Counted from the first letter of the stretch, positions 1 to 64,000 are shown. The stretch: DNA of 64,000 nucleotides from Thermoanaerobacterales bacterium (GCA_030019475.1 JASEER010000002.1:1-64000); one strand, 5' to 3'. Notes: generated by a model from the sequence alone, not told the origin. A program made the numbers and translations.

Positions 1-1
1 G

Positions 2-415
2 CATCATATTAACGGTCTGGATCAACTTGACCATCCAGAAAACGGAAGGCTCTACCTGTATAGCCTTCGCATCCGAGAGGAACCCGCTTCATCCAACTCT
101 TTGGTGTCACTTATACAGCGTATCGGGGGCCTGTTGACCAATAAACCGGAGTTATTGGATTTGTATGAGGAGCGACTGGCTCAAGCTGGATATTCTCCCC
201 TCTATGCTGAGCGTTATTCGCAGACAAGGTTCAGGGTGGTCAGTGAGCGACTTTACCTGGTGGAAACGGGATTCCCGCGCCTGTCAACGTCGTCCTTCAG
301 TGGTGGTCTGCCCCGAGGTGTCGAGAGGGTAGAGTATGAAATAAACCTGGAAATATGCCCTCATCTCTGTGTTGGCAAGTCTCCCACCGAACCAGGTATC
401 AACTTGGAGCCGTGA
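2..415 (+). CDS. DUF4420 (PD-(D/E)XK motif) protein, C-terminal fragment cut by window edge
   Basis: The frame is open from base 2 to the TGA at 413-415, giving about 137 residues of a gene whose 5' part lies outside the window. The segment LLDLYEERLAQAGY, then RFRVVSERLYLVETGFPRL, then PRGVERVEYEINL matches my recollection of the C-terminal end of the DUF4420 (PF14390) family. That family is a putative PD-(D/E)XK nuclease found in restriction-modification operons with C5-cytosine methyltransferases, Z1-domain proteins and MORC-type ATPases. The nuclease core would be upstream and is not visible. The next gene, a T/G mismatch glycosylase, fits such a methylation-linked context. Confidence 0.72.
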   Translation, partial: HHINGLDQLDHPENGRLYLYSLRIREEPASSNSLVSLIQRIGGLLTNKPELLDLYEERLAQAGYSPLYAERYSQTRFRVVSERLYLVETGFPRLSTSSFSGGLPRGVERVEYEINLEICPHLCVGKSPTEPGINLEP

Positions 416-528
416 GATTGTGACGGTCGCTCGTACAGGACACCACAGTGACTTGGCGTCCATTCCGCCACCATCATGATGGTTTCTGATGGACCCAACT
501 CTTTGAAGGAAGAAGGATTAGAGCAGGT

Positions 529-1170
529 GTGCACGCTGGCAAGGTGACAGAGATTGTCCAATTCCTGATTTGGTATTATGTTAACCGGGGACGGGATTAT
601 CCCTGGCGTCAACAGCGGACTCCGTTCAGGGTCTATCTATGCGAAATGCTTCTGCAACGAACCCGTGCGGATCAGGTTGAACCGGTGTTCCGCTATCTTG
701 TGTCCCAATATCCCGACATTAAGACACTAAATGAGTGTTTTGAAGAAGCAAAATCGGCAATGTGGTCTCTGGGGCGAAATTGTCGTCTTCAATGTTTTAA
801 AGCTGGTTTAGAACATCTGGTCAATAAGTATTGTGGTGAAATCCCATCGGGCCGGAAAGAGTTGCTGGCAGTGCCGGGAATTGGAATGTACATCGCAGCC
901 GCGATTAGGATATTTGGTTTCGGCATACCGGATGTGATTGTGGACGCGAACGTAGTCAGGATTCTGTGCCGGCTATACGGTTTGCAAGCAACCCCGGAAA
1001 CGCGCCGGCGGAAGCAGTTTATTGAACTCGTGACCAGACACGTACCTACGAGTTATTGTATTGAGTATTCTTATGGTCTTTTGGACTTCGCGGCCCAGGT
1101 GTGCCGACCTGTTCGCCCTGATTGCGGTAGTTGCGAGATAAGCTCCCTGTGCGAATACCGAAAACAATGA
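529..1170 (+). CDS. T/G mismatch-specific DNA glycosylase (Mig.Mth/MutY-like, HhH-GPD, 4Fe-4S)
   Basis: A complete 213-residue protein of the endonuclease III/MutY superfamily. It has a helix-hairpin-helix (VPGIG at 115-119), the catalytic Asp in VDANVVRI (D139), and a C-terminal 4Fe-4S loop C192-X6-C199-X2-C202-X5-C208. At the position of the EndoIII lysine it has Tyr121, as in Mig.Mth, the thymine-DNA glycosylase that protects an archaeal restriction-modification system from 5-methylcytosine deamination. The C-terminal stretch GLLDFAAQVC also resembles Mig.Mth as I remember it. GTG start with an AGAAGGA site about 11 bases upstream; the GTG at 544 is an alternative. It follows the DUF4420 gene by 113 bases on the same strand, so a role as Vsr substitute is likely. 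MutY-type A/G activity is the alternative. Confidence 0.85.
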   Translation: MHAGKVTEIVQFLIWYYVNRGRDYPWRQQRTPFRVYLCEMLLQRTRADQVEPVFRYLVSQYPDIKTLNECFEEAKSAMWSLGRNCRLQCFKAGLEHLVNKYCGEIPSGRKELLAVPGIGMYIAAAIRIFGFGIPDVIVDANVVRILCRLYGLQATPETRRRKQFIELVTRHVPTSYCIEYSYGLLDFAAQVCRPVRPDCGSCEISSLCEYRKQ

Positions 1171-1295
1171 TGGTAGTTAAAAAGTCTGGCAATCCAGTAG
1201 CTATTTGGTGTGCTAGACGTCCCAACAACACTTAATTAAGGAAGATTCGGCTTCTGTGTACTCCGGATGCTGGGTGATGAGTTGGGCGGCCACTT

Positions 1296-1850
1296 ATGTT
1301 GCGACAACCTACGACGCAAGCCATTGGTCGAAGTTGGCTTACAAGGCCTCGCTTGGACTTTGACGCTTGGCCAGATGAAGTGCTGGATTCAGACCGAGGC
1401 GGCCAGCATCCTCGTGCAATCAGCCAAAGAGAAAAATCTGGTCCTAGGTCATGGCGAGTGTTAGACTTCCTAGCCGAACACAAGATGGCATTGATAGTAA
1501 CGCTTTCTTTGCCGAGAAATGGGGATAAGGCGACGTTGGTCCTTGAGCTTTATAAGGTTACGCCAACACTAGAAAGGCAAAAGCCTATCGCTTACCGTGT
1601 AATTTGGCACTTGGCCTGCCTGGCTGCTGAAGTTCATTCACCTAGAGCGCTTGACGGCGATGAGAGGCGGTACCTGTGGCGGGTAACCTTACCGTGCCGG
1701 GTCGCAACAGCCTCAACAAGTCCTTTCCTCAAGAGGCTCTGCAGGATAGACCAGGTTAGCCAGCCATCCTGGTCAGGTAAGTTTAACGCGAGTCCAGCCA
1801 CCAGCTCTATCTCTTTATTAGTGGTTCCAGGCCCTCCAGGCTGGCACTGA
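1296..1850 (+). CDS. Unrecognised open frame, possibly a gene remnant
   Basis: A 184-codon frame opening at an ATG without a good ribosome site. Its first 115 codons (GRSWLTRPRL, DAWPDEVLD, LALIV-like hydrophobic stretches) look protein-like. The last part lies antisense to the better-supported winged-helix gene at 1634-1915 and reads as low-complexity noise. I do not recognise a family. It may be the remains of a larger accessory gene broken by frameshifts. Apart from this frame, 1171-1633 holds nothing I can identify. Confidence 0.25.
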   Translation: MLRQPTTQAIGRSWLTRPRLDFDAWPDEVLDSDRGGQHPRAISQREKSGPRSWRVLDFLAEHKMALIVTLSLPRNGDKATLVLELYKVTPTLERQKPIAYRVIWHLACLAAEVHSPRALDGDERRYLWRVTLPCRVATASTSPFLKRLCRIDQVSQPSWSGKFNASPATSSISLLVVPGPPGWH

Positions 1851-1915
1851 TCCAGCTCTTGCATCATATTGAGAACGTGCTGCTCCAGCAGCTCGATTAT
1901 TTTGATACCTTCCAC
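1634..1915 (-). CDS. Small winged-helix-like protein
   Basis: About 93 residues from the GTG at 1915, chosen because GGGAGGG lies 6 bases upstream; a TTG at 1921 would overlap that site. The middle reads TNKEIELVAGL, then DGWLTWSILQSLLRKGLVE, then RHRYRLS, which is the helix-turn-helix plus wing pattern of small winged-helix domains. No catalytic motif is visible. It lies antisense to a doubtful frame, between the DUF4420/glycosylase pair and the HIRAN gene, and could regulate accessory genes. Function unassigned. Confidence 0.5.
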   Translation of the reverse strand: MEGIKIIELLEQHVLNMMQELDQCQPGGPGTTNKEIELVAGLALNLPDQDGWLTWSILQSLLRKGLVEAVATRHGKVTRHRYRLSSPSSALGE

Positions 1916-2089
1916 TCCCAACCCTCCCTGCAGAGCTCGGTCCTGGGGATCTAACCTGCATTGGGGAACTCTCCATGATTATCGATCTCCTGCTTCACTG
2001 TTACTGCCTCCTCACCGTTGATCAATCGTCAGGGTGTTACAGCTATATTCGCCAATCTTCTCCAAGTTCCTTCAAACAAGACACGTCCG

Positions 2090-2944
2090 CTACCCCCGCT
2101 CGATCCACAGCGACAGGCGGCGGTAGGCTACGGGGTCGTTGGGGCGGACGAGGGCGATCCGCCCCCGGTAGGCCGCGCCGCGGCGCAGGTGGAAGGCCAC
2201 GGTGGCGGCGATGGCCATGGGCAGGTAGCCCAGGTCGCCGCCGTTAGCGGTCCAGAGGTGGACGGCCTGCGGGTCGTGGGGGTTGTGGGGTTCGGCTTCG
2301 AGGACGACCTCCTGGCCCACGGTCAAGAAGGGCAGGGCGAGGGCGCGGCGGCCGTGGGTGAGTCCGGCCGGGTGGACGTAGAAGGACGGGCCGGCGTAGA
2401 TCTCCCGCGGGTCGCGGGGCGGCAGCCCCCAGAAGGCGGGGTTCGCCAGGGTGTCCGGCGGTCCGTCGCCGCCGTCGCGGTCCTCGCCGCGCATGTTGCC
2501 GCAGAGGTGCTCGGCCAGCAGGTTGGCCCGCATTTCGGGCGCGAGAAGACGCTGGAGCAGCAGGGAGGCGCTGTGCCCGGGTGCCAGGTCGCCCAGCAGG
2601 CTTAGGGCCATGGCCGGGGCGCCGGCGAAGGCGTGGGCCGCGGCGGCGGACAGGCCGGCGGCCAGGGCGCAGGCGCCGGCGTGCTCCCAACTCCCGTCCG
2701 GCCAGCCGACGAAGAAGCCCTGGACCTCGGGCCAGTACTCCGCCCGCTCTCCCCGGCCGGCCACCCGCAGGGCGTGGCGCTGCATGTCCGCGGGGGTCAG
2801 CAGCCGCGGCTTGAGCCGTTCCTCCGCGATGTCTGCGTGAAATTCACGCTCGCCCAGGAATGACAGCCGGCTGCGCAGGACGGTACCGCTTTGTCCCAAC
2901 GGGTTGGACATTCCGATTACCGTCTCCAGACTGAACATCTGCAC
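2090..2944 (-). CDS. HIRAN-domain protein
   Basis: 284 residues from a GTG start with GGGGAGG 5-6 bases upstream. Residues 1-170 are alanine- and leucine-rich helices that I cannot assign. Residues about 183-275 fit the HIRAN fold: FYVHPAGLTHGRR, then GQEVVLEAEPHNPHDPQAVHL, then GDLGYLPMAIA. HIRAN domains recognise 3'-OH DNA ends or stalled forks in HLTF/Rad5 and occur alone or fused to nucleases in bacteria. No nuclease or helicase motif is visible here. The gene stands alone, next to the accessory left edge of the window. Confidence 0.6.
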   Translation of the reverse strand: MQMFSLETVIGMSNPLGQSGTVLRSRLSFLGEREFHADIAEERLKPRLLTPADMQRHALRVAGRGERAEYWPEVQGFFVGWPDGSWEHAGACALAAGLSAAAAHAFAGAPAMALSLLGDLAPGHSASLLLQRLLAPEMRANLLAEHLCGNMRGEDRDGGDGPPDTLANPAFWGLPPRDPREIYAGPSFYVHPAGLTHGRRALALPFLTVGQEVVLEAEPHNPHDPQAVHLWTANGGDLGYLPMAIAATVAFHLRRGAAYRGRIALVRPNDPVAYRRLSLWIERG

Positions 2945-2995
2945 AACGCCTCCCCGGATTTTGATTTGGTTGCCGTTAAGGAACTTCCCGTGGTT

Positions 2996-3919
2996 TCACG
3001 GGATGACATAGACCAGCGCGCCTTTCTTCTGAAATTCCGGTGGTATCTCGCCGACTGACCAACCGGGGTGTGTCGATTCAAGGTAAAAGTAGTTGACCCC
3101 GTCTTTCTGGTAATAGCTGCCCGGACAGCCCGCGCACTCGACTCCTACGGCCATGTGCCCGGGGTTGTCGTTGAAAAGCAGAAGCGCCGTCCTGTAACCC
3201 ATCGCCCTGAGAACTGCGGCAAGAAGGACGGACTTGTCCTCGCAATCCCCGCCGTCCACCAGCGTTTCGACCGGATACCTGGGATACTCTCCTTTTTCAC
3301 TCCGGTAGGGTATCGCTTCCTGGACGAAGCAGGCTGCAAACTCTATTTCTCCTCTCGGAGTCCGGGGTGCCTTTTCGGCAATTGCTTCGGCTAAGCTTCT
3401 TACCAGTTCACTGTTTTCCGCCACGTAAGGCACATATCCGTCAAGCATCTGCCGGTAAGCTGCTGTTTGGTACGATTGCTTCAGTGTGAGGTATTCCAGC
3501 TGAATCCTGGTTAGATTGCGCTGAGCTTCCCTGTAGGCACTCAAGTATGTCTGGTACTTTTGCAGTGCTGTATGGTAGGAATCCCCTGGCTGGATCTGGC
3601 ACTGTCGATACCAGAACTCTGTGTAACGCTGCAATTCGGCCGTTTGTTGCTTGAGATTCCTGAGTTGCTCCACATATTCGTTCAGAACACGTTCGTGAAT
3701 CCTCGGCTGGTTGCCGTAATACCGGTACATTTCCGCGGAGATGGGCACTTTCCATGTCCATTCCCGGCCTTGTTGGTCGTGCCACCTGTAGTCTTTGACA
3801 ATGAGTTCTGGATCCGGGGCCGCCGGGCCGGCGGAAGCCGAGGCCCTCACCGGAGCAGTCAGTATCAGGATCAGCAGGAGCGTCAGAAGAGGCCGTCTTT
3901 TCGTCAAGAAACTTCGCAT
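2996..3919 (-). CDS. Secreted transglutaminase-like (cysteine protease fold) protein
   Basis: Start ATG at 3919 with GGGAGGGGG upstream gives 307 residues; longer in-frame extensions lack a ribosome site. Residues 1-30 ([10 protein letters not shown] then a Leu-rich stretch ending PVRASASA) form a signal peptide. Residues 75-165 are rich in Gln, Tyr and Leu and likely coiled-coil. Residues 190-285 form a transglutaminase-like core with C226 in [11 protein letters not shown]255 in GHMAVGV and E281 as candidate triad. It should act outside the membrane on peptide or protein amides; substrate unknown. Monocistronic and divergent from lepA. Confidence 0.7.
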
Positions 3920-4146
3920 GGGTTTCCCCCTCCCGCGACGATGTCCGCACACCTTGGACGGCACGCGTCCCGTGCCGATCGCCCTATCTCTTGCAGACCC
4001 CGGTGCCCGGGCCTCCCCCGAATCCTCGGGTCCAGCCTGAGGGTAGCACGAATACCCCGTCATATGCTGGCGGTATGCCGGAAAAACCATCGTCTCAAAA
4101 CAAACCGCCATTCAGGCGACGGCCGAGTCCGGGGCGTTTGCGTCTT

Positions 4147-4173
4147 TTGCCCGCCCCGCGCCGGTGCTATAAT
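4147..4173 (+). promoter_or_regulatory. Putative lepA promoter
   Basis: A perfect TATAAT at 4168-4173 lies 13 bases before the lepA ATG, with TTGCCC at 4147-4152 as a possible -35 at a short 15-base spacing. The leader would be only a few bases, so initiation may be nearly leaderless. Confidence 0.45.
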
Positions 4174-4186
4174 AACGTGGGGTGTT

Positions 4187-5995
4187 ATGCAAATGGAGCA
4201 GGAACGCATCCGGAACTTCTGTATCATCGCCCATATCGACCACGGGAAGTCCACCCTCGCCGACCGCCTGCTGGAGTACACCGGCGCCCTCTCGGCGCGG
4301 GAGATGCAGGACCAGGTCCTGGACCAGATGGACCTGGAGCGGGAGCGGGGGATCACGATCAAGCTGCAGGCGGTGCGCCTGTCCTACCGCGCCGCCGACG
4401 GAAGGGAGTACCAGTTGAACCTCATCGACACCCCCGGGCACGTGGACTTTTCCTACGAGGTCTCGCGCAGCCTGGCGGCCTGCGAGGGGGCGCTGCTGGT
4501 TATCGACGCCTCGCAGGGCATCGAGGCGCAGACGCTGGCCAACGTTTACCTGGCCCTGGACCACGACCTGGCGATCATCCCGGTGATCAATAAGATCGAC
4601 CTGCCGAGCGCCGAGCCGGACCGCATCCGGCGGGAACTGGAGGACGTCATCGGCCTGGACGGCGAGATGGCCGTCCCGGCCTCGGCGAAGACCGGCGCCG
4701 GCGTGCCGGAGATCCTGGAGCGCATCGTGCGGGAGATCCCGCCGCCGCGGGGCGGCGCGGGGGACCCCCTGCGGGCGCTGATCTTCGACTCCCACTACGA
4801 CTCCTACCGCGGGGTCATCGCTTACGTGCGGGTGATGGAGGGGCGGATCAGGAAGGGCATGCCGGTCCGCCTGATGGGCAGCGGGAAGGACTTCGAGGTT
4901 TCGGACGTGGGCATCTTCCGCCCGGCGCCGGTGGCCGTGGACGAGCTGTCGGCCGGGGAGGTGGGCTTCATCGCCGCGGGGATCAAGAACGTGAAGGACT
5001 GCCGGGTGGGGGACACGGTGACCGACGCCCGGCGCCCGGCCGCGGCGCCCCTGCCGGGCTACCGTCCGGCGAAGCCGATGGTCTACTGCGGCCTCTACCC
5101 GGTGGAGACGAACGAATTCGACCGCCTGCGCGACGCCCTGGAGAAGCTCTCGCTGAACGACGCCGCTTTGGCCTTCGAGCCCGAGACCTCGATCGCCCTG
5201 GGTTTCGGGTTCCGCTGTGGCTTCCTGGGGCTTTTGCACATGGAGATCATCCAGGAGCGGCTGGAGCGGGAATACGGCCTGGAACTGATCACCACCGCCC
5301 CGAGCGTGGTCTACCGGGTTACGAAGACGAACGGGGAGGAACTGGAGATCCAGAACCCGTCCGACCTGCCGCCGGCGGGGGAGATCGCGGCGATGTCCGA
5401 GCCCTATGTGCAGGCAACGATCATGCTGCCGAAGGAGTTCGTGGGGCCGGTGATGGAACTCTGCCAGGACCGGCGGGGCACCTTCCGCAATATGGAGTAC
5501 ATCAGCGCCCAGCGGGTCATGCTGACCTATGACATGCCGCTGGCCGAGATCATTTACGACTTCTTCGACCGCCTGAAGTCTTCCACGCGGGGTTACGCCT
5601 CGCTGGACTACGAGTTCAAGGGCTTCCGGGAGGCCGACCTGGTGCGGGTGGACATCCTGGTGGCCGGGGAGCCCCTGGACGCCCTTTCCTTTATCGTGCA
5701 CCGCGACCGCGCCTATTACCGGGCGAAGGGCCTGGTGGAGCGGCTGCGGCAGCTCATTCCGCGGCAACTCTTCGAGATCCCGGTGCAGGCCGCCGTCGGC
5801 CAGCGGGTCATCGCCCGCGAGACGATCAAGGCGCTGCGCAAGAACGTGCTGGCCAAGTGCTACGGCGGTGATGTGACGCGCAAGCGCAAGCTTTTGGAGA
5901 AGCAGAAGGAAGGCAAGAAGCGCATGAAGCAGGTCGGCAACGTCGAGATCCCGCAGGAGGCGTTCATGGCCGTGCTGAGTATCGAGGAGAAATAA
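4187..5995 (+). CDS. lepA: Elongation factor 4 (LepA), ribosome back-translocase GTPase
   Basis: 602 residues from ATG 4187; the ATG at 4193 is equally possible and the ribosome site is weak. The GTPase domain shows [10 protein letters not shown] (G1), the DTPGH motif (G3) and NKIDLP (G4). Domains II and III follow, and the C-terminus holds the LepA-specific domain ending in [17 protein letters not shown]. Length matches the family. LepA acts on stalled or mistranslocated 70S ribosomes. hemW follows after 5 bases, the usual Firmicutes lepA-hemW order that continues to hrcA and dnaK, here interrupted by signalling genes. Confidence 0.97.
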
Positions 5996-6000
5996 GTATT

Positions 6001-7134
6001 ATGGAAGGCTTCGGCCTGTACGTCCATGTCCCCTTCTGCCTGCGGAAGTGCCACTATTGCGACTTCGTCTCGTCCCAGTTCGACCGCATCGACGCCGACC
6101 TCTACCTGCGGGCGCTGGCGCGGGAAATCACCCTGCGTACCGAGGGGGCGGAGTACCCGGTGGTGCGGACGGTGTTCTTCGGCGGCGGAACGCCGACCAC
6201 CCTGCCGGGGCAGGTGCTGGCCGGCATGCTGGACGAACTGCGGCGCCACCACCACTTCGGCGATGACGTTGAGGTGACGGTCGAGGCCAACCCGGGGACG
6301 GTGGACGGGGAGAAGCTGGCCGCGCTGCGGGAGGGGGGCGTGAACCGCCTGAGCCTGGGAATGCAGGCCGCCCAGGACCGCCTCCTGGACATGCTGGGGC
6401 GCGCGCACCGCGCCCGGGACGTGGCGGAGGCCGTGCGCCTGGCGCGGGCGGCGGGCTTCGCCAACCTGAACCTGGACCTGATCTACGGCCTCCCGGGGCA
6501 GACCCCGGCCGACTGGGAGGAGACGCTGGAGACGGCGCTGGACCTGGCGCCGGAGCATATCGCCGCCTACGCCCTGGAGATCCACCCGGAAACCCCCCTG
6601 GGCGAGGCCGTGGCGCGGGGGGAACTGGCCCCGGCCGACGAGGAACTGGAACTGGAAATGTACCAGACGCTGCGCGATGCCCTGCGCCGGGCCGGCTTTG
6701 TGCACTACGAGATCTCGAACTTCGCCCGTCCCGGATACGAGTGCCGGCACAATCTGAACTACTGGGCGAACGGCCCCTACGCCGGTTACGGCCCGGCGGC
6801 CTGCTCCCACCTTGACGGCCGGCGGACGACCAACGAAAAGGACCTGCTGGCCTACGCGTCGCGCCTCTTCGCCGGCGAACTGCCGGCGGCGGAGACCGAA
6901 GTCCCGGACGAGCGGGCGCGGATGGCCGAGACCGTCTTTCTCGGCCTGCGGCTGATCGCCGGCCTGTCCCGGGCGCGCTTCGCGGCGCGCTTCGGGCGGG
7001 ACGTTACCGCGGTCTTCGGGCCCGAGATCGCCGGGCTTGAGGCCAAGGGCCTGGTGGAACTGACGCCGGACGCCCTGCGCCTGACCGGGCGCGGCCTGCC
7101 GCTGGCCAACGAGGCGTTCGCGGCTTTCATATAG
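6001..7134 (+). CDS. hemW: Radical SAM heme chaperone HemW
   Basis: 377 residues. The radical SAM motif C-X3-C-X2-C is in VPFCLRKCHYCDF near residues 12-20. FFGGGTPT and the HemN_C-like C-terminal domain follow. The first Cys context (HVPFC) and the absence of an N-terminal extension fit HemW rather than the coproporphyrinogen dehydrogenase HemN. GAGGAG at the end of lepA serves as ribosome site, so the two genes are likely co-transcribed. Confidence 0.92.
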   Translation: MEGFGLYVHVPFCLRKCHYCDFVSSQFDRIDADLYLRALAREITLRTEGAEYPVVRTVFFGGGTPTTLPGQVLAGMLDELRRHHHFGDDVEVTVEANPGTVDGEKLAALREGGVNRLSLGMQAAQDRLLDMLGRAHRARDVAEAVRLARAAGFANLNLDLIYGLPGQTPADWEETLETALDLAPEHIAAYALEIHPETPLGEAVARGELAPADEELELEMYQTLRDALRRAGFVHYEISNFARPGYECRHNLNYWANGPYAGYGPAACSHLDGRRTTNEKDLLAYASRLFAGELPAAETEVPDERARMAETVFLGLRLIAGLSRARFAARFGRDVTAVFGPEIAGLEAKGLVELTPDALRLTGRGLPLANEAFAAFI

Positions 7135-7138
7135 TCCT

Positions 7139-9394
7139 TCAAGACAGCCACGGCCGGACGGCGGCGCGCAGTTTTTCTGCGTCGACGGGCTTGGACAGGT
7201 AGTCGTCCATCCCGGCGGCGATGCACTTCTCCCGGTCGCCTTTTAACGCGTTCGCGGTAAGGGCGATGATCGGCACGCGGCGCCCGGTGGCGGATTCCAG
7301 CTCACGAATGGCCGCCGTGGCCTCGAATCCGTCCATCCCGGGCATTTGGCAGTCCATCAGGACCAGTGCATAGGGTTTTAACGAAACGGCCTCCACCGCT
7401 TCCCGGCCGTTGGCCACGGCATGGACCTCCAACCCCATTTTCCCGAGCAGTAAAGATATCAGTCTCCGGTTGGCCGGGTTGTCCTCCGCCAGGAGGACCG
7501 GGCCGCTCCCGGGTGGGACCGGCGGGAGCGACGCCGCCGGCGCCGTGACAGGATGTTCCCGCTTCCCTTCGGAGCGCTCCAGGGGCACCGTGAACCAGAA
7601 GGTGGAGCCCTGCCCCTCCACGCTTTCCAGGCCGATGGTCCCGCCCATCAACTCCACCAGGCGCCTGCAGATCGAAAGGCCCAAACCCGTGCCCCCGTAC
7701 TTGCGGGTGGTCGAACCGTCCGCCTGGGTGAAGGGCTCGAAAACGTACTCCCGGGCGGCTTCGGGCAGGCCGATGCCCGTATCGCTCACCTCGAAGCGTA
7801 GCGTGACCTGCTTCTCATCGGCGGCCTCAAGGACCGCCTTTGCCGTTACCCCGCCATGGTCGGTGAATTTGACGGCGTTGCCGAGAAGATTCAGCAGGAC
7901 CTGGCGCAGGCGACCCGGGTCCCCGCGCAGCCATTCCGGGACATCGGGGTCCACGGTGATCCTTAAGGAGAGCCCTTTTTCGCGTGCCTTCCACGACAAC
8001 AGCCCGGCGGCGCTCTCAAGGAGCGGCCGTATTTCAAAATCAACCTTCTCGAGCGCCAGCTTCCCGGCTTCGATCTTGGAGAAATCCAGGATGTCGTCGA
8101 TGATCGTCACCAGTGATTGGGCGGAACTCCGTGTGACGGCGGCCAGTTCCCTCTGCTCGGGCGTAAGCCCGGTGTCAAGCAGCAGGTCGGTCATGCCGAT
8201 TACGGCGGTCATCGGGGTGCGGATCTCATGGCTCATGTTGGCCAGGAACGCGCTTTTCGCCCGGTCCGCGGCCTCGGCGGCCTCTTTCGCCTTCTGCAGT
8301 TCGCGGTGCGACCTCTCCAGTTTCTCCAGCATGCCGTTTACGACTCCTGAGAGCTGGGCCAGTTCGTCCTTGCCGGAGACGGGCAGCCGCGCCGAAAGGT
8401 CCCCCGTGGCGCTGATCCTACGGACGCTGGCGTTCAACTGGGCCAGCCGGGCCAGGACCGTCCTCTCCAGGAGCGCCATTGTCACGACGCCGAACACCAC
8501 ACCCACTACCAGAAGCGAGTAAATGAGGTAGCCTACGCCGGCCTGTCCCTGTCTGTAAATCGTGCGGGGCAGGGTTACCTTCAGCAGAAGAACCGGTTTC
8601 CCGTAGATGTCCTTCAGGGCGGTGTAACCGGCGACGGATTCTTCATCGACCGGCCTGGTCCAGACCGGCGATTCCTCGGTGAGGGATGAGAGGGCGGCGG
8701 AAAAGTCCGCCGGCAGGGACGGGTCGTCTAAGCGCCGCAGATCGAGGGCGACGTGTGTTTCGCGGGCGATCCGCTCCAGTTCCCGGCGGTCCAGGTAGCG
8801 TCCCATGACCAGGGCTCCGCGGACCGGGCCCTCCCCTTCGCTGGTGATAACCGGGCGCGAGGCGACAAGCACCGGGCCCCGGGGGAGAAGAATAAAGCCC
8901 GTCAAGCTGCTTTCGGGGTCCGGATGCCTGAACAGCGGGCTGGATGGAGAGAGCACGTCCGGCAAGGTGGGCGGAGGAGGCACCTCTTTCTTGTTCCGCC
9001 AGTCGGCGAACTTGGCGCACACGACGCGGCCCGAGGAGTCGGCAAACAGCATGAAGTTGACCCGCAGGTCGGTAAAGGTGGTGGAGGTCAGGTTTGATCT
9101 AATGTAACCGGGGTTTAGGTCTTGAATAAAGCGGTAGGTGTCGTCCCAGGTGGCCCAGTCCCCGGCGGCTCCGTGCAACCCAGACAGGTCGTCGGATAGG
9201 GCGTGAAGGACCCGTTGCACGCCGAGTTCCGTGTTTTGCGCCTCCACTTGGGCGGATGTGCCCAGTAAGATCACGCGCGCGACGGCGTACAGGATGGCCA
9301 AAAGGCAGAGAAATGTGAGGCCGATGATGGCCAGTGTTTTCCTGCGGAGGGTCAGGGTGGCACCTTCTCTCTGTTGTCCGGGTTTTATTGACAC
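7139..9394 (-). CDS. Membrane hybrid sensor histidine kinase (CHASE4-HAMP-HisKA-HATPase-REC)
   Basis: About 751 residues from GTG 9394. A CTG preceded by GAGAGAAGG 15 codons inside is an alternative start. TM1 is near residues 20-36, followed by an extracytoplasmic CHASE4-like domain ([12 protein letters not shown]), TM2 near 275-300, HAMP, the HisKA H-box SHEIRTPM, HATPase N/G boxes, and a C-terminal receiver ([20 protein letters not shown]). The kinase should autophosphorylate and pass phosphate to its own receiver and then to an Hpt protein; the adjacent divergent Hpt gene is the obvious partner. The signal is unknown. Confidence 0.93.
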
Positions 9395-9445
9395 CGGGGC
9401 CGGCCGCCCTTAGAATTCTAAGCACCGGGGCGGGTGGTGTAACCA

Positions 9446-9799
9446 ATGGGATACAGTGTCAAAGAAGTGGCCCGTGAGCTTATGCTTGAACCGGAAGACC
9501 TGGTTCCGGTCTTTGTGTCCTTTTTCGAGGAAGCTTCGCAAGTCTTCTCGGAATGTTACCAAGCCCTGAAAACAGCCGACCTTGACGCCCTGCGGGGCCG
9601 GTTCCACGCCTTAAAGGGCTCATCCGCCAACCTGCGGATGCACTCCGTGACCGAGTTGGCGATGGCGCTTGAAGACGGCGCCAGGTCGGCGGACCTGGAG
9701 CTGATCGCAAGTCTGTTGCCCGGCCTGCAAAAAGCCGTTGATGACATAGAGGAGCGGGTAAGAATTTTTTACGGCTTAAATGAAAGCGCGCTCGGGTAG
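9446..9799 (+). CDS. Stand-alone Hpt phosphotransfer protein
   Basis: 117 residues, all helical. The phospho-acceptor H54 lies in the classic FHALKGSSANL motif. It is divergent from the hybrid kinase and its 3' end overlaps the convergent response-regulator gene by 31 bases. Placed between the two, it probably carries phosphate from the kinase receiver domain to the HD-GYP regulator. The ribosome site is poor. Confidence 0.9.
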   Translation: MGYSVKEVARELMLEPEDLVPVFVSFFEEASQVFSECYQALKTADLDALRGRFHALKGSSANLRMHSVTELAMALEDGARSADLELIASLLPGLQKAVDDIEERVRIFYGLNESALG

Positions 9800-10791
9800 T
9801 TGTGCTTCGCGAAGAAGGCGGCCATCTTTTCCTCAGCTAAAGCTCCGTTAACAGCCAGTTCAATGAACTGTTCCACCAAGCGGGGGTCCCACTGCGAACC
9901 GGCGCCCTTTTGCAGGATTTCCAGGGCCGTCTGCCGTTCAAAGGCCTGGCGGTAGGGACGGTCGGTGGTCAGGGCGTCAAAGGCGTCGGCGATGGCCAGG
10001 ATACGTGCGCCGAAGGGGATTTCCCTGCCGGCCAGGCCGTCTGGGTAGCCGCTGCCGTCAAAATTCTCATGATGGTGCCTGATGATGGGCAGTATGGGCT
10101 TGAGGCTGGATACATGTGAACAGATTCTTTCGCCGGCGACGGGGTGCCTCTTGACGATCTCGAATTCCTCCGGGTCAAGTTTACCAGGCTTCGAAAGGAC
10201 GCCGTCCTTGATGGCCACCCTGCCGATATCGTGGAGTAATCCGGCCATCCGCATCTGCCTGTGGGCGGGTTTTATTCCGGGGAAGATCTTATGGGCCAGC
10301 ATTTCGGCGTAAAACGCCGTCCGGCGGGAATGGTCCACGCTGTATGTGTCCCTGGCTTCCAGAACCAAGGCAATAGAGATGAGCGTGTTACAGGCGTTCT
10401 CAAGCTCGGTCTGCAGGGTCTTGATCCGTAGCAGCGACTTGATGCGGGCGCGCAGTTCCAGGGGATTGAAAGGTTTGGTAATGTAGTCGTCGGCCCCTTT
10501 TTCCAGGGACTTCACTTTTTCCTCCGGGTCGCTCAGGGCGGTGACGAGCAGCACGGGGGTCAACCGTGTCTCCTCCGCGTTCCTGACAATGGAAAGCACT
10601 GAGTGCCCGTCCATGCCGGGCATCATTACGTCGAGGAGTATCAGGTCCGGTTTCTCCTCGGCGATCTTCTTGAGGGCCTGTCTTCCGCTGCCGGCCTCGA
10701 TTACGTCGTATTCCTGGAGTTGAGCTTTGAGGAGGGTAAGGCTGGATTGTTGATCATCGACGATCAGTACCTTGGGTCTTTCCATGCGCAT
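9769..10791 (-). CDS. Response regulator with HD-GYP (c-di-GMP phosphodiesterase) output
   Basis: 340 residues from ATG 10791; ATG 10785 is also served by the AGGGG site. The receiver domain carries VDDQQ and phospho-acceptor D54 in LILLDVMMPGMDG. The HD-GYP domain shows LLHDIGRV, an H-rich metal site (IIRHHHENFDGSGYP) and ADAFDALTTDRPYR. It should hydrolyse cyclic di-GMP when phosphorylated and is the likely output of the kinase/Hpt relay beside it. Confidence 0.94.
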   Translation of the reverse strand: MRMERPKVLIVDDQQSSLTLLKAQLQEYDVIEAGSGRQALKKIAEEKPDLILLDVMMPGMDGHSVLSIVRNAEETRLTPVLLVTALSDPEEKVKSLEKGADDYITKPFNPLELRARIKSLLRIKTLQTELENACNTLISIALVLEARDTYSVDHSRRTAFYAEMLAHKIFPGIKPAHRQMRMAGLLHDIGRVAIKDGVLSKPGKLDPEEFEIVKRHPVAGERICSHVSSLKPILPIIRHHHENFDGSGYPDGLAGREIPFGARILAIADAFDALTTDRPYRQAFERQTALEILQKGAGSQWDPRLVEQFIELAVNGALAEEKMAAFFAKHNYPSALSFKP

Positions 10792-10914
10792 AATCCCCTA
10801 AATCCACTGTTTGTCTTTACTTTTCTTATTAACTTCGACATATGCTATCTTTTTCCTCTCATTATTGACCGTGTTTTCGGAGCGGCCGATCAAATTGACG
10901 ACGCCTGGCTACTA

Positions 10915-10943
10915 TTGACATCACCCTACCGGGGTGCTATCTT
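10915..10943 (+). promoter_or_regulatory. Sigma-A promoter of the hrcA-chaperone operon
   Basis: TTGACA at 10915-10920, a 17-base spacer and TATCTT at 10938-10943. Transcription should start near 10950, placing the CIRCE operator in the first bases of the transcript. Confidence 0.85.
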
Positions 10944-10956
10944 ATTCCCGGGGAGT

Positions 10957-10983
10957 TTAGCACTCAACGCGAGAGAGTGCTAA
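10957..10983 (+). promoter_or_regulatory. CIRCE operator (HrcA binding site)
   Basis: A perfect CIRCE element: TTAGCACTC, nine bases, GAGTGCTAA. It sits between the promoter and hrcA, so HrcA should repress the whole hrcA-chaperonin-grpE-dnaK cluster. Confidence 0.97.
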
Positions 10984-11004
10984 TAGCGGAAGAAGGTGTT
11001 ATGG

Positions 11005-12033
11005 ATGGACGAGCGCAAGAAGCGGATCCTGTGGGCCATCATCCAGGACTACATTGCCACCGCCGAACCGGTGGGTTCCCGTACTATTGCCCGCAAGTAC
11101 TCCATGGGGGTCAGCCCGGCGACCATCCGTAACGAGATGGCGGACCTGGAGGAGATGGGCTACCTCGAGCAGCCCCACACGTCCGCGGGCCGCATCCCCT
11201 CTGTGCGCGGCTACCGTTACTATGTCGATTACCTGATGCAGCCGGAGGAGCTTAGCGAGGAAGAGCGCCGCCTGATCCAGGTCAGTTTTCAGGATAAGGT
11301 TAAGGGCATGGCCGAGGTCATCCAGCACACGGGGCAACTCCTTTCCCGGCTTACAAACTACACCGCCATGGTCAGCACGCCGCGTCTGGGCCGGACGAAG
11401 ATCCACAATGTGCAGCTGATCCATATGGCCCCCGGCCAAGCCCTGCTGATCGTGGTCCTGGAGTCCGGGGCGGTGCAGCATACACTTATGGAAATTCCCG
11501 AGCACGTAATGGAGTGCGACCTGGCGACGATCGCCCGTATTTTCAACGCCAAGATCAAGGGCCTGGACATGCATGACATCCGGCTGACCCTTCTACGGGA
11601 GATCTATGTCGAGCTATTGCGCCACCGTGGGCTCGTCAACACCATAATGGAGCTGATTGAGGAAAGCAGCGTTTCAAAAGAGGACAAAATTTATCTGGGC
11701 GGCATTTTAAACCTGCTCGGCCAGCCCGAGTTCTCCAGCGTGGAGAAGGTGAAGGCGCTGCTTTCCATCCTGGAGCAGGAGGAACGGCTCTGCAGCCTTC
11801 TGGCCGGGCACGAGGAACACGGTGTCTCGGTGCACATCGGGAACGAGATCGGGCACGAAGGCATCCAGGAGTGCAGCATGGTCTGCGCCGGATACGCCAT
11901 TGAGGGCGACGCCGCGGGCGCGGTGGCGGTGCTGGGGCCGACCCGCATGCACTACGCGAAGACCGTCAGCGTCGTTGACTGCCTTTCCCGGCAGCTCAGC
12001 CATGTTCTGGAAAGGATCTACCGCAGTGAGTGA
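11005..12033 (+). CDS. hrcA: Heat-inducible transcription repressor HrcA
   Basis: 342 residues from ATG 11005, set by AAGGTG six bases upstream; the GTG at 10996 is part of that site. The N-terminal winged helix (RKKRILWAIIQDYI, TAEPVGSRTI, VSPATIRNEMADLEEMGYL) is followed by the GAF-like inserted dimerisation domain. First gene after the CIRCE element. In Bacillus HrcA activity depends on GroEL; here the downstream chaperonin is of archaeal type, so the feedback partner may differ. Confidence 0.97.
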   Translation: MDERKKRILWAIIQDYIATAEPVGSRTIARKYSMGVSPATIRNEMADLEEMGYLEQPHTSAGRIPSVRGYRYYVDYLMQPEELSEEERRLIQVSFQDKVKGMAEVIQHTGQLLSRLTNYTAMVSTPRLGRTKIHNVQLIHMAPGQALLIVVLESGAVQHTLMEIPEHVMECDLATIARIFNAKIKGLDMHDIRLTLLREIYVELLRHRGLVNTIMELIEESSVSKEDKIYLGGILNLLGQPEFSSVEKVKALLSILEQEERLCSLLAGHEEHGVSVHIGNEIGHEGIQECSMVCAGYAIEGDAAGAVAVLGPTRMHYAKTVSVVDCLSRQLSHVLERIYRSE

Positions 12034-12053
12034 CCTTTTAAGGGGGATCGTTT

Positions 12054-13625
12054 TTGAGTCTTAAACAGCAAGCCAACCAGGGCGCCGAGGTCAATGAACG
12101 GCTGGGCGCCCTGATGACGAACGCCAACGCCGTCCGCGCCATCGCGGCCAGCGTGGAGGGCACTCTGGGCCCCAAGGGCCTGGACACGATGCTGGTCGAC
12201 CGCTTCGGGGACGTGGTGATCACCAACGACGGCGTGACCATCCTGACCCGCATGGAGGCCAACCACCCGGCGGCGCGGATGATGATCAACATCGCCCGCG
12301 CCCAGGAAGAGGAGGTCGGCGACGGCACGACCACGGCCACGGTGATGGCCGGGCAGATGGTGGCCACCGGCGTAGAGCTGGTCTCACGGGGGGTGCCCGT
12401 GACGCGGGTCATCGAGGGGCTGCGCGTGGGCCTGCGCCGCGCCCTGGAACTCATACGCCAAGCCGCGCGGCCGGTCGCGGGTTTGAACGATCCCCGCCTC
12501 CGCCAGGTGGCGCTGGTGGCCGGGCGGGAGCACGACGACATCGCCGACCTCGTGGTCGAGGCCGCCCATCTCATCGGCGCCTCCAAGCTGAAGGACCCGA
12601 ACTTTAAGCTGGCGGATACGATCATCGCCGAGGAAGGGGCGGAGAACGAGGTCTTCCTCGGGGTAATGGTTTCCAAGGAGCGCATGAACCGCCAGATGCC
12701 CCGTGTCAGGAAGAATGTCCGGGTGCTGGTGATCGACGATGCGCTGGAGCCCGAGGATATCGAGGAAGAGGCCCTGGCCACCGAATCCGGTTTCGCCCGT
12801 TACCTGGAGCTGCAGAAGGAGTTTAAGGATAACCTGGCCAAACTGGTGGCGATGGACGTCGGCCTGGTCCTGGTCGACCGGGGTGTGGCCGATATCGCCG
12901 AAGAAATCCTCACCGACGCCGGGGTGATGGTCGTCCAGCGGGTGCTGAACAAAGAGCTGCGGCGCGCCGCCGAGCATACCGGGGCGCGGATGATCAAGCG
13001 CTCGGCGCTGAAGAAACCCCCGCAGGATCTGGAGGCCTACATGGGAAAGGCTAAACTGGTGGAGGATGACGAGAAGCTGGAACGCCTCTGGATACGCCGG
13101 GGGGGCGGGAAGGCGATGGCTACGGTCCTGGTGGGCGCGGCCACGGCGGAAGTGGTCGGCGAGCGCGAGCGTATCGCCAAGGACGCCGCCGGCGCGGTTC
13201 AGGCCGCGGTCCGGGGCGGGATCGTCCCGGGAGGCGGGGCCGTGGAGCTGTGGGCGGCCCGTGAGGTCGAGAAGGTTCGGGAAAGCGTCCGGGGCATGGC
13301 CGCCTACGGGGTGGACTGTGTGGTCGAGGCCTTGAAGCGGCCCCTGGCGCAGATTGTCACCAACGCGGGCTTTAACCCCCTGGAAAAGATCGGGGATGTC
13401 ATCGCCGCGCAGGTGGAAAACAACAGCGATTCCATGGGGATCGACTGCGATACCGGAGCCGTCGTTGATATGCTCCAGGCCGGGGTCGTGGACCCCGCGC
13501 CGGTGAAGATTTACGCATTGCGCGCGGCGGGGGAGATCGCCGAGGCCATCCTGCGCATCGACACCATCATCAAGAAGCGGGAAGAGGAAGATGGCGCGGG
13601 CAAGGGGGTAAAGCCGAATGACTGA
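12054..13625 (+). CDS. Archaeal-type (group III, thermosome-like) chaperonin in the hrcA operon
   Basis: 523 residues from a TTG start preceded by AAGGGGGATC. Group II/III signatures are clear: [13 protein letters not shown] at 38-49, NDGVTIL at 58-64, GDGTTT at 89-94, ERIAKDA and [10 protein letters not shown] in the second equatorial part. It differs from GroEL in lacking a GroES-type system nearby and in having thermosome-like motifs. Bacterial members of this kind are known from Carboxydothermus hydrogenoformans and relatives, also next to dnaK. It should form a self-lidded ATP-driven folding chamber. Translationally coupled to grpE by an 8-base overlap. Confidence 0.95.
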
Positions 13626-14279
13626 CGAGAAGCATAAGCTGGAAGAGCGGGTGGCCGACCCCGACCCGGAAAACGAAGCCGTGGAGCGCACGGACGACGC
13701 CGAAGTGAAGAACGGGGCCGAGGAGCAGGCAGCCGAAGGGGATGCCGCCCCCGAAGTGCCTCCCGGGGATACGGCCGAACGGCCGCCGGAGGAGAAGCCC
13801 TGCTGCGCCGCGGAAAAGGCGCGGGCCGAGGAGTACCACCAGCGGATGCTCCGCCTGCAGGCCGACTTTGAGAACTTCCGGCGGCGGACGCGCCAGGAGA
13901 AAGAAGAGTGGTTCCGGCTGGCGGCCGAGGAATTCGCACAAGCGCTGCTGCCGGTTTTGGATAACTTCGATCTGGCGATGGCCAGCCCGGGTGCCGACCT
14001 GGAGCAGTTTCTGACCGGGATGCGCATGATCCGGCGCCAACTGATGGAAACCCTCAATGCTCAAGGGTTGGAACCCCTGACGTCCGTCGGGCAAGCCTTT
14101 GATCCCGCCCGGCACGAGGCCGTGGGCCAGGTGACCGGGACGGAGCATCCCGACGACACCGTGGTCGAGGAACTGCGGCGGGGATACCTGTTCCGGGGCC
14201 GCGTACTGCGCCCCGCGATGGTTAGAGTGGCGAAATCCAAATCCGAATCTGATTCAGAATCGGGAGGTAATACGGAGTA

Positions 14280-14280
<1 letters not shown>
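13618..14280 (+). CDS. grpE: Nucleotide exchange factor GrpE
   Basis: 220 residues. An acidic, low-complexity N-terminal tail of about 65 residues precedes the GrpE coiled coil ([16 protein letters not shown]) and the beta domain ([15 protein letters not shown]). The acidic tail is longer than usual. The stop TAA shares its last base with the dnaK ATG (TAATG), so the two are tightly coupled. Confidence 0.95.
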
Positions 14281-16127
<1,847 letters not shown>

Positions 16128-16199
16128 CCCGCCTCCCCCTCGCTAAATCGGTGGGGGCCGATTGTGGTCAAAAGCCATATGCCTGTTGTAGAATAGTAG

Positions 16200-16221
16200 G
16201 GGCCGACCTCCGCGTCGGCCC
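16200..16221. other. Perfect 8-bp hairpin between dnaK and dnaJ
   Basis: GGGCCGAC, a six-base loop and GTCGGCCC. No T-tract follows, so it may tune dnaJ expression, stabilise the upstream mRNA or act as a weak terminator before a separate dnaJ promoter. Confidence 0.5.
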
Positions 16222-16253
16222 GTGCCCTATGTTTGTCATGTGGGTGATATGTC

Positions 16254-17390
16254 TTGAGCGCGAAACGCGACTACTACGAGGTGCTGGGCGTCTCCCGCGA
16301 CGCCTCGCCCGAGGAGATAAAGAAGGCCTACCGCCGGCTGGCGCGCCAGCTCCACCCGGACGTCAACAAGGACGACCCGCAGGCTGAGGCGAAGTTCAAG
16401 GAGGTCGCCGAGGCCTACGCCGTCCTGAGTGACTCCGAGCGGAGGTCCCAGTATGACCGCTTCGGCCACGCCGGGCCGCAGGGCCAGGGCTTCGACTTCT
16501 CCAACTTCGACCCCCGGGACTTCGGCTTCGGGGACTTCGGACTGGGCGACATATTTGACATGTTCTTCGGCGGCGCCGGGCGGGCGCGCACCGGTCCGCA
16601 GCGCGGCCGGGACCTGCGCCTGGACCTGGAACTCACCTTCCGGGAGGCGGCCTTCGGGGTGGAGAAAGAAATCGAGATCCCCCGCACCGAGTCCTGCCCC
16701 GAGTGCCACGGCTCGGGGGCGGCGCCGGGCACCAACCCCCGGACCTGCCCGCAGTGCCACGGGCGCGGCCAGGTGAGCTTCGTGCAGCAGACGGCCTTCG
16801 GTCAGTTTGTCCAGACGCGGCCCTGTGAGGTCTGCCACGGCACGGGGCGGGTCATTGACAACCCCTGCCATCGTTGCCGCGGCGCCGGGCAGGTGCGCCA
16901 AACGCGCAAGATCAAGGTCCGGGTCCCGGCCGGGGTGGACGACGACTCCCGCCTGCGGCTGGCCGGCGAGGGCGAAGGCGGGGTCCGGGGGGGCCCGCCC
17001 GGGGACCTTTACGTGTACATCACCGTCCTCCCGGACAAGGTCTTTAGCCGCGACGGGTATAATGTAACCTGTGACTTGCCGATCAGCTTCGTCCAGGCCG
17101 CCCTGGGGGACGAGGTCGAGGTGCCCACGCTGGAGGGGACGACCCGCTTCAAGATCCCGGAGGGCACGCAGACGGGGACGGTTTTCCGCCTGCGCGGCAA
17201 GGGCATCGCCATCCTCAACGGGCACGGCCGGGGCGACCAGCACGTGCGCGTGCGGGTGGTCACTCCGACCAAGCTGACCGAGAGACAGCGGGAACTCCTG
17301 CGCGAGTTCGGCCGCCTGGGCGGGGAAAAGACCCAGCCGCCGGGCGAAAAGAGCTTTTTCGAAAAGGTGAAGGACGCCTTCAGCGTCTGA
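16254..17390 (+). CDS. dnaJ: Co-chaperone DnaJ
   Basis: 378 residues from a TTG start. The J-domain ([17 protein letters not shown] in LHPDVNKDD) is followed by a Gly/Phe region and four CXXCXGXG zinc motifs ([32 protein letters not shown]), then the C-terminal substrate-binding beta domains. It lies 126 bases after dnaK and its 3' end overlaps the convergent cooC gene by 11 bases. Confidence 0.97.
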
Positions 17391-18135
17391 TGAGGCGCCC
17401 CACGACTTCCCGGAGTCCGGAGAGGAAGGCGTGGGGCATTTCCGTTATGCAGTCCTCCCGGCCGGTTTCGCCCAGGAACTCCTCGTGCCATCCCAGGTAA
17501 CCCCACACGGGAATGCCCGCGGCCGAGCGGGCGATGAAGTCCCTCTCGGCCCCACCGCGGACGCGGTTCGCCACCCAGCCGACCTCTTCGATGCCGAGGT
17601 CCCGGGCCATGGCGGTAATGTTCCGGGCCGTGGACACCGCGGCCCTCGTCGGGTCGCAGACCACCACCAGGCGGTCCACGCCTCTGGCCGATCCCCGCGA
17701 CAGTTGCTCGATACCGGCGGCGAGGTCGATGACGGCCATTTCCTCCTTGTCTAACAGGACCGAGGAAATGAGCGCGTTCAGGAACGCGTTTTCCCGGCAG
17801 TAGCAGCCCGCCCCGCCCTTCTTCAGCGCCCCCATGCGGATCATCCGTATGTTCCCGCGCACCAGGGCGTGTTTTTCCAACAGGTCGTCCACCCGCGGGT
17901 TCAGGATGGTATAACCGCCCTCGCCGCCGAGGCGCTCCCTGATAACGGACCGCATCTCCGAGAACGGTTTCAGGGTCGACGCCTCCCTTTGCGGCACCCC
18001 CAGAGCGCAGGCCAGGCAGGCGTCGGGATCGGCGTCCACGGCCCAGACCGGGCCTTGTTCCGCCAGGAGCCTGACCAGTCCCGCCGCGACGCTTGTCTTG
18101 CCGACCCCGCCTTTGCCGCCCACCGCAATCTTCAC
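17380..18135 (-). CDS. cooC: CO dehydrogenase maturation ATPase (CooC-type)
   Basis: 251 residues from the GTG at 18135, preferred because it gives the canonical [15 protein letters not shown]-terminus and has GGAG nine bases upstream; ATG 18150 would add five residues. A deviant Walker A (KGGVGKT) marks the MinD/CooC family. A CXC pair (C111 and C113 in GCYCREN) matches the metal-binding pair of CooC dimers that deliver Ni to cluster C. Divergent from cooS, its expected client. Confidence 0.9.
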
Positions 18136-18225
18136 CGTAACCCACTCCATTCTTAAGCTTTACACATCCTTTTCCTATCAAACCACTGTGATACTATCAA
18201 CTGTCAATGGATTTCAGTAAAAACC

Positions 18226-18254
18226 TTGAAATAAATACGTCATTTAGCTATCAT
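18226..18254 (+). promoter_or_regulatory. cooS promoter
   Basis: TTGAAA at 18226-18231, a 17-base spacer and TATCAT at 18249-18254, in an AT-rich island unlike the flanking DNA. An imperfect dyad GTGAT-ACT-ATCAA lies just upstream (about 18188-18200) and may bind a Crp/Fnr-family regulator; this is only a suggestion. Confidence 0.7.
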
Positions 18255-18310
18255 TCTCTTACCATAGGATTGTGAATATGGGAACAAACAAGAGGAAAGG
18301 GGGATTACCC

Positions 18311-20167
18311 GTGAGCGATAGGAGCGTTGATGTGGCCACGCAGGCCATGGTTGAGAAGGCGTCGGCGGAAAATATCGAGCTGGTCTGGGACCGGCTGAAG
18401 GGGCAGGAACCCCAGTGCGAATTCGGGAGGCTGGGGGTTTGCTGTCGTAACTGCAATATGGGGCCGTGTCACATCCACCACTCCGGGAGAAGCCAGGAGG
18501 GTGTCTGCGGCGCCACCCGGGATACGATCGTCGCCCGTAACCTCTTGCGGACCATCGCCGGCGGCGCGGCCGCCCACTCCGACCACGGCCGCGATATCGC
18601 CCTGACCTTGTACCGGGCCGCCCGGGGCGAGGTCCAGGGCTACCCGATTAAGGACGTCGCCAAGCTGAAGGCGTTGGCCGCCGAACTCGGCGTACCGGTG
18701 GAGGACCGCGCCGCGGCAGACATCGCGCTGGACGTTTCCAGCCTCCTTCTGGATGAGTACGGGTGCGTCAAGGGCCGCCTGGCGTTCGTGAGGCGCGCCC
18801 CTAAAAGGCGCCGGGAACTCTGGGCACGGCTGGGCATAACCCCGCGGGGGATCGACAGGGAGATCGTCGAGAGCATGCACCGCGTCACCATGGGCGTGGA
18901 CAACGATTACGTGAGCCTCCTCCTCCAGGGGATGCGCACCGCCCTCAGTGACGGCTGGGGCGGCTCGACCATCGCCACCGAACTGTCGGATATCCTGTTC
19001 GGGACGCCGCGCCCCGTCAGGGGGCGGAGCAACCTGGGCGTCCTGCGCGTGGACCAGGTGAACATCGTACTGCACGGGCACGAGCCCACGCTCTCCGACG
19101 TCGTGGTCGGCGCCGCCCGCGACCCCGAGCTGTTGGACCTCGCCCGGAGCCTGGGCGCGACGGGCATCAACGTCTGCGGAATGTGCTGCACCGGCAACGA
19201 GATCCTGATGCGCTACGGCATCCCCATCGCCGGCAACTTCCTGCAGCAGGAACTGGCCATCGTCACCGGCGCCGTCGAGGCCATGGTCGTCGACGTCCAG
19301 TGCATTATGCCCGGCCTGTCGCAGGTGGCGCGGTGCCGCCACACGAAGCTTATCTCCACCTCCCCGAAGGCGAAGTTCCCGGGCGCCGAACACCTGGAGT
19401 TCGATGAGCGTAACGCCATGGATGCCGCCAGGGGGATCGTCCGCATGGCCGTTGAGAACTTCCCGAACCGGCAGCCCGCGGGGGTCAACATCCCCTCCGA
19501 GGCCGTCGAGTACATCGGCGGGTTTTCGGTGGAGGCCATCCTGACGGTGCTTGGCGGCTCCCCGGAGCCGCTTATCGAGGCGGTCAAGTCCGGGCGCATC
19601 AAGGGCATAGCCGCCGTCGTCGGCTGCAACAACCCGAAGACCAGGCACGACTACGGCCACCTCACCCTGGCGCGGCGCCTGATAGCCGAGGACGTGCTGG
19701 TGGTCACGACCGGGTGCGCCGCGATCGCCTGTGCCAAGGATGGTCTCCTGCGGCGCGACGCGATCACCGAGGCGGGCCCGGGACTGCGCAAGGTCTGCGA
19801 GGTTCTTGGTTTGCCGCCCGTTCTCCACATGGGTTCCTGCGTTGACATCAGCCGCATTCTCCGCCTGGCGGCCGTCCTGGCCGAGGCCCTCGACGTGGAC
19901 ATCAGCGACCTGCCGGTGGTGGCCGCCGCACCCGAATGGATGTCCGAGAAGGCCGTATCCATCGGCACCTACGCCGTCGCTTCGGGTATCCACACCATCC
20001 TCGGGACCGTTCCGCCCGTGCTGGGCAGCGAGAACGTGACCAAACTGCTGACCGTGGGCGCGAAGGACGTCGTGGGCGCGGCCTTCGCGGTGGAGGAGGA
20101 TCCCGAGAAGGCCGCCGGCCTCGCCCTGGCGCACATAGCGGCGAAGCGGGCGGCCCTGGGGCTGTAA
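18311..20167 (+). CDS. cooS: Monofunctional Ni-CO dehydrogenase catalytic subunit
   Basis: 618 residues from GTG 18311, chosen for the AGGAAAGGGGG site seven bases upstream; the GTG at 18272 has no comparable site. Cluster D/B cysteines appear as CEFGRLGVCCRNCNMGPC and GVCGAT. Cluster C ligands are visible as HGHEPTLSD, VCGMCCTG, DVQCIMPG, VGCNNPKTRH, TTGCAAIACAK and HMGSCVDISR. It oxidises CO to CO2 or the reverse. No electron-transfer ferredoxin, hydrogenase or acetyl-CoA synthase gene is adjacent, so its physiological coupling cannot be read here. Confidence 0.97.
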   Translation: MSDRSVDVATQAMVEKASAENIELVWDRLKGQEPQCEFGRLGVCCRNCNMGPCHIHHSGRSQEGVCGATRDTIVARNLLRTIAGGAAAHSDHGRDIALTLYRAARGEVQGYPIKDVAKLKALAAELGVPVEDRAAADIALDVSSLLLDEYGCVKGRLAFVRRAPKRRRELWARLGITPRGIDREIVESMHRVTMGVDNDYVSLLLQGMRTALSDGWGGSTIATELSDILFGTPRPVRGRSNLGVLRVDQVNIVLHGHEPTLSDVVVGAARDPELLDLARSLGATGINVCGMCCTGNEILMRYGIPIAGNFLQQELAIVTGAVEAMVVDVQCIMPGLSQVARCRHTKLISTSPKAKFPGAEHLEFDERNAMDAARGIVRMAVENFPNRQPAGVNIPSEAVEYIGGFSVEAILTVLGGSPEPLIEAVKSGRIKGIAAVVGCNNPKTRHDYGHLTLARRLIAEDVLVVTTGCAAIACAKDGLLRRDAITEAGPGLRKVCEVLGLPPVLHMGSCVDISRILRLAAVLAEALDVDISDLPVVAAAPEWMSEKAVSIGTYAVASGIHTILGTVPPVLGSENVTKLLTVGAKDVVGAAFAVEEDPEKAAGLALAHIAAKRAALGL

Positions 20168-20251
20168 CCGGGCGGAAGGGAAGACAGCGCCCATTTTGTG
20201 GTATCATAGAAGTGTTGTAGATGAGACTTCTTGGCGGAAAGAGAGTGTAGA

Positions 20252-21112
20252 ATGCGCTGGTTGGAGATTACGGTCCGCTCGCCCGAGGCGTACGCTGAGG
20301 CGGTGAGCAGCTTCTTCTTCGATACCGGGAGCGGGGTGGTCTGGGACGACTCCGCTTCAGCATCCCACGGGGTGGTAACCGTCAAGGGCTACCTGCCGGA
20401 CGAAGAAGCCTCGCGGCCCAAGCTCGAAACGCTGCGCCGGGCGGTGACCGGGCTGCTGGGCCCCGACGCCCTGGCCGTGGGCACCCTGGCCGACGAGGAC
20501 TGGGCCACCGCCTGGCGGGCCGGTTACCACACCTTCAGGGTGGGGAAACGGTTGGTGATAAAGCCCACCTGGGAGACGTACCCGGTACGTCCCGGGGACC
20601 TGGTGATTGAAATGGACCCCGGCCTGGCCTTCGGTTGCGGCACCCATCCCACGACGGCCACCTGCCTGGAGATGCTGGAGCGGTACCTCACCCTGGGCGC
20701 GGTGGTCTACGACGTGGGGACGGGCTCGGGGATCCTGGCCATCGCCGCCGCGAAACTGGGCGCCGGCGAGATCCGGGCGGTGGACGAGGACCCGATTGCT
20801 GTCCGCGTGGCGCGGGAAAACGTTGAGCGGAACGGGGCGGCCGGCCAAGTGCATGTACGGGAGGGCGATCTCCTCAACGGCCTGCCGGGACCCGCCGACC
20901 TCATCGTCGCCAACATCGTGGCCGAAGTGATCGGGCCTCTGGCCCCGCGGGCGGCGGAAAGGCTCTCGGCCGAAGGCCGCTTCATCGCCGGAGGGATCAC
21001 GGCCGCTAAGGCGGACGGCGTGATCGCCGCCTTCAGCCGCGCCGGCCTGGCCGTTGTCGCGCGGCGGGCGGTCGGCGAGTGGGTGACCCTGGTGGGGGAG
21101 AAGCAGGGATGA
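20252..21112 (+). CDS. prmA: Ribosomal protein L11 methyltransferase
   Basis: 286 residues from ATG 20252 after GGAAAGAG. The N-terminal L11-recognition domain (MRWLEITVRSPEAYAEAV) is followed by a Rossmann methyltransferase with MDPGLAFGCGTHPTT, VYDVGTGSGILAIAAAKLG and DLIVANIVAEV. The stop overlaps the rsmE ATG (ATGA). The pair often follows dnaJ in Firmicutes; here cooC/cooS is inserted between. Confidence 0.95.
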   Translation: MRWLEITVRSPEAYAEAVSSFFFDTGSGVVWDDSASASHGVVTVKGYLPDEEASRPKLETLRRAVTGLLGPDALAVGTLADEDWATAWRAGYHTFRVGKRLVIKPTWETYPVRPGDLVIEMDPGLAFGCGTHPTTATCLEMLERYLTLGAVVYDVGTGSGILAIAAAKLGAGEIRAVDEDPIAVRVARENVERNGAAGQVHVREGDLLNGLPGPADLIVANIVAEVIGPLAPRAAERLSAEGRFIAGGITAAKADGVIAAFSRAGLAVVARRAVGEWVTLVGEKQG

Positions 21113-21864
21113 GGGTGCCGCGGATCTTCCTTTCCCCCGAGTGCCGGCTGGAAGGCGATGAGGTTCTTGTCACCGGGGCCGAGGCGGCGCACCTGGCCCG
21201 TGTCCTGCGGCTGCGGCCGGGAGCGGAGATCGATGCCCTGGACGGCGAGGGGCGGGCCTGGCGCGCGCGCATCCTGGCCGCGGACAAAGAGGGCGTCCGG
21301 GCGCGGGTCACCGGGGCGCGGGCGGCAGCCCCCGAGCCGCCGGTGCGCCTGGCCCTGGTACAGGGACTGGCGCGGGGCGAGAAGATGGACCTCATCATCC
21401 AGAAGGCGGTGGAGATCGGGGTGGCGCGCATCATCCCCGCCGACTGCGCCCGCACGGTTATCCGCCTCGATGACGAGCGAGGGCGCCGGCGCCGGGAACG
21501 GTGGCAGAAGATTGCCGTCGAAGCCGCCGAGCAATGCGGCCGGGGCGCGGTGCCTGTGGTTGAGCCGCCGCAGGCGCTTGGTGACGCCTTGTCCCTCCTC
21601 CGTCCCGGTGTAACGGCCTTCTTGCTGTGGGAAGGGGAGCGGGCGACCGGGCTGAAGGATATACTGGACAGTGTTCCTTGTACAAAGGACGTGTTTGTAT
21701 TTGTCGGGCCGGAGGGCGGGTTCACCGGGGACGAGGTGGAAGCCTGCACGGCCGCCGGCGCGCGGCCGGTGTCGCTGGGGCCGCGCATCCTGCGCACCGA
21801 GACGGCGGGACTGGTGGCGGCTGCCCTGGTGCTCTACGCCTGGGGTGACCTGGGAAGGATTTAA
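21109..21864 (+). CDS. rsmE: 16S rRNA m3U1498 methyltransferase RsmE
   Basis: 251 residues from ATG 21109, coupled to prmA. The N-terminal PUA-like part (RVPRIFLSPE, HLARVLRLRPG) is followed by the SPOUT knotted fold (QGLARGEKMDLIIQKAVEIG, FVGPEGGFTGDEV, LGPRILRTETA). Confidence 0.95.
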   Translation: MRVPRIFLSPECRLEGDEVLVTGAEAAHLARVLRLRPGAEIDALDGEGRAWRARILAADKEGVRARVTGARAAAPEPPVRLALVQGLARGEKMDLIIQKAVEIGVARIIPADCARTVIRLDDERGRRRRERWQKIAVEAAEQCGRGAVPVVEPPQALGDALSLLRPGVTAFLLWEGERATGLKDILDSVPCTKDVFVFVGPEGGFTGDEVEACTAAGARPVSLGPRILRTETAGLVAAALVLYAWGDLGRI

Positions 21865-21892
21865 GGGGCCGGACCCGTTTCCCAGATGCTTG

Positions 21893-21930
21893 AGTTTTAA
21901 GTAAAGTGCCTGACCCCTTACTTAAAACTT
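21893..21930. repeat. Dispersed palindromic repeat, copy 1
   Basis: Perfect 12-base arms AGTTTTAAGTAA and TTACTTAAAACT flank the core AGTGCCTGACCCC. It ends directly at the GAGGAG ribosome site of mtaB. Related copies stand before era and the dCMP deaminase gene. A degenerate GGGGCCGGACCCGTTT just upstream (from about 21865) may be a second, decayed unit. Confidence 0.8.
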
Positions 21931-21945
21931 TGAGGAGTGTATGTT

Positions 21946-23289
21946 TTGGCGAAAACCGTGGCCTTCGCCACCCTTGGTTGCAAGGTCAACCAGTACGAGA
22001 CGGAAGGCCTGGCCGAGCAGTTCGCGCGCCGGGGTTACGACATTGTGCCCTTCGGCGGCCCCGCCGACGTGTACGTCGTCAACACCTGCACCGTGACGCA
22101 CATCGGGGACAAGAAGTCCCGCCAGCTTATCCGCCGCGCCCGCCGTGCCAATCCCGCGGCCTTTATCGTGGCCACCGGGTGCTACGCGCAGGTCGCCCCG
22201 GATGAGGTCGAGGCCGTCGGTGCCGACCTGGTGGTCGGCACCCGGGGACGGGAGCACCTGGGGGAGCTGGTGGACGAGCGGCTCGGAAGAAGGGACGGGC
22301 CGCAGCGGGCCGTGGCGGAGTTTGACGCGGCCTGCGTCTTCGAGGAGCTGCCCATCAGCCGTACGGCGGGCCGGGCGCGGGCCTACATCAAGGTGCAGGA
22401 GGGATGCCGTGACTTCTGCACTTACTGCATCGTCCCTCACGCCCGCGGGCCTCTGCGTTCCAGGCCGCCGGAGCGGGTCCTGGAGGAGGCGGCGCGCCTG
22501 GTGGCCCACGGGTACGTCGAGATCGTCCTCACCGGCACGCACCTCGGGGCCTGGGGCCGGGACCTGGCGGGGACCCCTCCCCTGGCGGACCTGGTGTCCC
22601 GGGTGGCCGAAGTGCCGGGCCTTCTGCGCCTGCGTCTCAGTTCCATAGAACCCCTGGAAATCACCCCCGCCCTGGTCGGCCTCATGGCCTCGTCGGCGGT
22701 CATCTGTCCACACCTGCACATCCCCCTGCAGAGCGGCGACGACGAGGTCCTGCGCCGGATGGGCCGCCGTTACACCACCCGGGAATACGCCCTGCTCGTC
22801 GAGCATGCCCGCAGCCGCATCCGCGACCTGGCCGTGACCACCGACGTCATGGTCGGTTTCCCCGGGGAGACCGAGGAGCAGTTCGCTCGCAGCCTGGCCT
22901 TCGTCCGCCGGACGGCTTTCTCCGGGCTTCACGTCTTCAAGTATTCCCCCCGGCGGGGGACGCCGGCCGCCGCTTTTCCCGCGCAGGTTCCGGCGGCGGT
23001 GAAGGAGAAGCGTTCCGACGCCCTGCTCGCCCTGGATGGGGACCTGCGGCAGGCCTTCGCCTCGCGGTACGTCGGGCGGACGGTCGAGGTACTGGTAGAG
23101 GAGGTGCGCGGCGGGCGCGCCGCGGGACTTACAGGCAACTACCTGCGGGTCTCCTTCCCGGGGAACGAAGGGATGATCGGCCGCCTGCAAAAGGTAAGGC
23201 TGCTGCGGACGGAAGAAGGGAGCTTAACCGGGGCGGTCGAGTCTCAGGCTGAAGCATCTGGAGGCAAGGATACCGATACGGATCAATAA
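21946..23289 (+). CDS. mtaB: tRNA t6A37 methylthiotransferase MtaB
   Basis: 447 residues from TTG 21946, eight bases after GAGGAG; the ATG at 21941 is out of frame. The UPF0004 domain has TLGCKVNQYET, the radical SAM motif is GCRDFCTYCIVPHARG, and a TRAM-like domain ends the protein (VEVLVEE, NYLRVSF). MtaB converts t6A to ms2t6A at tRNA position 37. Part of the prmA-rsmE-mtaB set. Confidence 0.95.
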   Translation: MAKTVAFATLGCKVNQYETEGLAEQFARRGYDIVPFGGPADVYVVNTCTVTHIGDKKSRQLIRRARRANPAAFIVATGCYAQVAPDEVEAVGADLVVGTRGREHLGELVDERLGRRDGPQRAVAEFDAACVFEELPISRTAGRARAYIKVQEGCRDFCTYCIVPHARGPLRSRPPERVLEEAARLVAHGYVEIVLTGTHLGAWGRDLAGTPPLADLVSRVAEVPGLLRLRLSSIEPLEITPALVGLMASSAVICPHLHIPLQSGDDEVLRRMGRRYTTREYALLVEHARSRIRDLAVTTDVMVGFPGETEEQFARSLAFVRRTAFSGLHVFKYSPRRGTPAAAFPAQVPAAVKEKRSDALLALDGDLRQAFASRYVGRTVEVLVEEVRGGRAAGLTGNYLRVSFPGNEGMIGRLQKVRLLRTEEGSLTGAVESQAEASGGKDTDTDQ

Positions 23290-23419
23290 AAAAGGTGTTC
23301 TGCGGAGCCGGATGGGTTGCTCACAGTCTTGATGAGAGGGAATAATTTATGGTGAGGCAGGATTTGGGCCGGTATATGTCTAATAAATTATGGCGACAGA
23401 GGGAAAGGGAGACGCTGGA

Positions 23420-23764
23420 ATGTCTGACTGTATCTTCTGCAGGATCGTACGGGGGGAGATCCCGGCTACGGTCGTTTACGAAGACGAACATGTGTTCGCG
23501 TTTAAGGATATCAATCCCCAGGCCCCCGTGCATGTACTGCTGATCCCGAAGAAACACCTCTCCACCTTCTTTGACCTGGAGCCCGGCGACGAGGTCATAC
23601 TCGGCCGGATACAGGCGGCCGCGCCGCGGGTGGCCCGCGAACTCGGGCTCGGCGAAAGCGGCTTTCGCCTGGTGGCCAACTGCCTCGAAGGGGCGGGGCA
23701 GGTTGTGTTCCACATCCACTACCATCTGCTCGGCGGACGGGAACTGGGCTGGCCCCCCGGCTAA
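23420..23764 (+). CDS. HIT-family nucleotide hydrolase (HinT-like)
   Basis: 114 residues from ATG 23420. CIFCRIVRGEIPA gives the zinc-binding start and the histidine triad is HIHYHLLGG near the C-terminus. The family hydrolyses purine nucleoside phosphoramidates. It sits after mtaB, as in many Firmicutes, and just before the rpsU promoter. Confidence 0.94.
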   Translation: MSDCIFCRIVRGEIPATVVYEDEHVFAFKDINPQAPVHVLLIPKKHLSTFFDLEPGDEVILGRIQAAAPRVARELGLGESGFRLVANCLEGAGQVVFHIHYHLLGGRELGWPPG

Positions 23765-23770
23765 ACCTGA

Positions 23771-23799
23771 TTGACTTTTGCCTGGCGGGGTGCTATACT
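23771..23799 (+). promoter_or_regulatory. rpsU promoter
   Basis: TTGACT at 23771-23776, 17 bases, TATACT at 23794-23799. A strong sigma-A promoter directly after the HIT gene. Confidence 0.85.
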
Positions 23800-23853
23800 C
23801 ACACCGTCTGTGACTGATTAAGGGCCGTGCCTGGTGGAGGGAGGGATAACAAG

Positions 23854-24030
23854 GTGGCGGAAGTCAAGGTTGGGAAGAATGAAAGCCTGGACGCCGCTTT
23901 GCGCCGCTTTAAGCGGACCTGCCAGCGGGCGGGTGTCTTTGCCGAAGCCAGGAAGCATGAACACTACGAGAAGCCAAGCGTACGCCGCAAGAAGAAGTCG
24001 GAGGCTGCACGCAGGCGTCGGCGTCCATAG
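23854..24030 (+). CDS. rpsU: 30S ribosomal protein S21
   Basis: 58 residues from a GTG start after [26 protein letters not shown] and the basic tail [17 protein letters not shown] are typical. The downstream yqeY usually found here is absent. Confidence 0.97.
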
Positions 24031-24051
24031 GAAGAATAACCCTGGTGGCGG

Positions 24052-24080
24052 AGCCCGGTAGTAATACCGGGCTTTGTTTT
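24052..24080 (+). terminator. Rho-independent terminator after rpsU
   Basis: AGCCCGGTA, loop GTAA, TACCGGGCT, then TTGTTTT. It separates the strong rpsU transcript from the sporulation genes behind it. Confidence 0.9.
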
Positions 24081-24138
24081 GTGCGCCGCGATACTTAGCT
24101 GCGCCCTCCCCGCATAGATTCTATGGGGAGGGTTGTTT

Positions 24139-24420
24139 ATGGCCTGGAGGGACATGCGTAAGAAGCTCCGTCATACCCTGGCCGACATGCTGGAGATCCC
24201 GGGCGAGGTGGCTCTTGACCTGCCGAAGATCGTCCTCGTAGGCAACGTGCAGGTCTTCATCGAGAATCACCGGGGGATCGTGGAATATACCGGGGAGCGG
24301 GTGCGGGTCACGGTCTCTTACGGCGAGGTCAGTGTGCGGGGGCGGGAACTGGTGATCCGCAATATCCTTCCGGACGAGATCTGCGTTGAAGGGCGGATCG
24401 AGGGACTGGACTTTCATTAA
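24139..24420 (+). CDS. yqfC: Sporulation protein YqfC
   Basis: 93 residues from ATG 24139 behind GGGGAGGG. LADMLEIPGEVALDLPKIVLVGN and IENHRGIVEYT are characteristic of YqfC, a small protein made in the mother cell under sigma-E in Bacillus. It precedes yqfD and supports a spore-forming host. Confidence 0.93.
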   Translation: MAWRDMRKKLRHTLADMLEIPGEVALDLPKIVLVGNVQVFIENHRGIVEYTGERVRVTVSYGEVSVRGRELVIRNILPDEICVEGRIEGLDFH

Positions 24421-24455
24421 AGAACACGAGCCCCGGGAAGAGGGAGGGGTGAGCG

Positions 24456-25682
24456 TTGTCCATTCTGCGCATCCTGGCCTGGCTCTACGGTCACGTGACC
24501 CTGATCGTCAAAGGCCGGACCCTGGAGCGTTTCATCAATATGGCCACGAGCAGGGGCATCTCTTTCTGGGACATCCGGCGCCTTGATGAAGAACGGATCA
24601 TGATCCGGACCAGGATCGGCGGCGTGTGTCCTCTGCGTCACATTGCCAGGCGCACGGGCAGCCGCTTTGAGATCAGCGAGCGTGTGGGCTTCCCCTTCGT
24701 CCTCGCCCGGCTCTGGCGTCGCAAAACCCTGGCCATGGGCCTGGCTTTGTTCCTGGTGGGCCTTTACACGATGGCGTCTTTTGTCTGGTTTATCGACGTC
24801 AAGGGCAACCGGACGGTGAGTGAGGCCCAGATCATCCGGGCCGCACGGCAGGCCGGCCTCCACCCGGGTGTGCCGAAGTGGGGCGTCGAGGCCTCCCGGG
24901 TAGAGGCGCGGATCAGGGAGCAGTTGCCGGCCCTGGCCTGGGTCGGGGTCCGCCTCCGCGGTACGCAGGCGGTCATCGAGGTGGCCGAGAAGAAACTGCC
25001 CTCGCCCGACCCCGCCGGTATACATTCGAATATCGTCGCCGCCAAGGCCGGGCTGGTCAAAGAGGTGCTCGTCCTGAGCGGGGAGGCCGTCGTCAAGGAG
25101 GGTGAAACCGTCGTCCCGGGGCAGCTTTTGATTTCGGGTGAGATCTGGCCCCCCGAGGGTATCAGCGCCGAAGGGGAGATCCTGCCCGGCGAGCCCCGCC
25201 GCGTGCGGGCGCGGGGGATTGTGCGGGCCCGCGTCTGGTACGAGGAGTACGGCGAGGCCCCCCTGGTGGACGAGGGAACAAGCCTGACGGGACGGCAGGC
25301 CCGGGCCTGGGAGGTCAAGGTGGGCGGACGGGTCATGCATATCTCGGGCCCCGGGCGCGCACCGTATAAGGACTACGAGCAGACGGTGGCCGCCTACCGC
25401 GCTCCGTCCTGGAGGAGTTTCTCCCTGCCCGTCGAACTCTACAGTAGGACGTACCGTGAAATCAAGCCTTACCGGCGGACGCGCCCCTACACCGAGGCGC
25501 TCCGGCTGGCCCGCCGGGAAGCCCGGGAGACACTGGACGCCGCCCTCGCCGGCACCGAGGTCAAGGTCCTGGACCGCCGGATGGAAATCATCAACCCCGG
25601 TAAGCAGGAGAGTCTGGTACGGGTCCGGCTGACGATGGAAGTGCTGGAGGATATCGGGCGGGAAAGGCTGGTGGAACCTTAA
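24456..25682 (+). CDS. yqfD: Sporulation membrane protein YqfD
   Basis: 408 residues from TTG 24456 with GGGAGGGGTGAG upstream. The N-terminal domain carries SRGISFWDI and LRHIARRTGSRFEI, one membrane helix lies near residues 88-110 (LAMGLALFLVGLYTMASFVW), and the extracytoplasmic part has POTRA-like and HlyD-like repeats. Follows yqfC in the standard order. Confidence 0.93.
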   Translation: MSILRILAWLYGHVTLIVKGRTLERFINMATSRGISFWDIRRLDEERIMIRTRIGGVCPLRHIARRTGSRFEISERVGFPFVLARLWRRKTLAMGLALFLVGLYTMASFVWFIDVKGNRTVSEAQIIRAARQAGLHPGVPKWGVEASRVEARIREQLPALAWVGVRLRGTQAVIEVAEKKLPSPDPAGIHSNIVAAKAGLVKEVLVLSGEAVVKEGETVVPGQLLISGEIWPPEGISAEGEILPGEPRRVRARGIVRARVWYEEYGEAPLVDEGTSLTGRQARAWEVKVGGRVMHISGPGRAPYKDYEQTVAAYRAPSWRSFSLPVELYSRTYREIKPYRRTRPYTEALRLARREARETLDAALAGTEVKVLDRRMEIINPGKQESLVRVRLTMEVLEDIGRERLVEP

Positions 25683-25709
25683 CACCCTGGAGGAGGTTGA
25701 AAGGCGGAT

Positions 25710-26681
25710 TTGGCGGAACAGCAGGTAGAGAAGCGTTTTGCGATTGACGACCCGCAGGCCGCGGCGGCGATCTTCGGCCAATACGACGAGTATCTTTCCC
25801 TGCTGGAGGACGAAACGGGGACCAGGATCGTCCAGCGCGGCGGGGAAGTGGTCCTGATGGGCCCGTCGCCCCGCGTCGCCGAGGCGCAGGAGATCCTGGA
25901 ACAGTTGACCACCTTCTACCGGGAACGCCGGAACCTTACCGTTCAGGACGTCCGGTACGTCATCCACAGCGTCCGCGAAGGCCGGGAGGGGCTCGGGGAT
26001 CTGGCGCGGGAAGTGATCATCACCACCCCCCGCGGCAAGAAAATCAGGCCGAAGACCCTGGGGCAGATGCGGTATGTCCAGGCCATCCGCGAAAAGGATA
26101 TCGTTTTTGCCATCGGCCCGGCGGGCACGGGCAAAACCTACCTGGCCGTGGTGATGGCGGTCCGCGCCCTGCGCAACAAGGAGATCAACCGCCTGATCTT
26201 GACCCGTCCCGCGGTCGAGGCCGGCGAGAAGCTGGGCTTTTTGCCGGGGGATCTCCAGGAGAAGGTGGACCCCTACCTCCGCCCCCTTTACGATGCCCTC
26301 TATGATATACTGGGATTAGAAAACACGCAGCGGTACCTCGACCGCCATATTATTGAAATCGCGCCCCTGGCCTACATGCGGGGCCGGACGCTGGAGGACG
26401 CCTTCATCATCCTGGACGAGGCCCAGAACACGACGCCGGAGCAGATGAAGATGTTCCTTACGCGCCTGGGTTTCGGCTCGAAGGCGGTCGTTACCGGGGA
26501 TGTCACCCAGGTGGACCTGCCCAAAGGACAGGCCTCGGGCCTGGTGGACGCCCAGCGTATCCTGACCGGGGTCGAAGGCATTGCCTTCGCCTACTTCACC
26601 GGCGCGGACACCATCAGGCACCCCCTGGTGATCGAGATCGTCCGCGCTTACGAACGGGCGGGTGATGCCGCGGAGGAGTGA
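25710..26681 (+). CDS. PhoH-like ATPase
   Basis: 323 residues from TTG with GGAGG 20 bases upstream and GGCGG closer. An N-terminal KH-like segment is followed by the PhoH ATPase with Walker A GPAGTGKTYLAV, Walker B AFIILDEAQN and TGDVTQVDLP. It clusters with pgpH, ybeY and era, a setting that suggests RNA metabolism or ribosome work. Confidence 0.95.
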   Translation: MAEQQVEKRFAIDDPQAAAAIFGQYDEYLSLLEDETGTRIVQRGGEVVLMGPSPRVAEAQEILEQLTTFYRERRNLTVQDVRYVIHSVREGREGLGDLAREVIITTPRGKKIRPKTLGQMRYVQAIREKDIVFAIGPAGTGKTYLAVVMAVRALRNKEINRLILTRPAVEAGEKLGFLPGDLQEKVDPYLRPLYDALYDILGLENTQRYLDRHIIEIAPLAYMRGRTLEDAFIILDEAQNTTPEQMKMFLTRLGFGSKAVVTGDVTQVDLPKGQASGLVDAQRILTGVEGIAFAYFTGADTIRHPLVIEIVRAYERAGDAAEE

Positions 26682-26687
26682 CGGGTT

Positions 26688-28844
26688 TTGGTGGGTCTTC
26701 CCGCCTTTCTGCATCGTACCGGGCAAAGCGTTACCCTGGTCCTGCGCAACCCCAAAGCGCGCCGGGTGGGAGCGCTCATCGCCTTTTTCCTTTACCTGAC
26801 CTTCCTGGTGACCGTTAATTTCTTCGGCGGCCAGCCCCTCCTCACCGAGGGGGAGGTGGCCCCGCGCGATATTCTCTCCCCCTTTACGAAGACCATCACC
26901 GACCCGATTAAGACGAGAGAGGCCCAGGAGCAGGCGCGCCAGCGGGTGCCGAAGCAGTACGACTTCGACCCGCAGGTCAAGATAGCGGTGCAGAACGACA
27001 TCACGGCCGTGGTGACGCGGGTCGCCGCCGTTCAGGCCGACGACAAGCTGGACCTGGACGGCAAGGTGGAAGGGGTCCGGGAGGCGGTACCTTTCACACT
27101 TCCGGCCGATGTCCTGACCGCCCTGGCCCAGGGCGATCCGAAGGCCCTTACGGCGATGGCCAAGGATGTCAACGACGCCGTGGCGCACGTGATGGAGCGC
27201 AGCGGGGGCGTCACCCAGGATAACCTCCCCGACACCAAAAAGGAACTGGCGACCCGGTTTAACGAGTTGGGAATGCCCCGCTCCCACGAAATCCTGGCCC
27301 GGGGCCTGACAAACCATTTCCTGCGGCCCAATGCCTTCTTTAACGCGGCCCGCACGAGGGAGATGCAGGAGGCGGCGGCGCGGCAGGTCCGCCCGGTCTT
27401 GATCACCATTAAGAAAGACGAGAAAATCATCGGCAAGGGCGAGATCGTCACCGCGGAGCACGCCGTCAAGCTGGAGAAGCTCGGGCTGATGAAGCAGTCG
27501 TCCCCGGTCAAGAGCATCATCGGCGCCGGCCTCCTGGTGGCGCTTACGACGGGCCTGATACTGCTTTATCTCCGCCGCCAGCACCGGGAGATCTTCAAGC
27601 AGGTCAACCATCTGTACCTGATCGGGATCGTTGTGGCCACGGTGGCGACCATCGCCAAGGTCCTGGTGGCCATCAAGGTCAGCCAGTGGCCCGAGTTCGG
27701 CGACCTGATGGGATACACCGTGCCCACCGCGGCCGCCGGCATGCTGATCGCCATCCTCCTCGACTCCCGGCTGGCGATCGTCGTGGTCGCGGCGCTTTCC
27801 GGCCTGGTCGGCGCAATGACCGGGGCCGAGCTTAAATTCGCCCTGGTGGGCCTCTTGAGCGGTATCGCCGGCGTGTACAGCGTGTCCAAGCTCAGCCAGC
27901 GCACCGACCTGGCGCGGGCGGGGATCTACGTGGGCGCGGTGACGGTGGCCGCCATCTGTGCCACCGAACTGCTCGGGGACCAGCCCCTGATCCTCCTGGT
28001 CATCTCAAGCCTTGTCCTGGGTACCGCCAACGGGCTGCTGTCCTCGGTCCTCGCGAACGGGGCCCTGCCCTTCCTGGAGAGCACCTTCGGCATCACCTCC
28101 TCGGTGAAGCTGATCGAACTGGCCAACCCCGGGCAGCCCCTGCTGAAACGGCTCCTGGTCGAGGCCCCGGGCACCTACCACCACAGTATCATCGTCGGCA
28201 ATCTGGCCGAGGCCGCAGCCGACGCCGTCAACGGCGACGCGGTTCTGGTCCGTGTCGGGGCCTACTACCACGACGTGGGTAAGGTTCGCCGGCCGGCTTT
28301 CTTCATCGAAAACCAGGTGGGCGCGGAGAACCCGCACGACAAGATCGCACCTTCGCTGTCGACCCTGATCCTTACCTCCCACGTCAAGGACGGGGTGGAG
28401 TACGCCCGGGAGCAGCGCCTCCCGCAGCGGATTGTCGACATCATTGAGCAACACCACGGGACCAGCCTGTGTTCTTACTTTTACCACAAGGCGCTGGAGC
28501 AGGATGACAAGGACGTGGTCAAGGAGGACGACTTCCGCTACGAAGGCCCGAAGCCGCAATCCAAGGAAGCGGCCATCGTAATGCTGGCCGACTCCGTGGA
28601 GGCCGCCGTCCGGTCCCTGGAACGGCCTTCCCCCGGCCAGCTGGAGGGTCTCGTCCGCAAGTTGATTAAGGAGAAACTGGCCGACGGGCAGCTGGACGAA
28701 TGCGACCTCAACTTCCGGGACCTCGATCTCATCGCCGGCGCCTTCCTGCGCGTCCTGACGGGTATTTTCCATACCCGAATCGAGTATCCTGACCCTAAAG
28801 AGATGGAAAGGAGGCGGGCGCGGAGTGGCCGTCGCCATCAGTGA
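26688..28844 (+). CDS. pgpH: 7TM-HD membrane phosphohydrolase (PgpH/YqfF, cyclic-di-AMP phosphodiesterase family)
   Basis: 718 residues from TTG 26688. One N-terminal TM helix, a large extracytoplasmic domain (about 50-270), a cluster of TM helices (about 275-480), then an HD domain with PGTYHHSIIVGNLAEAAA, AYYHDVGKVRRP and ENPHDKIAPSLS. Listeria PgpH with this layout hydrolyses c-di-AMP. Overlaps ybeY by 20 bases. Confidence 0.93.
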   Translation: MVGLPAFLHRTGQSVTLVLRNPKARRVGALIAFFLYLTFLVTVNFFGGQPLLTEGEVAPRDILSPFTKTITDPIKTREAQEQARQRVPKQYDFDPQVKIAVQNDITAVVTRVAAVQADDKLDLDGKVEGVREAVPFTLPADVLTALAQGDPKALTAMAKDVNDAVAHVMERSGGVTQDNLPDTKKELATRFNELGMPRSHEILARGLTNHFLRPNAFFNAARTREMQEAAARQVRPVLITIKKDEKIIGKGEIVTAEHAVKLEKLGLMKQSSPVKSIIGAGLLVALTTGLILLYLRRQHREIFKQVNHLYLIGIVVATVATIAKVLVAIKVSQWPEFGDLMGYTVPTAAAGMLIAILLDSRLAIVVVAALSGLVGAMTGAELKFALVGLLSGIAGVYSVSKLSQRTDLARAGIYVGAVTVAAICATELLGDQPLILLVISSLVLGTANGLLSSVLANGALPFLESTFGITSSVKLIELANPGQPLLKRLLVEAPGTYHHSIIVGNLAEAAADAVNGDAVLVRVGAYYHDVGKVRRPAFFIENQVGAENPHDKIAPSLSTLILTSHVKDGVEYAREQRLPQRIVDIIEQHHGTSLCSYFYHKALEQDDKDVVKEDDFRYEGPKPQSKEAAIVMLADSVEAAVRSLERPSPGQLEGLVRKLIKEKLADGQLDECDLNFRDLDLIAGAFLRVLTGIFHTRIEYPDPKEMERRRARSGRRHQ

Positions 28845-29301
28845 CCTGCAGGAGACAGTAAGCGTGGACGAGACCTTGTTGAACCTGATCCGTGCCGCCG
28901 TGGAGGCCGTACTGCGCCACGAGGGCCGCCCCACGGCCGAGGCCGAGGTCAGCGTCGCCCTGGTCGACGACGCGTACATCAGGGAACTGAACCGCGAATA
29001 CCGGGGGGTTGACGCCCCGACCGACGTGCTCTCCTTCACGATGGGAGAGGAAGACCCCGACGCGGACGAGGACGAGCCCTACCTGCTGCTGGGGGATGTC
29101 GTCATCTCGCTGCCGACGGCGGTACGCCAGGCCGGAGAATACGGCACGGACCTGCCGCGGGAGGCGGCCCGGTTGGCGGTCCACGGGACGCTGCACCTTT
29201 TGGGCTACGACCATCAGCGGGATGAGGACGCAGCGAGGATGGAGGCGCTGGAGGCCGAGATCCTGGCCGCGCTGCCCCGGCGAGGAGAACAGGGCGAATG
29301 A
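28825..29301 (+). CDS. ybeY: Endoribonuclease YbeY (16S rRNA maturation)
   Basis: 158 residues from GTG 28825; the GTG at 28864 is a shorter option. NREYRGVDAPTDVLSF and the metal motif HGTLHLLGYDHQRDED (H-X3-H-X5-H) are diagnostic. Overlaps cdd by 4 bases. Confidence 0.95.
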   Translation: MAVAISDLQETVSVDETLLNLIRAAVEAVLRHEGRPTAEAEVSVALVDDAYIRELNREYRGVDAPTDVLSFTMGEEDPDADEDEPYLLLGDVVISLPTAVRQAGEYGTDLPREAARLAVHGTLHLLGYDHQRDEDAARMEALEAEILAALPRRGEQGE

Positions 29302-29687
29302 CGGACCGGGAACTGGTGGAACGGGCCCTGGCGGCACGTTCCGGGGCTTACGCCCCCTACTCCGGCTTTGAGGTCGGCGCCGCCCTGCTGGCGGCCGACG
29401 GCACGGTTTACACGGGAGCCAACATCGAGAACGCCTCTTACGGGCTCTCGATCTGTGCCGAGCGGGTGGCCGTCTTCAAGGCCGTCAGCGAGGGACGGCG
29501 GGAGTTTACGGCCCTGGCCGTGGCCAGCGGCGGCGACGACTATTGCCGGCCGTGCGGCGCCTGCCGCCAGGTGCTGGCCGAGTTCGCCCCCGACCTGCGC
29601 CTTCTCATGGCCAACGCCCGGGGCGATTTCCGGGAGACGAGGCTGGCGGAGCTTTTGCCCGAGGCTTTCCGCCTGAGAAGCACGTAA
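29298..29687 (+). CDS. cdd: Cytidine deaminase
   Basis: 129 residues. Catalytic ENASYGLSICAERVAV and the zinc motif CRPCGACRQVLAEF are intact, with the N-terminal substrate strand YSGFEVGAALL. It converts cytidine and deoxycytidine to uridine forms. The diacylglycerol kinase gene often found between ybeY and cdd is missing. Confidence 0.96.
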   Translation: MTDRELVERALAARSGAYAPYSGFEVGAALLAADGTVYTGANIENASYGLSICAERVAVFKAVSEGRREFTALAVASGGDDYCRPCGACRQVLAEFAPDLRLLMANARGDFRETRLAELLPEAFRLRST

Positions 29688-29693
29688 AGAGGG

Positions 29694-29736
29694 CAGCCCT
29701 TTTTAAGTTAAGTGCCTGCCCCCTTTTTAAGTTTTG
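29694..29736. repeat. Dispersed repeat, copy 2
   Basis: Two tandem half-units: GCAGCCCTTTTTAAGTT followed by AAGTGCCTGCCCC and CTTTTTAAGTTTT. Same core as the copies at 21893 and 60761, again directly before a ribosome site (that of era). Confidence 0.7.
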
Positions 29737-29746
29737 TTTTGGGGTG

Positions 29747-30667
29747 ATGAAGTTGGTGCAGGACGAAAGGCCGTTCAAGTCGGGTTTTGTGACCGTGATC
29801 GGGCGCCCGAACGTCGGCAAGTCCACCCTGGTGAACAGCCTGGTCGGCCGGAAGGTGGCCATTATGTCGCCCAAGCCGCAAACCACCCGGCACCGCCTCC
29901 GGGCGGTACTGACGCGGCCGGAGGCCCAGATCGTCTTCGTGGACACCCCCGGCATCCACAGGCCGCAGCACCGCCTGGGAGAAATAATGGTCGAGGCCGC
30001 CCTGCAAACCCTCAACGACGTCGATGTCGTTCTTTTTGTCATAGAGGCCGACAAAGCGCCCGGTCCGGGGGACGAGGACGTCATCGACCGGCTGAAGGGC
30101 ATCAAGACGACGCCGGTCATCCTGGTCATCAACAAGGTGGACCGGGTGGCCAGGCCAAAACTTCTACCGCTGATCGACGAGATGCGGCGGAAGTATCCCT
30201 TCGCTGAAATCGTGCCGGTTTCGGCCTTGAAGGGCGATAACCTGGAACGCCTGGTGGAGACCCTGGTCGGCTACCTCCCGGAGGGGCCGCCCTATTTCCC
30301 CGAGGACATGGTTTCCGACCAGCCCGAGCGGGTACTCCTGGCGGAACTGGTGAGGGAAAAGGTCCTGCACCTGACGGCCCAGGAGGTTCCCCACAGCGTG
30401 GCCGTCGTGGTAGAGGAGATCGCCGAGCGCCCCAACGGGGTGACCCTGGTGCGCGTGACGGTCTACGTCGAGCGGGAGTCGCAGAAGGCGATCCTGATCG
30501 GCCAGGGGGGCCTGATGTTAAAGCGTATCGGCCAGGCGGCGCGAGAGGAGATCGAAGGGCAACTGGGAATGAAGGTCTTCCTTGAACTGTGGGTCAAGGT
30601 CCGGCCGAAGTGGCGCCAGAACGAAAGGTACCTGAGGGAATTCGGCTACGGGCAGTCTAATGGATGA
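29747..30667 (+). CDS. era: Ribosome assembly GTPase Era
   Basis: About 306 residues. The start is uncertain: ATG 29747 lies too close to GGGGTG, and TTG 29753 or GTG 29756 fit better. G1 is GRPNVGKSTLVN, G3 DTPGIH and G4 NKVDRV. The C-terminal KH domain has ESQKAILIGQGGLMLKRIG. Acts in 30S maturation. Its last 11 bases overlap the end of adhE on the other strand. Confidence 0.95.
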   Translation: MKLVQDERPFKSGFVTVIGRPNVGKSTLVNSLVGRKVAIMSPKPQTTRHRLRAVLTRPEAQIVFVDTPGIHRPQHRLGEIMVEAALQTLNDVDVVLFVIEADKAPGPGDEDVIDRLKGIKTTPVILVINKVDRVARPKLLPLIDEMRRKYPFAEIVPVSALKGDNLERLVETLVGYLPEGPPYFPEDMVSDQPERVLLAELVREKVLHLTAQEVPHSVAVVVEEIAERPNGVTLVRVTVYVERESQKAILIGQGGLMLKRIGQAAREEIEGQLGMKVFLELWVKVRPKWRQNERYLREFGYGQSNG

Positions 30668-33323
30668 AATCCTCCGGCCTTTGGGCCTCGATATCGACCG
30701 AGTGTAACGCAGGGCCCGCCCCTTCCCCGGCGGGAAGAGGCAGGTCCAGTTCCCCGTAATAGGCCCTGCGCAGGATGTCCTCCAGTTCCGTCACCAGGGG
30801 CATCCGGGGGTTGGTGACGACGGTCTGGTCGGCGAAGGCCTGTTCGGCGATCCGCGGCAGGCGCTCGAGGAATTCCCGTTCCGGGATGCCGCAGGCGGCG
30901 ATGGTCTCCGGCAGGCCCAGTTCGCGCAGGAGCCGCCGTACGGCGGCGGTCAGGCTGGCCGCGCCCTCCGCGGGTGTGGCCGCCGGCAGGCCCAGGTGGC
31001 GGGCGATTTCCTGGTAACGGGCGGCGGCGATGTAGTGCCTGTACTTCGGCCAGGCCGTGAACTTGGACGGAACCGCCGCGTTGTAGGCGATGACGTAGGG
31101 CAACAGCACGGCGTTCGCCCGCCCGTGGGACAGGTCGAACTCCGCTCCGAGTTTGTGCGCCAGGGCGTGGTTCACGCCCAGGAAGGCGTTGGTGAAGGCC
31201 ATCCCGGCGATGGTCGCGGCGTTATGCATCTTCTCCCGCGCTTCGCGGTCCGCCGGGTCGGCGAAAGCCCGCGGCAGGTAGCGGAAGACGAGTTCAATCG
31301 CCTTCAGAGCCAGGGCATCGGTGTAGTCCGAGGCCATGACCGAGACGTAGGCCTCGATGGCGTGGGTCAGGACGTCGATCCCGGTATCGGCGGTCAGCCC
31401 GGGGGGCTGCCCGGCGGCCAGCTCGGGGTCGATGATGGCCACGTCCGGGGTTAGTTCGTAGTCGGCGAGGGGGTACTTAATCTCGGTGCCGCGGTCGGTC
31501 AGAACGCAGAAGGCGGTGACCTCCGAACCGCTGCCGCTGGTGGTGGGGACGGCCACCAGGCGGGTTTTGCGTTTTGCCCGGGGGTACTTGTAGGTGCGCT
31601 TGCGGATGTCGAGGAACTTTAGGCGCAGGAACTCGAACTCGACCTCCGGGTGCTCGTAAAAGAGCCACATCCCTTTGGCGGTGTCGATGGCCGACCCGCC
31701 GCCGAGGGCGATGACCGTATCGGGCGAAAACCGCTTGAGGAGCTCCACGCCCTTCTTGACGGTGGCCACCGAGGGGTTGGGTTCCACCTCGTCGAAGACC
31801 TCGATGTCGACGGGCGCGGGCCGCCGCTCCAGGTGGTGCGTCACCCGCTCGACGTAGCCCAGGCGGCGCAGGGTGGGATCGGTGACGATTACCGCCCGGC
31901 GGAGGTCCGGCATCTTGGCCAGATACTGCAGCGCTCCGGGCTCGAAGTAGATCCTGGGCGGGACCTTGAACCACTGCATGTTCACCCGGCGGCGGGCGAC
32001 GCGCTTGATGTTCAACAGGTTCACCGCGCTGACGTTGGCGGTGGTGGCGTTGTGGCCGGGATAGCCGCAGCCGAGAGTCAAGGACGGGGTGAGAGTGTTG
32101 TACAGGTCGCCGATCGCACCGTGCGTGGCCGGGGCGTTGACGATGACCCGCCCCGCCCGCAGACGGCGGGCGAAGGCCTGGATGACGTCCTCGTTCTCGC
32201 TATGGATGACGGCCGAGTGGCCCAGACCGCCGAAATGGACGACGGCTTCGGCGAGGTCCAGCCCCTCCTCCGGGCTGGCGACGGTGTAGAAAGCCAGGAT
32301 CGGGGAGAGCTTTTCCCGCGAAAGGGGGTAGTCCGGCCCGACCCCCTCCTGCTCGGCGATGAGGATCTTCGTCCCGGAGGGCACGGCGAACCCCGCCATG
32401 CCGGCGATGGTGGAAGCGTCACGGCCGACGATGTCGGGGTTCAGGGAGGTGGCCCCGTCCCGGGTCGCCAGCCGCTCCAGCCGCCGTGTCCGCTCGGCGT
32501 CCAGGAAGACGCAGCCGTACTCCTGGAGCAGCCGGCGCACCCGATCGGCCACCTCCCGGTCGACGATCAGGGCCTGCTCGGAGGCGCAGATCATGCCATG
32601 GTCGAAGGTCTTGCTGAGGATGAGGTCGGTCACCGCCCGGCGCAGGTCGGCGGTCCGCTCAATGTAGCAGGGGACGTTTCCCGGCCCCACGCCGAGCGCG
32701 GGGCGCCCGGCGCTGTACGCGGCCTCGACCATAGCACTGCCCCCGGTGGCCAGGATGAGGGAAACTCCGGGGTGACGCATCAGGTAGCGCGCGGTCTCCA
32801 CCGACGGCTCCTCGATCCACTGGATGCAGTCCGGCGGGGCGCCGGCGGCCACCGCCGCCTCCCGTACCGCCCGGGCCGCGGCGGCGCTGCAGCGTTGCGC
32901 CGAGGGGTGGAAACTGAAGATGACCGGGTTGCGGGTTTTGAGGACGATGAGGGACTTGAAGAGGACCGTGGAGGTGGGGTTGGTGACCGGGGTAAAGGCG
33001 GCGATGACCCCCGCCGGCTCGGCGATCTCCACGTACCCGGCGGTGTCGTCCTCCCGGACCGTCCCCACCGTCCGCAGGTCCTTGATATCGTGGTAGATAT
33101 ATTCAGTGGCGAAAATGTTCTTGATGACCTTGTCCTCGTAAACGCCCCGGCCGGTCTCTTCGACGGCCAGGCGGGAGAGTTCCATGTGCTGCTCGAGGCC
33201 CGCCAGGGCGGCGGCCTTTACGATCCGGTCCACGGCCTCCTGGTCGAGTTCCAGATAGCCCGCGCCGGCCCGCGCCGCCCTTTCCACCAAGCGGTCGACG
33301 GCGGGGAAGCTCTCGTTGACGAT
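30657..33323 (-). CDS. adhE: Bifunctional acetaldehyde-CoA/alcohol dehydrogenase
   Basis: About 888 residues. The N-terminal aldehyde dehydrogenase half has VIKNIFATEYIYHDIKD, PVTNPTSTVLFKS and the catalytic Cys in FDHGMICASEQ. The linker is followed by an Fe-dependent alcohol dehydrogenase half (ALGGGSAIDTAKGMW, GVNHALAHKLG, iron-ligand histidines). It reduces acetyl-CoA to ethanol with NADH, or the reverse. The first ordinary start codon (TTG 33290) has no ribosome site and cuts off homologous sequence. A perfect AGGAGGT lies at 33337-33331, and eight bases after AGGAGG stands ATC (33323-33321) in frame, so AUC initiation is proposed. Confidence 0.95.
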   Translation of the reverse strand: MVNESFPAVDRLVERAARAGAGYLELDQEAVDRIVKAAALAGLEQHMELSRLAVEETGRGVYEDKVIKNIFATEYIYHDIKDLRTVGTVREDDTAGYVEIAEPAGVIAAFTPVTNPTSTVLFKSLIVLKTRNPVIFSFHPSAQRCSAAAARAVREAAVAAGAPPDCIQWIEEPSVETARYLMRHPGVSLILATGGSAMVEAAYSAGRPALGVGPGNVPCYIERTADLRRAVTDLILSKTFDHGMICASEQALIVDREVADRVRRLLQEYGCVFLDAERTRRLERLATRDGATSLNPDIVGRDASTIAGMAGFAVPSGTKILIAEQEGVGPDYPLSREKLSPILAFYTVASPEEGLDLAEAVVHFGGLGHSAVIHSENEDVIQAFARRLRAGRVIVNAPATHGAIGDLYNTLTPSLTLGCGYPGHNATTANVSAVNLLNIKRVARRRVNMQWFKVPPRIYFEPGALQYLAKMPDLRRAVIVTDPTLRRLGYVERVTHHLERRPAPVDIEVFDEVEPNPSVATVKKGVELLKRFSPDTVIALGGGSAIDTAKGMWLFYEHPEVEFEFLRLKFLDIRKRTYKYPRAKRKTRLVAVPTTSGSGSEVTAFCVLTDRGTEIKYPLADYELTPDVAIIDPELAAGQPPGLTADTGIDVLTHAIEAYVSVMASDYTDALALKAIELVFRYLPRAFADPADREAREKMHNAATIAGMAFTNAFLGVNHALAHKLGAEFDLSHGRANAVLLPYVIAYNAAVPSKFTAWPKYRHYIAAARYQEIARHLGLPAATPAEGAASLTAAVRRLLRELGLPETIAACGIPEREFLERLPRIAEQAFADQTVVTNPRMPLVTELEDILRRAYYGELDLPLPAGEGAGPALHSVDIEAQRPEDFIH

Positions 33324-33467
33324 ACTCGTTACCTCCTCCCGTGACGAATGCTTTTCAGGACAGCCCTAGTATACCCGGAAGGCGGGAGGCGCATTGCCGG
33401 ATGACGGCGGGGCGCCGGTGAACTTTCTAAATTACAAAAAAAATATTGCAAGAAGATTTCTAAAGTA

Positions 33468-33574
33468 TTGCCAAAATGTTTCGTTCATGCTATGCTGAGC
33501 GTAATCAAAAACCAAGATCAGGATTGCCGTGTGCCTCGGACATCCCTCTCTCCCGTGGACCGAGGCCTTTTCTT
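33468..33574 (+). ncRNA. Candidate small RNA unit 1 (promoter to terminator)
   Basis: TTGCCA (33468-33473), 17 bases, TATGCT (33491-33496), then about 70 transcribed bases ending in a terminator GCCTCGG (33533-33539)/CCGAGGC (33560-33566) with CTTTTCTT. The terminator loop exposes TCCCTCTC. It shares promoter, GCCGTG upstream motif and loop motif with the unit at 33648, so the two look like tandem duplicates. No credible reading frame lies inside. It could instead be an attenuator for the 42-residue peptide downstream. Confidence 0.6.
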
Positions 33575-33647
33575 ATGCCAGCCTTTGTTTTGATCTTCAA
33601 ACCTTATGGGCATCTTACAGAATTATTAAAAAGTTATTGCAAGCTCC

Positions 33648-33750
33648 TTGCCAAGTTATTACGAAAGTGTTACAATGAGACCATCCAACCGAAAATAAGG
33701 TACGCCGTGATATGGCCTCGCTCCCTCTCGATCGGGGCCCCTTTTTTTTT
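33648..33750 (+). ncRNA. Candidate small RNA unit 2 (promoter to terminator)
   Basis: TTGCCA (33648-33653), 17 bases, TACAAT (33671-33676), then about 70 bases ending in stem GGCCTCG (33714-33720)/CGGGGCC (33733-33739) with a run of T (33741-33750). The loop again carries TCCCTCTC. TTGCAAG-CTC-CTTGCCAA overlaps the -35 region as a near-perfect dyad, a possible operator. A G-tract of ten follows the terminator. Confidence 0.62.
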
Positions 33751-33805
33751 GGGGGGGGGGATGGCGGGGCCCGCTTAAGGACAGCGTAAGGGCGAGGTGG
33801 TATTT

Positions 33806-33934
33806 ATGGCCGAATCGCCCTCACTGGCGGAGGTTCTCCTGGTATACGGGGAAATGGCCCTTATCGCCTTCGGTGCTTGGCTTGTACTGTATGTTGTCGG
33901 GCGTTCCTGGACCGGTCAGGGGCCCGAGAGATGA
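33806..33934 (+). CDS. 42-residue single-span membrane peptide
   Basis: ATG 33806 follows GGCGAGGTGG by five bases. The product starts MAESPSLAEVLLVYGEM, has one hydrophobic helix (residues about 17-32, ALIAFGAWLVLYVVG) and ends RSWTGQGPER. No homologue is recognised. It lies behind the two tandem promoter/terminator units and before a strong terminator, so it has its own transcriptional setting. Possibly a membrane-acting regulatory peptide or a small subunit; inference only. Confidence 0.55.
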   Translation: MAESPSLAEVLLVYGEMALIAFGAWLVLYVVGRSWTGQGPER

Positions 33935-33950
33935 ACGGACCCCAAAAAGG

Positions 33951-33996
33951 GGGCCGGGGGGCGGCACCTGATTGCCGCCCGCCCGGCCCTATGGTT
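33951..33996. terminator. Long hairpin terminator between convergent genes
   Basis: GGGCCGGG plus GGGCGGCA pair with TGCCGCCC plus CCCGGCCC, a 16-bp stem with one bulged base and loop CCTGAT, followed by TATGGTTTT. It can serve the membrane-peptide gene on + and the formate operon on -. Confidence 0.75.
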
Positions 33997-34023
33997 TTGG
34001 GACTGGAACAGGGAATGGAAGAT

Positions 34024-34584
34024 TCAAGCCCCCGCCCGGTTGCGTGAGTGCGCTTCAGAAGGTTGTGGTTCTGGTTTCTTCTCCGTGTTATGATTTACAT
34101 GACCCTTGTTATGCTGGGTGCGTCGGGGGATCGCCATGACCCTCACGCCCCAGATTTTTTTTTCTCTGGTAAGGCCGAAATTTCGCACCGCGCCCACGGC
34201 CTCCACGTAGTCCCCCACCATTATTTTCTCCGGCGGGGCGGTGAACATGATCACCTTGACACTGGCGCCGCCCTCGCTGATGGTGATGTGAGGCCGGTTC
34301 ATCCAGGCGAAAGAAACCCGTTCCACCGTTCCGCGTACCCGAACCGGCTTCCCGCTCCCGTCGCGCCCGACCCGGTCCAGGCGGCAAAGCCTGGCGCCGG
34401 TGCAATCGACGTTCGCCATCGCCTTCTGGTTCATCCGCGTCAAAAGGAGCGGAATCACCAGCAGGGCGGCCAGCATCGGGAGCATGGTCAGGAAGAGCCG
34501 GAGGTCACGGCTCTGGATAAAGGCCAGGGTGACCATCAGGGCGGCGATCCCGAAGGCCGCGTACCCGGGCAGGGACATTCTCAC
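34024..34584 (-). CDS. Membrane-anchored OB-fold-like protein at end of formate operon
   Basis: 186 residues from GTG 34584, six bases after GGGGGAG; ATG 34578 is an alternative. Two TM helices (residues about 8-23 and 28-50) precede a soluble domain of alternating strands (VRVRGTVERVSF, HITISEGGASVKVIMF, IMVGDYVEAVGAVRNF), which resembles an OB fold. The tail is His/Asn/Pro-rich. It is 36 bases behind focA on the same strand. No family recognised; it may help assemble or anchor the formate dehydrogenase. Confidence 0.65.
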   Translation of the reverse strand: MRMSLPGYAAFGIAALMVTLAFIQSRDLRLFLTMLPMLAALLVIPLLLTRMNQKAMANVDCTGARLCRLDRVGRDGSGKPVRVRGTVERVSFAWMNRPHITISEGGASVKVIMFTAPPEKIMVGDYVEAVGAVRNFGLTREKKIWGVRVMAIPRRTQHNKGHVNHNTEKKPEPQPSEAHSRNRAGA

Positions 34585-34620
34585 CTAAGACTCCCCCTTT
34601 ATATGGCCGGAAGGCCGCTC

Positions 34621-35520
34621 CTAGCTTTCGGCCGGAAGCTCTTTCCGGAAGGCGAGGAAGTAGACCACGCCGATCAGCAGGAAGCCCCCGACGATATTGC
34701 CCAGGGTGGCGGGGATCAGGTTCCAGAGCCACACGTCACCCCATGACAGGCCCCCGTTGGCGTGCAGGAGCGGGTTCCAGGGCTTGCCGTCCACCATCTT
34801 GTCGACCACGCCGGGGAAGTATTTGGTCAGCCAGAGGCCGCTGGGCAGAAAGTACATATTGGCCACGCAGTGCTCGAAGCCGGTGGCGACGAAGGCCATG
34901 ATCGGGAACCAGATGCCGAAGAACTTACCGATCACGTCGTTGGCCGTAATGCCGAGGAGAATGGCGATGTTAACGAGGAAGTTACAGCCGATGGCCGCCC
35001 AGAAGACAGACCACAGGCCGACGGACCCGGCCGACTTATAGGTCAATGTCTTGGCCACCGCGATGGCGATGGCGTTCATGCCGAAGGCGTTGGGTTCGGC
35101 TGCGCCCAGATTGCCCTGGGTGAAGGGGCCGATGACCATCATGTAGGCGTAGAAGAGGGAGCCCAGAAGGTTGCCGATGTAAACCCAGAGCCAGTTGTTG
35201 AAGACCTTGCCCCAGGTGGTCTTGCCCATCATGGCCGCCATCGGCGCGAGCATCGCGTCACCGGTGAACAGCTCCATGCCGGTAAGGACGATCGCAATGA
35301 GGCCGACCGGGAAGACTGCGCCCCCGATGAGCTTGCCGACGCCGGGGCCGAGATAATTGGCGACGGCGGTGGAGCAGACGGTGCAGAGGGCAGCGCCGAT
35401 GGCGATGTAGGCGCCGGCCATGAAGCCGCGCAGCAGGAGTTGGAAGATGGGCAGTTCGGCCTTGTACTTGCCGGCGTTGCCGGCCATCAGGGTCATCTTG
35501 GCTGGTGGGTTGAAGTTCAC
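34621..35520 (-). CDS. focA: Formate/nitrite (FNT) family channel
   Basis: 299 residues from GTG 35520 with AAGGGGGG upstream. Six TM helices and the FNT hallmarks LTGMELFTGDAML, NWLWVYIGNLLGS and GFEHCVANMYFLP are present. FNT pentamers conduct formate, nitrite or hydrosulfide. The position 28 bases behind fdhA makes formate the likely substrate. Confidence 0.93.
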   Translation of the reverse strand: MNFNPPAKMTLMAGNAGKYKAELPIFQLLLRGFMAGAYIAIGAALCTVCSTAVANYLGPGVGKLIGGAVFPVGLIAIVLTGMELFTGDAMLAPMAAMMGKTTWGKVFNNWLWVYIGNLLGSLFYAYMMVIGPFTQGNLGAAEPNAFGMNAIAIAVAKTLTYKSAGSVGLWSVFWAAIGCNFLVNIAILLGITANDVIGKFFGIWFPIMAFVATGFEHCVANMYFLPSGLWLTKYFPGVVDKMVDGKPWNPLLHANGGLSWGDVWLWNLIPATLGNIVGGFLLIGVVYFLAFRKELPAES

Positions 35521-35548
35521 CTGGTTTACCCCCCTTATGGTTTGTGTT

Positions 35549-37576
35549 TTAAGACACCTGAATCTTAGCCGCGCAGACCTTGTACTCCGGGATCTTGGCC
35601 ACCGGGTCCAGGGCCGGGTTGGTCAGCACGTTGGCCGCCGTCTCGGCGAAGTGGAACGGAATGAACAGCGTCCTTTCCGGCACCCGCGGCGTGACCATGG
35701 CCCTGACCTCGATCGATCCCCGTCGCGAGGAGACCCGTACCCGCCGGCCGTCGCTGATGCCCAGGTGCCGGGCGTCGACCGGGTTGACCTCCACAAAGGC
35801 CTCCGGCACCTCGCGTGCCAGGGTGGCCGAGCGCCTGGTCATGGTGCCGGTGTGGTAGTGGAAGGCGACCCGCCCGGTGGTCAGGACGAACGGGTACTCC
35901 TCGTCCGGTTCTTCGGCCGGGGGCTTGTAGCCCACCGCCTGCATTCTCCCCTCCCCTCGTGTAAAGGTCTTGCTATGCAGGATGGGCGTCCCCGGGTGGT
36001 CCTCCGCCGGGCAAGGCCACTGCAATCCGTCGACGCCAAGGCGGGCGTAGGACATACCCGCGTACTGCGGCGTCACCCGCCGGATCTCGCCGAAGACGGC
36101 CTCCGGATCCCCGAAGTCGAAGCCGTCCAGGCCGAGCCGGCGGGCCAGGAGACAGACAATCTCCCAGTCCGCCTTCGCTTCCCCGGGCGGCGGGACGGCC
36201 CGGCGCAGGAGCTGGACGCGCCGCTCGGTGTTGGTTACCGTGCCGTCCTTCTCGGCCCAGCAGGCCGCCGGGAAGACGACATCGGCCATGGCGGCCGTTT
36301 CCGAGAGGAAGATGTCCTGGACGATGAGCAGGTCCAGGCGCCCCAGCGCCTCGCGGGCGTGGTTGACGTCCGGGTCGGAGACCAGCGGGTTCTCGCCCAT
36401 GACGTACAGCCCCTTAAGCCGGCCCTCGCCGGCGGCGTCGATCATCCCCACCACGGTCAGGCCGACGCGGCCGGGGACCAGGCTTCCCCAGACCTTCTCG
36501 ACGTTGCCCCGCTTGCCGTCGTCGACCACCGGCTGGTAACCGGGCAGGACGTTGGCCAGGGCCCCGACGTCGCACGCGCCCTGGACGTTGTTCTGGCCGC
36601 GCAGGGGGTTTACCCCGGTGCCGGGGCGCCCGATGTTGCCGGTGAGCATTGCCAGGTTAGCGCAGGAGATGACGTTGTCCACCCCGGTGGTGTGCTGGGT
36701 AATGCCCATGCAGTAGAGGATCGCGGAGGCGGGGGCGGTGGCATAAAGGCGCGCCGCGGCGATGATGTCCGCAGCCGGCACGCCGGTGATCCCGGCCGCC
36801 CTTTCCGGCGGGTATTGCTCGACCTCCCGCTTCAGGTCCTCGAATCCTTCCGTGCGGGAGGCGATGAAGGCCTCGTCGTGCAGCCCTTCTTTAATGATGA
36901 CGTGCATCATGCCGTTCAGAAGGGCCACGTCGGTGCCCGGCCGCTGCCGCATCATGATGTCGGCGAAGCCCGCGAGCTGAATCCGCCGGGGATCGGCGAC
37001 GATGAGCTTCGCCCCCTGTTCCCGCGCCCGCATCACGCGGCGGGCGATGAGCGGGTGGTTCTCCGTGGTATTTGACCCGACGATGAAGACGCAGCCCGCT
37101 TCTTCGATGTCCCGGATGGAGTTGGTCATTGCGCCGCTGCCGAAGGTTGCCGCCAGACCGGCGACGGTGGAGCTGTGTCACAGGCGGGCGCAATGGTCGA
37201 TATGGGGGCTGCCGAAGACCCGGGCCAGCTTTTGGAGCAGATAGTTTTCCTCGTTGGTGCACTTGGCCGAGGCAAGAAAACCCACGGCGTCCGGGCCGTG
37301 CTCGCCAGCGATGGCGGTGAGCCGCCCGGCGGCGTAATCCAGGGCCTCGTCCCAGGATACCGGCGTCAAAGCGCCGTCACGGCGCACCAGCGGGCTCTTG
37401 AGCCGGTCCGGGTGGTTGATGAACTCGTGGGCGCGCCAGCCCTTGATGCAGAGCTTTCCCTCGCTGATCGGGTGACGGACCCAGGGTTCGGTGCCCACGA
37501 CACGGCCGCCGTTAACGACCAGGTACATGCCGCAGCCCACGCCGCAATAGGGGCAGATGGTCGGTACAAGTTGCAC
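35549..37576 (-). CDS. fdhA: Formate dehydrogenase catalytic subunit, selenocysteine-containing
   Basis: A 675-codon gene interrupted in conceptual translation by TGA at 37180-37178. Reading it as Sec133 gives DHCARLU then HSSTVAGL, matching the active site of E. coli FdhF. The N-terminus carries the 4Fe-4S ligands C8-X2-C11-X3-C15-X27-C43, followed by the Mo/W-bis-PGD domains. GTG start with GGGGAGGTG. Size matches the compact FdhH type with only one cluster. It lies six bases behind fdhB, so electrons should leave through FdhB and MvhD. Confidence 0.96.
37149..37180 (-). promoter_or_regulatory. bSECIS of fdhA with UGA Sec codon
   Basis: UGA (37180-37178), then 12 bases, stem GUCGCC (37165-37160), loop GGUCU (37159-37155), stem GGCGGC (37154-37149). 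The loop sequence and its distance of 18 bases from UGA equal those of the E. coli fdhF SECIS as I recall it. Confidence 0.9.
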
Positions 37577-37582
37577 AGGGTT

Positions 37583-38572
37583 TCACCTCCCCGGTGTAAA
37601 GGCGCTCTCCGCCCTGGTTTTTTCGCTCTCGTCGAAGATGATGAGCGGCGGCGGGGTGGGGTCGATACCCGGCCGGTAGCCGAAGATCGCGGAGAGTTCT
37701 TTGTGGAGCATGTGGTACAGCCTGGTGAGCGGGATCTCCATCGGGCAGGCGGCCTCGCACTGCCCGCAATTGAGGCAGGAGTCCGCCACGTGCGCCAGCC
37801 GCGTGAGGTGGAAGAGGCGCGCCGGAGCAAGCTGCCCGCCCGGAACCAGGCCGCGCCCGGCGTCCAGGTAGCAGTCCTTGCAGTAGCAGAGGGGACAGGC
37901 GTTGCGGCAGCCGTAGCACTTGATGCACTTGTCAAACTGGGAAAACCAGTAGGCGAGGCGTTCCTCCCGGCCGGCCTCCTGGATGGCAAAGTCGCCGGCC
38001 CGGGCGGCGGCGGCCGTCTCCTCCCAGCCGCCGTGCAGGGCGAAGGGGGGCGCCTCGGCCAGGCCGGCCGCCTGCAGGACCGCCTCGCCCCGTTCGCTAT
38101 GGACCTCCACCGCGCAGGCCCGGCCGCCGACCGAGATCTCCAGGTCGGCCATTACGGCCCGCGGGTATTCGCAGCGGCGGCAACTGGACCGTGCGCTGCC
38201 GCCGGGGACCGTGTCACAGTTAATGCCGACGGTGATTACACGGTCCGGGTCGAGGCTGTTCCTCTTCACGAGTTCCGCAACGGCCCGGATGTCGCAGGTA
38301 CGGCCGAATATCGCCACGCGGCGGTCCCGGAGGTAGTCCCGGACAAGCCGGGCCAGACTGTAGGGTGCTCCTCCGGAAACGGTTAAACCGACTGTGCCTT
38401 TGACTTCGGTGAGAAAGACGGGGCGTGCATCGTCGTCACCGTATCCCCCGGAGTAACCGAAAACCCCCTCGGCAACGCCCGCCTCCAGGATACCCCGGGC
38501 GAGGGCCTGGATCACGCCTCCCCCGGGCAGGGCGGCCTCGCGTTCATCGATTGATCTGCGGTATTGCTTCAC
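37583..38572 (-). CDS. fdhB: Iron-sulfur beta subunit of formate dehydrogenase (FdhB/FrhB-like)
   Basis: 329 residues from GTG 38572, which overlaps the mvhD stop (GTGA). The central part (VFLTEVKGTVGLTVSGG, VAIFGRTCDIRAVAEL, VITVGINCDTVPGG) fits the F420-hydrogenase/dehydrogenase beta family. Two 4Fe-4S ferredoxin motifs follow: CIKCYGCRNACPLC plus CKDC, and CLNCGQCEAACPM. It should relay electrons from FdhA to MvhD. Longer frames upstream are out of family and were discarded. Confidence 0.9.
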   Translation of the reverse strand: MKQYRRSIDEREAALPGGGVIQALARGILEAGVAEGVFGYSGGYGDDDARPVFLTEVKGTVGLTVSGGAPYSLARLVRDYLRDRRVAIFGRTCDIRAVAELVKRNSLDPDRVITVGINCDTVPGGSARSSCRRCEYPRAVMADLEISVGGRACAVEVHSERGEAVLQAAGLAEAPPFALHGGWEETAAAARAGDFAIQEAGREERLAYWFSQFDKCIKCYGCRNACPLCYCKDCYLDAGRGLVPGGQLAPARLFHLTRLAHVADSCLNCGQCEAACPMEIPLTRLYHMLHKELSAIFGYRPGIDPTPPPLIIFDESEKTRAESAFTPGR

Positions 38573-39003
38573 GCTTCTCTCACTTCTCTCATCTTCAGTG
38601 GGTTGGGCCCCATGGCCCGGATCTCTTCCACGAACTCTTTGATCGTCTGGGCGAACTGCGCGCCCTCCGACGCCGAGATGAAGGTCAGGCGCACCCGCTC
38701 GGGGTCCATCCCCACGGCGTCGAGCAGAGCGCGGAGCATGTTGTAGCGCCGCCGGGCGAACATGTTGCCACTGACATAGTGGCATTCTCCGGGGTGTCAC
38801 CCGCTGACGAGGACCCCGTCGGCGCCGTCCACCAGGGCCTTCAGGATGAAGATGGGGTCCACCCGGCCGGAGCACATCAGCCGGATGATCTTTACGTTCG
38901 GCGGGTATTGAAGCCGGGATACCCCGGCCAAGTCGGCCCCGGCATAACTGCACCAGTTACACAGGAAACCGAGGATCTGGGGTTCGAACCCGTCTTGTGC
39001 CAT
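38569..39003 (-). CDS. mvhD: MvhD-type iron-sulfur subunit containing selenocysteine
   Basis: 144 residues from ATG 39003, nine bases after AAGGAGGG. TGA at 38799-38797 read as Sec69 restores GVLVSGU followed by [11 protein letters not shown]; other family members have Cys there as I recall. N-terminal FLCNWC and LMCSGRVDP cysteines are present. MvhD links hydrogenase or formate dehydrogenase to heterodisulfide-reductase-type HdrA for flavin-based bifurcation. No hdrABC lies in the window, so the partner is encoded elsewhere. Conceptual translation splits the gene in two. Confidence 0.93.
38766..38799 (-). promoter_or_regulatory. bSECIS of mvhD with UGA Sec codon
   Basis: UGA, then 12 bases, a perfect 7-bp stem UGCCACU/AGUGGCA (38784-38778 and 38772-38766) with loop AUGUC. 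Position and size fit a bacterial SECIS. Confidence 0.85.
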
Positions 39004-39811
39004 TACCTGCAACCCTCCTTAGCGTATTCCACCGGTAATCCAGGCCCGTTTCTTACTACGGTGCTTTCCTCACCTCCCTCCGACGGCCCCCGGGTGGTTT
39101 GAAAATGCGCCAGGGGGGCGTGCAGGGGCCCGCCCCCGGCGCCGTACCGGAAGTGAGAACGCGATTCGGTTGAGGGGAAAAGAGCGCAGGATGCACGGCG
39201 TCAGGCAGCATTCGATTGCTTCCCCCTTCGACAGTGACAGCGGGATTCACGTGTCTACGCCGTGACAGATGAAATGAAACGGAAGTCAAACGCGGAGAAA
39301 CGCAGGCGGTGCAAGGAGGGCTTTCTTTTTGTGACCCATACCGCCGACGACTCCGTCAACCCTCCCCGTATGCCGTGAGCAGGGGAGAGGGATGACCGGT
39401 GTTCAAGACGCCGCGATATGGGGCAGGGCCCCGAAAGGAAGAGGTGTGCCGAAACACGACCGGGAGAGGACGTACTTCTTTTTTCTACCGCCCCTCGAAA
39501 TCCGGTGTGTCGCGGAGAGGAACGACCCTTGTTATGCCTGTGCCGTTATGGTGCTTGTGCAAATAGTGTCAAATAGCTCCTTGTACCTTCCAAGCACAAG
39601 CAAATTCTACGGCATCGCTTTGTCCAGGATAGTTCGATACCTAGGGTGGATTCCCTGCTTTCAGAACCAAATTTAGTATAAAGAATCGTTATGCTTTTCC
39701 ATCCCCGACAGAAGAAGACACCTTTCCGGAAGGAAGGGGGAAGGGGAGCGTGGAAAACCATATAATACCATCACTTACTACTTTAACCAAGAGCAGGGGA
39801 GGAAATAGGTT
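39004..39811. other. 808-base gene-free region upstream of formate operon and vanW gene
   Basis: No frame here has a ribosome site and protein-like composition. On the minus strand TTGACA (plus-strand 39567-39572) is a candidate -35, with a poor -10 (ATAACG), for the mvhD-fdh operon, which would leave a leader of over 500 bases. It overlaps a perfect 9-bp inverted repeat TGCTTGTGC (39552-39560)/GCACAAGCA (39594-39602). A second dyad CCCTCCCC/GGGGAGAGGG lies at about 39362-39392. On the plus strand TATAAT at 39761-39766 may drive the vanW gene. No riboswitch class is recognised. Confidence 0.5.
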
Positions 39812-40909
39812 TTGGGGGTCCGGTATTTGGCGGGGCTACTGTTGGCGGCGTCGATCTGGTTTGGGCTCCCTGCCCGAGCGGAGGCGGCGGCGATGGTACC
39901 CCTGAGGCCGGTTCTGGAAACGAGCGGCGTTCGCCTCTGGTGGGACGGGGAGGGGGTGAGCGGGTCCTGGCCGGGTCACACCCTGCAGGTCATTCCCGGT
40001 ACGGACCGCGCCTGGCGGGATGGGACGCCCGTGCCCCTGGAAGCGCCGGCGGTCTCCATCAACGGGGTGACCTTCATCCCTGCCTCTTTCGTAGCGGACC
40101 TGTTCCCCGTCCAGGGCGGGACGGAGCCGGTCCCTGTAACGAGGTTCTGGGCCGGGGACCGGACCTGGTGGGCCGGCCTGATGGGTACCCCGGGAATCAT
40201 CCCCGCCCTCCCGGAGACGGTGCCCCCGGGAGAGACGGCATGGTTTCTGCCGGCCCTGGAGGACCACCTGGTGAAAGGGCTCTTGGGCAGGGTCGACCGT
40301 GAACTCCAGGAGGCGACCGGCGGCGCGCAAAAACTGCAACCGGACGCGGAACGAACTTTTCGGCTGGCCCTGGCGGCCTGCCTGGAAACCGCGACGCTGC
40401 CGACCATGCGCCGGGCGGGGAACTGTACGATTAACTTCAATCCACAGGGCGCCTACAACAACATGCTTAACGCTGTGAAGGCGGCCGGTTATTTGAACGG
40501 GACGGTGGTTCCGCCAGGGGCCGTTTTCTCCTTCAACCGCACCCTGGGGCCGCGGACGGCGGAAAAGGGATATGTCGTGGGCTTCGCCTTTGAAGACAAA
40601 AAGCACATCAAGGCCCTGGGGGGCGGGGTCTGCCGTCTTTCCACGATAATTTACGGAGCGGTTCGGGATGCCGGCCTGCCGGTGGTGGAACGCCACCCGC
40701 ACAGCCTGCCGGTGGGATACGTGCCCCCGGGGCGGGATGCGACGGTGTCTTACGGCGGGGCCGACTTCAAGTTCCGTAATGACCGCCCTTATCCGCTGCT
40801 GATCGAAGCGGGGGGGACTGTGCGGCGGATCACCGTTACGTTGTGGGAACTGCGGGGCCTGCCGCCCCCGGGGCCGGTCCCGGAACCCTCCTGGCCCGCA
40901 CCGGCGTAG
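39812..40909 (+). CDS. Secreted VanW-domain protein
   Basis: 365 residues from TTG with GGGGAGG upstream. Signal peptide residues 1-25 (LAGLLLAASIWFGLPARAEA) precede a stalk-like domain (about 55-110, VSINGVTFIPASFVADLF) similar to copper-amine-oxidase N-terminal repeats, and a VanW domain (about 205-345) with NNMLNAVKAAGYLNGTVVPPG, GGGVCRLSTIIYGAV and RDATVSYGGADFKF. VanW proteins occur at cell surfaces; their function is unsettled and vancomycin resistance should not be inferred. Confidence 0.9.
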   Translation: MGVRYLAGLLLAASIWFGLPARAEAAAMVPLRPVLETSGVRLWWDGEGVSGSWPGHTLQVIPGTDRAWRDGTPVPLEAPAVSINGVTFIPASFVADLFPVQGGTEPVPVTRFWAGDRTWWAGLMGTPGIIPALPETVPPGETAWFLPALEDHLVKGLLGRVDRELQEATGGAQKLQPDAERTFRLALAACLETATLPTMRRAGNCTINFNPQGAYNNMLNAVKAAGYLNGTVVPPGAVFSFNRTLGPRTAEKGYVVGFAFEDKKHIKALGGGVCRLSTIIYGAVRDAGLPVVERHPHSLPVGYVPPGRDATVSYGGADFKFRNDRPYPLLIEAGGTVRRITVTLWELRGLPPPGPVPEPSWPAPA

Positions 40910-40997
40910 GGGGGCTATGGGATGTGGTCACTTCTCACCTCTCTTAAGGCGGGCCCGTCCGACGGTTGACGGTGTGTAATCCGATCCGCTGCAGGGT

Positions 40998-42332
40998 TCA
41001 GGACTCGTCCCTTTCTCCGGGCCCGGTGCCGCCCTCCGGTCTTCGCGGCCACCGGCCCTTCTCCCGGCCCTGGTCTGACGGGACGTAGAAGCGGCGGCCG
41101 GCGAGGTTGTCCGGGAGGTATTGCTGTTCCACCCAGTGGCCGGGATATTCGTGCGGGTACTTGTACCCGGTATGGCCGAGCTTCTTCGCCCCGCGGTAGG
41201 ACGTGTCCCGCAGGTGCGGCGGGACCGGTTCGGCGCGGGTTTCCTCGGCGGCGTGCATGGCGGCGTCGATGGCCATGACGACGCTGTTGGACTTGGGGGC
41301 TGTGGCCAGATAGATGATGCACTGGGCGATGGGGATGCGTGCCTCGGGCATGCCGACATGCTCGAGGGCGTGGGCGGCGGCGTGGGCCATGAGCATGGCC
41401 AGCGGGTCGGCCAGGCCGATGTCCTCGGAGGCGTGTACGATCAGCCGGCGGACGATGAAGCGCTGGTCTTCCCCGGCCTGGGTCATCCGGGCGTACCAGT
41501 ACAGCGCGGCGTCGGGGTCGGATCCGCGGATGCTCTTGATGAAGGCCGAGATGACGTCGTAATGCTGGTCCCCGGCCTTGTCGTAGCGGATGGCGCGACG
41601 CTGAATCGAGTCCTCGGCGGCCTCCAGGGTGATCCGCCGCACCCCGTCCGCTCCCGGCGGGGTGGAGAGGACGGCCAGCTCGAGGGCGTTCAGGGCCGTA
41701 CGGGCATCGCCGTTGGCCAAGTCGGCCAGGTGGGCGAGGGCCTCTTCTTCCACCTGGACCGCGAAGTGTCCGAGCCCCCGTTCCTTATCGCGCAACGCCC
41801 TCTCCAGGATCACCCGGATGTCTTTCTCCTCCAGGGCCCGCAGCTGAAAGATCCGGGAGCGGCTGAGCAGGGCGCCCGTCATCTCAAAGAAGGGGTTTTC
41901 GGTGGTGGCCCCGATGAAGATGATCGTCCCTTTCTCGACGGCCGGCAGCAGCACGTCCTGCTGGGACTTGTTGAAGGCGTGGCATTCATCGACGAAGACA
42001 ATGGTGCGCTGATGGTAGAACTTGCGCCGGTCTTCGGCCTCCTGGATAATCTTGCGCAACTCCTTAACCCCTGCGGCCACGGCGCTTACCGGAACGAAGA
42101 CGGCCTTCGTGGCGTTGGCGATGACGTATGCCAGGGTGGTTTTGCCGCTGCCCGGCGGACCGTAGAGGATAAGGGAGGTCAGCCGGTCGGTCTCGATCGC
42201 CCGGCGCAGGAGTCTGCCCGGGCCGAGGATGTGCTCCTGGCCGACGAACTCATCGAGGGTCCGGGGGCGCATACGGTCGGCCAGGGGTGTGCTCTCTTTG
42301 AGGCGGGGCTGGCGGTCGAAAAGGTCGCTCAC
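40998..42332 (-). CDS. rarA: Replication-associated recombination AAA+ ATPase RarA
   Basis: 444 residues from GTG 42332 with GGAGGAGGG. ADRMRPRTLDEFVGQEHIL, Walker A LYGPPGSGKTTL, Walker B TIVFVDECHAFNKSQQD and GATTENPFFE are diagnostic of RarA/MgsA, which acts on single-stranded gaps at forks. The C-terminal oligomerisation domain ends RRFYVPSDQGREKGR. Longer N-termini lack a ribosome site. Confidence 0.95.
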   Translation of the reverse strand: MSDLFDRQPRLKESTPLADRMRPRTLDEFVGQEHILGPGRLLRRAIETDRLTSLILYGPPGSGKTTLAYVIANATKAVFVPVSAVAAGVKELRKIIQEAEDRRKFYHQRTIVFVDECHAFNKSQQDVLLPAVEKGTIIFIGATTENPFFEMTGALLSRSRIFQLRALEEKDIRVILERALRDKERGLGHFAVQVEEEALAHLADLANGDARTALNALELAVLSTPPGADGVRRITLEAAEDSIQRRAIRYDKAGDQHYDVISAFIKSIRGSDPDAALYWYARMTQAGEDQRFIVRRLIVHASEDIGLADPLAMLMAHAAAHALEHVGMPEARIPIAQCIIYLATAPKSNSVVMAIDAAMHAAEETRAEPVPPHLRDTSYRGAKKLGHTGYKYPHEYPGHWVEQQYLPDNLAGRRFYVPSDQGREKGRWPRRPEGGTGPGERDES

Positions 42333-42450
42333 GTCGCTTCCCTCCTCCCGGGTAAGATGAGTGTACCCAGGGGGCGTATTTTTTGCAAGAATTGGACGGG
42401 AGGCGCCCGGGAACAAAAGGGTTTTGGCATCCGGGGAGGTAAGTATTGCA

Positions 42451-43614
42451 TTGCTAAGGGTGAAAGGCGGGCGGGGAGTCGTGAGGCTCGTCTCGTTAAC
42501 CGGGCGGCGGGGGCTGGCCCTGCTGTGTCTCGTCCTTGCATTATGGCCCGGGCCGGGCCTGGCGGACCCCGCCGGCGTTCCGGGAGCGGATCAGCGCGGG
42601 CGGGACGCCGCATTGATGTCGGCCTATACCGCGCGGGAGAAGTCCCTGGCCTCCGAGTTGCTGGCCCTTGACCTGCAGCTGGACGACATGCGGGATGAGC
42701 AGCGCAGGTTGCAGGATCGCCTGGAAGCCCTGGAGAGGGATGCTGCGGCGGCGCAGGAAGAGCTGGCGGCGGCCGGGGAACGCCTGGCGGCGTCCAGGGC
42801 GCGGCTGGGAAGGTGGTTGCGCTACCTCTATGAAAACGGCCGGTTAACGTTGCTGGGCATCCTCCTCGACGCCTCCAGCTTCGGTGACCTGCTGCGCCGT
42901 TTAGAGTTGGTACGTTGGCTGGCCGTTTACGAGGCCGACCTGTTCCGCGATGTGCAGGCTCGCCGTGACGCCGTGACCGCAAACCTGGCGCGGGCCCGGA
43001 CACTGGAGCGGGAAATCGGGCGGAAGGAGACGGCCCTGGCCGCCCGCATCGCCGAGACGGAGGAACTGCATCGTACGAAGACAGAGATGCTCAGCGCGCT
43101 GCGGGCCGAATCGGCCGACCTCGCCCGGCGGATCACGGCCCTGGAAGAACAATGGTACGCCTCGCTGACCCCCCTGCACAGCCTCCTGGGCCAGCTTGAC
43201 CGGCTGTTTATCAAGGAGCTCCGGCCCGACCGGGTCTACTTCGCGGGCCGGAACGTGCGGTTGGAGGTCAGCGAGGCGACGATCAACGCCGCTCTTGGGC
43301 GGATGGATATCGGCGAGAGGTCGGCGCTGCGCATCCGGGTGGCCCCGGAGGGGATTACCATCGCCGGGGTGAGCGACGGAACAACATCGTTCAGCCTTAC
43401 GGGAAGCCTGGTTCCCGACCGCGACGGGCGCTCCGTACGCTTTATGCCCGAATCCCTGACCCTTGACGGTACGCCGGTACAGCCGGAGGTGCTCCGCAAG
43501 ATCGCCAGCGAAGGCGGCCTGTTCTTCGCCCTGGATCGGCATTTCTCCCTGTTCGCCGTACACTCCATCACGACGGCCGACGATAAGGTGACCATCGCCC
43601 TGGGCCCAAGGTGA
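42451..43614 (+). CDS. Secreted coiled-coil protein with a C-terminal lipid-binding-like domain
   Basis: About 387 residues from TTG 42451, ten bases after GGGGAGGT; GTG 42460 or 42481 are possible. An N-terminal signal sequence (LALLCLVLALWPGPGLA) precedes a long coiled coil (LQLDDMRDEQRRLQDRLEALE; RARTLEREIGRKETALAA) like the PcsB-type coils of cell-wall hydrolase regulators. The C-terminal 120 residues (VRLEVSEATINAALG, FSLTGSLVPDRDGRSVRF) alternate strands and faintly resemble the DUF2993/LmeA fold. No enzyme motif seen. It may act in the envelope; function unknown. Confidence 0.65.
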   Translation: MLRVKGGRGVVRLVSLTGRRGLALLCLVLALWPGPGLADPAGVPGADQRGRDAALMSAYTAREKSLASELLALDLQLDDMRDEQRRLQDRLEALERDAAAAQEELAAAGERLAASRARLGRWLRYLYENGRLTLLGILLDASSFGDLLRRLELVRWLAVYEADLFRDVQARRDAVTANLARARTLEREIGRKETALAARIAETEELHRTKTEMLSALRAESADLARRITALEEQWYASLTPLHSLLGQLDRLFIKELRPDRVYFAGRNVRLEVSEATINAALGRMDIGERSALRIRVAPEGITIAGVSDGTTSFSLTGSLVPDRDGRSVRFMPESLTLDGTPVQPEVLRKIASEGGLFFALDRHFSLFAVHSITTADDKVTIALGPR

Positions 43615-43855
43615 CGGGGCAGTTTAACGTCATGCCCGGGACCCCTTATGGCAACCGCTCTTGCAGTGGGTGCACTGCCTCAGCATCCAGCGCTTCCGCA
43701 GCATCCTCCCATACCCCCTCTCTTTGATAAAAACACGCTACATCCTCCATGTTTATGCAGGGCCGGACCCGCTGATGACGGCTAACCGGGGGCGAAGGCA
43801 GGGAAAATGTGTCGGCCGACGAATATCCGGCATAATGAACGGTGGAGGAATCCAA

Positions 43856-44245
43856 GTGGCGGAGAAAACAACGAAACCGGCTTACTCCCTGGACGAGTTC
43901 ACCGAGCTGGCCGGCCGGCTGGTCGACATGGTTCCCGCGCGCTTTTGCCGTGACTTGAACGGAGGCTTCCTCATCCTGCCGGAAGCCAGGCCGGACGAGG
44001 AATTCTACATTATGGGCGAATACGTCGAGGACCCCGTGATGGGCTCATATATCGTCCTGCATTATGGCTCCTTTGTCGCGGTGTTGGAGGACGAGACCCG
44101 CGAGGTGTGGGAGGACGAGCTGTGGGAGACTATCCTGCACGAGTTACAGCACCATCTGGAGACGATGGCCGGGGTGGACGACCTGGCCCGTGCGGAACTG
44201 GCCGAACTGGCGCGCTGGCGCGAGGAGCAGGAACGCCAAGGCTGA
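43856..44245 (+). CDS. Small zincin-like metallopeptidase-family protein
   Basis: 129 residues from GTG 43856 after GGTGGAGG. An acidic N-terminal part (SLDEFTELAGRLVDMVPARFC) is followed by IMGEYVEDPVMGSYIVLHYGSF and the zinc motif LHELQHHLE (HEXXH), as in the PF06262 minimal zincins. No signal peptide, so cytoplasmic. Substrate unknown. Confidence 0.8.
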   Translation: MAEKTTKPAYSLDEFTELAGRLVDMVPARFCRDLNGGFLILPEARPDEEFYIMGEYVEDPVMGSYIVLHYGSFVAVLEDETREVWEDELWETILHELQHHLETMAGVDDLARAELAELARWREEQERQG

Positions 44246-44419
44246 GTTCCCGCTGCGTGCGTCGAGACCGAGAGCGGGAAGAGGCGAGGAGGTGTGGGTA
44301 ATGTCCTGGTTTACAGGTTCTATGACGACCACCGGGCGGTGCATTTGCTTTAGGCGAAGCTCGAGGGCAGAAACAGACGTGCGGCGGATGGTCCAACGCG
44401 CCGAAGCCCGTTGAAATTC

Positions 44420-45109
44420 CTAGAGCATTTCCAGAAGCTCCCGCCGGTTGCGGATGACGATCCGCTGGCGGTCCAGCTCGATCAGGCCGGCCTGGCGCAG
44501 CTCGCTGAGCGTCCGGTTCACCGACTCCCGGGAGGCCCCCACCAGGTTCCCCAGTTCCTGGTTGGTCAGGTCAAGGTTGATGCGCGTCCCGCCGGCCTCG
44601 GGGACTCCGTAGTCCTCGGCCAGCATGAGGAGCCCCGTTATGACGCGGCGGGTGACGTCGTGCAGGGCCAGGCTCATCACCTTATCCTGCGCCTGCCGCA
44701 GCCGCCGGGCCATAATCTTCAGGAAGGCCAGAGCGAGCGAAGGCTGCTCCAGCGTCAGCCGGTCCAGGTCGCGGTTGGCGATCATCCCTACCACGGCGTC
44801 TTCAATGACCTCCGCGGTTGCAGGGTAGGGCCCGCCATCGAAGATGACCACCTCGGCGAAGACCTCTCCCGGGTTGACCAGGTGCAAGGTGTGCTCCCGG
44901 CCGTCGGCGGTCCGGCGCGTGAGCTTCACCCTTCCCCGGCGCAGCAGGAAAACGGCTTCTCCCGGCTCGCCCTCCAGGAAGATGATGTGCCCCTTGCGGT
45001 ACGGCCGCTCACGGGTGAGAGAGGCGACGGCCGCCAGGGCCTCCGGCGGAAGGTCGGCGAAGAGCGGCACACGTTTGAGCTGGTTGGTGAGATCGTCTTT
45101 CTCGGTCAA
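44420..45109 (-). CDS. Crp/Fnr-family transcription regulator
   Basis: 229 residues from TTG with GGGGGGAAG. The cyclic-nucleotide-binding fold (GHIIFLEGEPGEAVFLLRRGRVKL) and the winged HTH (LTNQELGNLVGASRESVNRTLSEL) are clear. It has no cysteine, so it is not an Fe-S FNR sensor, and the cAMP-contact Arg-Ser pair is absent; the ligand is unknown. Divergent from a ccsA locus, so a respiratory or heme-related regulon is conceivable. Confidence 0.93.
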   Translation of the reverse strand: MTEKDDLTNQLKRVPLFADLPPEALAAVASLTRERPYRKGHIIFLEGEPGEAVFLLRRGRVKLTRRTADGREHTLHLVNPGEVFAEVVIFDGGPYPATAEVIEDAVVGMIANRDLDRLTLEQPSLALAFLKIMARRLRQAQDKVMSLALHDVTRRVITGLLMLAEDYGVPEAGGTRINLDLTNQELGNLVGASRESVNRTLSELRQAGLIELDRQRIVIRNRRELLEML

Positions 45110-45308
45110 CGCTTCCCCCCGCCCTTCTCAGTTCCTTTGCTCCCTATTGTATCCCGCGGAACCATGATTTTATAGTAGTGGTAAATGGTAAAGCAATAGA
45201 AATTTCCCGGGGGGATCGGCATGCGTAGAGGCAGGATCGGGCTGAACTGATTATTATGCCGGCGGGCGGCCGGTCTTTGACGGCTACCGCCGCCGCTATA
45301 CGGGGCTG

Positions 45309-45503
45309 ATGGCCAAGGGAAACCCGGTTCTGCCGGTGCCCCTGGGCGGGTTTGCTCTGGCCGCCCTGGGGCTGGCGTTACACTACGGGTTCCGGGCCCG
45401 CCGTGCCCGGATGGTGAACGACCCGCCGGGCCTTTCCCCGCCGGACGCGCCCGCCGGGGGAGGGGAACAGGCCGGTGACTCGGCGCCGCCGGGTCCGGTA
45501 TAA
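45309..45503 (+). CDS. Doubtful small membrane protein before ccsA
   Basis: A 64-codon frame with one hydrophobic helix (PLGGFALAALGLALHYGF) and a Pro/Gly-rich tail. The ribosome site is poor. The frame stays open upstream to 45246 with protein-like content (GGRPVFDGYRRRY) but has no start codon there. A well-served ATG at 45221 is in another frame and ends after nine codons. A frameshift or true short gene are both possible. Confidence 0.35.
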   Translation: MAKGNPVLPVPLGGFALAALGLALHYGFRARRARMVNDPPGLSPPDAPAGGGEQAGDSAPPGPV

Positions 45504-45519
45504 AGGAGGACCTCGATCT

Positions 45520-46326
45520 ATGCCCAGCGCGGAAGCAAACCTGATCGCTCCGGCCTTCGTCGCCTACCTGACCGGCGCCGCGGCGGCCCTTATCTATCTC
45601 TGGACCAGGCATGGCCTTTTGGCCCGGGCCATCCCGGTCCTGACGGGGCTGGGGCTGGCCCTGCATACGGCCGCCCTTGGCGTACGGTGGGCGGCCGCCG
45701 GGCACTGGCCGTTCACCAGCCTTTACGAGTTCCTGACCCTGTTCGCCTGGGGGCTGGGCGGCGCCACCCTGCTCACCGTCTGGCGCTGGCGAATGACAGT
45801 GACGGCCGCTTTTACCCTGCCGCTGGCCGTGGGCCTCCTGGGCGTGGCGTCCCTGCTACCGTCCGAGGTGCGGTCCCTGGCTCCCGCTCTGCAGAGCGTC
45901 TGGCTGCAACTGCACGTGGCCGCGGCCATCCTGGCCTACGCGGCCTTTACGATCTCCTTTGCCCTGGCGGTGCTCTACCTGCTGAGCGAGCGGCGGGCGG
46001 ACAGCCGGCTGCCGGGTCTGCCGCCGGCCGAGGTCCTGGACCGGTATACCCACAGTAGTGTGGCCTTCGGTTTCGCCTTCCAGACCCTGCTCCTGATTAC
46101 GGGGGCTGTCTGGGCGGAGGAGGTCTGGGGCGCCTGGTGGAGTTGGGACCCCAAGGAGACATGGGCGCTTGTCACCTGGCTGATCTACGCCCTGTACCTG
46201 CATGCCCGCACCGCCCGCGGCTGGAAAGGGCGCAGGGCGGCCTGGCTGGCCGTGGCGGGCTTCGCCGCCGTCCTCTTTACCTTACTTGGGGTCAGCCTGC
46301 TGATTCCCGGCCTGCATAGCTACTAG
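45520..46326 (+). CDS. ccsA: Cytochrome c biogenesis protein CcsA/ResC (heme handling)
   Basis: 268 residues from ATG 45520 with AAGGAGGACC. Seven to eight TM helices. The tryptophan-rich heme motif EEVWGAWWSWDPKETWALVTW and conserved His residues (SLYEFLTLF region, QLHVAAAILAY, RYTHSSV) define the family. ResB, the usual partner, is not adjacent. No c-type cytochrome gene lies in the window. Confidence 0.92.
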   Translation: MPSAEANLIAPAFVAYLTGAAAALIYLWTRHGLLARAIPVLTGLGLALHTAALGVRWAAAGHWPFTSLYEFLTLFAWGLGGATLLTVWRWRMTVTAAFTLPLAVGLLGVASLLPSEVRSLAPALQSVWLQLHVAAAILAYAAFTISFALAVLYLLSERRADSRLPGLPPAEVLDRYTHSSVAFGFAFQTLLLITGAVWAEEVWGAWWSWDPKETWALVTWLIYALYLHARTARGWKGRRAAWLAVAGFAAVLFTLLGVSLLIPGLHSY

Positions 46327-46405
46327 TTTAAGATTTTTTGCCAGGTATCAAGACTGATGTCTTACTGCTTTTAAACACGAGTAAGACGCGGGGTTTCCGT
46401 CATAA

Positions 46406-46440
46406 GGAATGGTCCGGCCCCGAACGGGCCGGACCATTCC
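46406..46440. terminator. Perfect 15-bp palindromic hairpin between convergent genes
   Basis: GGAATGGTCCGGCCC, loop CGAAC, GGGCCGGACCATTCC. It lies between ccsA (+) and the 63-residue gene (-). No long T-tract on either side, but the position fits a bidirectional terminator. Confidence 0.65.
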
Positions 46441-46449
46441 TTGGGCAGG

Positions 46450-46641
46450 CTAGTCCCTTTTGAGTTCTTCGATATACTGCCTTACCGCCGTAGCTTCTGC
46501 CTCAAGATCTTTCAGGTAGGCCTCGAGCCGGGCCAGCCGCTCCTGTTTCGTGAAGAAGCGGCGGAAGCCCCGGCCGCAGCAGCACCCGTGCCGGCGGGCG
46601 TGGCCATGCCCTCCGTCACGGCAGTTGCTCGGACCGCACAT
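46450..46641 (-). CDS. 63-residue Cys/His-rich protein with coiled tail (DUF5320-like)
   Basis: ATG 46641 with GGGAGGGATG. The N-terminus is rich in Cys, His and Gly (MCGPSNC, HGCCCGRG) and the C-terminal 35 residues form an amphipathic coil (ERLARLEAYLKDLEAEATAVRQ). Proteins of this layout accompany PadR regulators in many anaerobes, as here. Metal binding is likely but unproven. Confidence 0.7.
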   Translation of the reverse strand: MCGPSNCRDGGHGHARRHGCCCGRGFRRFFTKQERLARLEAYLKDLEAEATAVRQYIEELKRD

Positions 46642-46668
46642 CCTACATCCCTCCCTTGAAAAGGTTAT

Positions 46669-47058
46669 TTAATCTCTCCCGGCCTGCTCCTGGTAGCGGG
46701 CCAGGAAGTTTTCAAGCCGTGCCTTGTTCCTGGCGATGGTCCGTGCCCAAGCCGAGAGGACCTCCTCGCCCTCCGGGGTCAGCCGGTAAAGCCGTTTGGC
46801 CGGCCCCGACTCCTGGGTCTGCCACTCCGAGGTCACCAGCCCGTCATCCTCCAGCCGCCGCAGGTGGCGGTAGACCGATCCGGGATCGGCCTCCCCCTCG
46901 GAGAAGCCGAACTCATCCAGATTCTGGATCAGTTCGTACCCGTGGGTCGATCGTCGCTGCAGCAGAAGCAGCAGGCAGGGTTGCATAAAGCGCTCCATCG
47001 GGGCGCTCGTGCAACGGCAGTGGTCGCGGCGGTTGCCAGGTCCGGAATGGCTGCACAT
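46669..47058 (-). CDS. PadR-family regulator 1
   Basis: 129 residues. MQPCLLLLLQRRSTHGYELIQNL, GSVYRHLRRLEDDGLVTSEW and GPAKRLYRLTPEGEEVL are PadR signatures. The N-terminal 25 residues (Cys/His-containing: CSHSGPGNRRDHCRC) are an unusual extension that could sense metal or redox. Upstream of the 63-residue Cys-rich gene in a likely two-gene operon, and divergent from a paralogue. Confidence 0.93.
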   Translation of the reverse strand: MCSHSGPGNRRDHCRCTSAPMERFMQPCLLLLLQRRSTHGYELIQNLDEFGFSEGEADPGSVYRHLRRLEDDGLVTSEWQTQESGPAKRLYRLTPEGEEVLSAWARTIARNKARLENFLARYQEQAGRD

Positions 47059-47072
47059 CGGAGATCACCCAT

Positions 47073-47089
47073 ATATGCATGATGCCTAT
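47073..47089. promoter_or_regulatory. PadR-type operator, site 1
   Basis: ATATGCA-TGA-TGCCTAT, a 17-base imperfect palindrome just upstream of PadR gene 1. It has the same layout as the perfect site at 47191. Confidence 0.6.
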
Positions 47090-47149
47090 ATAGATAGTAA
47101 CCAGAGGTAGGGCAAGGGTCAAGATTATTTTTGTGGGGAAATGACTCTC

Positions 47150-47178
47150 TTGTCAGTTCTTCCGCAGTGTGTTATGAT
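47150..47178 (+). promoter_or_regulatory. Promoter of the padR2 operon
   Basis: TTGTCA at 47150-47155, 17 bases, TATGAT at 47173-47178. Confidence 0.75.
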
Positions 47179-47190
47179 TTTCACAACGGT

Positions 47191-47207
47191 ATTTGCACCA
47201 TGCAAAT
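47191..47207. promoter_or_regulatory. PadR-type operator, site 2
   Basis: A perfect palindrome ATTTGCA-CCA-TGCAAAT, placed a few bases after the expected transcription start, well suited to block elongation or initiation of the padR2 operon. Confidence 0.75.
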
Positions 47208-47224
47208 AGGGGAATTGTGCTACT

Positions 47225-47635
47225 ATGCCGGAGTGGGATGCGCTGATCAATGAGCATACGGAATATGCTGCTTATCTTCGGGCGGAGAGGCTGCTCCAGC
47301 CCGGGTTGCTGCTGCTTCTCGCCCGGCGTCCCATGCATGGCTACGAACTCATCCAGTGGCTGAACCAGCTGTCCTTTACCCGGGAAGAATGCGATCCGGC
47401 CACGGTATACCGTAACCTGCGCCGGATGGAGGACGACGGCCTGGTACGCTCCGAATGGCGGGCGGGCGAGTCCGGCCCGGCACGGAGGGTATACCACCTG
47501 ACAGCCGACGGGAGAGAACTGTTGGACCTGATGGCGGCCAATGCCCGCCGCCGCCGTAAGCAGCTTGAGGCCTTCCTGGCATCATACGAGGACGTCCGTG
47601 CGACGGACGCCGCGAAGGGGGATGGGAGTGAATGA
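47225..47635 (+). CDS. PadR-family regulator 2
   Basis: 136 residues. LLQPGLLLLLARRPMHGYELIQWL, ATVYRNLRRMEDDGLVRSEW and GPARRVYHLTADGRELL parallel regulator 1, so the two arose by duplication. Its stop overlaps the next ATG (ATGA), tying it to the binding-protein-like gene. It probably controls the operator at 47191. Confidence 0.93.
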   Translation: MPEWDALINEHTEYAAYLRAERLLQPGLLLLLARRPMHGYELIQWLNQLSFTREECDPATVYRNLRRMEDDGLVRSEWRAGESGPARRVYHLTADGRELLDLMAANARRRRKQLEAFLASYEDVRATDAAKGDGSE

Positions 47636-48450
47636 GCGGGGAGAGCCTGAGCATCCTGCACGCCGGGGCGCTCCGCGGGCCCCTGAAGGAGTGTGCCCGG
47701 GTCTTCGAAGAGGCTCACCCCGGCACGGTTGTGACGCTGCGGGCGGCCGGCTCGCGGGAAGGCGCGCGCCGGCTCCGGGAAGGGGAACACGCGGACGTTG
47801 TCGCCCTGGCCGACCCGGCCGTCTTCGCGGAACTCCTGGAGCCGGACATTGTCGATAGGTACTTCGTTTTCGCCACCGACCGGATTGTCATCGCCTTTGA
47901 CGACTATTCACGCAGACGGGATGAAATCGACGTTCAGAAGTGGCCGGACGTTCTCCTGACCGAAGGGGTGACCTACGCCCGCTCGGACGAGAACCTGGAC
48001 CCCTGCGGCTACCGGACGCTGATGGTCTGGCAGCTGGCGGAGGAGTTTTACGGCCGGCCCGGTCTTTACGAACGGCTGCGGAGAGGGTGCCCGGCCGCCC
48101 GGATCACGCCGAAGTCCATCGACCTGGTGGAACTGGTCGCCCAGGGCCGCGTCGATTACGCCTTCGTCTATTCCTCAGTGGCTGCGCAGTTCGGCCTGCG
48201 GCACCTGGTTCTGCCGCGGGAGATCGACCTTTCAAGCCCGGCATTTGCCGAACGCTATGCGCAGGCCGCAGTCCGGGTGGAGGGGCGGCACGCCGGAGAA
48301 ACGGTGACCGTCCGGGGAGCGCCGATCGAGTTCGCCATCGGGATACACCGCAGGTCGGCCGACCCCGATCTCGCCCAGGCCTTCCTGGACCTGGTCTACG
48401 GGCGCATCGGACAGGAAATCCTGGAGAACTGCGGGCTGATCCCTTGCTAA
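47632..48450 (+). CDS. Tungstate/molybdate-binding-protein (WtpA)-like protein without signal peptide
   Basis: 272 residues. SILHAGALRGPLKECARVFEEAHPG, AAGSREGARRL, the ADVVALADPAV segment, NLDPCGYRTLMVWQLAEEFY, ARITPKSIDLVELVAQGRVDYAF and ILENCGLIP follow the WtpA family almost throughout. The N-terminus starts directly at the first strand, with no signal peptide or lipobox, so the protein should be cytoplasmic. Coupled to padR2 and 18 bases before a TSUP permease; no ABC permease or ATPase is nearby. It may be an intracellular oxyanion sensor or carrier rather than an importer part. Confidence 0.85.
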   Translation: MSGESLSILHAGALRGPLKECARVFEEAHPGTVVTLRAAGSREGARRLREGEHADVVALADPAVFAELLEPDIVDRYFVFATDRIVIAFDDYSRRRDEIDVQKWPDVLLTEGVTYARSDENLDPCGYRTLMVWQLAEEFYGRPGLYERLRRGCPAARITPKSIDLVELVAQGRVDYAFVYSSVAAQFGLRHLVLPREIDLSSPAFAERYAQAAVRVEGRHAGETVTVRGAPIEFAIGIHRRSADPDLAQAFLDLVYGRIGQEILENCGLIPC

Positions 48451-48468
48451 GAAAGGAGAGGGGAACAG

Positions 48469-49440
48469 ATGCATTTCCCCGTTTCGGGTGTGGACGTTTT
48501 CCCTTTGATTCCTCCGCTGATCGCCTTTGTCATATCCTCACTGACGGCCCCGGCCGGCGTCTCGGGCGCCTTCCTGCTCCTGCCCTTCCAGGTCAGCGTC
48601 CTGGGCTTCGTCAGCCCGGCCGTCAGTCCCACGAACCTGATCTACAACATCGTGGCCATCCCCGGAGGGCTCTACCGTTATATTAAGGAAGGGCGCATGG
48701 CCTGGCCCCTCACCTGGGTGATCATCATCGGCACCCTTCCGGGTGTTTTCGCCGGCGCGCTGGTGCGCATCAAGTATTTCCCCGACCCGCGAAACTTCAA
48801 GCTCTTCGTCGGCCTGGTCCTGCTTTACCTGGGCGGGCGGCTCCTCTACGAGGCCACGGGGCGCTACCGTAAGGGGAAAGAACAGCAGAGGGCCCTGGAG
48901 AAGAAGTTCCGGGAGCGGGTCCGGCAACAAAAGGATGATCTGAAGGGGCGCCTGGCCGCCGGGCTTCCCGCCGAGGCGGTGGTCAAGACGAAGTCGGTAT
49001 CCCTGTCGCGCATCGAGTACGAATTCTGGGGCGAGACCTTCTCCTTCAGCACTGTAACGATCTTTGTGCTGGCCCTGGTCGTCGGGTTGATCGGCGGTGT
49101 TTACGGTATCGGCGGTGGGGCGATCATTTCCCCGTTCGTTGTGTCCGTCCTGGGCCTGCCGGTCTATACGGTAGCCGGGGCCGCCCTGGCCGGGACTTTT
49201 CTGACGTCCATCGCCGGCGTGACCTTCTTTGAAGCCCTGGCCCTGACTCCCTTGGGCGCGGAGGCGGTGATCCGGCCGGACTGGGCGCTGGGGGCTCTCT
49301 TCGGCGTCGGCGGTCTGCTGGGCACCTACGTCGGCGCCCGTTTCCAAAAATACCTCCCGGAGAAGTGGATCCGCGTCTTTCTGGGCCTCCTGATCGTCGG
49401 CCTGGCGGTGCAGTACATAACGCAGTTCTTCTTTAGATGA
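48469..49440 (+). CDS. TauE/SafE (TSUP) family membrane permease
   Basis: 323 residues from ATG with AAAGGAGAGGGG. Two four-helix repeats (SSLTAPAGVSGAFLLLPFQV; GLIGGVYGIGGGAIISPF) are separated by a charged cytoplasmic insert (about 130-195, RKGKEQQRALEKKFRERVRQQKDDL) that is long for the family. TSUP members export sulfite, sulfonates or related anions. Third gene of the padR2 operon; ends convergent to the selenium operon. Confidence 0.9.
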   Translation: MHFPVSGVDVFPLIPPLIAFVISSLTAPAGVSGAFLLLPFQVSVLGFVSPAVSPTNLIYNIVAIPGGLYRYIKEGRMAWPLTWVIIIGTLPGVFAGALVRIKYFPDPRNFKLFVGLVLLYLGGRLLYEATGRYRKGKEQQRALEKKFRERVRQQKDDLKGRLAAGLPAEAVVKTKSVSLSRIEYEFWGETFSFSTVTIFVLALVVGLIGGVYGIGGGAIISPFVVSVLGLPVYTVAGAALAGTFLTSIAGVTFFEALALTPLGAEAVIRPDWALGALFGVGGLLGTYVGARFQKYLPEKWIRVFLGLLIVGLAVQYITQFFFR

Positions 49441-49477
49441 TAAACCCTGAAAGGGCTATGCGCCGGCGGGATGCAAC

Positions 49478-49795
49478 CTAGAAGGTCAGCATCCTGTCGG
49501 CGCGGGCAATAAGGTTGAGAAACTCCTTCATATTGGATAACGGAGCCAGCTCGCAGGTTACGTTATGGCGTTGAAGGCACTTGCCGCAGGCGATGATCCG
49601 GCCGCCGTTCTTGACAAACTCCGCCGCCTGCCCGAAAACGTCGTAGCTGTCACTCTCAATCTCTTCGATCTTGACGCCGTCCCCGATCAGGAAGACTTCC
49701 ACCGCGTGACCGTCGGCCAGGGCGGCGTTGCCGAAGCGGAAACAGTCGTAAGCCTTCTGTTCATCGGCGCTTTGAAGCATGACCCCGATCAGCAT
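49478..49795 (-). CDS. DsrE-family protein, last gene of the selenium operon
   Basis: 105 residues. LIGVMLQSADEQKAYDCFRFGNAAL and VEVFLIGDGVKIEEIES give the DsrE/YchN alpha-beta fold. CGKCLQRH carries the Cys pair at the position used for persulfide handling in sulfur-relay members. It lies 16 bases behind the small selenoprotein gene. Sulfur or selenium transfer is plausible; similar DsrE proteins are, from memory, named SaoD beside (seleno)proteins in databases. Confidence 0.82.
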   Translation of the reverse strand: MLIGVMLQSADEQKAYDCFRFGNAALADGHAVEVFLIGDGVKIEEIESDSYDVFGQAAEFVKNGGRIIACGKCLQRHNVTCELAPLSNMKEFLNLIARADRMLTF

Positions 49796-49811
49796 TGCCT
49801 GTACCCCCCTC

Positions 49812-50069
49812 TTAATCTCCTGCTGATTGACGCCTAATCGCCCGGCGGACTTCGTCGTAAGTGGGCTTCGGTCCCAAAAACTCCGTCCCGACCTGCAGCT
49901 GCGGCGGGTCGGGGATGTCTTTTCTTCCTCCGATAGTGAGAAAACCCTTGTAGACCGTTTCCACGGAAATCAACTCTCCGAACTCTTCCTTAGCTCGCCC
50001 GGCCAAGGCCATCAGGTGCCTTCACCTGCCGCCCGCGGGCCGGTTACTGTAGACCACTACCTTGAGCAC
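49812..50069 (-). CDS. 85-residue thioredoxin-like selenoprotein
   Basis: GTG at 50069 follows AAGGGGG by nine bases and abuts the previous stop. TGA at 50024-50022 is codon 16; reading it as Sec gives MLKVVVYSNRPAGGRU then RHLMALAGRAKEEF. A beta strand ending in a Gly-Gly-X-U loop before a helix is the thioredoxin-type redox site. The rest (LISVETVYKGFLTIGG, LGPKPTYDEVRRAI) continues the fold. The SECIS-like hairpin (UGGC/GCCG, about 15 bases after UGA) is weak. Without recoding only a 66-residue piece from 50012 would be found. Resembles the family I remember as SaoT. Confidence 0.82.
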
Positions 50070-51191
50070 CTAGCTCACCCCCTTGTGTTCCCGACTATCG
50101 GCGGCGCCCGGCGCCCGCCCGCACCTGCGGCGGCCGAAAACCTTGCCGACGAGGGCATAGGTGGGGCAAAAGCCGAAGATCCCGGTCAGGAAGAACGCCA
50201 GGCCCAGGTAACCCCAGGGCGAGTGCGGGTCCAGGATGACAAGGCCCGCCACCGTGAGTCCTCCGGCGATACGGACGGTCCTTTCCAAAGGGCTCAGGTT
50301 GCGGGTCGGAATGGCATGGCGGACGTCCAGCAGGGTCAATACCTTCTGCGGGCAGACGTTCACGCAGCGCGCGCAGCCCATGCATTCGGTCGTCCGCAGC
50401 TCGCCCTTCATCCGGATCAACCGGCGGATGGGCACGCCCATGTCGCACTCGGCCTCACAGACCCCGCAGTCCTTGCACTTTTCCACGGCCGCCTTAATCC
50501 TGTAGAAGCCCACCAGGTTGAGGACACCCCAGGTGGCCGACCAGGGACAGCCCCAGCGGCAGAAACTGCGGTGACCGGTAAACGGGATGATGAGAAAACT
50601 GGCGTAATAGAGGACCAGTATCCAGTCGTACAGGCGGCGGCCGACCCGGTCGTAGGCGTGGGCGGGGTCGGCCAGCATCAGGACGAAATAGGCCCAGACC
50701 GCGACGAAGAGAATCCATTTGAGATGGCGCAGGCCCCACCAGAAATCCCCCTTCAGGGTGGCGTCCCGGAAGGCGAAGCCGATCGTCTCGCGGTCGAACA
50801 CGCAGGGGCAGTTCCAGCCGCAGTCCACCCTTTTGCCGAGGAAGAAGACGGCGGTCAGCAACAGGAAGAACGGGAGCGAGCCCACCATGTGCACCGCGAG
50901 CACGGTCCTGGCGGTAGTCCCGTCGATAAAGGGCATTGTGGGGTAGAAGGCGGGAATGAGGACCCAGTAGAGGAAGAAAAGGCCGATCATCACCAGGACA
51001 CGTTTTCTCTGGTAGGCGTCCTGCTCTGTGCGCAGCCGCCAGAGCCCGAAGAGGGGAATCAGGTATAGTTCAGGGTAGGCGTTAACCTGCACGGACCCGA
51101 TGTGCAGAGGGTAAAGGTAACTTGACGCCAGCCAGATGAGAGCGGCCAGGGAGACGGCCTTCGCCGGCCGGCTGGTTTTCGCCTTAGCCAT
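50070..51191 (-). CDS. Polytopic membrane ferredoxin (NapH/RnfC-like 4Fe-4S with DUF2892-like tail)
   Basis: 373 residues from ATG 51191, overlapping the methyltransferase stop. Several TM helices, membrane cysteines (VDCGWNCPCVFDRE; FCRWGCPWSATWG) typical of NapH/YccM/4Fe-4S membrane proteins, two ferredoxin motifs (CKDCGVCEAECDM; CMGCARCVNVCP), then a hydrophobic DUF2892/YgaP-type tail (RNLSPLERTVRIAGGLTVAGLVIL, GFCPTYALVG). It should move electrons between the membrane pool and a cytoplasmic redox partner, perhaps the radical SAM enzyme or the selenoprotein. Confidence 0.87.
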   Translation of the reverse strand: MAKAKTSRPAKAVSLAALIWLASSYLYPLHIGSVQVNAYPELYLIPLFGLWRLRTEQDAYQRKRVLVMIGLFFLYWVLIPAFYPTMPFIDGTTARTVLAVHMVGSLPFFLLLTAVFFLGKRVDCGWNCPCVFDRETIGFAFRDATLKGDFWWGLRHLKWILFVAVWAYFVLMLADPAHAYDRVGRRLYDWILVLYYASFLIIPFTGHRSFCRWGCPWSATWGVLNLVGFYRIKAAVEKCKDCGVCEAECDMGVPIRRLIRMKGELRTTECMGCARCVNVCPQKVLTLLDVRHAIPTRNLSPLERTVRIAGGLTVAGLVILDPHSPWGYLGLAFFLTGIFGFCPTYALVGKVFGRRRCGRAPGAADSREHKGVS

Positions 51192-51981
51192 TGTTTCTCC
51201 CCCTTCCCTTGAAGGCCGTAAGCAGCACGTATCCGACCACGCCGTCGTCCACAAGTTGCCGGCCGCGGTTGAGCAAAGCCTTTGTCTGTTCCAGGTCGAT
51301 ATCGAGGTCAAGCTTCTTGAAGGCCTTGCCCAGTTCCAGAAGGAGAAACCTGGCCCGGATGGAGGCCAACAGTGCATGCAGGGCGTCATGGCGGTCCAGG
51401 ACGGTGAACCCGGAAAAACCGGCTGCGCCGAGGATCTCGAGGTAGGCGGGGACGGGAAGGGCGTCGGCGATGCAGGCCGCGCGAAAGAGCAGCCCCTTCA
51501 TGTCGCCGGGCAGGCGGTCCTGGTCGACGGTCATATCGCTGATGCCCAGGACCCCGCCGGGGCGAAGCGCCCGGTACATCTCCGCGGCCGCCGCGGGCTT
51601 ATCGGGGAAGGTGCAGAAGGCGCACTCGGAGATCACGGCGTCGCAGGATCCACCAGGGACCGGCAGTTTTTCCGCGTCCCCCCGGACGAACTCGACCCGC
51701 CCGTCAAGCCCTTCAGCGGCCGCTTTGCGCCTGGCCCGGGCGATGTTTTCCGCTCCCAGGTCGACGCCGATGACCCGGCAGCCGAAAGCCCGGGCCAGGT
51801 AAAGGGCGGTGGCGCCGTTGCCGCAGGCCACGTCGAGAACGGTGCGCCCGCCGGTCAGGCCGAGCAGTTCGCCGAGTTCCCTCGTGAGGCCGAGTCCTCC
51901 GGGATGGAAGCTTTCTCCCAGGAGCATCCGCGCCAGGTCATGCTCGTAGAGGTTCACGCAGGCGCACTTGAAATTATCCAT
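51184..51981 (-). CDS. Class I SAM methyltransferase in the selenium operon
   Basis: 265 residues from ATG 51981, which overlaps the radical SAM stop by eight bases. LDVACGNGATALYLARAFGCRVIGVDLG is the SAM-binding motif; SECAFCTFPDKPAAAAEMYRALRPGGVLGISD follows, as in small-molecule or arsenite-type methyltransferases. An N-terminal FKCACVNLYE pair of Cys could bind metal or substrate. It resembles the family I recall as DVU_1556/TrsM, encoded beside TrsS-type radical SAM proteins. Substrate unknown. Confidence 0.85.
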   Translation of the reverse strand: MDNFKCACVNLYEHDLARMLLGESFHPGGLGLTRELGELLGLTGGRTVLDVACGNGATALYLARAFGCRVIGVDLGAENIARARRKAAAEGLDGRVEFVRGDAEKLPVPGGSCDAVISECAFCTFPDKPAAAAEMYRALRPGGVLGISDMTVDQDRLPGDMKGLLFRAACIADALPVPAYLEILGAAGFSGFTVLDRHDALHALLASIRARFLLLELGKAFKKLDLDIDLEQTKALLNRGRQLVDDGVVGYVLLTAFKGRGRNNG

Positions 51982-53341
51982 CCGACCTACCCCGTTCAAG
52001 ATTGTTATAGACGCAAAAGGGGACGATGCGGCCGTCGGGCAGGAGCTGGTGGATGCAGCACTTCTTTGCCCGCTTGAGGTCGAAACTGTGGCGGTCCATC
52101 AAGGCGTGCACACCGACCATCGTGATCGCATCCTCCAGCTCTTTCAACACTTCGGGGGCGACCCCGCAACAGCAGGCGAAGTCTTTCAGTGTCCGGTCCG
52201 ACCCGGGGGTGGCGCCGGCCGACCAGAGGTTTTCGAGAGCCGCCTGCGTCAGGGGGTCGAGGTTGGTGATGATCCGGTTCTTGAAGTAATCAAGGTAGTC
52301 GTCGACGTTGATCAGCCGGGGCAGGGTTGTGACCCCGTCATCGCTGTTGTAAACGTAAGTGACGCTGAAACAGGTCGGGAACGGGCAGGGAACGGGAATG
52401 AAGTCCCTCCGGGTGAGCAGGCCTCCGGTTTGCTCCTCGACGGCCCGGAGCACATCCGGAAGGGTGATCCTTTGGGTCGGCGTGAACGGCGGAAGATAAC
52501 GCCCCGTGCAGGCCGCCGGCTGGAAGATCACACCCCTGATCCGGGGGTGCTCGATGGCGAAGCGGGTGATTTCTCCGATCTCGCCGTCGTTGACCCCCTC
52601 CACGACGGTTACGGCGAGTACGATGGTGAAGCCGTGAGAGGCCAGGCGGTCCACGGCCTTCATCTTGTCGGCGGCGAGGTCGCGCCCGCGGATCAGTTCG
52701 TAGGTCGCCGGCCGGAAGCCGTCGAATTGCAGGTAGACGCTCGGCTTGAGTTCGGCCAGACGCTCGACGAAGTCCGGGTCGCGGGCGATGCGCAGGCCGT
52801 TGGTGTTCAACTGCACGGTCCCGATGCCCATGTCCCGCGCGGCTGTGATGACGGCGAACAGTTCCGGGTGCAATGTGGGTTCGCCGCCGCTGATCTGGAC
52901 GACCTCGGGTGAACCCTCGGCCGTACGGTACCGGGAGAGCATTTCACGCACCGTGGCCAACGGCACGTGGCGCACCGGGGCGGCGCCGGCCGCGGCGAAA
53001 CAGACGGGGCATTCCAGGTCGCAGGCGTTGGTGATTTCGACCAGCGCCAGGCAGGTGTGCTGCTGGTGTTCGGGGCAAAGGCCGCAGTCGTGCGGGCAGC
53101 CCCGGGCCGTGCGGGAATGGAACCCGGCCGGGACGGCCCCCGGCTTGTTAAACATCAGGCTGAACCGGTAATGCTCCAGGTCGGACGACACCAGGGCCTC
53201 CGAATGGCCATGATCGGGGCAAAACTTGCGGAAGAAAACGCGGTTGTCCCGTACCAGGACGTCGGCGTCGACCAACCGCCCGCAGACGGGACAGAGGCTC
53301 CGGGCCACCTCCAGGAAAACCTCGGACCGGTTTTGCCTCAT
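51974..53341 (-). CDS. Multi-cluster radical SAM protein (TrsS/Tes-like)
   Basis: 455 residues from ATG 53341 after GAGAGGAAG. An N-terminal Cys-rich region (LCPVCGRLV, FCPDHGHSE, GCPHDCGLCPEHQQHTC) precedes the radical SAM motif TNACDLECPVCFAAAG, then SGGEPTLHPELF and LQFDGFRPATYE. The C-terminal part adds CPFPTCFSVTYV, FACCCGVAPE and KRAKKCCIHQLLPDGRIVPFC, so three or four Fe-S clusters are expected. This layout fits the superfamily of archaeal tetraether synthase Tes and of proteins I remember as TrsS (seleno)proteins; here all positions are Cys. Reaction unknown. Confidence 0.87.
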   Translation of the reverse strand: MRQNRSEVFLEVARSLCPVCGRLVDADVLVRDNRVFFRKFCPDHGHSEALVSSDLEHYRFSLMFNKPGAVPAGFHSRTARGCPHDCGLCPEHQQHTCLALVEITNACDLECPVCFAAAGAAPVRHVPLATVREMLSRYRTAEGSPEVVQISGGEPTLHPELFAVITAARDMGIGTVQLNTNGLRIARDPDFVERLAELKPSVYLQFDGFRPATYELIRGRDLAADKMKAVDRLASHGFTIVLAVTVVEGVNDGEIGEITRFAIEHPRIRGVIFQPAACTGRYLPPFTPTQRITLPDVLRAVEEQTGGLLTRRDFIPVPCPFPTCFSVTYVYNSDDGVTTLPRLINVDDYLDYFKNRIITNLDPLTQAALENLWSAGATPGSDRTLKDFACCCGVAPEVLKELEDAITMVGVHALMDRHSFDLKRAKKCCIHQLLPDGRIVPFCVYNNLERGRSDG

Positions 53342-53399
53342 CGCTTCCTCTCCCCCCAATTCTTTGAGAACTAACCGGCGAGCCTTAAGGCTGACCCGG

Positions 53400-54449
53400 T
53401 CACTCCCGCCCGGTAACCTGCAGGCGGCCCTTCTCAGAGGTGAAAACGCCGATCACCGCCGCCGGCACTCCCTCCGCGCGCAGCGCCGCCAGCAGCCTGT
53501 CGGCCTTCTCTTCGCCGATCGCCATCAAGAGCCCGCCCGAGGTCTGCGGGTCGCAGAGGAGCAGCTTCATTTCCCGCTCCAGTCCGTCATCCCACTCCAT
53601 GCGGTCGCGCAGGTAGCGGAGGTTGTGGTGCGTCCCCGCCGGCACCACGCCGGCCTCGATCAGGGCAGAGGCGCCTTCGATGACCGGGACACGGGAGGCC
53701 CAGAGACGTACGCCGACCTCCCCCCCGCCCAGCATCTCCCGCAGGTGGCCGAGCAGCCCGAAACCGGTGACGTCGGTGCAGGCGTGGACCCCGACGCGGG
53801 TCATGACTGCGGCGGCCTTGTCATTCAGGGCGGTCATTATCCGGACGACACGGTCAACCAAACCCGGCTCCGCCATCTGTCTGTCGATACCGGTGGTGAT
53901 GGCTCCCGTCCCCAACGGCTTGGTCAGGACCAGCAGGTCCCCGGGCCGAGCTCCGGTGCGCCGGACGAGGCGTCGCGGGTCGACGGTCCCGGTGACGGCC
54001 AGACCGTACTTGGGGGCGTTATCGGCAATCGAGTGGCCGCCGGCGATGGTGACCCCGGCCTCGGCGGCCTTGTTCGCCCCGCCCTTGAGGATGGTCTCCA
54101 GAACCGAGAGAGGGAGGGATTGATTGGGAAAGCCCACGAGGTTTAGCGCCATAACCGGCCTGCCCCCCATGGCGTAGACGTCGCTGAGGGCGTTGGCCGC
54201 GGCGACCTGCCCGAAGACGTAGGGGTCGTTCACTACGGGTGTGATATAGTCCACCGTCTGGATTACGGCCAGATCTTCCGATAACCGTAAGACGGCGGCG
54301 TCGTCCCGGAGGTTGGTAAGGATGCGCGGATCACTGATGGAGGGCAGGACTTTGAGTACGCGTTCCAGGTCCGCCGGACCCATCTTGCATGCTCAGCCGG
54401 AACCGGGGGAGTACGAAGTGAGGTTGATGTTCGTAAGGATATCGTTCAT
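53400..54449 (-). CDS. selD: Selenophosphate synthase SelD, selenocysteine form
   Basis: 349 residues from ATG 54449 (GGAAGAAGTGG upstream), first gene of the six-gene minus-strand operon. TGA at 54395-54393 is codon 19; read as Sec it gives SYSPGSGU followed by ACKMGPADLERVL, the glycine-rich catalytic loop with Sec in place of Cys17 of E. coli SelD. The AIRS-type domains show DDAAVL, TVDYITPVVNDPYVFGQVAAANALSD, AGGHSI and DPQTSGGLL. SelD makes selenophosphate from selenide and ATP for Sec-tRNA synthesis. Conceptual translation starts it too late, at the ATG at 54383. Confidence 0.96.
54367..54395 (-). promoter_or_regulatory. bSECIS of selD with UGA Sec codon
   Basis: UGA, 11 bases, stem GGGUCC (54381-54376), loop GGC, stem GGACCU (54372-54367). 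Small loop but good stem and correct distance. Confidence 0.7.
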
Positions 54450-54496
54450 GTTCATCCACTTCTTCCATCTTCCGGAGCCTGACGGTGGTCATTTAC

Positions 54497-54552
54497 ATCG
54501 TAGCCTTGCGGCCGCTATAATGCAAATATATAGTTTGCATATTACCTATGCA
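54497..54552. promoter_or_regulatory. Shared selD/lysR control region with two overlapping palindromes
   Basis: ATGCAAA-7-TTTGCAT (54520-54540) overlaps TGCATA-TTACC-TATGCA (54536-54552). On the minus strand TTGCAT inside the first dyad, 17 bases and TACGAT (54502-54497) form a selD promoter. LysR regulators bind such T-N11-A dyads, so the divergent LysR product probably controls both directions. Confidence 0.7.
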
Positions 54553-54588
54553 CTGAGATTATAACAAAGGCGAGCGGAAGGTGATTTT

Positions 54589-55443
54589 ATCCGCCTCGAA
54601 CCCCTTTACTACTTCTACCTGGTCGCCCGGCGCCAAAGCTTCTCCCGCGCCGCCGAAGAGATGCACCTCTCGCAGCCGGCCGTCTCGCGGCAGGTCGCCA
54701 ACCTGGAGGCCGACCTGGGCGTGAAGCTCTTCGTGCGGAACTCCCGGTCCATCGCCCTTACCGATGCGGGGGAGTGCCTCTACCGGCACGTCGACCAGAT
54801 GATGGACCTGGTGGAGCAGGCGAAGAAGTTGATCTCGCAGATGGCCGATCTGGAACATGGGCGAGTGGCCGTGGGGGTTTGCGGTCTGGTCGGGACGTAT
54901 ATCCTGCCGCGCGTCCTGGCGCGCTTTAGCCAAAGCCACCCCGGTATCCAGGTTAGCCTGATGTTTGCCGGGGAGAGCCGGGTGTGCCGGATGGTCGGGG
55001 CCGGAGAGATCGACCTGGGCGTCATCGCCGGCGGAATGCCGGCCCCCGGCCTTCATCTGGAGCCTGTGCTGCGCGACAGGCTGGTAGTGGTGGCCCCGGC
55101 CGGGGCCTCGCCCCCGGTCGTTTTCACCCTTGGTCCCGACACCGCGGTCGGCAGGCTGGTCCGTGAACGCGAGGCATCGAGCGGGAACAGGATCGAGGTC
55201 GTAGACCACGTGGAAACGCTTAAAGCCATGGTTGCCGCCGGGCTGGGTAAGGGTTACGTGCCCGGTTTCGCCGTAGGGTCCGATTCCGGTTTTGTCTCCC
55301 CGAAGGGTGCCTGTGACATCCCCTTTGATATTAACCTGGTGTGGCCGAAGAACCGGTATAACAATCCGGCAACGCTGGTCCTGGCCAGCTTCTTACAGAA
55401 ATACTTCGCTGATGTGCGGCGCGGCACTCAACCATTCTCTTAG
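54589..55443 (+). CDS. LysR-family regulator divergent from selD, apparent AUC start
   Basis: The frame runs RLEPLYYFYLVARRQSFSRAAEEMHLSQPAVSRQ (split motif, residues 2-35), which is the full LysR HTH. The first ATG (54661) would delete half the HTH. No ATG, GTG, TTG or CTG lies between the upstream in-frame TAA (54562) and that ATG. ATC at 54589 stands exactly where LysR proteins begin, five to six bases after GGAAGGTG, so AUC initiation is proposed. 284 residues, normal length, with a substrate-binding domain of periplasmic-protein fold. Likely regulator of the selenium operon. Confidence 0.9.
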   Translation: MRLEPLYYFYLVARRQSFSRAAEEMHLSQPAVSRQVANLEADLGVKLFVRNSRSIALTDAGECLYRHVDQMMDLVEQAKKLISQMADLEHGRVAVGVCGLVGTYILPRVLARFSQSHPGIQVSLMFAGESRVCRMVGAGEIDLGVIAGGMPAPGLHLEPVLRDRLVVVAPAGASPPVVFTLGPDTAVGRLVREREASSGNRIEVVDHVETLKAMVAAGLGKGYVPGFAVGSDSGFVSPKGACDIPFDINLVWPKNRYNNPATLVLASFLQKYFADVRRGTQPFS

Positions 55444-55453
55444 CACGTAAGAA

Positions 55454-55477
55454 CGGGGGCTCGCTGTCAAGCCCCCG
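55454..55477. terminator. Terminator between lysR and the DUF1540 gene
   Basis: CGGGGGC, ten-base loop, GCCCCCG between convergent genes; bidirectional use likely. Confidence 0.7.
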
Positions 55478-55508
55478 CTGCCTTGATGCGGTTTCAATAA
55501 AGGAAAGC

Positions 55509-55754
55509 TTAGAGGCGTTTGACGCCGTCCGCCGTGACCTGGTCCGAGCCGCGTTCGACGAAGGTCTTGCAGCAGGTCTCCATGCAGGTCTTAACGGGCG
55601 TCACGGGGGCCCGGCCGGCGTCCGGGGCGTCGAAGGAGTCGGGCTTTTGCGCGCCCAGGGTGTCTGAGGTCACAATGATCTCCTCTGCCACGCAGAGGTT
55701 GTCCTGCGACCAGTAGTTTCAGTTGTTGACCGAACAGCGTATACGAGCAGCCAT
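55509..55754 (-). CDS. DUF1540 selenoprotein
   Basis: 81 residues from ATG 55754 with GGGGAGG upstream. TGA at 55721-55719 is codon 12; as Sec it gives MAARIRCSVNNU then NYWSQDNLCVAEEIIV, the DUF1540 pattern in which that position is normally Cys (C7, U12, C21). The C-terminal half adds a second cysteine group C57-X3-C61-C62 (TCMETCCKTF). DUF1540 domains are small metal-binding-like modules of unknown role in Firmicutes. A stem CGCAG/CUGCG with an eight-base loop starts 10 bases after UGA. Without recoding a 60-residue remnant would be seen. Confidence 0.88.
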
Positions 55755-55870
55755 ACCTGAACCTCCCCGCATTGATGATGGGCTATTATATCCTTCCAGA
55801 CCCGCCATTATCCACAAACCGGGGTTTTTCGCCAACAATCCGCCCCGCGGGAACGTTTCTTGTCGAAATT

Positions 55871-55967
55871 GGCGGCAGGAAATCCGGCTGGGACAGTGAA
55901 CATAGTTTAGGTGTGCAAAAGCAAACGGATTTGGCCGGACTCCGAACGTCAGGGAGGGGGTGCCGCC
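55871..55967 (+). other. Possible structured leader upstream of the nucleoside transporter
   Basis: Outer arms GGCGGCA (55871-55877) and TGCCGCC (55961-55967) enclose two mutually exclusive pairings: AAATCCG (55880-55886) with CGGATTT (55926-55932), or TCCGGC (55883-55888) with GCCGGA (55934-55939). This bistable layout 80 bases before the transporter gene suggests RNA-based control. It does not match the purine, cobalamin, c-di-GMP or guanidine aptamers as I know them. The wider 55755-56046 gap holds no gene. Confidence 0.45.
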
Positions 55968-56046
55968 GGAAGCTTTTAAACCCTTTTACCTGAAGATGGC
56001 AGGCGTTTAGCGACTGGAGACTTATGACGAGAGGTGGAAGACAGCC

Positions 56047-57162
56047 TTGCTTAAATGGCGCCGTTTAATCCCGCTCCTGGTCCTCCTCCTTCTTGCCGCG
56101 GTATTCGTGGCCGGCTGCGGGCAGAAGAAGGATGAGGCCAAGACCCCCGCCCCGGCGGGAGAAGACAAGATGAAGGTCGGCTTTGTGTATATCGGCACTC
56201 CGGGTGACGCCGGTTTCACCTACGCCCACGAACAGGGGCGCAAGTATCTTGTTGAACAGTTGCCGTATGTGGAAACCGAGGTCGTGGAGAACGTGACCGA
56301 CGCCGACGCCGAGCGGGTCATCACCCAGCTCGCTGAGAAAGGCTGCCGGGTTATCTTCACCACCAGCTTCGGTTTTATGGACCCGACGCTCAACGTCGCC
56401 AAGAAGTATCCCGATATCACTTTCCTACACTGTTCGGGCTACAAGACCAACGACAACATGGGGACCTACTTCGGCCGGATGTACCAGGCGCGCTACCTGA
56501 CCGGGCTTGTGGCGGGCAAGATGACGAAGACCAACCTGATCGGTTATGTCGCCGCCTTTCCGATCCCGGAGGTCGTCCGCCAGATCAACGCCTTCACCCT
56601 CGGCGTCCGCCAGGTTAACCCCGAGGCGAAGGTCAAGGTCATATGGACCAACAGTTGGACCGACCCGGTCGCCCCTAAGGACGTGGCCAACACCCTGCTG
56701 GACGCCGGCGCCGACGTCATCGCGCAGCACCAGGATACTCCCAGCCCGCAGCAGGCCGCCGAGGCCCGCGGCAAATACTCCGTCGGCTTCAACAGCGACA
56801 TGGCTCCCCTGGCGCCGAAGGCCGTCCTGACTTCGGCCGTCTGGAACTGGGGTCCTTACTACGTCAAGACCGTCGAGGAGATCAAGGCCGGCACCTGGAA
56901 GTCCGGCCAGTACTGGGGAGCGATGAGTGACGGCATCGTGGACATCACGCCCTTCGGGCCCATGGTCCCCGCTGACGTGAAGCAAATGGTCGAGGCCGAG
57001 AAGAAGAAGATCCTCAGCGGTGAATGGGACGTCTTCACCGGCCCGATTAAGGACCAGACCGGCAAGGAGCGGGTGGCCGCCGGCCAGAGGATGAGCGATA
57101 AGGAACTCCTGGAGTTCAGCTGGTTTGTGGAAGGTGTGGAAGGTACCATTCCCCAGAGCTAA
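56047..57162 (+). CDS. BMP-family nucleoside-binding lipoprotein
   Basis: 371 residues from TTG with GAGAGGTGGAAG. Lipoprotein signal with lipobox VAGC near residue 24. VGFVYIGTPGDAGFTYAHEQGRKYL, VIFTTSFGFMDP, YLTGLVAGKM, QHQDTPSPQQAAE and VGFNSDMAPLAPKAVLTSAVWNWGPYY are typical of the BmpA/PnrA family that binds purine nucleosides. First gene of a four-gene ABC importer. Confidence 0.94.
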   Translation: MLKWRRLIPLLVLLLLAAVFVAGCGQKKDEAKTPAPAGEDKMKVGFVYIGTPGDAGFTYAHEQGRKYLVEQLPYVETEVVENVTDADAERVITQLAEKGCRVIFTTSFGFMDPTLNVAKKYPDITFLHCSGYKTNDNMGTYFGRMYQARYLTGLVAGKMTKTNLIGYVAAFPIPEVVRQINAFTLGVRQVNPEAKVKVIWTNSWTDPVAPKDVANTLLDAGADVIAQHQDTPSPQQAAEARGKYSVGFNSDMAPLAPKAVLTSAVWNWGPYYVKTVEEIKAGTWKSGQYWGAMSDGIVDITPFGPMVPADVKQMVEAEKKKILSGEWDVFTGPIKDQTGKERVAAGQRMSDKELLEFSWFVEGVEGTIPQS

Positions 57163-57223
57163 GGGATGGAGAGGCGCCGGTGGGGAACCGCCGGCGCCTG
57201 AAACTGTAAGGGACGGGCGTGAC

Positions 57224-58753
57224 GTGGACAAGTTTCTGGTCGAGATGCGAGGAATCACCAAGCGCTTCCCCGGGGTAACCGCGAACGATGCCGTCGACTT
57301 CACGGTGCGGGCGGGGGAGATCCATGCCCTCCTGGGGGAGAACGGGTCCGGCAAGAGCACCCTGATGTCCATCCTGGCCGGCCTCTACCGTCCCGACGAG
57401 GGACGGATCCTGGTCGCCGGGCGGCCGGCTGTGTTCCGTTCCCCGCGGGACGCCATCCTGGCCGGCATCGGGATGGTGCACCAGCACTTCAAGCTGGTGG
57501 AGACTTTCACCGCCGCCGAGAACATTGTCCTGGGCGACGACCGCACGCCCTTCGTCCCCCGCATGCGGGACATTGAGGAGCAGATCGCCCGCCTCTCGGC
57601 GTCCTACGGCCTGGCGGTGAACCCCCGGGCACGGGTCTGGCAGCTTTCAGTCGGAGAGCGGCAGCGGGTGGAGGTTGTGAAGATGCTGTTCCGGGGCTGC
57701 CGCATGCTGGTGCTGGACGAGCCCACGGCCGTGCTCACGCCCCAGGAGACCAGGGAGCTGTTCGCTACCCTGCGGCGGATGGCCAAGAACGGGCATGCCG
57801 TGGTCATCATCACCCACAAGCTGCAGGAGGTAATGGACCTGGCCGACCGCGTCACGGTTTTGCGCCACGGGCGTGTGGCCAATGGCTTCAAGCGCGGGGA
57901 GTTTAACGAGCGGGACCTCGCCCGGGCGATGGTCGGCCGCGACCTTAAGCCGCCTGCGGTCCGCGCGCTGCCCGCGCGGGGGGAGACCGTGCTGGAACTG
58001 CGGGACGTCCGCGTGCTGAACGACGCCGGCCTTCCCGGCCTCCAGGACCTTAACCTGACGCTCTCGGCCGGGGAAATCCTCGGAGTGGCGGGCGTCACCG
58101 GGAACGGGCAGCGGGAGCTGGCGGAGGTCGTCACCGGCCTGCGGCCGGCGGTTTCCGGGCGGATTCTTGTCGGGGGCCGGGACGTAACCAACCAGGGCCC
58201 CAGGGCCTTCATCGCCGCCGGGGTAGCCCATATTCCGGAAGACAGGTTACACACCGGTTTGGCCGCCGGACTCTCCGCGGTGGACAACCTGATCTTAAAA
58301 GAGTACCGTGCCCGGGGGCCGGGCCACGGCATTTTTCTCAACCGCAAGGAGGCACGACGGCGCGCCGAGCAGCTGGTGGCCGACTTCGACGTCCGCCTGG
58401 CGAGCATCGACGCGCCGGTAAGGCTCCTGTCGGGCGGCAACCTGCAGCGCCTGCTACTCGCACGCGAGATATCCTCACGTCCACGGGTCATTGTCGCCGC
58501 CTATCCGGCCCGGGGGCTGGACATCGCCGCCACGGAAAGTGTCTACAGCATCCTTGAGGAACAGCGGGGCCGGGGCGCGGCCATCCTCCTGATTTCCGAG
58601 GACCTGGACGAGATCTTCAGGGTAAGCGACCGGATCGCCGTCCTGTATAGCGGACGCCTGGCGGGGCCGGTGCTCCAGGCCTCCGCGACCGGCCATGAGC
58701 AGGTCGGGCTCTTGATGACCGGGGGCACGATGCGGGAGGTGGCGGCGGGATGA
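57224..58753 (+). CDS. Nucleoside ABC transporter ATP-binding protein (two ABC domains)
   Basis: 509 residues from GTG 57224. The first domain has GENGSGKSTL, LSVGERQRVEVVKML and VLDEPTAVLTP. The second is degenerate in its P-loop (GVTGNGQRELAEVV) and has LLSGGNLQRLLLAREI, as in NupA/YufO and RbsA-type proteins. Overlaps the next gene by 4 bases. Confidence 0.94.
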   Translation: MDKFLVEMRGITKRFPGVTANDAVDFTVRAGEIHALLGENGSGKSTLMSILAGLYRPDEGRILVAGRPAVFRSPRDAILAGIGMVHQHFKLVETFTAAENIVLGDDRTPFVPRMRDIEEQIARLSASYGLAVNPRARVWQLSVGERQRVEVVKMLFRGCRMLVLDEPTAVLTPQETRELFATLRRMAKNGHAVVIITHKLQEVMDLADRVTVLRHGRVANGFKRGEFNERDLARAMVGRDLKPPAVRALPARGETVLELRDVRVLNDAGLPGLQDLNLTLSAGEILGVAGVTGNGQRELAEVVTGLRPAVSGRILVGGRDVTNQGPRAFIAAGVAHIPEDRLHTGLAAGLSAVDNLILKEYRARGPGHGIFLNRKEARRRAEQLVADFDVRLASIDAPVRLLSGGNLQRLLLAREISSRPRVIVAAYPARGLDIAATESVYSILEEQRGRGAAILLISEDLDEIFRVSDRIAVLYSGRLAGPVLQASATGHEQVGLLMTGGTMREVAAG

Positions 58754-59832
58754 GCACCCTCGGGTGGCGCTTGCGGTGGGACAAGAAGCTGACCCCCTCC
58801 CCGTGGGCGGTCGTCCTCGTGCCGGCGCTGGCCGTTGTCCTGGCCCTGGCCGTGGGAGCGGTGTTCCTCATCCTTTCCGGCCGGGAGCCGCTTGCCCTCT
58901 ACCGAGAGATGTTCAGCGGCGCTTTCGGTTCCGGTTACGGCCTGAGTGAAACCGTAGTCAAGGCCATCCCCCTGAGCCTGGCCGGGCTGGGATTGAGCCT
59001 CGCCTTCCGGATGCAGCTCTGGAACATCGGGGGTGAGGGCCAGCTCTACATGGGGGCCTGCGCCGCCACCGGGGTGGCCCTGGCCCTGGCGGGCCAGCCG
59101 GCCTGGGTGCTGCTGCCCCTGATGGTCCTGGCCGGGCTGGCGGCCGGGGGCGTGTGGGCCCTGCTGACGGCCCTGCCCCGGGCCTACCTCGGCGTCAACG
59201 AGATCATCACCTCCCTGATGCTCAATTACGTGGCCATCCTCTGGGTCGATTACCTGGTCTACGGGCCCTGGCGCGACCCGGCGGGCTTCAACTTTCCCCT
59301 GACGGCGACCTTCACGGAGGGGGCCGTCCTCCCGAGCCTGGGGGACACCCGCATCCATGCCGGTTTGCTCTTCGCGCTGCTGGCCGTCCTCATTCTTTAT
59401 GTTATTCTTGAGCATACCCGCTGGGGGTTTGAGATCCGGGTCATCGGGGAAAGCGAGCGGGCGGCGCGCTACGCCGGGATGAAGATCACGCGGAATATCC
59501 TGCTCGTTATGCTCGTCAGCGGGGCCCTGTGCGGCCTCGCCGGGATGAGCGAGGTTTCCGGGCTCGCGCACCGTCTGCAGCCCGGTTTCTCTCCCGGGTA
59601 CGGCTACACCGCGATCATCGTCGCCGTCCTGGCCCGCCTGAACCCGCTGGCGGTCCTGCCGGTAGCCTTTCTTTTCGGGGGCCTGCAGGTCGGCGGCTAT
59701 ATGGTCCAAACCGCCGGCGTGCCGGCGGCCATCGTGGCCATGCTTACCGGAGCCGTCCTGTTCTTCGTGTTGGGCGGGGAAATCCTGCTGCGTTACCGGT
59801 TCCGGCTGGTCCGGGGAGGGATGGCAACGTGA
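58750..59832 (+). CDS. Nucleoside ABC transporter permease 1
   Basis: 360 residues with eight or so TM helices; GLGLSLAFRMQLWNIGGEGQLYMGA and GVNEIITSLMLNYVAIL are the BPD_transp_2 (NupP-type) signatures. Overlaps permease 2 by 4 bases. Confidence 0.94.
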   Translation: MSTLGWRLRWDKKLTPSPWAVVLVPALAVVLALAVGAVFLILSGREPLALYREMFSGAFGSGYGLSETVVKAIPLSLAGLGLSLAFRMQLWNIGGEGQLYMGACAATGVALALAGQPAWVLLPLMVLAGLAAGGVWALLTALPRAYLGVNEIITSLMLNYVAILWVDYLVYGPWRDPAGFNFPLTATFTEGAVLPSLGDTRIHAGLLFALLAVLILYVILEHTRWGFEIRVIGESERAARYAGMKITRNILLVMLVSGALCGLAGMSEVSGLAHRLQPGFSPGYGYTAIIVAVLARLNPLAVLPVAFLFGGLQVGGYMVQTAGVPAAIVAMLTGAVLFFVLGGEILLRYRFRLVRGGMAT

Positions 59833-60761
59833 GCGGAGATTTCTGGGTGGCGCTCCTGGCCACCGCCGTGACGGCGGGGACGCCGCTCCTCTACGCCGCC
59901 CTGGGCGAGGTCCTGGCCGAGCGGGCCGGGGTGCTCAACCTGGGCGTCGAGGGGATGATGCTGGTGGGGGCGGTGGCGGGTTTCGCCGTGGCCCTGTATT
60001 CCGGCAACCCCTGGGCCGGGGTGCTGACCGCCACCCTCGCCGGGGGGGCCCTGGCGTTCATCCATGCCTGCCTGACCGTTACCCTGCGGGCCAACCAGGT
60101 CGTCAGCGGCCTGGCGTTAACCCTTTTCGGGACCGGGCTGTCCGGCTACCTGGGAAAACCGCTGGTCGGCCTACCTTTGCCGGAGGCCTTTAAGCCGGTC
60201 GCCCTGCCCGGGCTGTCCGAGATCCCGTTTTTGGGGCCCATCCTGTTCCGCCAGGACCCCCTGGTCCTGTTAAGCTACCTCCTGGCACCTCTGCTCTGGT
60301 TCCTGGTCTTTCGCACCCGCGCGGGGCTCCACCTGCGCGCCGTGGGTGAAAACCCGGCGGCCGCCGACTCCCTGGGGGTTAACGTCTTCGCCACCCGTTA
60401 CCTCTATGTCGTCCTCGGCGGGATGCTGGCCGGCGTCGGGGGGGCTTACATCTCCCTGGCCTACGTCCCGACCTGGATGGAAAACATGACCGCCGGCCGG
60501 GGCTGGATCGCTCTGGCCCTGGTCATCTTCGCCACCTGGAACCCATTGTACGCCCTGGCCGGCTCCTACTTCTTCGGCGGTATCGACGCCCTGGGGTTCC
60601 GCCTGCAGGCACTCAACGTCAGCGTGGCACCCTACTTCCTCAAAATGTTGCCGTACCTCTTCACCGTGGGGGTCCTGGTCCTTGTGACCCGCAAGAGGTT
60701 CCTGATCCGCATCGGCGCCCCGCGGGCCCTCGGGCTGCCCTACGACCGCGAAGAACGCTGA
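59829..60761 (+). CDS. Nucleoside ABC transporter permease 2
   Basis: 310 residues from GTG. GTPLLYAALGEVLAERAGVLNLGVEGMMLVGA and RANQVVSGLALTLFGTGLS match NupQ-type permeases. Last gene of the importer. Confidence 0.94.
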   Translation: MSGDFWVALLATAVTAGTPLLYAALGEVLAERAGVLNLGVEGMMLVGAVAGFAVALYSGNPWAGVLTATLAGGALAFIHACLTVTLRANQVVSGLALTLFGTGLSGYLGKPLVGLPLPEAFKPVALPGLSEIPFLGPILFRQDPLVLLSYLLAPLLWFLVFRTRAGLHLRAVGENPAAADSLGVNVFATRYLYVVLGGMLAGVGGAYISLAYVPTWMENMTAGRGWIALALVIFATWNPLYALAGSYFFGGIDALGFRLQALNVSVAPYFLKMLPYLFTVGVLVLVTRKRFLIRIGAPRALGLPYDREER

Positions 60762-60795
60762 CTTAAGTAAAGGGTCAGACACCAAACTTAAAACT
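60761..60795. repeat. Dispersed repeat, copy 3 (inverted)
   Basis: ACTTAAGTAAAGGGTCAGAC then ACCAAACTTAAAACT. The core GGGTCAGACACC is the reverse complement type of GTGCCTGACCCC in copy 1, so this copy is in the other orientation. Again it stands just before a ribosome site. Confidence 0.75.
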
Positions 60796-60824
60796 ATGTA
60801 TACCCCCAAGGAGTGATAGCATCG

Positions 60825-61277
60825 ATGCGCCCGACCTGGGACGAAGTCTTTATGGACCTGGCCCGCCTGATGGCTCGCCGCTCCACCTGCCTGCGGCGGC
60901 AGGTCGGGGCGGTCCTGGTGCGCGACCACCGGGCCATCGCTTCGGGCTATAACGGCCCGCCGTCGGGGCTTCTACACTGCGCGGAGCGAGGAGGCTGCCT
61001 GCGCGAGCAGCTCGGGGTCCCGTCCGGCCACCGCCAGGAGATCTGCCGCGCCCTGCACGCCGAGCAGAACGTCGTCCTGCAGCTCGCTATCACCGGTCTG
61101 TCCGGGCGGGACACCACCCTGTATGTCACCCATTTCCCCTGTTTTACCTGCGCCAAGATGCTTGTCCAGCTCGGGGTGCGGGAGGTGGTCTACGCCGAGG
61201 GCTACCCCGACGATTTCAGCCGGGACATCCTAGAAGAGGCGGGGGTGGTCTGTCGTCCCTTCGCAAGAACGGAGTAA
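60825..61277 (+). CDS. dCMP deaminase (ComEB-type)
   Basis: 150 residues from ATG 60825, eleven bases after AAGGAG. The zinc site is HAEQNVVLQ plus PCFTCAKML, and the N-terminal part has VGAVLVRDHRAIASGYNGPP. It deaminates dCMP to dUMP. Follows the nucleoside importer, so both may feed pyrimidine salvage. Confidence 0.93.
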   Translation: MRPTWDEVFMDLARLMARRSTCLRRQVGAVLVRDHRAIASGYNGPPSGLLHCAERGGCLREQLGVPSGHRQEICRALHAEQNVVLQLAITGLSGRDTTLYVTHFPCFTCAKMLVQLGVREVVYAEGYPDDFSRDILEEAGVVCRPFARTE

Positions 61278-61297
61278 ATGATATATAATAATATCAT
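61278..61297. promoter_or_regulatory. Palindromic operator upstream of arsR-type gene
   Basis: ATGATAT-ATAATA-ATATCAT, perfect 7-base arms overlapping a TATAAT -10 box (61284-61289). Typical for ArsR-family autorepression. Confidence 0.7.
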
Positions 61298-61326
61298 CAT
61301 ACATCCCGTAATCGAGGGTAAGGCAG

Positions 61327-61665
61327 GTGAACGAGGCAATGCAACGCGGTCTTACCGACTGGCAGGCCCAGATCCTTAAGGGTCTCGGACACCCGACCCG
61401 GGTGCGCATCATTGAGACCCTCCGCGGGGGCGAACGCTGTGTCTGCGAGATTATGGAAGAACTGGCCCTGGAGCAGTCCAATGTGTCACAGCACCTGGCC
61501 GTCCTGAAGAAGCTCGATATCCTGGCCTCGCGGAAGGACGGCCTGAAGATGATGTACCGCGTCCGGCACCCCCAGGTATTCACCATCCTCGACCTTTTGA
61601 AGACCATGATTGCCGCCCGCGCCCGGGAAACCCTGGCCGTTCTCAAAGAGGCAGGGGGAAAATAG
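61327..61665 (+). CDS. ArsR-family regulator
   Basis: 112 residues from GTG 61327; ATG 61339 is an option. ILKGLGHPTRVRIIETLRGGERCVCEIMEEL, SNVSQHLAVLKKLDIL. The ERCVCE motif in helix alpha-3 is the metal/metalloid-binding box (CXC) of ArsR/SmtB sensors of As, Cd or Pb. No resistance gene follows directly, so its target may be only itself or the next gene. Confidence 0.93.
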   Translation: MNEAMQRGLTDWQAQILKGLGHPTRVRIIETLRGGERCVCEIMEELALEQSNVSQHLAVLKKLDILASRKDGLKMMYRVRHPQVFTILDLLKTMIAARARETLAVLKEAGGK

Positions 61666-61736
61666 GTTTTATACAGGAATATGGATTCCCGTCATCGAAA
61701 ACTCATGTAATTCCGAGCTTGTGAGGTCGAGGGCTG

Positions 61737-62414
61737 ATGCCGGACGGATGCCAGCACGTCGCCGGTGCGATCAAGATCGAGGATGAGCTTTTCCAGGCAA
61801 ACGGTTACCGCGGGATTGAACAGACCCCGTCCTACAGCGTTCTTCCGGGCAGCTTGCCCATCCTTCTCTCCGCCCCCCACGCCGTCAAGCACTTCCGCCG
61901 GGCGAACGACGAGCCCAAGGAAGAGGACGAGTTCACCGGGGCGATCGTGCGCCTGCTGCACGACCTGACGGGCTGCTCCATCATTCATGCCGCCTATGCC
62001 GACCAGGACGCCAACTTCTATGATGACTGCCCTTATAAGGAAGGCTTGCGAAGCCTGGTGATAGAGCGGGGGATCAAGCTGGTCCTCGATATCCACGGCG
62101 CCGCCGCCTGGCGATCCTTTGACATCGACATCGGCAGCTGCAAGGGCGCCGCCCTCCTCGGGCGGGGTGACATCCTGCCGCCTCTCCTGGACGCCTTCCG
62201 CCGCCACGAGATCAACGGGGTCTTCGTGGACAGCGTATTTTCCGGCTGCGGCCAGGCCACCGTCACCCGCTTCGCCAGCGAGGTGCTTTGCGTCCCGGCC
62301 CTGCAACTGGAGATCAACAAGCGCTTCCGCGACCCGGAAAACCACCCGCAGGAATTCGAGAGTCTGATCGAAGCCCTGGAGGACTACCTAAAGGGTGTTC
62401 AATCCCTTTTGTAG
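61737..62414 (+). CDS. N-formylglutamate-amidohydrolase-like protein
   Basis: 225 residues from ATG 61737. LPILLSAPHAVKHFR, EDEFTGAIVRLLHDLTGCSIIHA and IKLVLDIHGAAAWR match the HutG-2/FGase fold with metal ligands H, D and E. CVPALQLEINKRFRDPE continues the active-site rim. No histidine-degradation genes are near, so the substrate may be another N-acyl amino acid or peptide. Confidence 0.75.
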   Translation: MPDGCQHVAGAIKIEDELFQANGYRGIEQTPSYSVLPGSLPILLSAPHAVKHFRRANDEPKEEDEFTGAIVRLLHDLTGCSIIHAAYADQDANFYDDCPYKEGLRSLVIERGIKLVLDIHGAAAWRSFDIDIGSCKGAALLGRGDILPPLLDAFRRHEINGVFVDSVFSGCGQATVTRFASEVLCVPALQLEINKRFRDPENHPQEFESLIEALEDYLKGVQSLL

Positions 62415-62422
62415 AACTGCTA

Positions 62423-64000
62423 ATGATTGAACGGAACTTTGATATCCCCTTCGTAGCCGCTATGGCTCTTCGGGAAAAACAGATTCAGCAGAATTACCGC
62501 CCGGTTATCGCCGTCCACAAGTGGTTCGCCCGGCGACCGGGCACACTTTTCCGCGCGCTTCTCCTGGCTGAATTCACCCAGGGACCATTAAGGGAAACCT
62601 ACTTTCAACCCCACCGCCTTGAGGGAATCAGGGTGGCAGATCCTTTTATGGGCGGAGGCACCCCTCTCATTGAGGCTAACCGCATCGGCTGCGGTATCAT
62701 CGGCTACGACATTAACCCAATGGCCTATTGGATTGTCCGTCAGGAAATCGAACGCCTGGATCTTGACGCCTACCGCTTGGCGGCGGCGCAACTTCGCCAG
62801 GAGCTTGAAAAACAGGTTGGAAGGTTCTATCGGACCCGTTGTCTCGAATGCGGTTCTCCCGAGGCGTATGTCAAGTACTTTATCTGGGTCAAGACCCAAC
62901 ACTGTGTAAAATGCGGCCGGGAATTTGAACTTTTTCCCGGATACCTGCTGGCTGAAAACAGGCGGCATCCCCTCAATGTAATCATTTGCAGGAACTGTGG
63001 GGAGTTAAACGAAGTGCCGGACCGCAAGGCTCCCGGTGACTGTCGTGTCTGCACGCAACCGTTGCAAGTTAGCGGCCCCGCACGCCACAACCGTTGTACC
63101 TGTCCACATTGCGGTCACATCAACTCATATCCTAACCCGGCGGCCGGTCCGCCCACCCACCGTATGGTAGCCATTGAATATCATTGTCCGTCCTGCAAAC
63201 CCCACCATCGAGGGCGATTCTTTAAAAAACCTGACGGGGATGATTTATCCCGGTACGCTGAAGTAGAAGCTATGTGGACACAAACCACCCCGTTGTACAC
63301 GCCGGACGAAGAAATCCCGGCGGGTGATGAAACGGACCGCCTCCACCGGTGGGGTTACCGGCGGTACCGGGAGATGTTTAACGGGCGTCAGTTATTGGGT
63401 TTGGAATTGAGTTGCCGGTTAATCGCCAAGGTACACGATGAGCGGGTTAGAAATGCCCTGGCGACTAACCTATCCGACCTGTTGCGCTACCAGAACATGC
63501 TCTGCCGCTACGATACTATGGCCCTGAAGTCCTTGGACATTTTCTCAGTCCACGGCTTTCCAGTGGGTTTGATCCCGTGTGAATCCAATCTGCTGGGTAT
63601 CCCCAACGGGTTACCGGGCACCAATGTGGGCAGCGGAGGATGGTCAAACATCGTAGACAAGTATGCCCGGGCCAAGGCTTATTGCGAAAATCCCTACGAA
63701 ATCCGCTACCAAAACGGGCGAAAGATACTGGATAAAATTCCCGGGGAATGGATCGGCGATTACCGGGATTCAACCATCCCCGCGGAAAGGCGGGAAGTCA
63801 GGCTACATTGCGGGAGTTCAACCCTTGCTGAGATTCCTCCCGCATCTCTTGATGCTGTAGTTACGGACCCTCCGTATTTTGCTAATGTGCAGTACGCGGA
63901 GTTGATGGACTTTTGCTATGTTTGGTTACGTCGCCTGGCGATAGACGTCGGAGACGCTTTCCGGAGGATGTCAACGCGTGATCCTAACGAACTAACCGGG
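62423..64000 (+). CDS. DUF1156-type adenine-specific DNA methylase, 3' end outside window
   Basis: 526 codons open to the window edge. NYRPVIAVHKWFARRPGTLFRALLL is the DUF1156 N-terminus. Motif I is VADPFMGGGTPLIEANRIG, motif IV VVTDPPYFANVQYAELMDFCYVWLR. Between them lie three Zn-ribbon pairs (CLECGS/CVKCGR; CRNCGE/CRVC; CPHCGH/CPSC). Proteins like this head gene clusters with a DUF499 AAA+ ATPase and helicase/nuclease genes that look like phage-defence systems. The start ATG 62423 has a poor ribosome site and lies 8 bases after the previous gene. Confidence 0.88.
   Translation, partial: MIERNFDIPFVAAMALREKQIQQNYRPVIAVHKWFARRPGTLFRALLLAEFTQGPLRETYFQPHRLEGIRVADPFMGGGTPLIEANRIGCGIIGYDINPMAYWIVRQEIERLDLDAYRLAAAQLRQELEKQVGRFYRTRCLECGSPEAYVKYFIWVKTQHCVKCGREFELFPGYLLAENRRHPLNVIICRNCGELNEVPDRKAPGDCRVCTQPLQVSGPARHNRCTCPHCGHINSYPNPAAGPPTHRMVAIEYHCPSCKPHHRGRFFKKPDGDDLSRYAEVEAMWTQTTPLYTPDEEIPAGDETDRLHRWGYRRYREMFNGRQLLGLELSCRLIAKVHDERVRNALATNLSDLLRYQNMLCRYDTMALKSLDIFSVHGFPVGLIPCESNLLGIPNGLPGTNVGSGGWSNIVDKYARAKAYCENPYEIRYQNGRKILDKIPGEWIGDYRDSTIPAERREVRLHCGSSTLAEIPPASLDAVVTDPPYFANVQYAELMDFCYVWLRRLAIDVGDAFRRMSTRDPNELTG

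Follow-up and report, generated by a model that had tools for sequence, protein, structure and literature searches.

A predicted LysR-linked selenium operon with a second selenophosphate synthetase, a radical SAM enzyme and a methyltransferase in a Thermoanaerobacterales bacterium

Six minus-strand genes in a 64,000-nucleotide stretch of a Thermoanaerobacterales genome (the window, meaning the whole stretch analysed) are headed by a selD gene which, judged by its sequence, encodes a dedicated second selenophosphate synthetase that itself contains selenocysteine (Sec). We tentatively read the locus as a LysR-controlled accessory selenium operon, that is, a reductant-fed module for metalloid methylation or alkylation with its own selenium supply. 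The modules and their co-regulation are well supported, and the substrate is the part that we infer. The locus bears on the question of what a second, separately regulated selenophosphate synthetase is for in a bacterium that already makes Sec. As this second SelD falls in a well-delimited clade, with an operator nearly exclusive to it and few partner genes, its acceptor can be hunted directly. Furthermore, the TrsS/Tes-like radical SAM enzyme (rSAM) and the ArsM-like methyltransferase (MT) of the operon each define an unnamed enzyme family, both being linked through one regulator to the uncharacterised, recently described Tso selenoproteins.

The coordinates and gene order of the preliminary description were correct (Table 1), and so was its statement that no gap exceeds 58 bases. 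Its wording "mostly overlaps" was slightly generous, as there are two overlaps of 8 bp (rSAM/MT and MT/mem), one abutting junction (mem/sec) and gaps of 16 bp (sec-dsrE) and 58 bp (selD-rSAM). Profile searches and models also agree with the families it had named, namely selD, radical SAM, methyltransferase, polytopic 4Fe-4S membrane protein, thioredoxin-like selenoprotein and DsrE. The six genes may lie on a single transcript, to judge only from their spacing and conserved order. The promoter and terminator scan gave one promoter-like site, on the plus strand in the LysR-selD gap, and nothing decisive inside the operon; Rfam gave no match within the window at the gathering threshold.

Table 1. 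Features of the predicted operon and its upstream region, in window positions
Feature	Position	Strand	Evidence
selD2, second Sec-containing selenophosphate synthetase	53400..54449	-	TIGR00476 381 bits; Sec codon 54395-54393
Radical SAM enzyme (rSAM), TrsS/Tes sister family, N-terminal zinc ribbon	51974..53341	-	NCBIfam scores, PDB match, alignment, tree
Class I SAM methyltransferase (MT), DVU_1556/ArsM-like, C8, C120, C170	51184..51981	-	NF045667, PRK11873, alignment, model
Polytopic NapH-like membrane polyferredoxin (mem), YgaP-like TM segment	50070..51191	-	Profile matches, homologue alignment
Thioredoxin-fold selenoprotein (sec), TsoC-like, SNRPxGxxU	49812..50069	-	Sec codon 50024-50022; TsoC 20 bits; thioredoxin fold
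SECIS-like hairpin, 3' of the small selenoprotein's Sec codon	49988..50008	-	Covariation across relatives
DsrE-like protein, weak YedF similarity	49478..49795	-	PF02635; operon membership by position only
Divergent LysR-type regulator	54661..55443	+	NF040786 best match; conserved synteny
LysR-selD2 operator ATGCAAACTATATATTTGCATTATA	54516..54540	-	Aligned intergenic regions, 113-genome scan

Two genes carry an in-frame TGA, and both TGAs stand at selenocysteine positions. That of selD, already read as Sec in the preliminary description, is its only one and stands at codon 19 in the active-site loop SPGSGUACKMG; the single TGA of the small gene is at codon 16 (SNRPAGGRU) and is kept in all ten aligned relatives. 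A SECIS-like stem of 7 bp begins 13 nt 3' of the latter, with 91% of its cells paired across the ten relatives, a value that 4 of 500 shuffles reached and that lies far above slid-partner pairing. The source genome (G000) has selA with selB adjoining and a tRNA-Sec of 78.6 bits, so that the marks of bacterial selenoproteins (selA, selB, tRNA-Sec, a conserved TGA and a SECIS-like stem) are all present.

Regarding SelD, the window's protein lies far above the cut-off of the SelD model (125 bits) and has the motif SGUACKMG, and the second SelD of the source genome is at G000:C32. With the rSAM as query, a search through 113 genomes of the class gave eight orthologues, the window's own and seven at 55-63% identity, in genomes of six families; further relatives, well separated, had 35-43% identity. 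Seven of these eight genomes have two Sec-containing SelDs, and the eighth (G060, 70% complete) has the operon copy only. SelD was found in 107 of the 113 genomes, 15 of them with two copies, and a second SelD is present in 7/8 rSAM-ortholog genomes vs 8/99 others (Fisher p = 1.8e-6, uncorrected for phylogeny). A tree built from 53 SelDs has a branch, supported at 100/100, that separates 15 copies with the motif SYSPG(S/A)GU, which we name SelD2, from the GUAAK/GUASK-type copies, named SelD1. At the loci marked by its operator, SelD2 usually stands with thioredoxin-fold selenoproteins, and most of these loci also have a reductase or another redox partner (a NapH-like ferredoxin, a thioredoxin reductase or a CoA-disulfide-reductase-like protein). 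The earlier proposal of a selenium supply within the locus itself is thus borne out by a separate SelD clade that its operator ties to thioredoxin-like selenoproteins.

What SelD2 is for can be narrowed by the known users of selenophosphate. Support of a selenium-dependent molybdenum hydroxylase (SDMH), in the manner of an orphan SelD, is extremely improbable: its marker YqeB (TIGR03309) is absent from all eight rSAM-ortholog genomes, G000 included, and present in 51 of the 105 others (p=0.007), which rules out the SDMH role for the operon subtype, although YqeB does lie about 6 kb from one selD2 locus (G010, L089) and a sequence reading of true TrsS loci shows XdhC-like and NTP-transferase genes. 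SelU (TIGR03167) is present in G035, G060, G072 and G112 and was not found in G000, G046, G047 and G048, so selenouridine synthesis is ruled out as the reason for SelD2 in these last four genomes. In them, the searches for YqeB and SelU leave no known selenophosphate user besides Sec synthesis.

The best NCBIfam match of the window's LysR is the selenium metabolism-associated LysR model NF040786 (125 bits, cut-off 250). Seven other selD2 loci have LysRs with the same best match, and that of L099 exceeds the cut-off. The annotated start of the window's LysR is probably too late, its N-terminus extending upstream. Aligned intergenic regions revealed a shared element in the LysR-selD2 gap, and we scanned the 113 genomes for ATGCAAACTATNCATTTGTATTATA with up to 3 mismatches, using the reversed pattern as control. 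We found 16 sites in 15 genomes, against one for the control, and all 16 adjoin selD2 or its remnants; the gene is truncated at a contig end in G045, decayed at the second G034 site and in G044 and G096, and intact at the others. Ten of the matched loci had served to define the pattern, which matches there by construction; the informative result is therefore that there is no other match in the 113 genomes. Moreover, the sites outside the derivation set (G045, G044, G096 and both G034 sites) also adjoin selD2. Where selD2 occurs together with TsoX/TsoY, both of which score above cut-off, there are operator copies with 4-5 mismatches near TsoY, TsoX or thioredoxin reductase, a post hoc observation with fewer controls. 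Because of these copies, and because the LysRs share their best model, the window operon and the Tso genes probably form one regulon through the predicted LysR operator.

The order selD-rSAM-MT-mem-sec with a divergent LysR is conserved in six genomes of four families, namely the source genome and G112, G046, G048, G047 and G060. The first five genes have this order at L033, L034, L035, L036 and L037, where the TGA of the small gene is always kept; this recurrence of order and TGA, together with the co-varying SECIS-like stem, means that the arrangement is not due to chance. The preliminary description had named rare co-occurrence of its genes as what would break its single-pathway reading; what we found is a five-gene set that co-occurs across families. 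The sixth gene fared differently. The DsrE protein (PF02635, 49 bits; TIGR03527 YedF, E=3.5e-4), also proposed as a pathway member, has no counterpart at related operon loci and is private to the source genome, which rules it out as a core member of the operon.

The arrangement also comes apart in several ways. In G072, rSAM-MT-mem-sec stands without an adjoining selD, and a separate second cluster has selD2, a NapH-like gene and sec; in G035 the rSAM is alone and selD2 is elsewhere in the genome; and at TsoX/TsoY loci selD2 is present without the rSAM-MT-mem cassette. The self-contained pathway claimed at first consequently holds for the selenium supply built into the locus and not for one fixed set of genes. 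The wider unit is SelD2, LysR and a thioredoxin-fold selenoprotein, and rSAM-MT-mem is an exchangeable cassette. Since the operon-type copies within SelD2 are not one clade, this cassette has joined or left the surroundings of SelD2 on more than one occasion. A Mycolicibacterium vanbaalenii plasmid bears the rSAM-MT pair too (43% and about 51% identity), with no selD, so the pair does not depend on a dedicated SelD. There it occurs with CcdA, a ResA-like protein, a mycoredoxin and a deiodinase-like gene; the logic is the same, with rSAM, MT, transmembrane electrons and a thioredoxin-fold protein, and thiol-redox genes are nearby.

The window operon shares with the SenABC selenoneine cluster the trait of a second SelD that serves a single locus. 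It differs from that cluster in having no EgtB-like or glycosyltransferase-like gene and in the Sec of its SelD2. By analogy with SenC, the rSAM and MT could use the selenophosphate of SelD2 for a small organoselenium compound, as a dedicated SelD2 without YqeB and SelU in G000, G046, G047 and G048 might suggest. We consider this improbable, given that SelD2 also occurs without rSAM and MT, that the pair occurs without selD, and that no C-Se-forming family of the SenA/SenB type is among the NCBIfam matches of the operon. It is also rather unlikely, if less so, that the SelD2 product is bound for an acceptor other than Sec, selenouridine and the Mo-hydroxylase cofactor, with the rSAM-MT cassette building an organoselenium or mixed As/Se organometalloid under a dedicated LysR switch.

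Regarding the enzymes themselves, the rSAM scored 377 bits against TrsS (NF045646, cut-off 490), 345 bits against Tes (NF045702, cut-off 450) and 28 bits against ArsS (cut-off 300). Two of its orthologues had 382 and 337 bits against TrsS, vs 659-711 for true TrsS of the same class; all three proteins fall short of the Tes cut-off as well, and in the tree the rSAM falls in a clade separate from TrsS. A zinc ribbon lies at its N-terminus, and the alignment shows that its auxiliary Cys sets are conserved. These comparisons place it in a new, unnamed sister family of TrsS/Tes. Its similarity to viperins is only generic for radical SAM proteins, and a defence-system reading was rejected. The rSAM and the Tes structure 7TOL are related over the full length (E=2e-102), and the C-terminal CC...PFC motifs are part of the match. 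This homology and the membrane electron carrier encoded in the operon would suit a Tes-like enzyme that couples or alkylates membrane lipids or quinone, the MT methylating them and the selenium genes merely supporting expression of a Sec redox partner. Such a role is, nevertheless, quite improbable in view of the sub-threshold Tes score and the metalloid-type cysteines kept in the MT; the bacterial selenium context with a methyltransferase also sets the rSAM apart from Tes.

The MT scored 134 bits against the DVU_1556 methyltransferase (NF045667, cut-off 155) and its L033 counterpart 146 bits, vs 260-274 for true DVU_1556 members; against ArsM (PRK11873) it had 110 bits, with a cut-off of 263. 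It has the three cysteines of ArsM, C8, C120 and C170, invariant in the alignment of the operon MTs, one DVU_1556-type MT and three annotated ArsMs. We take these positions to be those of the arsenic-binding cysteines in ArsM structures, and the position of C120 has other residues in the non-arsenic methyltransferases matched by the PDB sequence search. We assign the MT to a new, unnamed, ArsM-like sister family of DVU_1556. The PDB search gave generic matches and the structure model resembles many class I and small-molecule methyltransferases, so the fold does not fix the substrate. Metal or arsenic genes lie at other selD2 loci: ArsR and a heavy-metal ATPase (G027), a heavy-metal ATPase (G072) and Acr3 (G068); no metal genes were seen at the selD2 loci of G034 and G086, and no arsenic gene in the window operon. 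The Cys triad of the MT and the presence of such genes at several selD2 loci elsewhere lead us to favour arsenic-type chemistry, in which the rSAM-MT pair would act on a metalloid or organometalloid. Against this metalloid reading are the lack of such genes in the window operon and at some selD2 loci, the score of the MT far below the ArsM cut-off, its generic model and an rSAM that is nearer to Tes/TrsS than to ArsS.

In the metalloid module that we tentatively prefer, LysR would switch the operon on, and SelD2 would then guarantee selenophosphate for the Sec of the proteins that the operon encodes and, possibly, for another acceptor as well. The MT would hold a thiophilic metalloid on its three cysteines (As(III) by analogy, Sb or Se species being possible) and methylate it with SAM, and the rSAM would add or move a carbon group on the methylated product, in the way that arsenosugars are made by ArsM together with ArsS. 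Electrons for the rSAM clusters, the Sec-thioredoxin or both might come from the membrane polyferredoxin, and the Sec-thioredoxin might reduce a metalloid-thiol or selenium intermediate.

The two redox proteins likely form one electron path. In the membrane protein, two Cys motifs are NapH-like and two others are of the 4Fe-4S type, and an alignment of seven homologues shows little variation in them; the protein reaches 56 bits against the NapH/MauN ferredoxin model, below the cut-off of 213. The modelled small selenoprotein (pLDDT 84) has a thioredoxin fold, matching thioredoxins with TM up to 0.78, and its Sec16 is at the N-terminal start of helix 1 (residues 14-33). Its score against TsoC (NF045708) is below the cut-off of 45, and its relatives have 16-34 bits. 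The main rival explanation starts from these proteins: the membrane reductase and Sec-thioredoxin would supply SelD2 with selenide by reduction of selenite, Se(0) or selenodisulfides, with DsrE here and rhodanese-type partners elsewhere carrying persulfide or perselenide, and with rSAM and MT handling organoselenium or excess selenide. The constant partners of SelD2 are indeed thioredoxin-fold selenoproteins and reductases, not rSAM and MT; the window's DsrE has YedF-like similarity; and which donor gives SelD its selenium in vivo is still a matter of debate (PMC13188914). In an even sample of the phylum we found one relative of mem outside the class (G482, 470 bits). It has TsoY and a NifS-like desulfurase nearby, which would also fit such a relay, as well as an OsmC-like protein and an ArsR-like gene. 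The relay leaves unexplained, nonetheless, both the rSAM-MT pair in the operon and the pair without selD on the plasmid, and we regard it as unlikely.

Novelty was judged against NCBIfam 20.0 and a 2026 review (PMC13188914), which lists the TrsS naming as due to Haft & Tolstoy 2025. Like the TrsS and DVU_1556 system, the window has a Tes-like radical SAM enzyme adjoining an ArsM-like methyltransferase; it differs in that both fall below the cut-offs, the rSAM forming its own clade, and in having selD2, a NapH-like ferredoxin and a Sec-thioredoxin instead of the DVU_1553, DVU_1555 and XdhC partners. With Tso (TsoC, TsoX, TsoY) it shares a small GxxU thioredoxin-like selenoprotein, and the LysR type and operator are common to the TsoX/TsoY loci. 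The motif is SNRPxGxxU, whereas TsoC has NEPxGxxU, and the operon lacks TsoA, TsoB, TsoX and TsoY; a scan of its genes and three flanking genes gave no TsoA or TsoB match, so this is not the three-selenoprotein Tso operon. ArsM and ArsS of arsenosugar biosynthesis resemble it in joining a metalloid-type Cys triad MT, a radical SAM enzyme and selenium, although the window's rSAM is not of the ArsS family. A resemblance to Trs and Sao had been suggested: kinship with Trs stands, and extends to Tso, but Sao was dropped, as no SaoB/C/P/T/X-type family is among the matches shown for any operon protein. The operon is a variant of the Trs/Tso kind with rSAM and MT families unnamed so far.

A pattern-based, non-exhaustive search of 84,980 GTDB species with mem gave four clear loci, all in MAGs; the isolate names of two of them appear to indicate mines. 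The operon carriers are anaerobic bacteria, and for several of these the source is a mine or sediment.

The operator, the conserved element between the LysR gene and selD2 (the second, Sec-containing selenophosphate synthetase gene), is still found upstream of decayed or insertion-disrupted selD2 copies in three genomes, so loss of selD2 is frequent. The decayed copy of G034 is also adjoined by a CGGC-motif protein. Such a protein occurs too in a genome of another class, where it is grouped with the selenoprotein TsoY, a NifS-like desulfurase, an OsmC-like protein, an ArsR-like gene and the relative of the operon's NapH-like membrane protein.

Near the operon, the DUF1540 gene has an in-frame TGA at codon 12. 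A Cys occupies this exact position in the homologue at a related operon locus, and a strong hairpin lies closely 3' of the TGA (z -3.8), so that on sequence grounds the gene is possibly a selenoprotein form of DUF1540. Nevertheless, it may instead be a damaged gene, a reading that we keep because no stop codon was found in the other DUF1540 genes of the class, among the matches listed. A TauE/SafE-family transporter gene follows the operon in convergent orientation and is not conserved alongside it.

Small Trx-like selenoproteins of another, second family (motif NxxxGxxURSLQALAGKVK) were also observed, in a conserved context that differs from that of the operon and adjoined by a protein of around 500 aa. 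The one copy scanned scored 16 bits for TsoC, below the cut-off.

In a fusion of TrsS, the sister radical SAM family, the N-terminal region resembles the metal-binding selenoprotein MbdU (123 bits). Finally, the radical SAM-methyltransferase pair occurs on a plasmid of Mycolicibacterium vanbaalenii JOB5, beside Rv1679/Rv1680/Rv1681-family genes, CcdA, a ResA-like gene, mycoredoxin and a deiodinase-like gene.

Locations of the genes and loci discussed
Feature	Location	Strand
Decayed or disrupted selD2 (G034, G096, G044)	L183, L185, L147	
CGGC-motif protein gene, G034	L183 4857-5189	
TsoY gene group	L161, G482:C16:66000-77400	
DUF1540 gene	window 55509-55754	-
DUF1540 homologue	L033 4448-4696	
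TauE/SafE-family transporter	window 48469-49440	+
Second Trx-like selenoprotein family	G000:C5:87161-87397 (L140); L141, L142, L143, L144, L146	
TrsS fusion	L042 8970-11054	
Plasmid-borne pair	L186, NZ_CP126902.1 116502-141065
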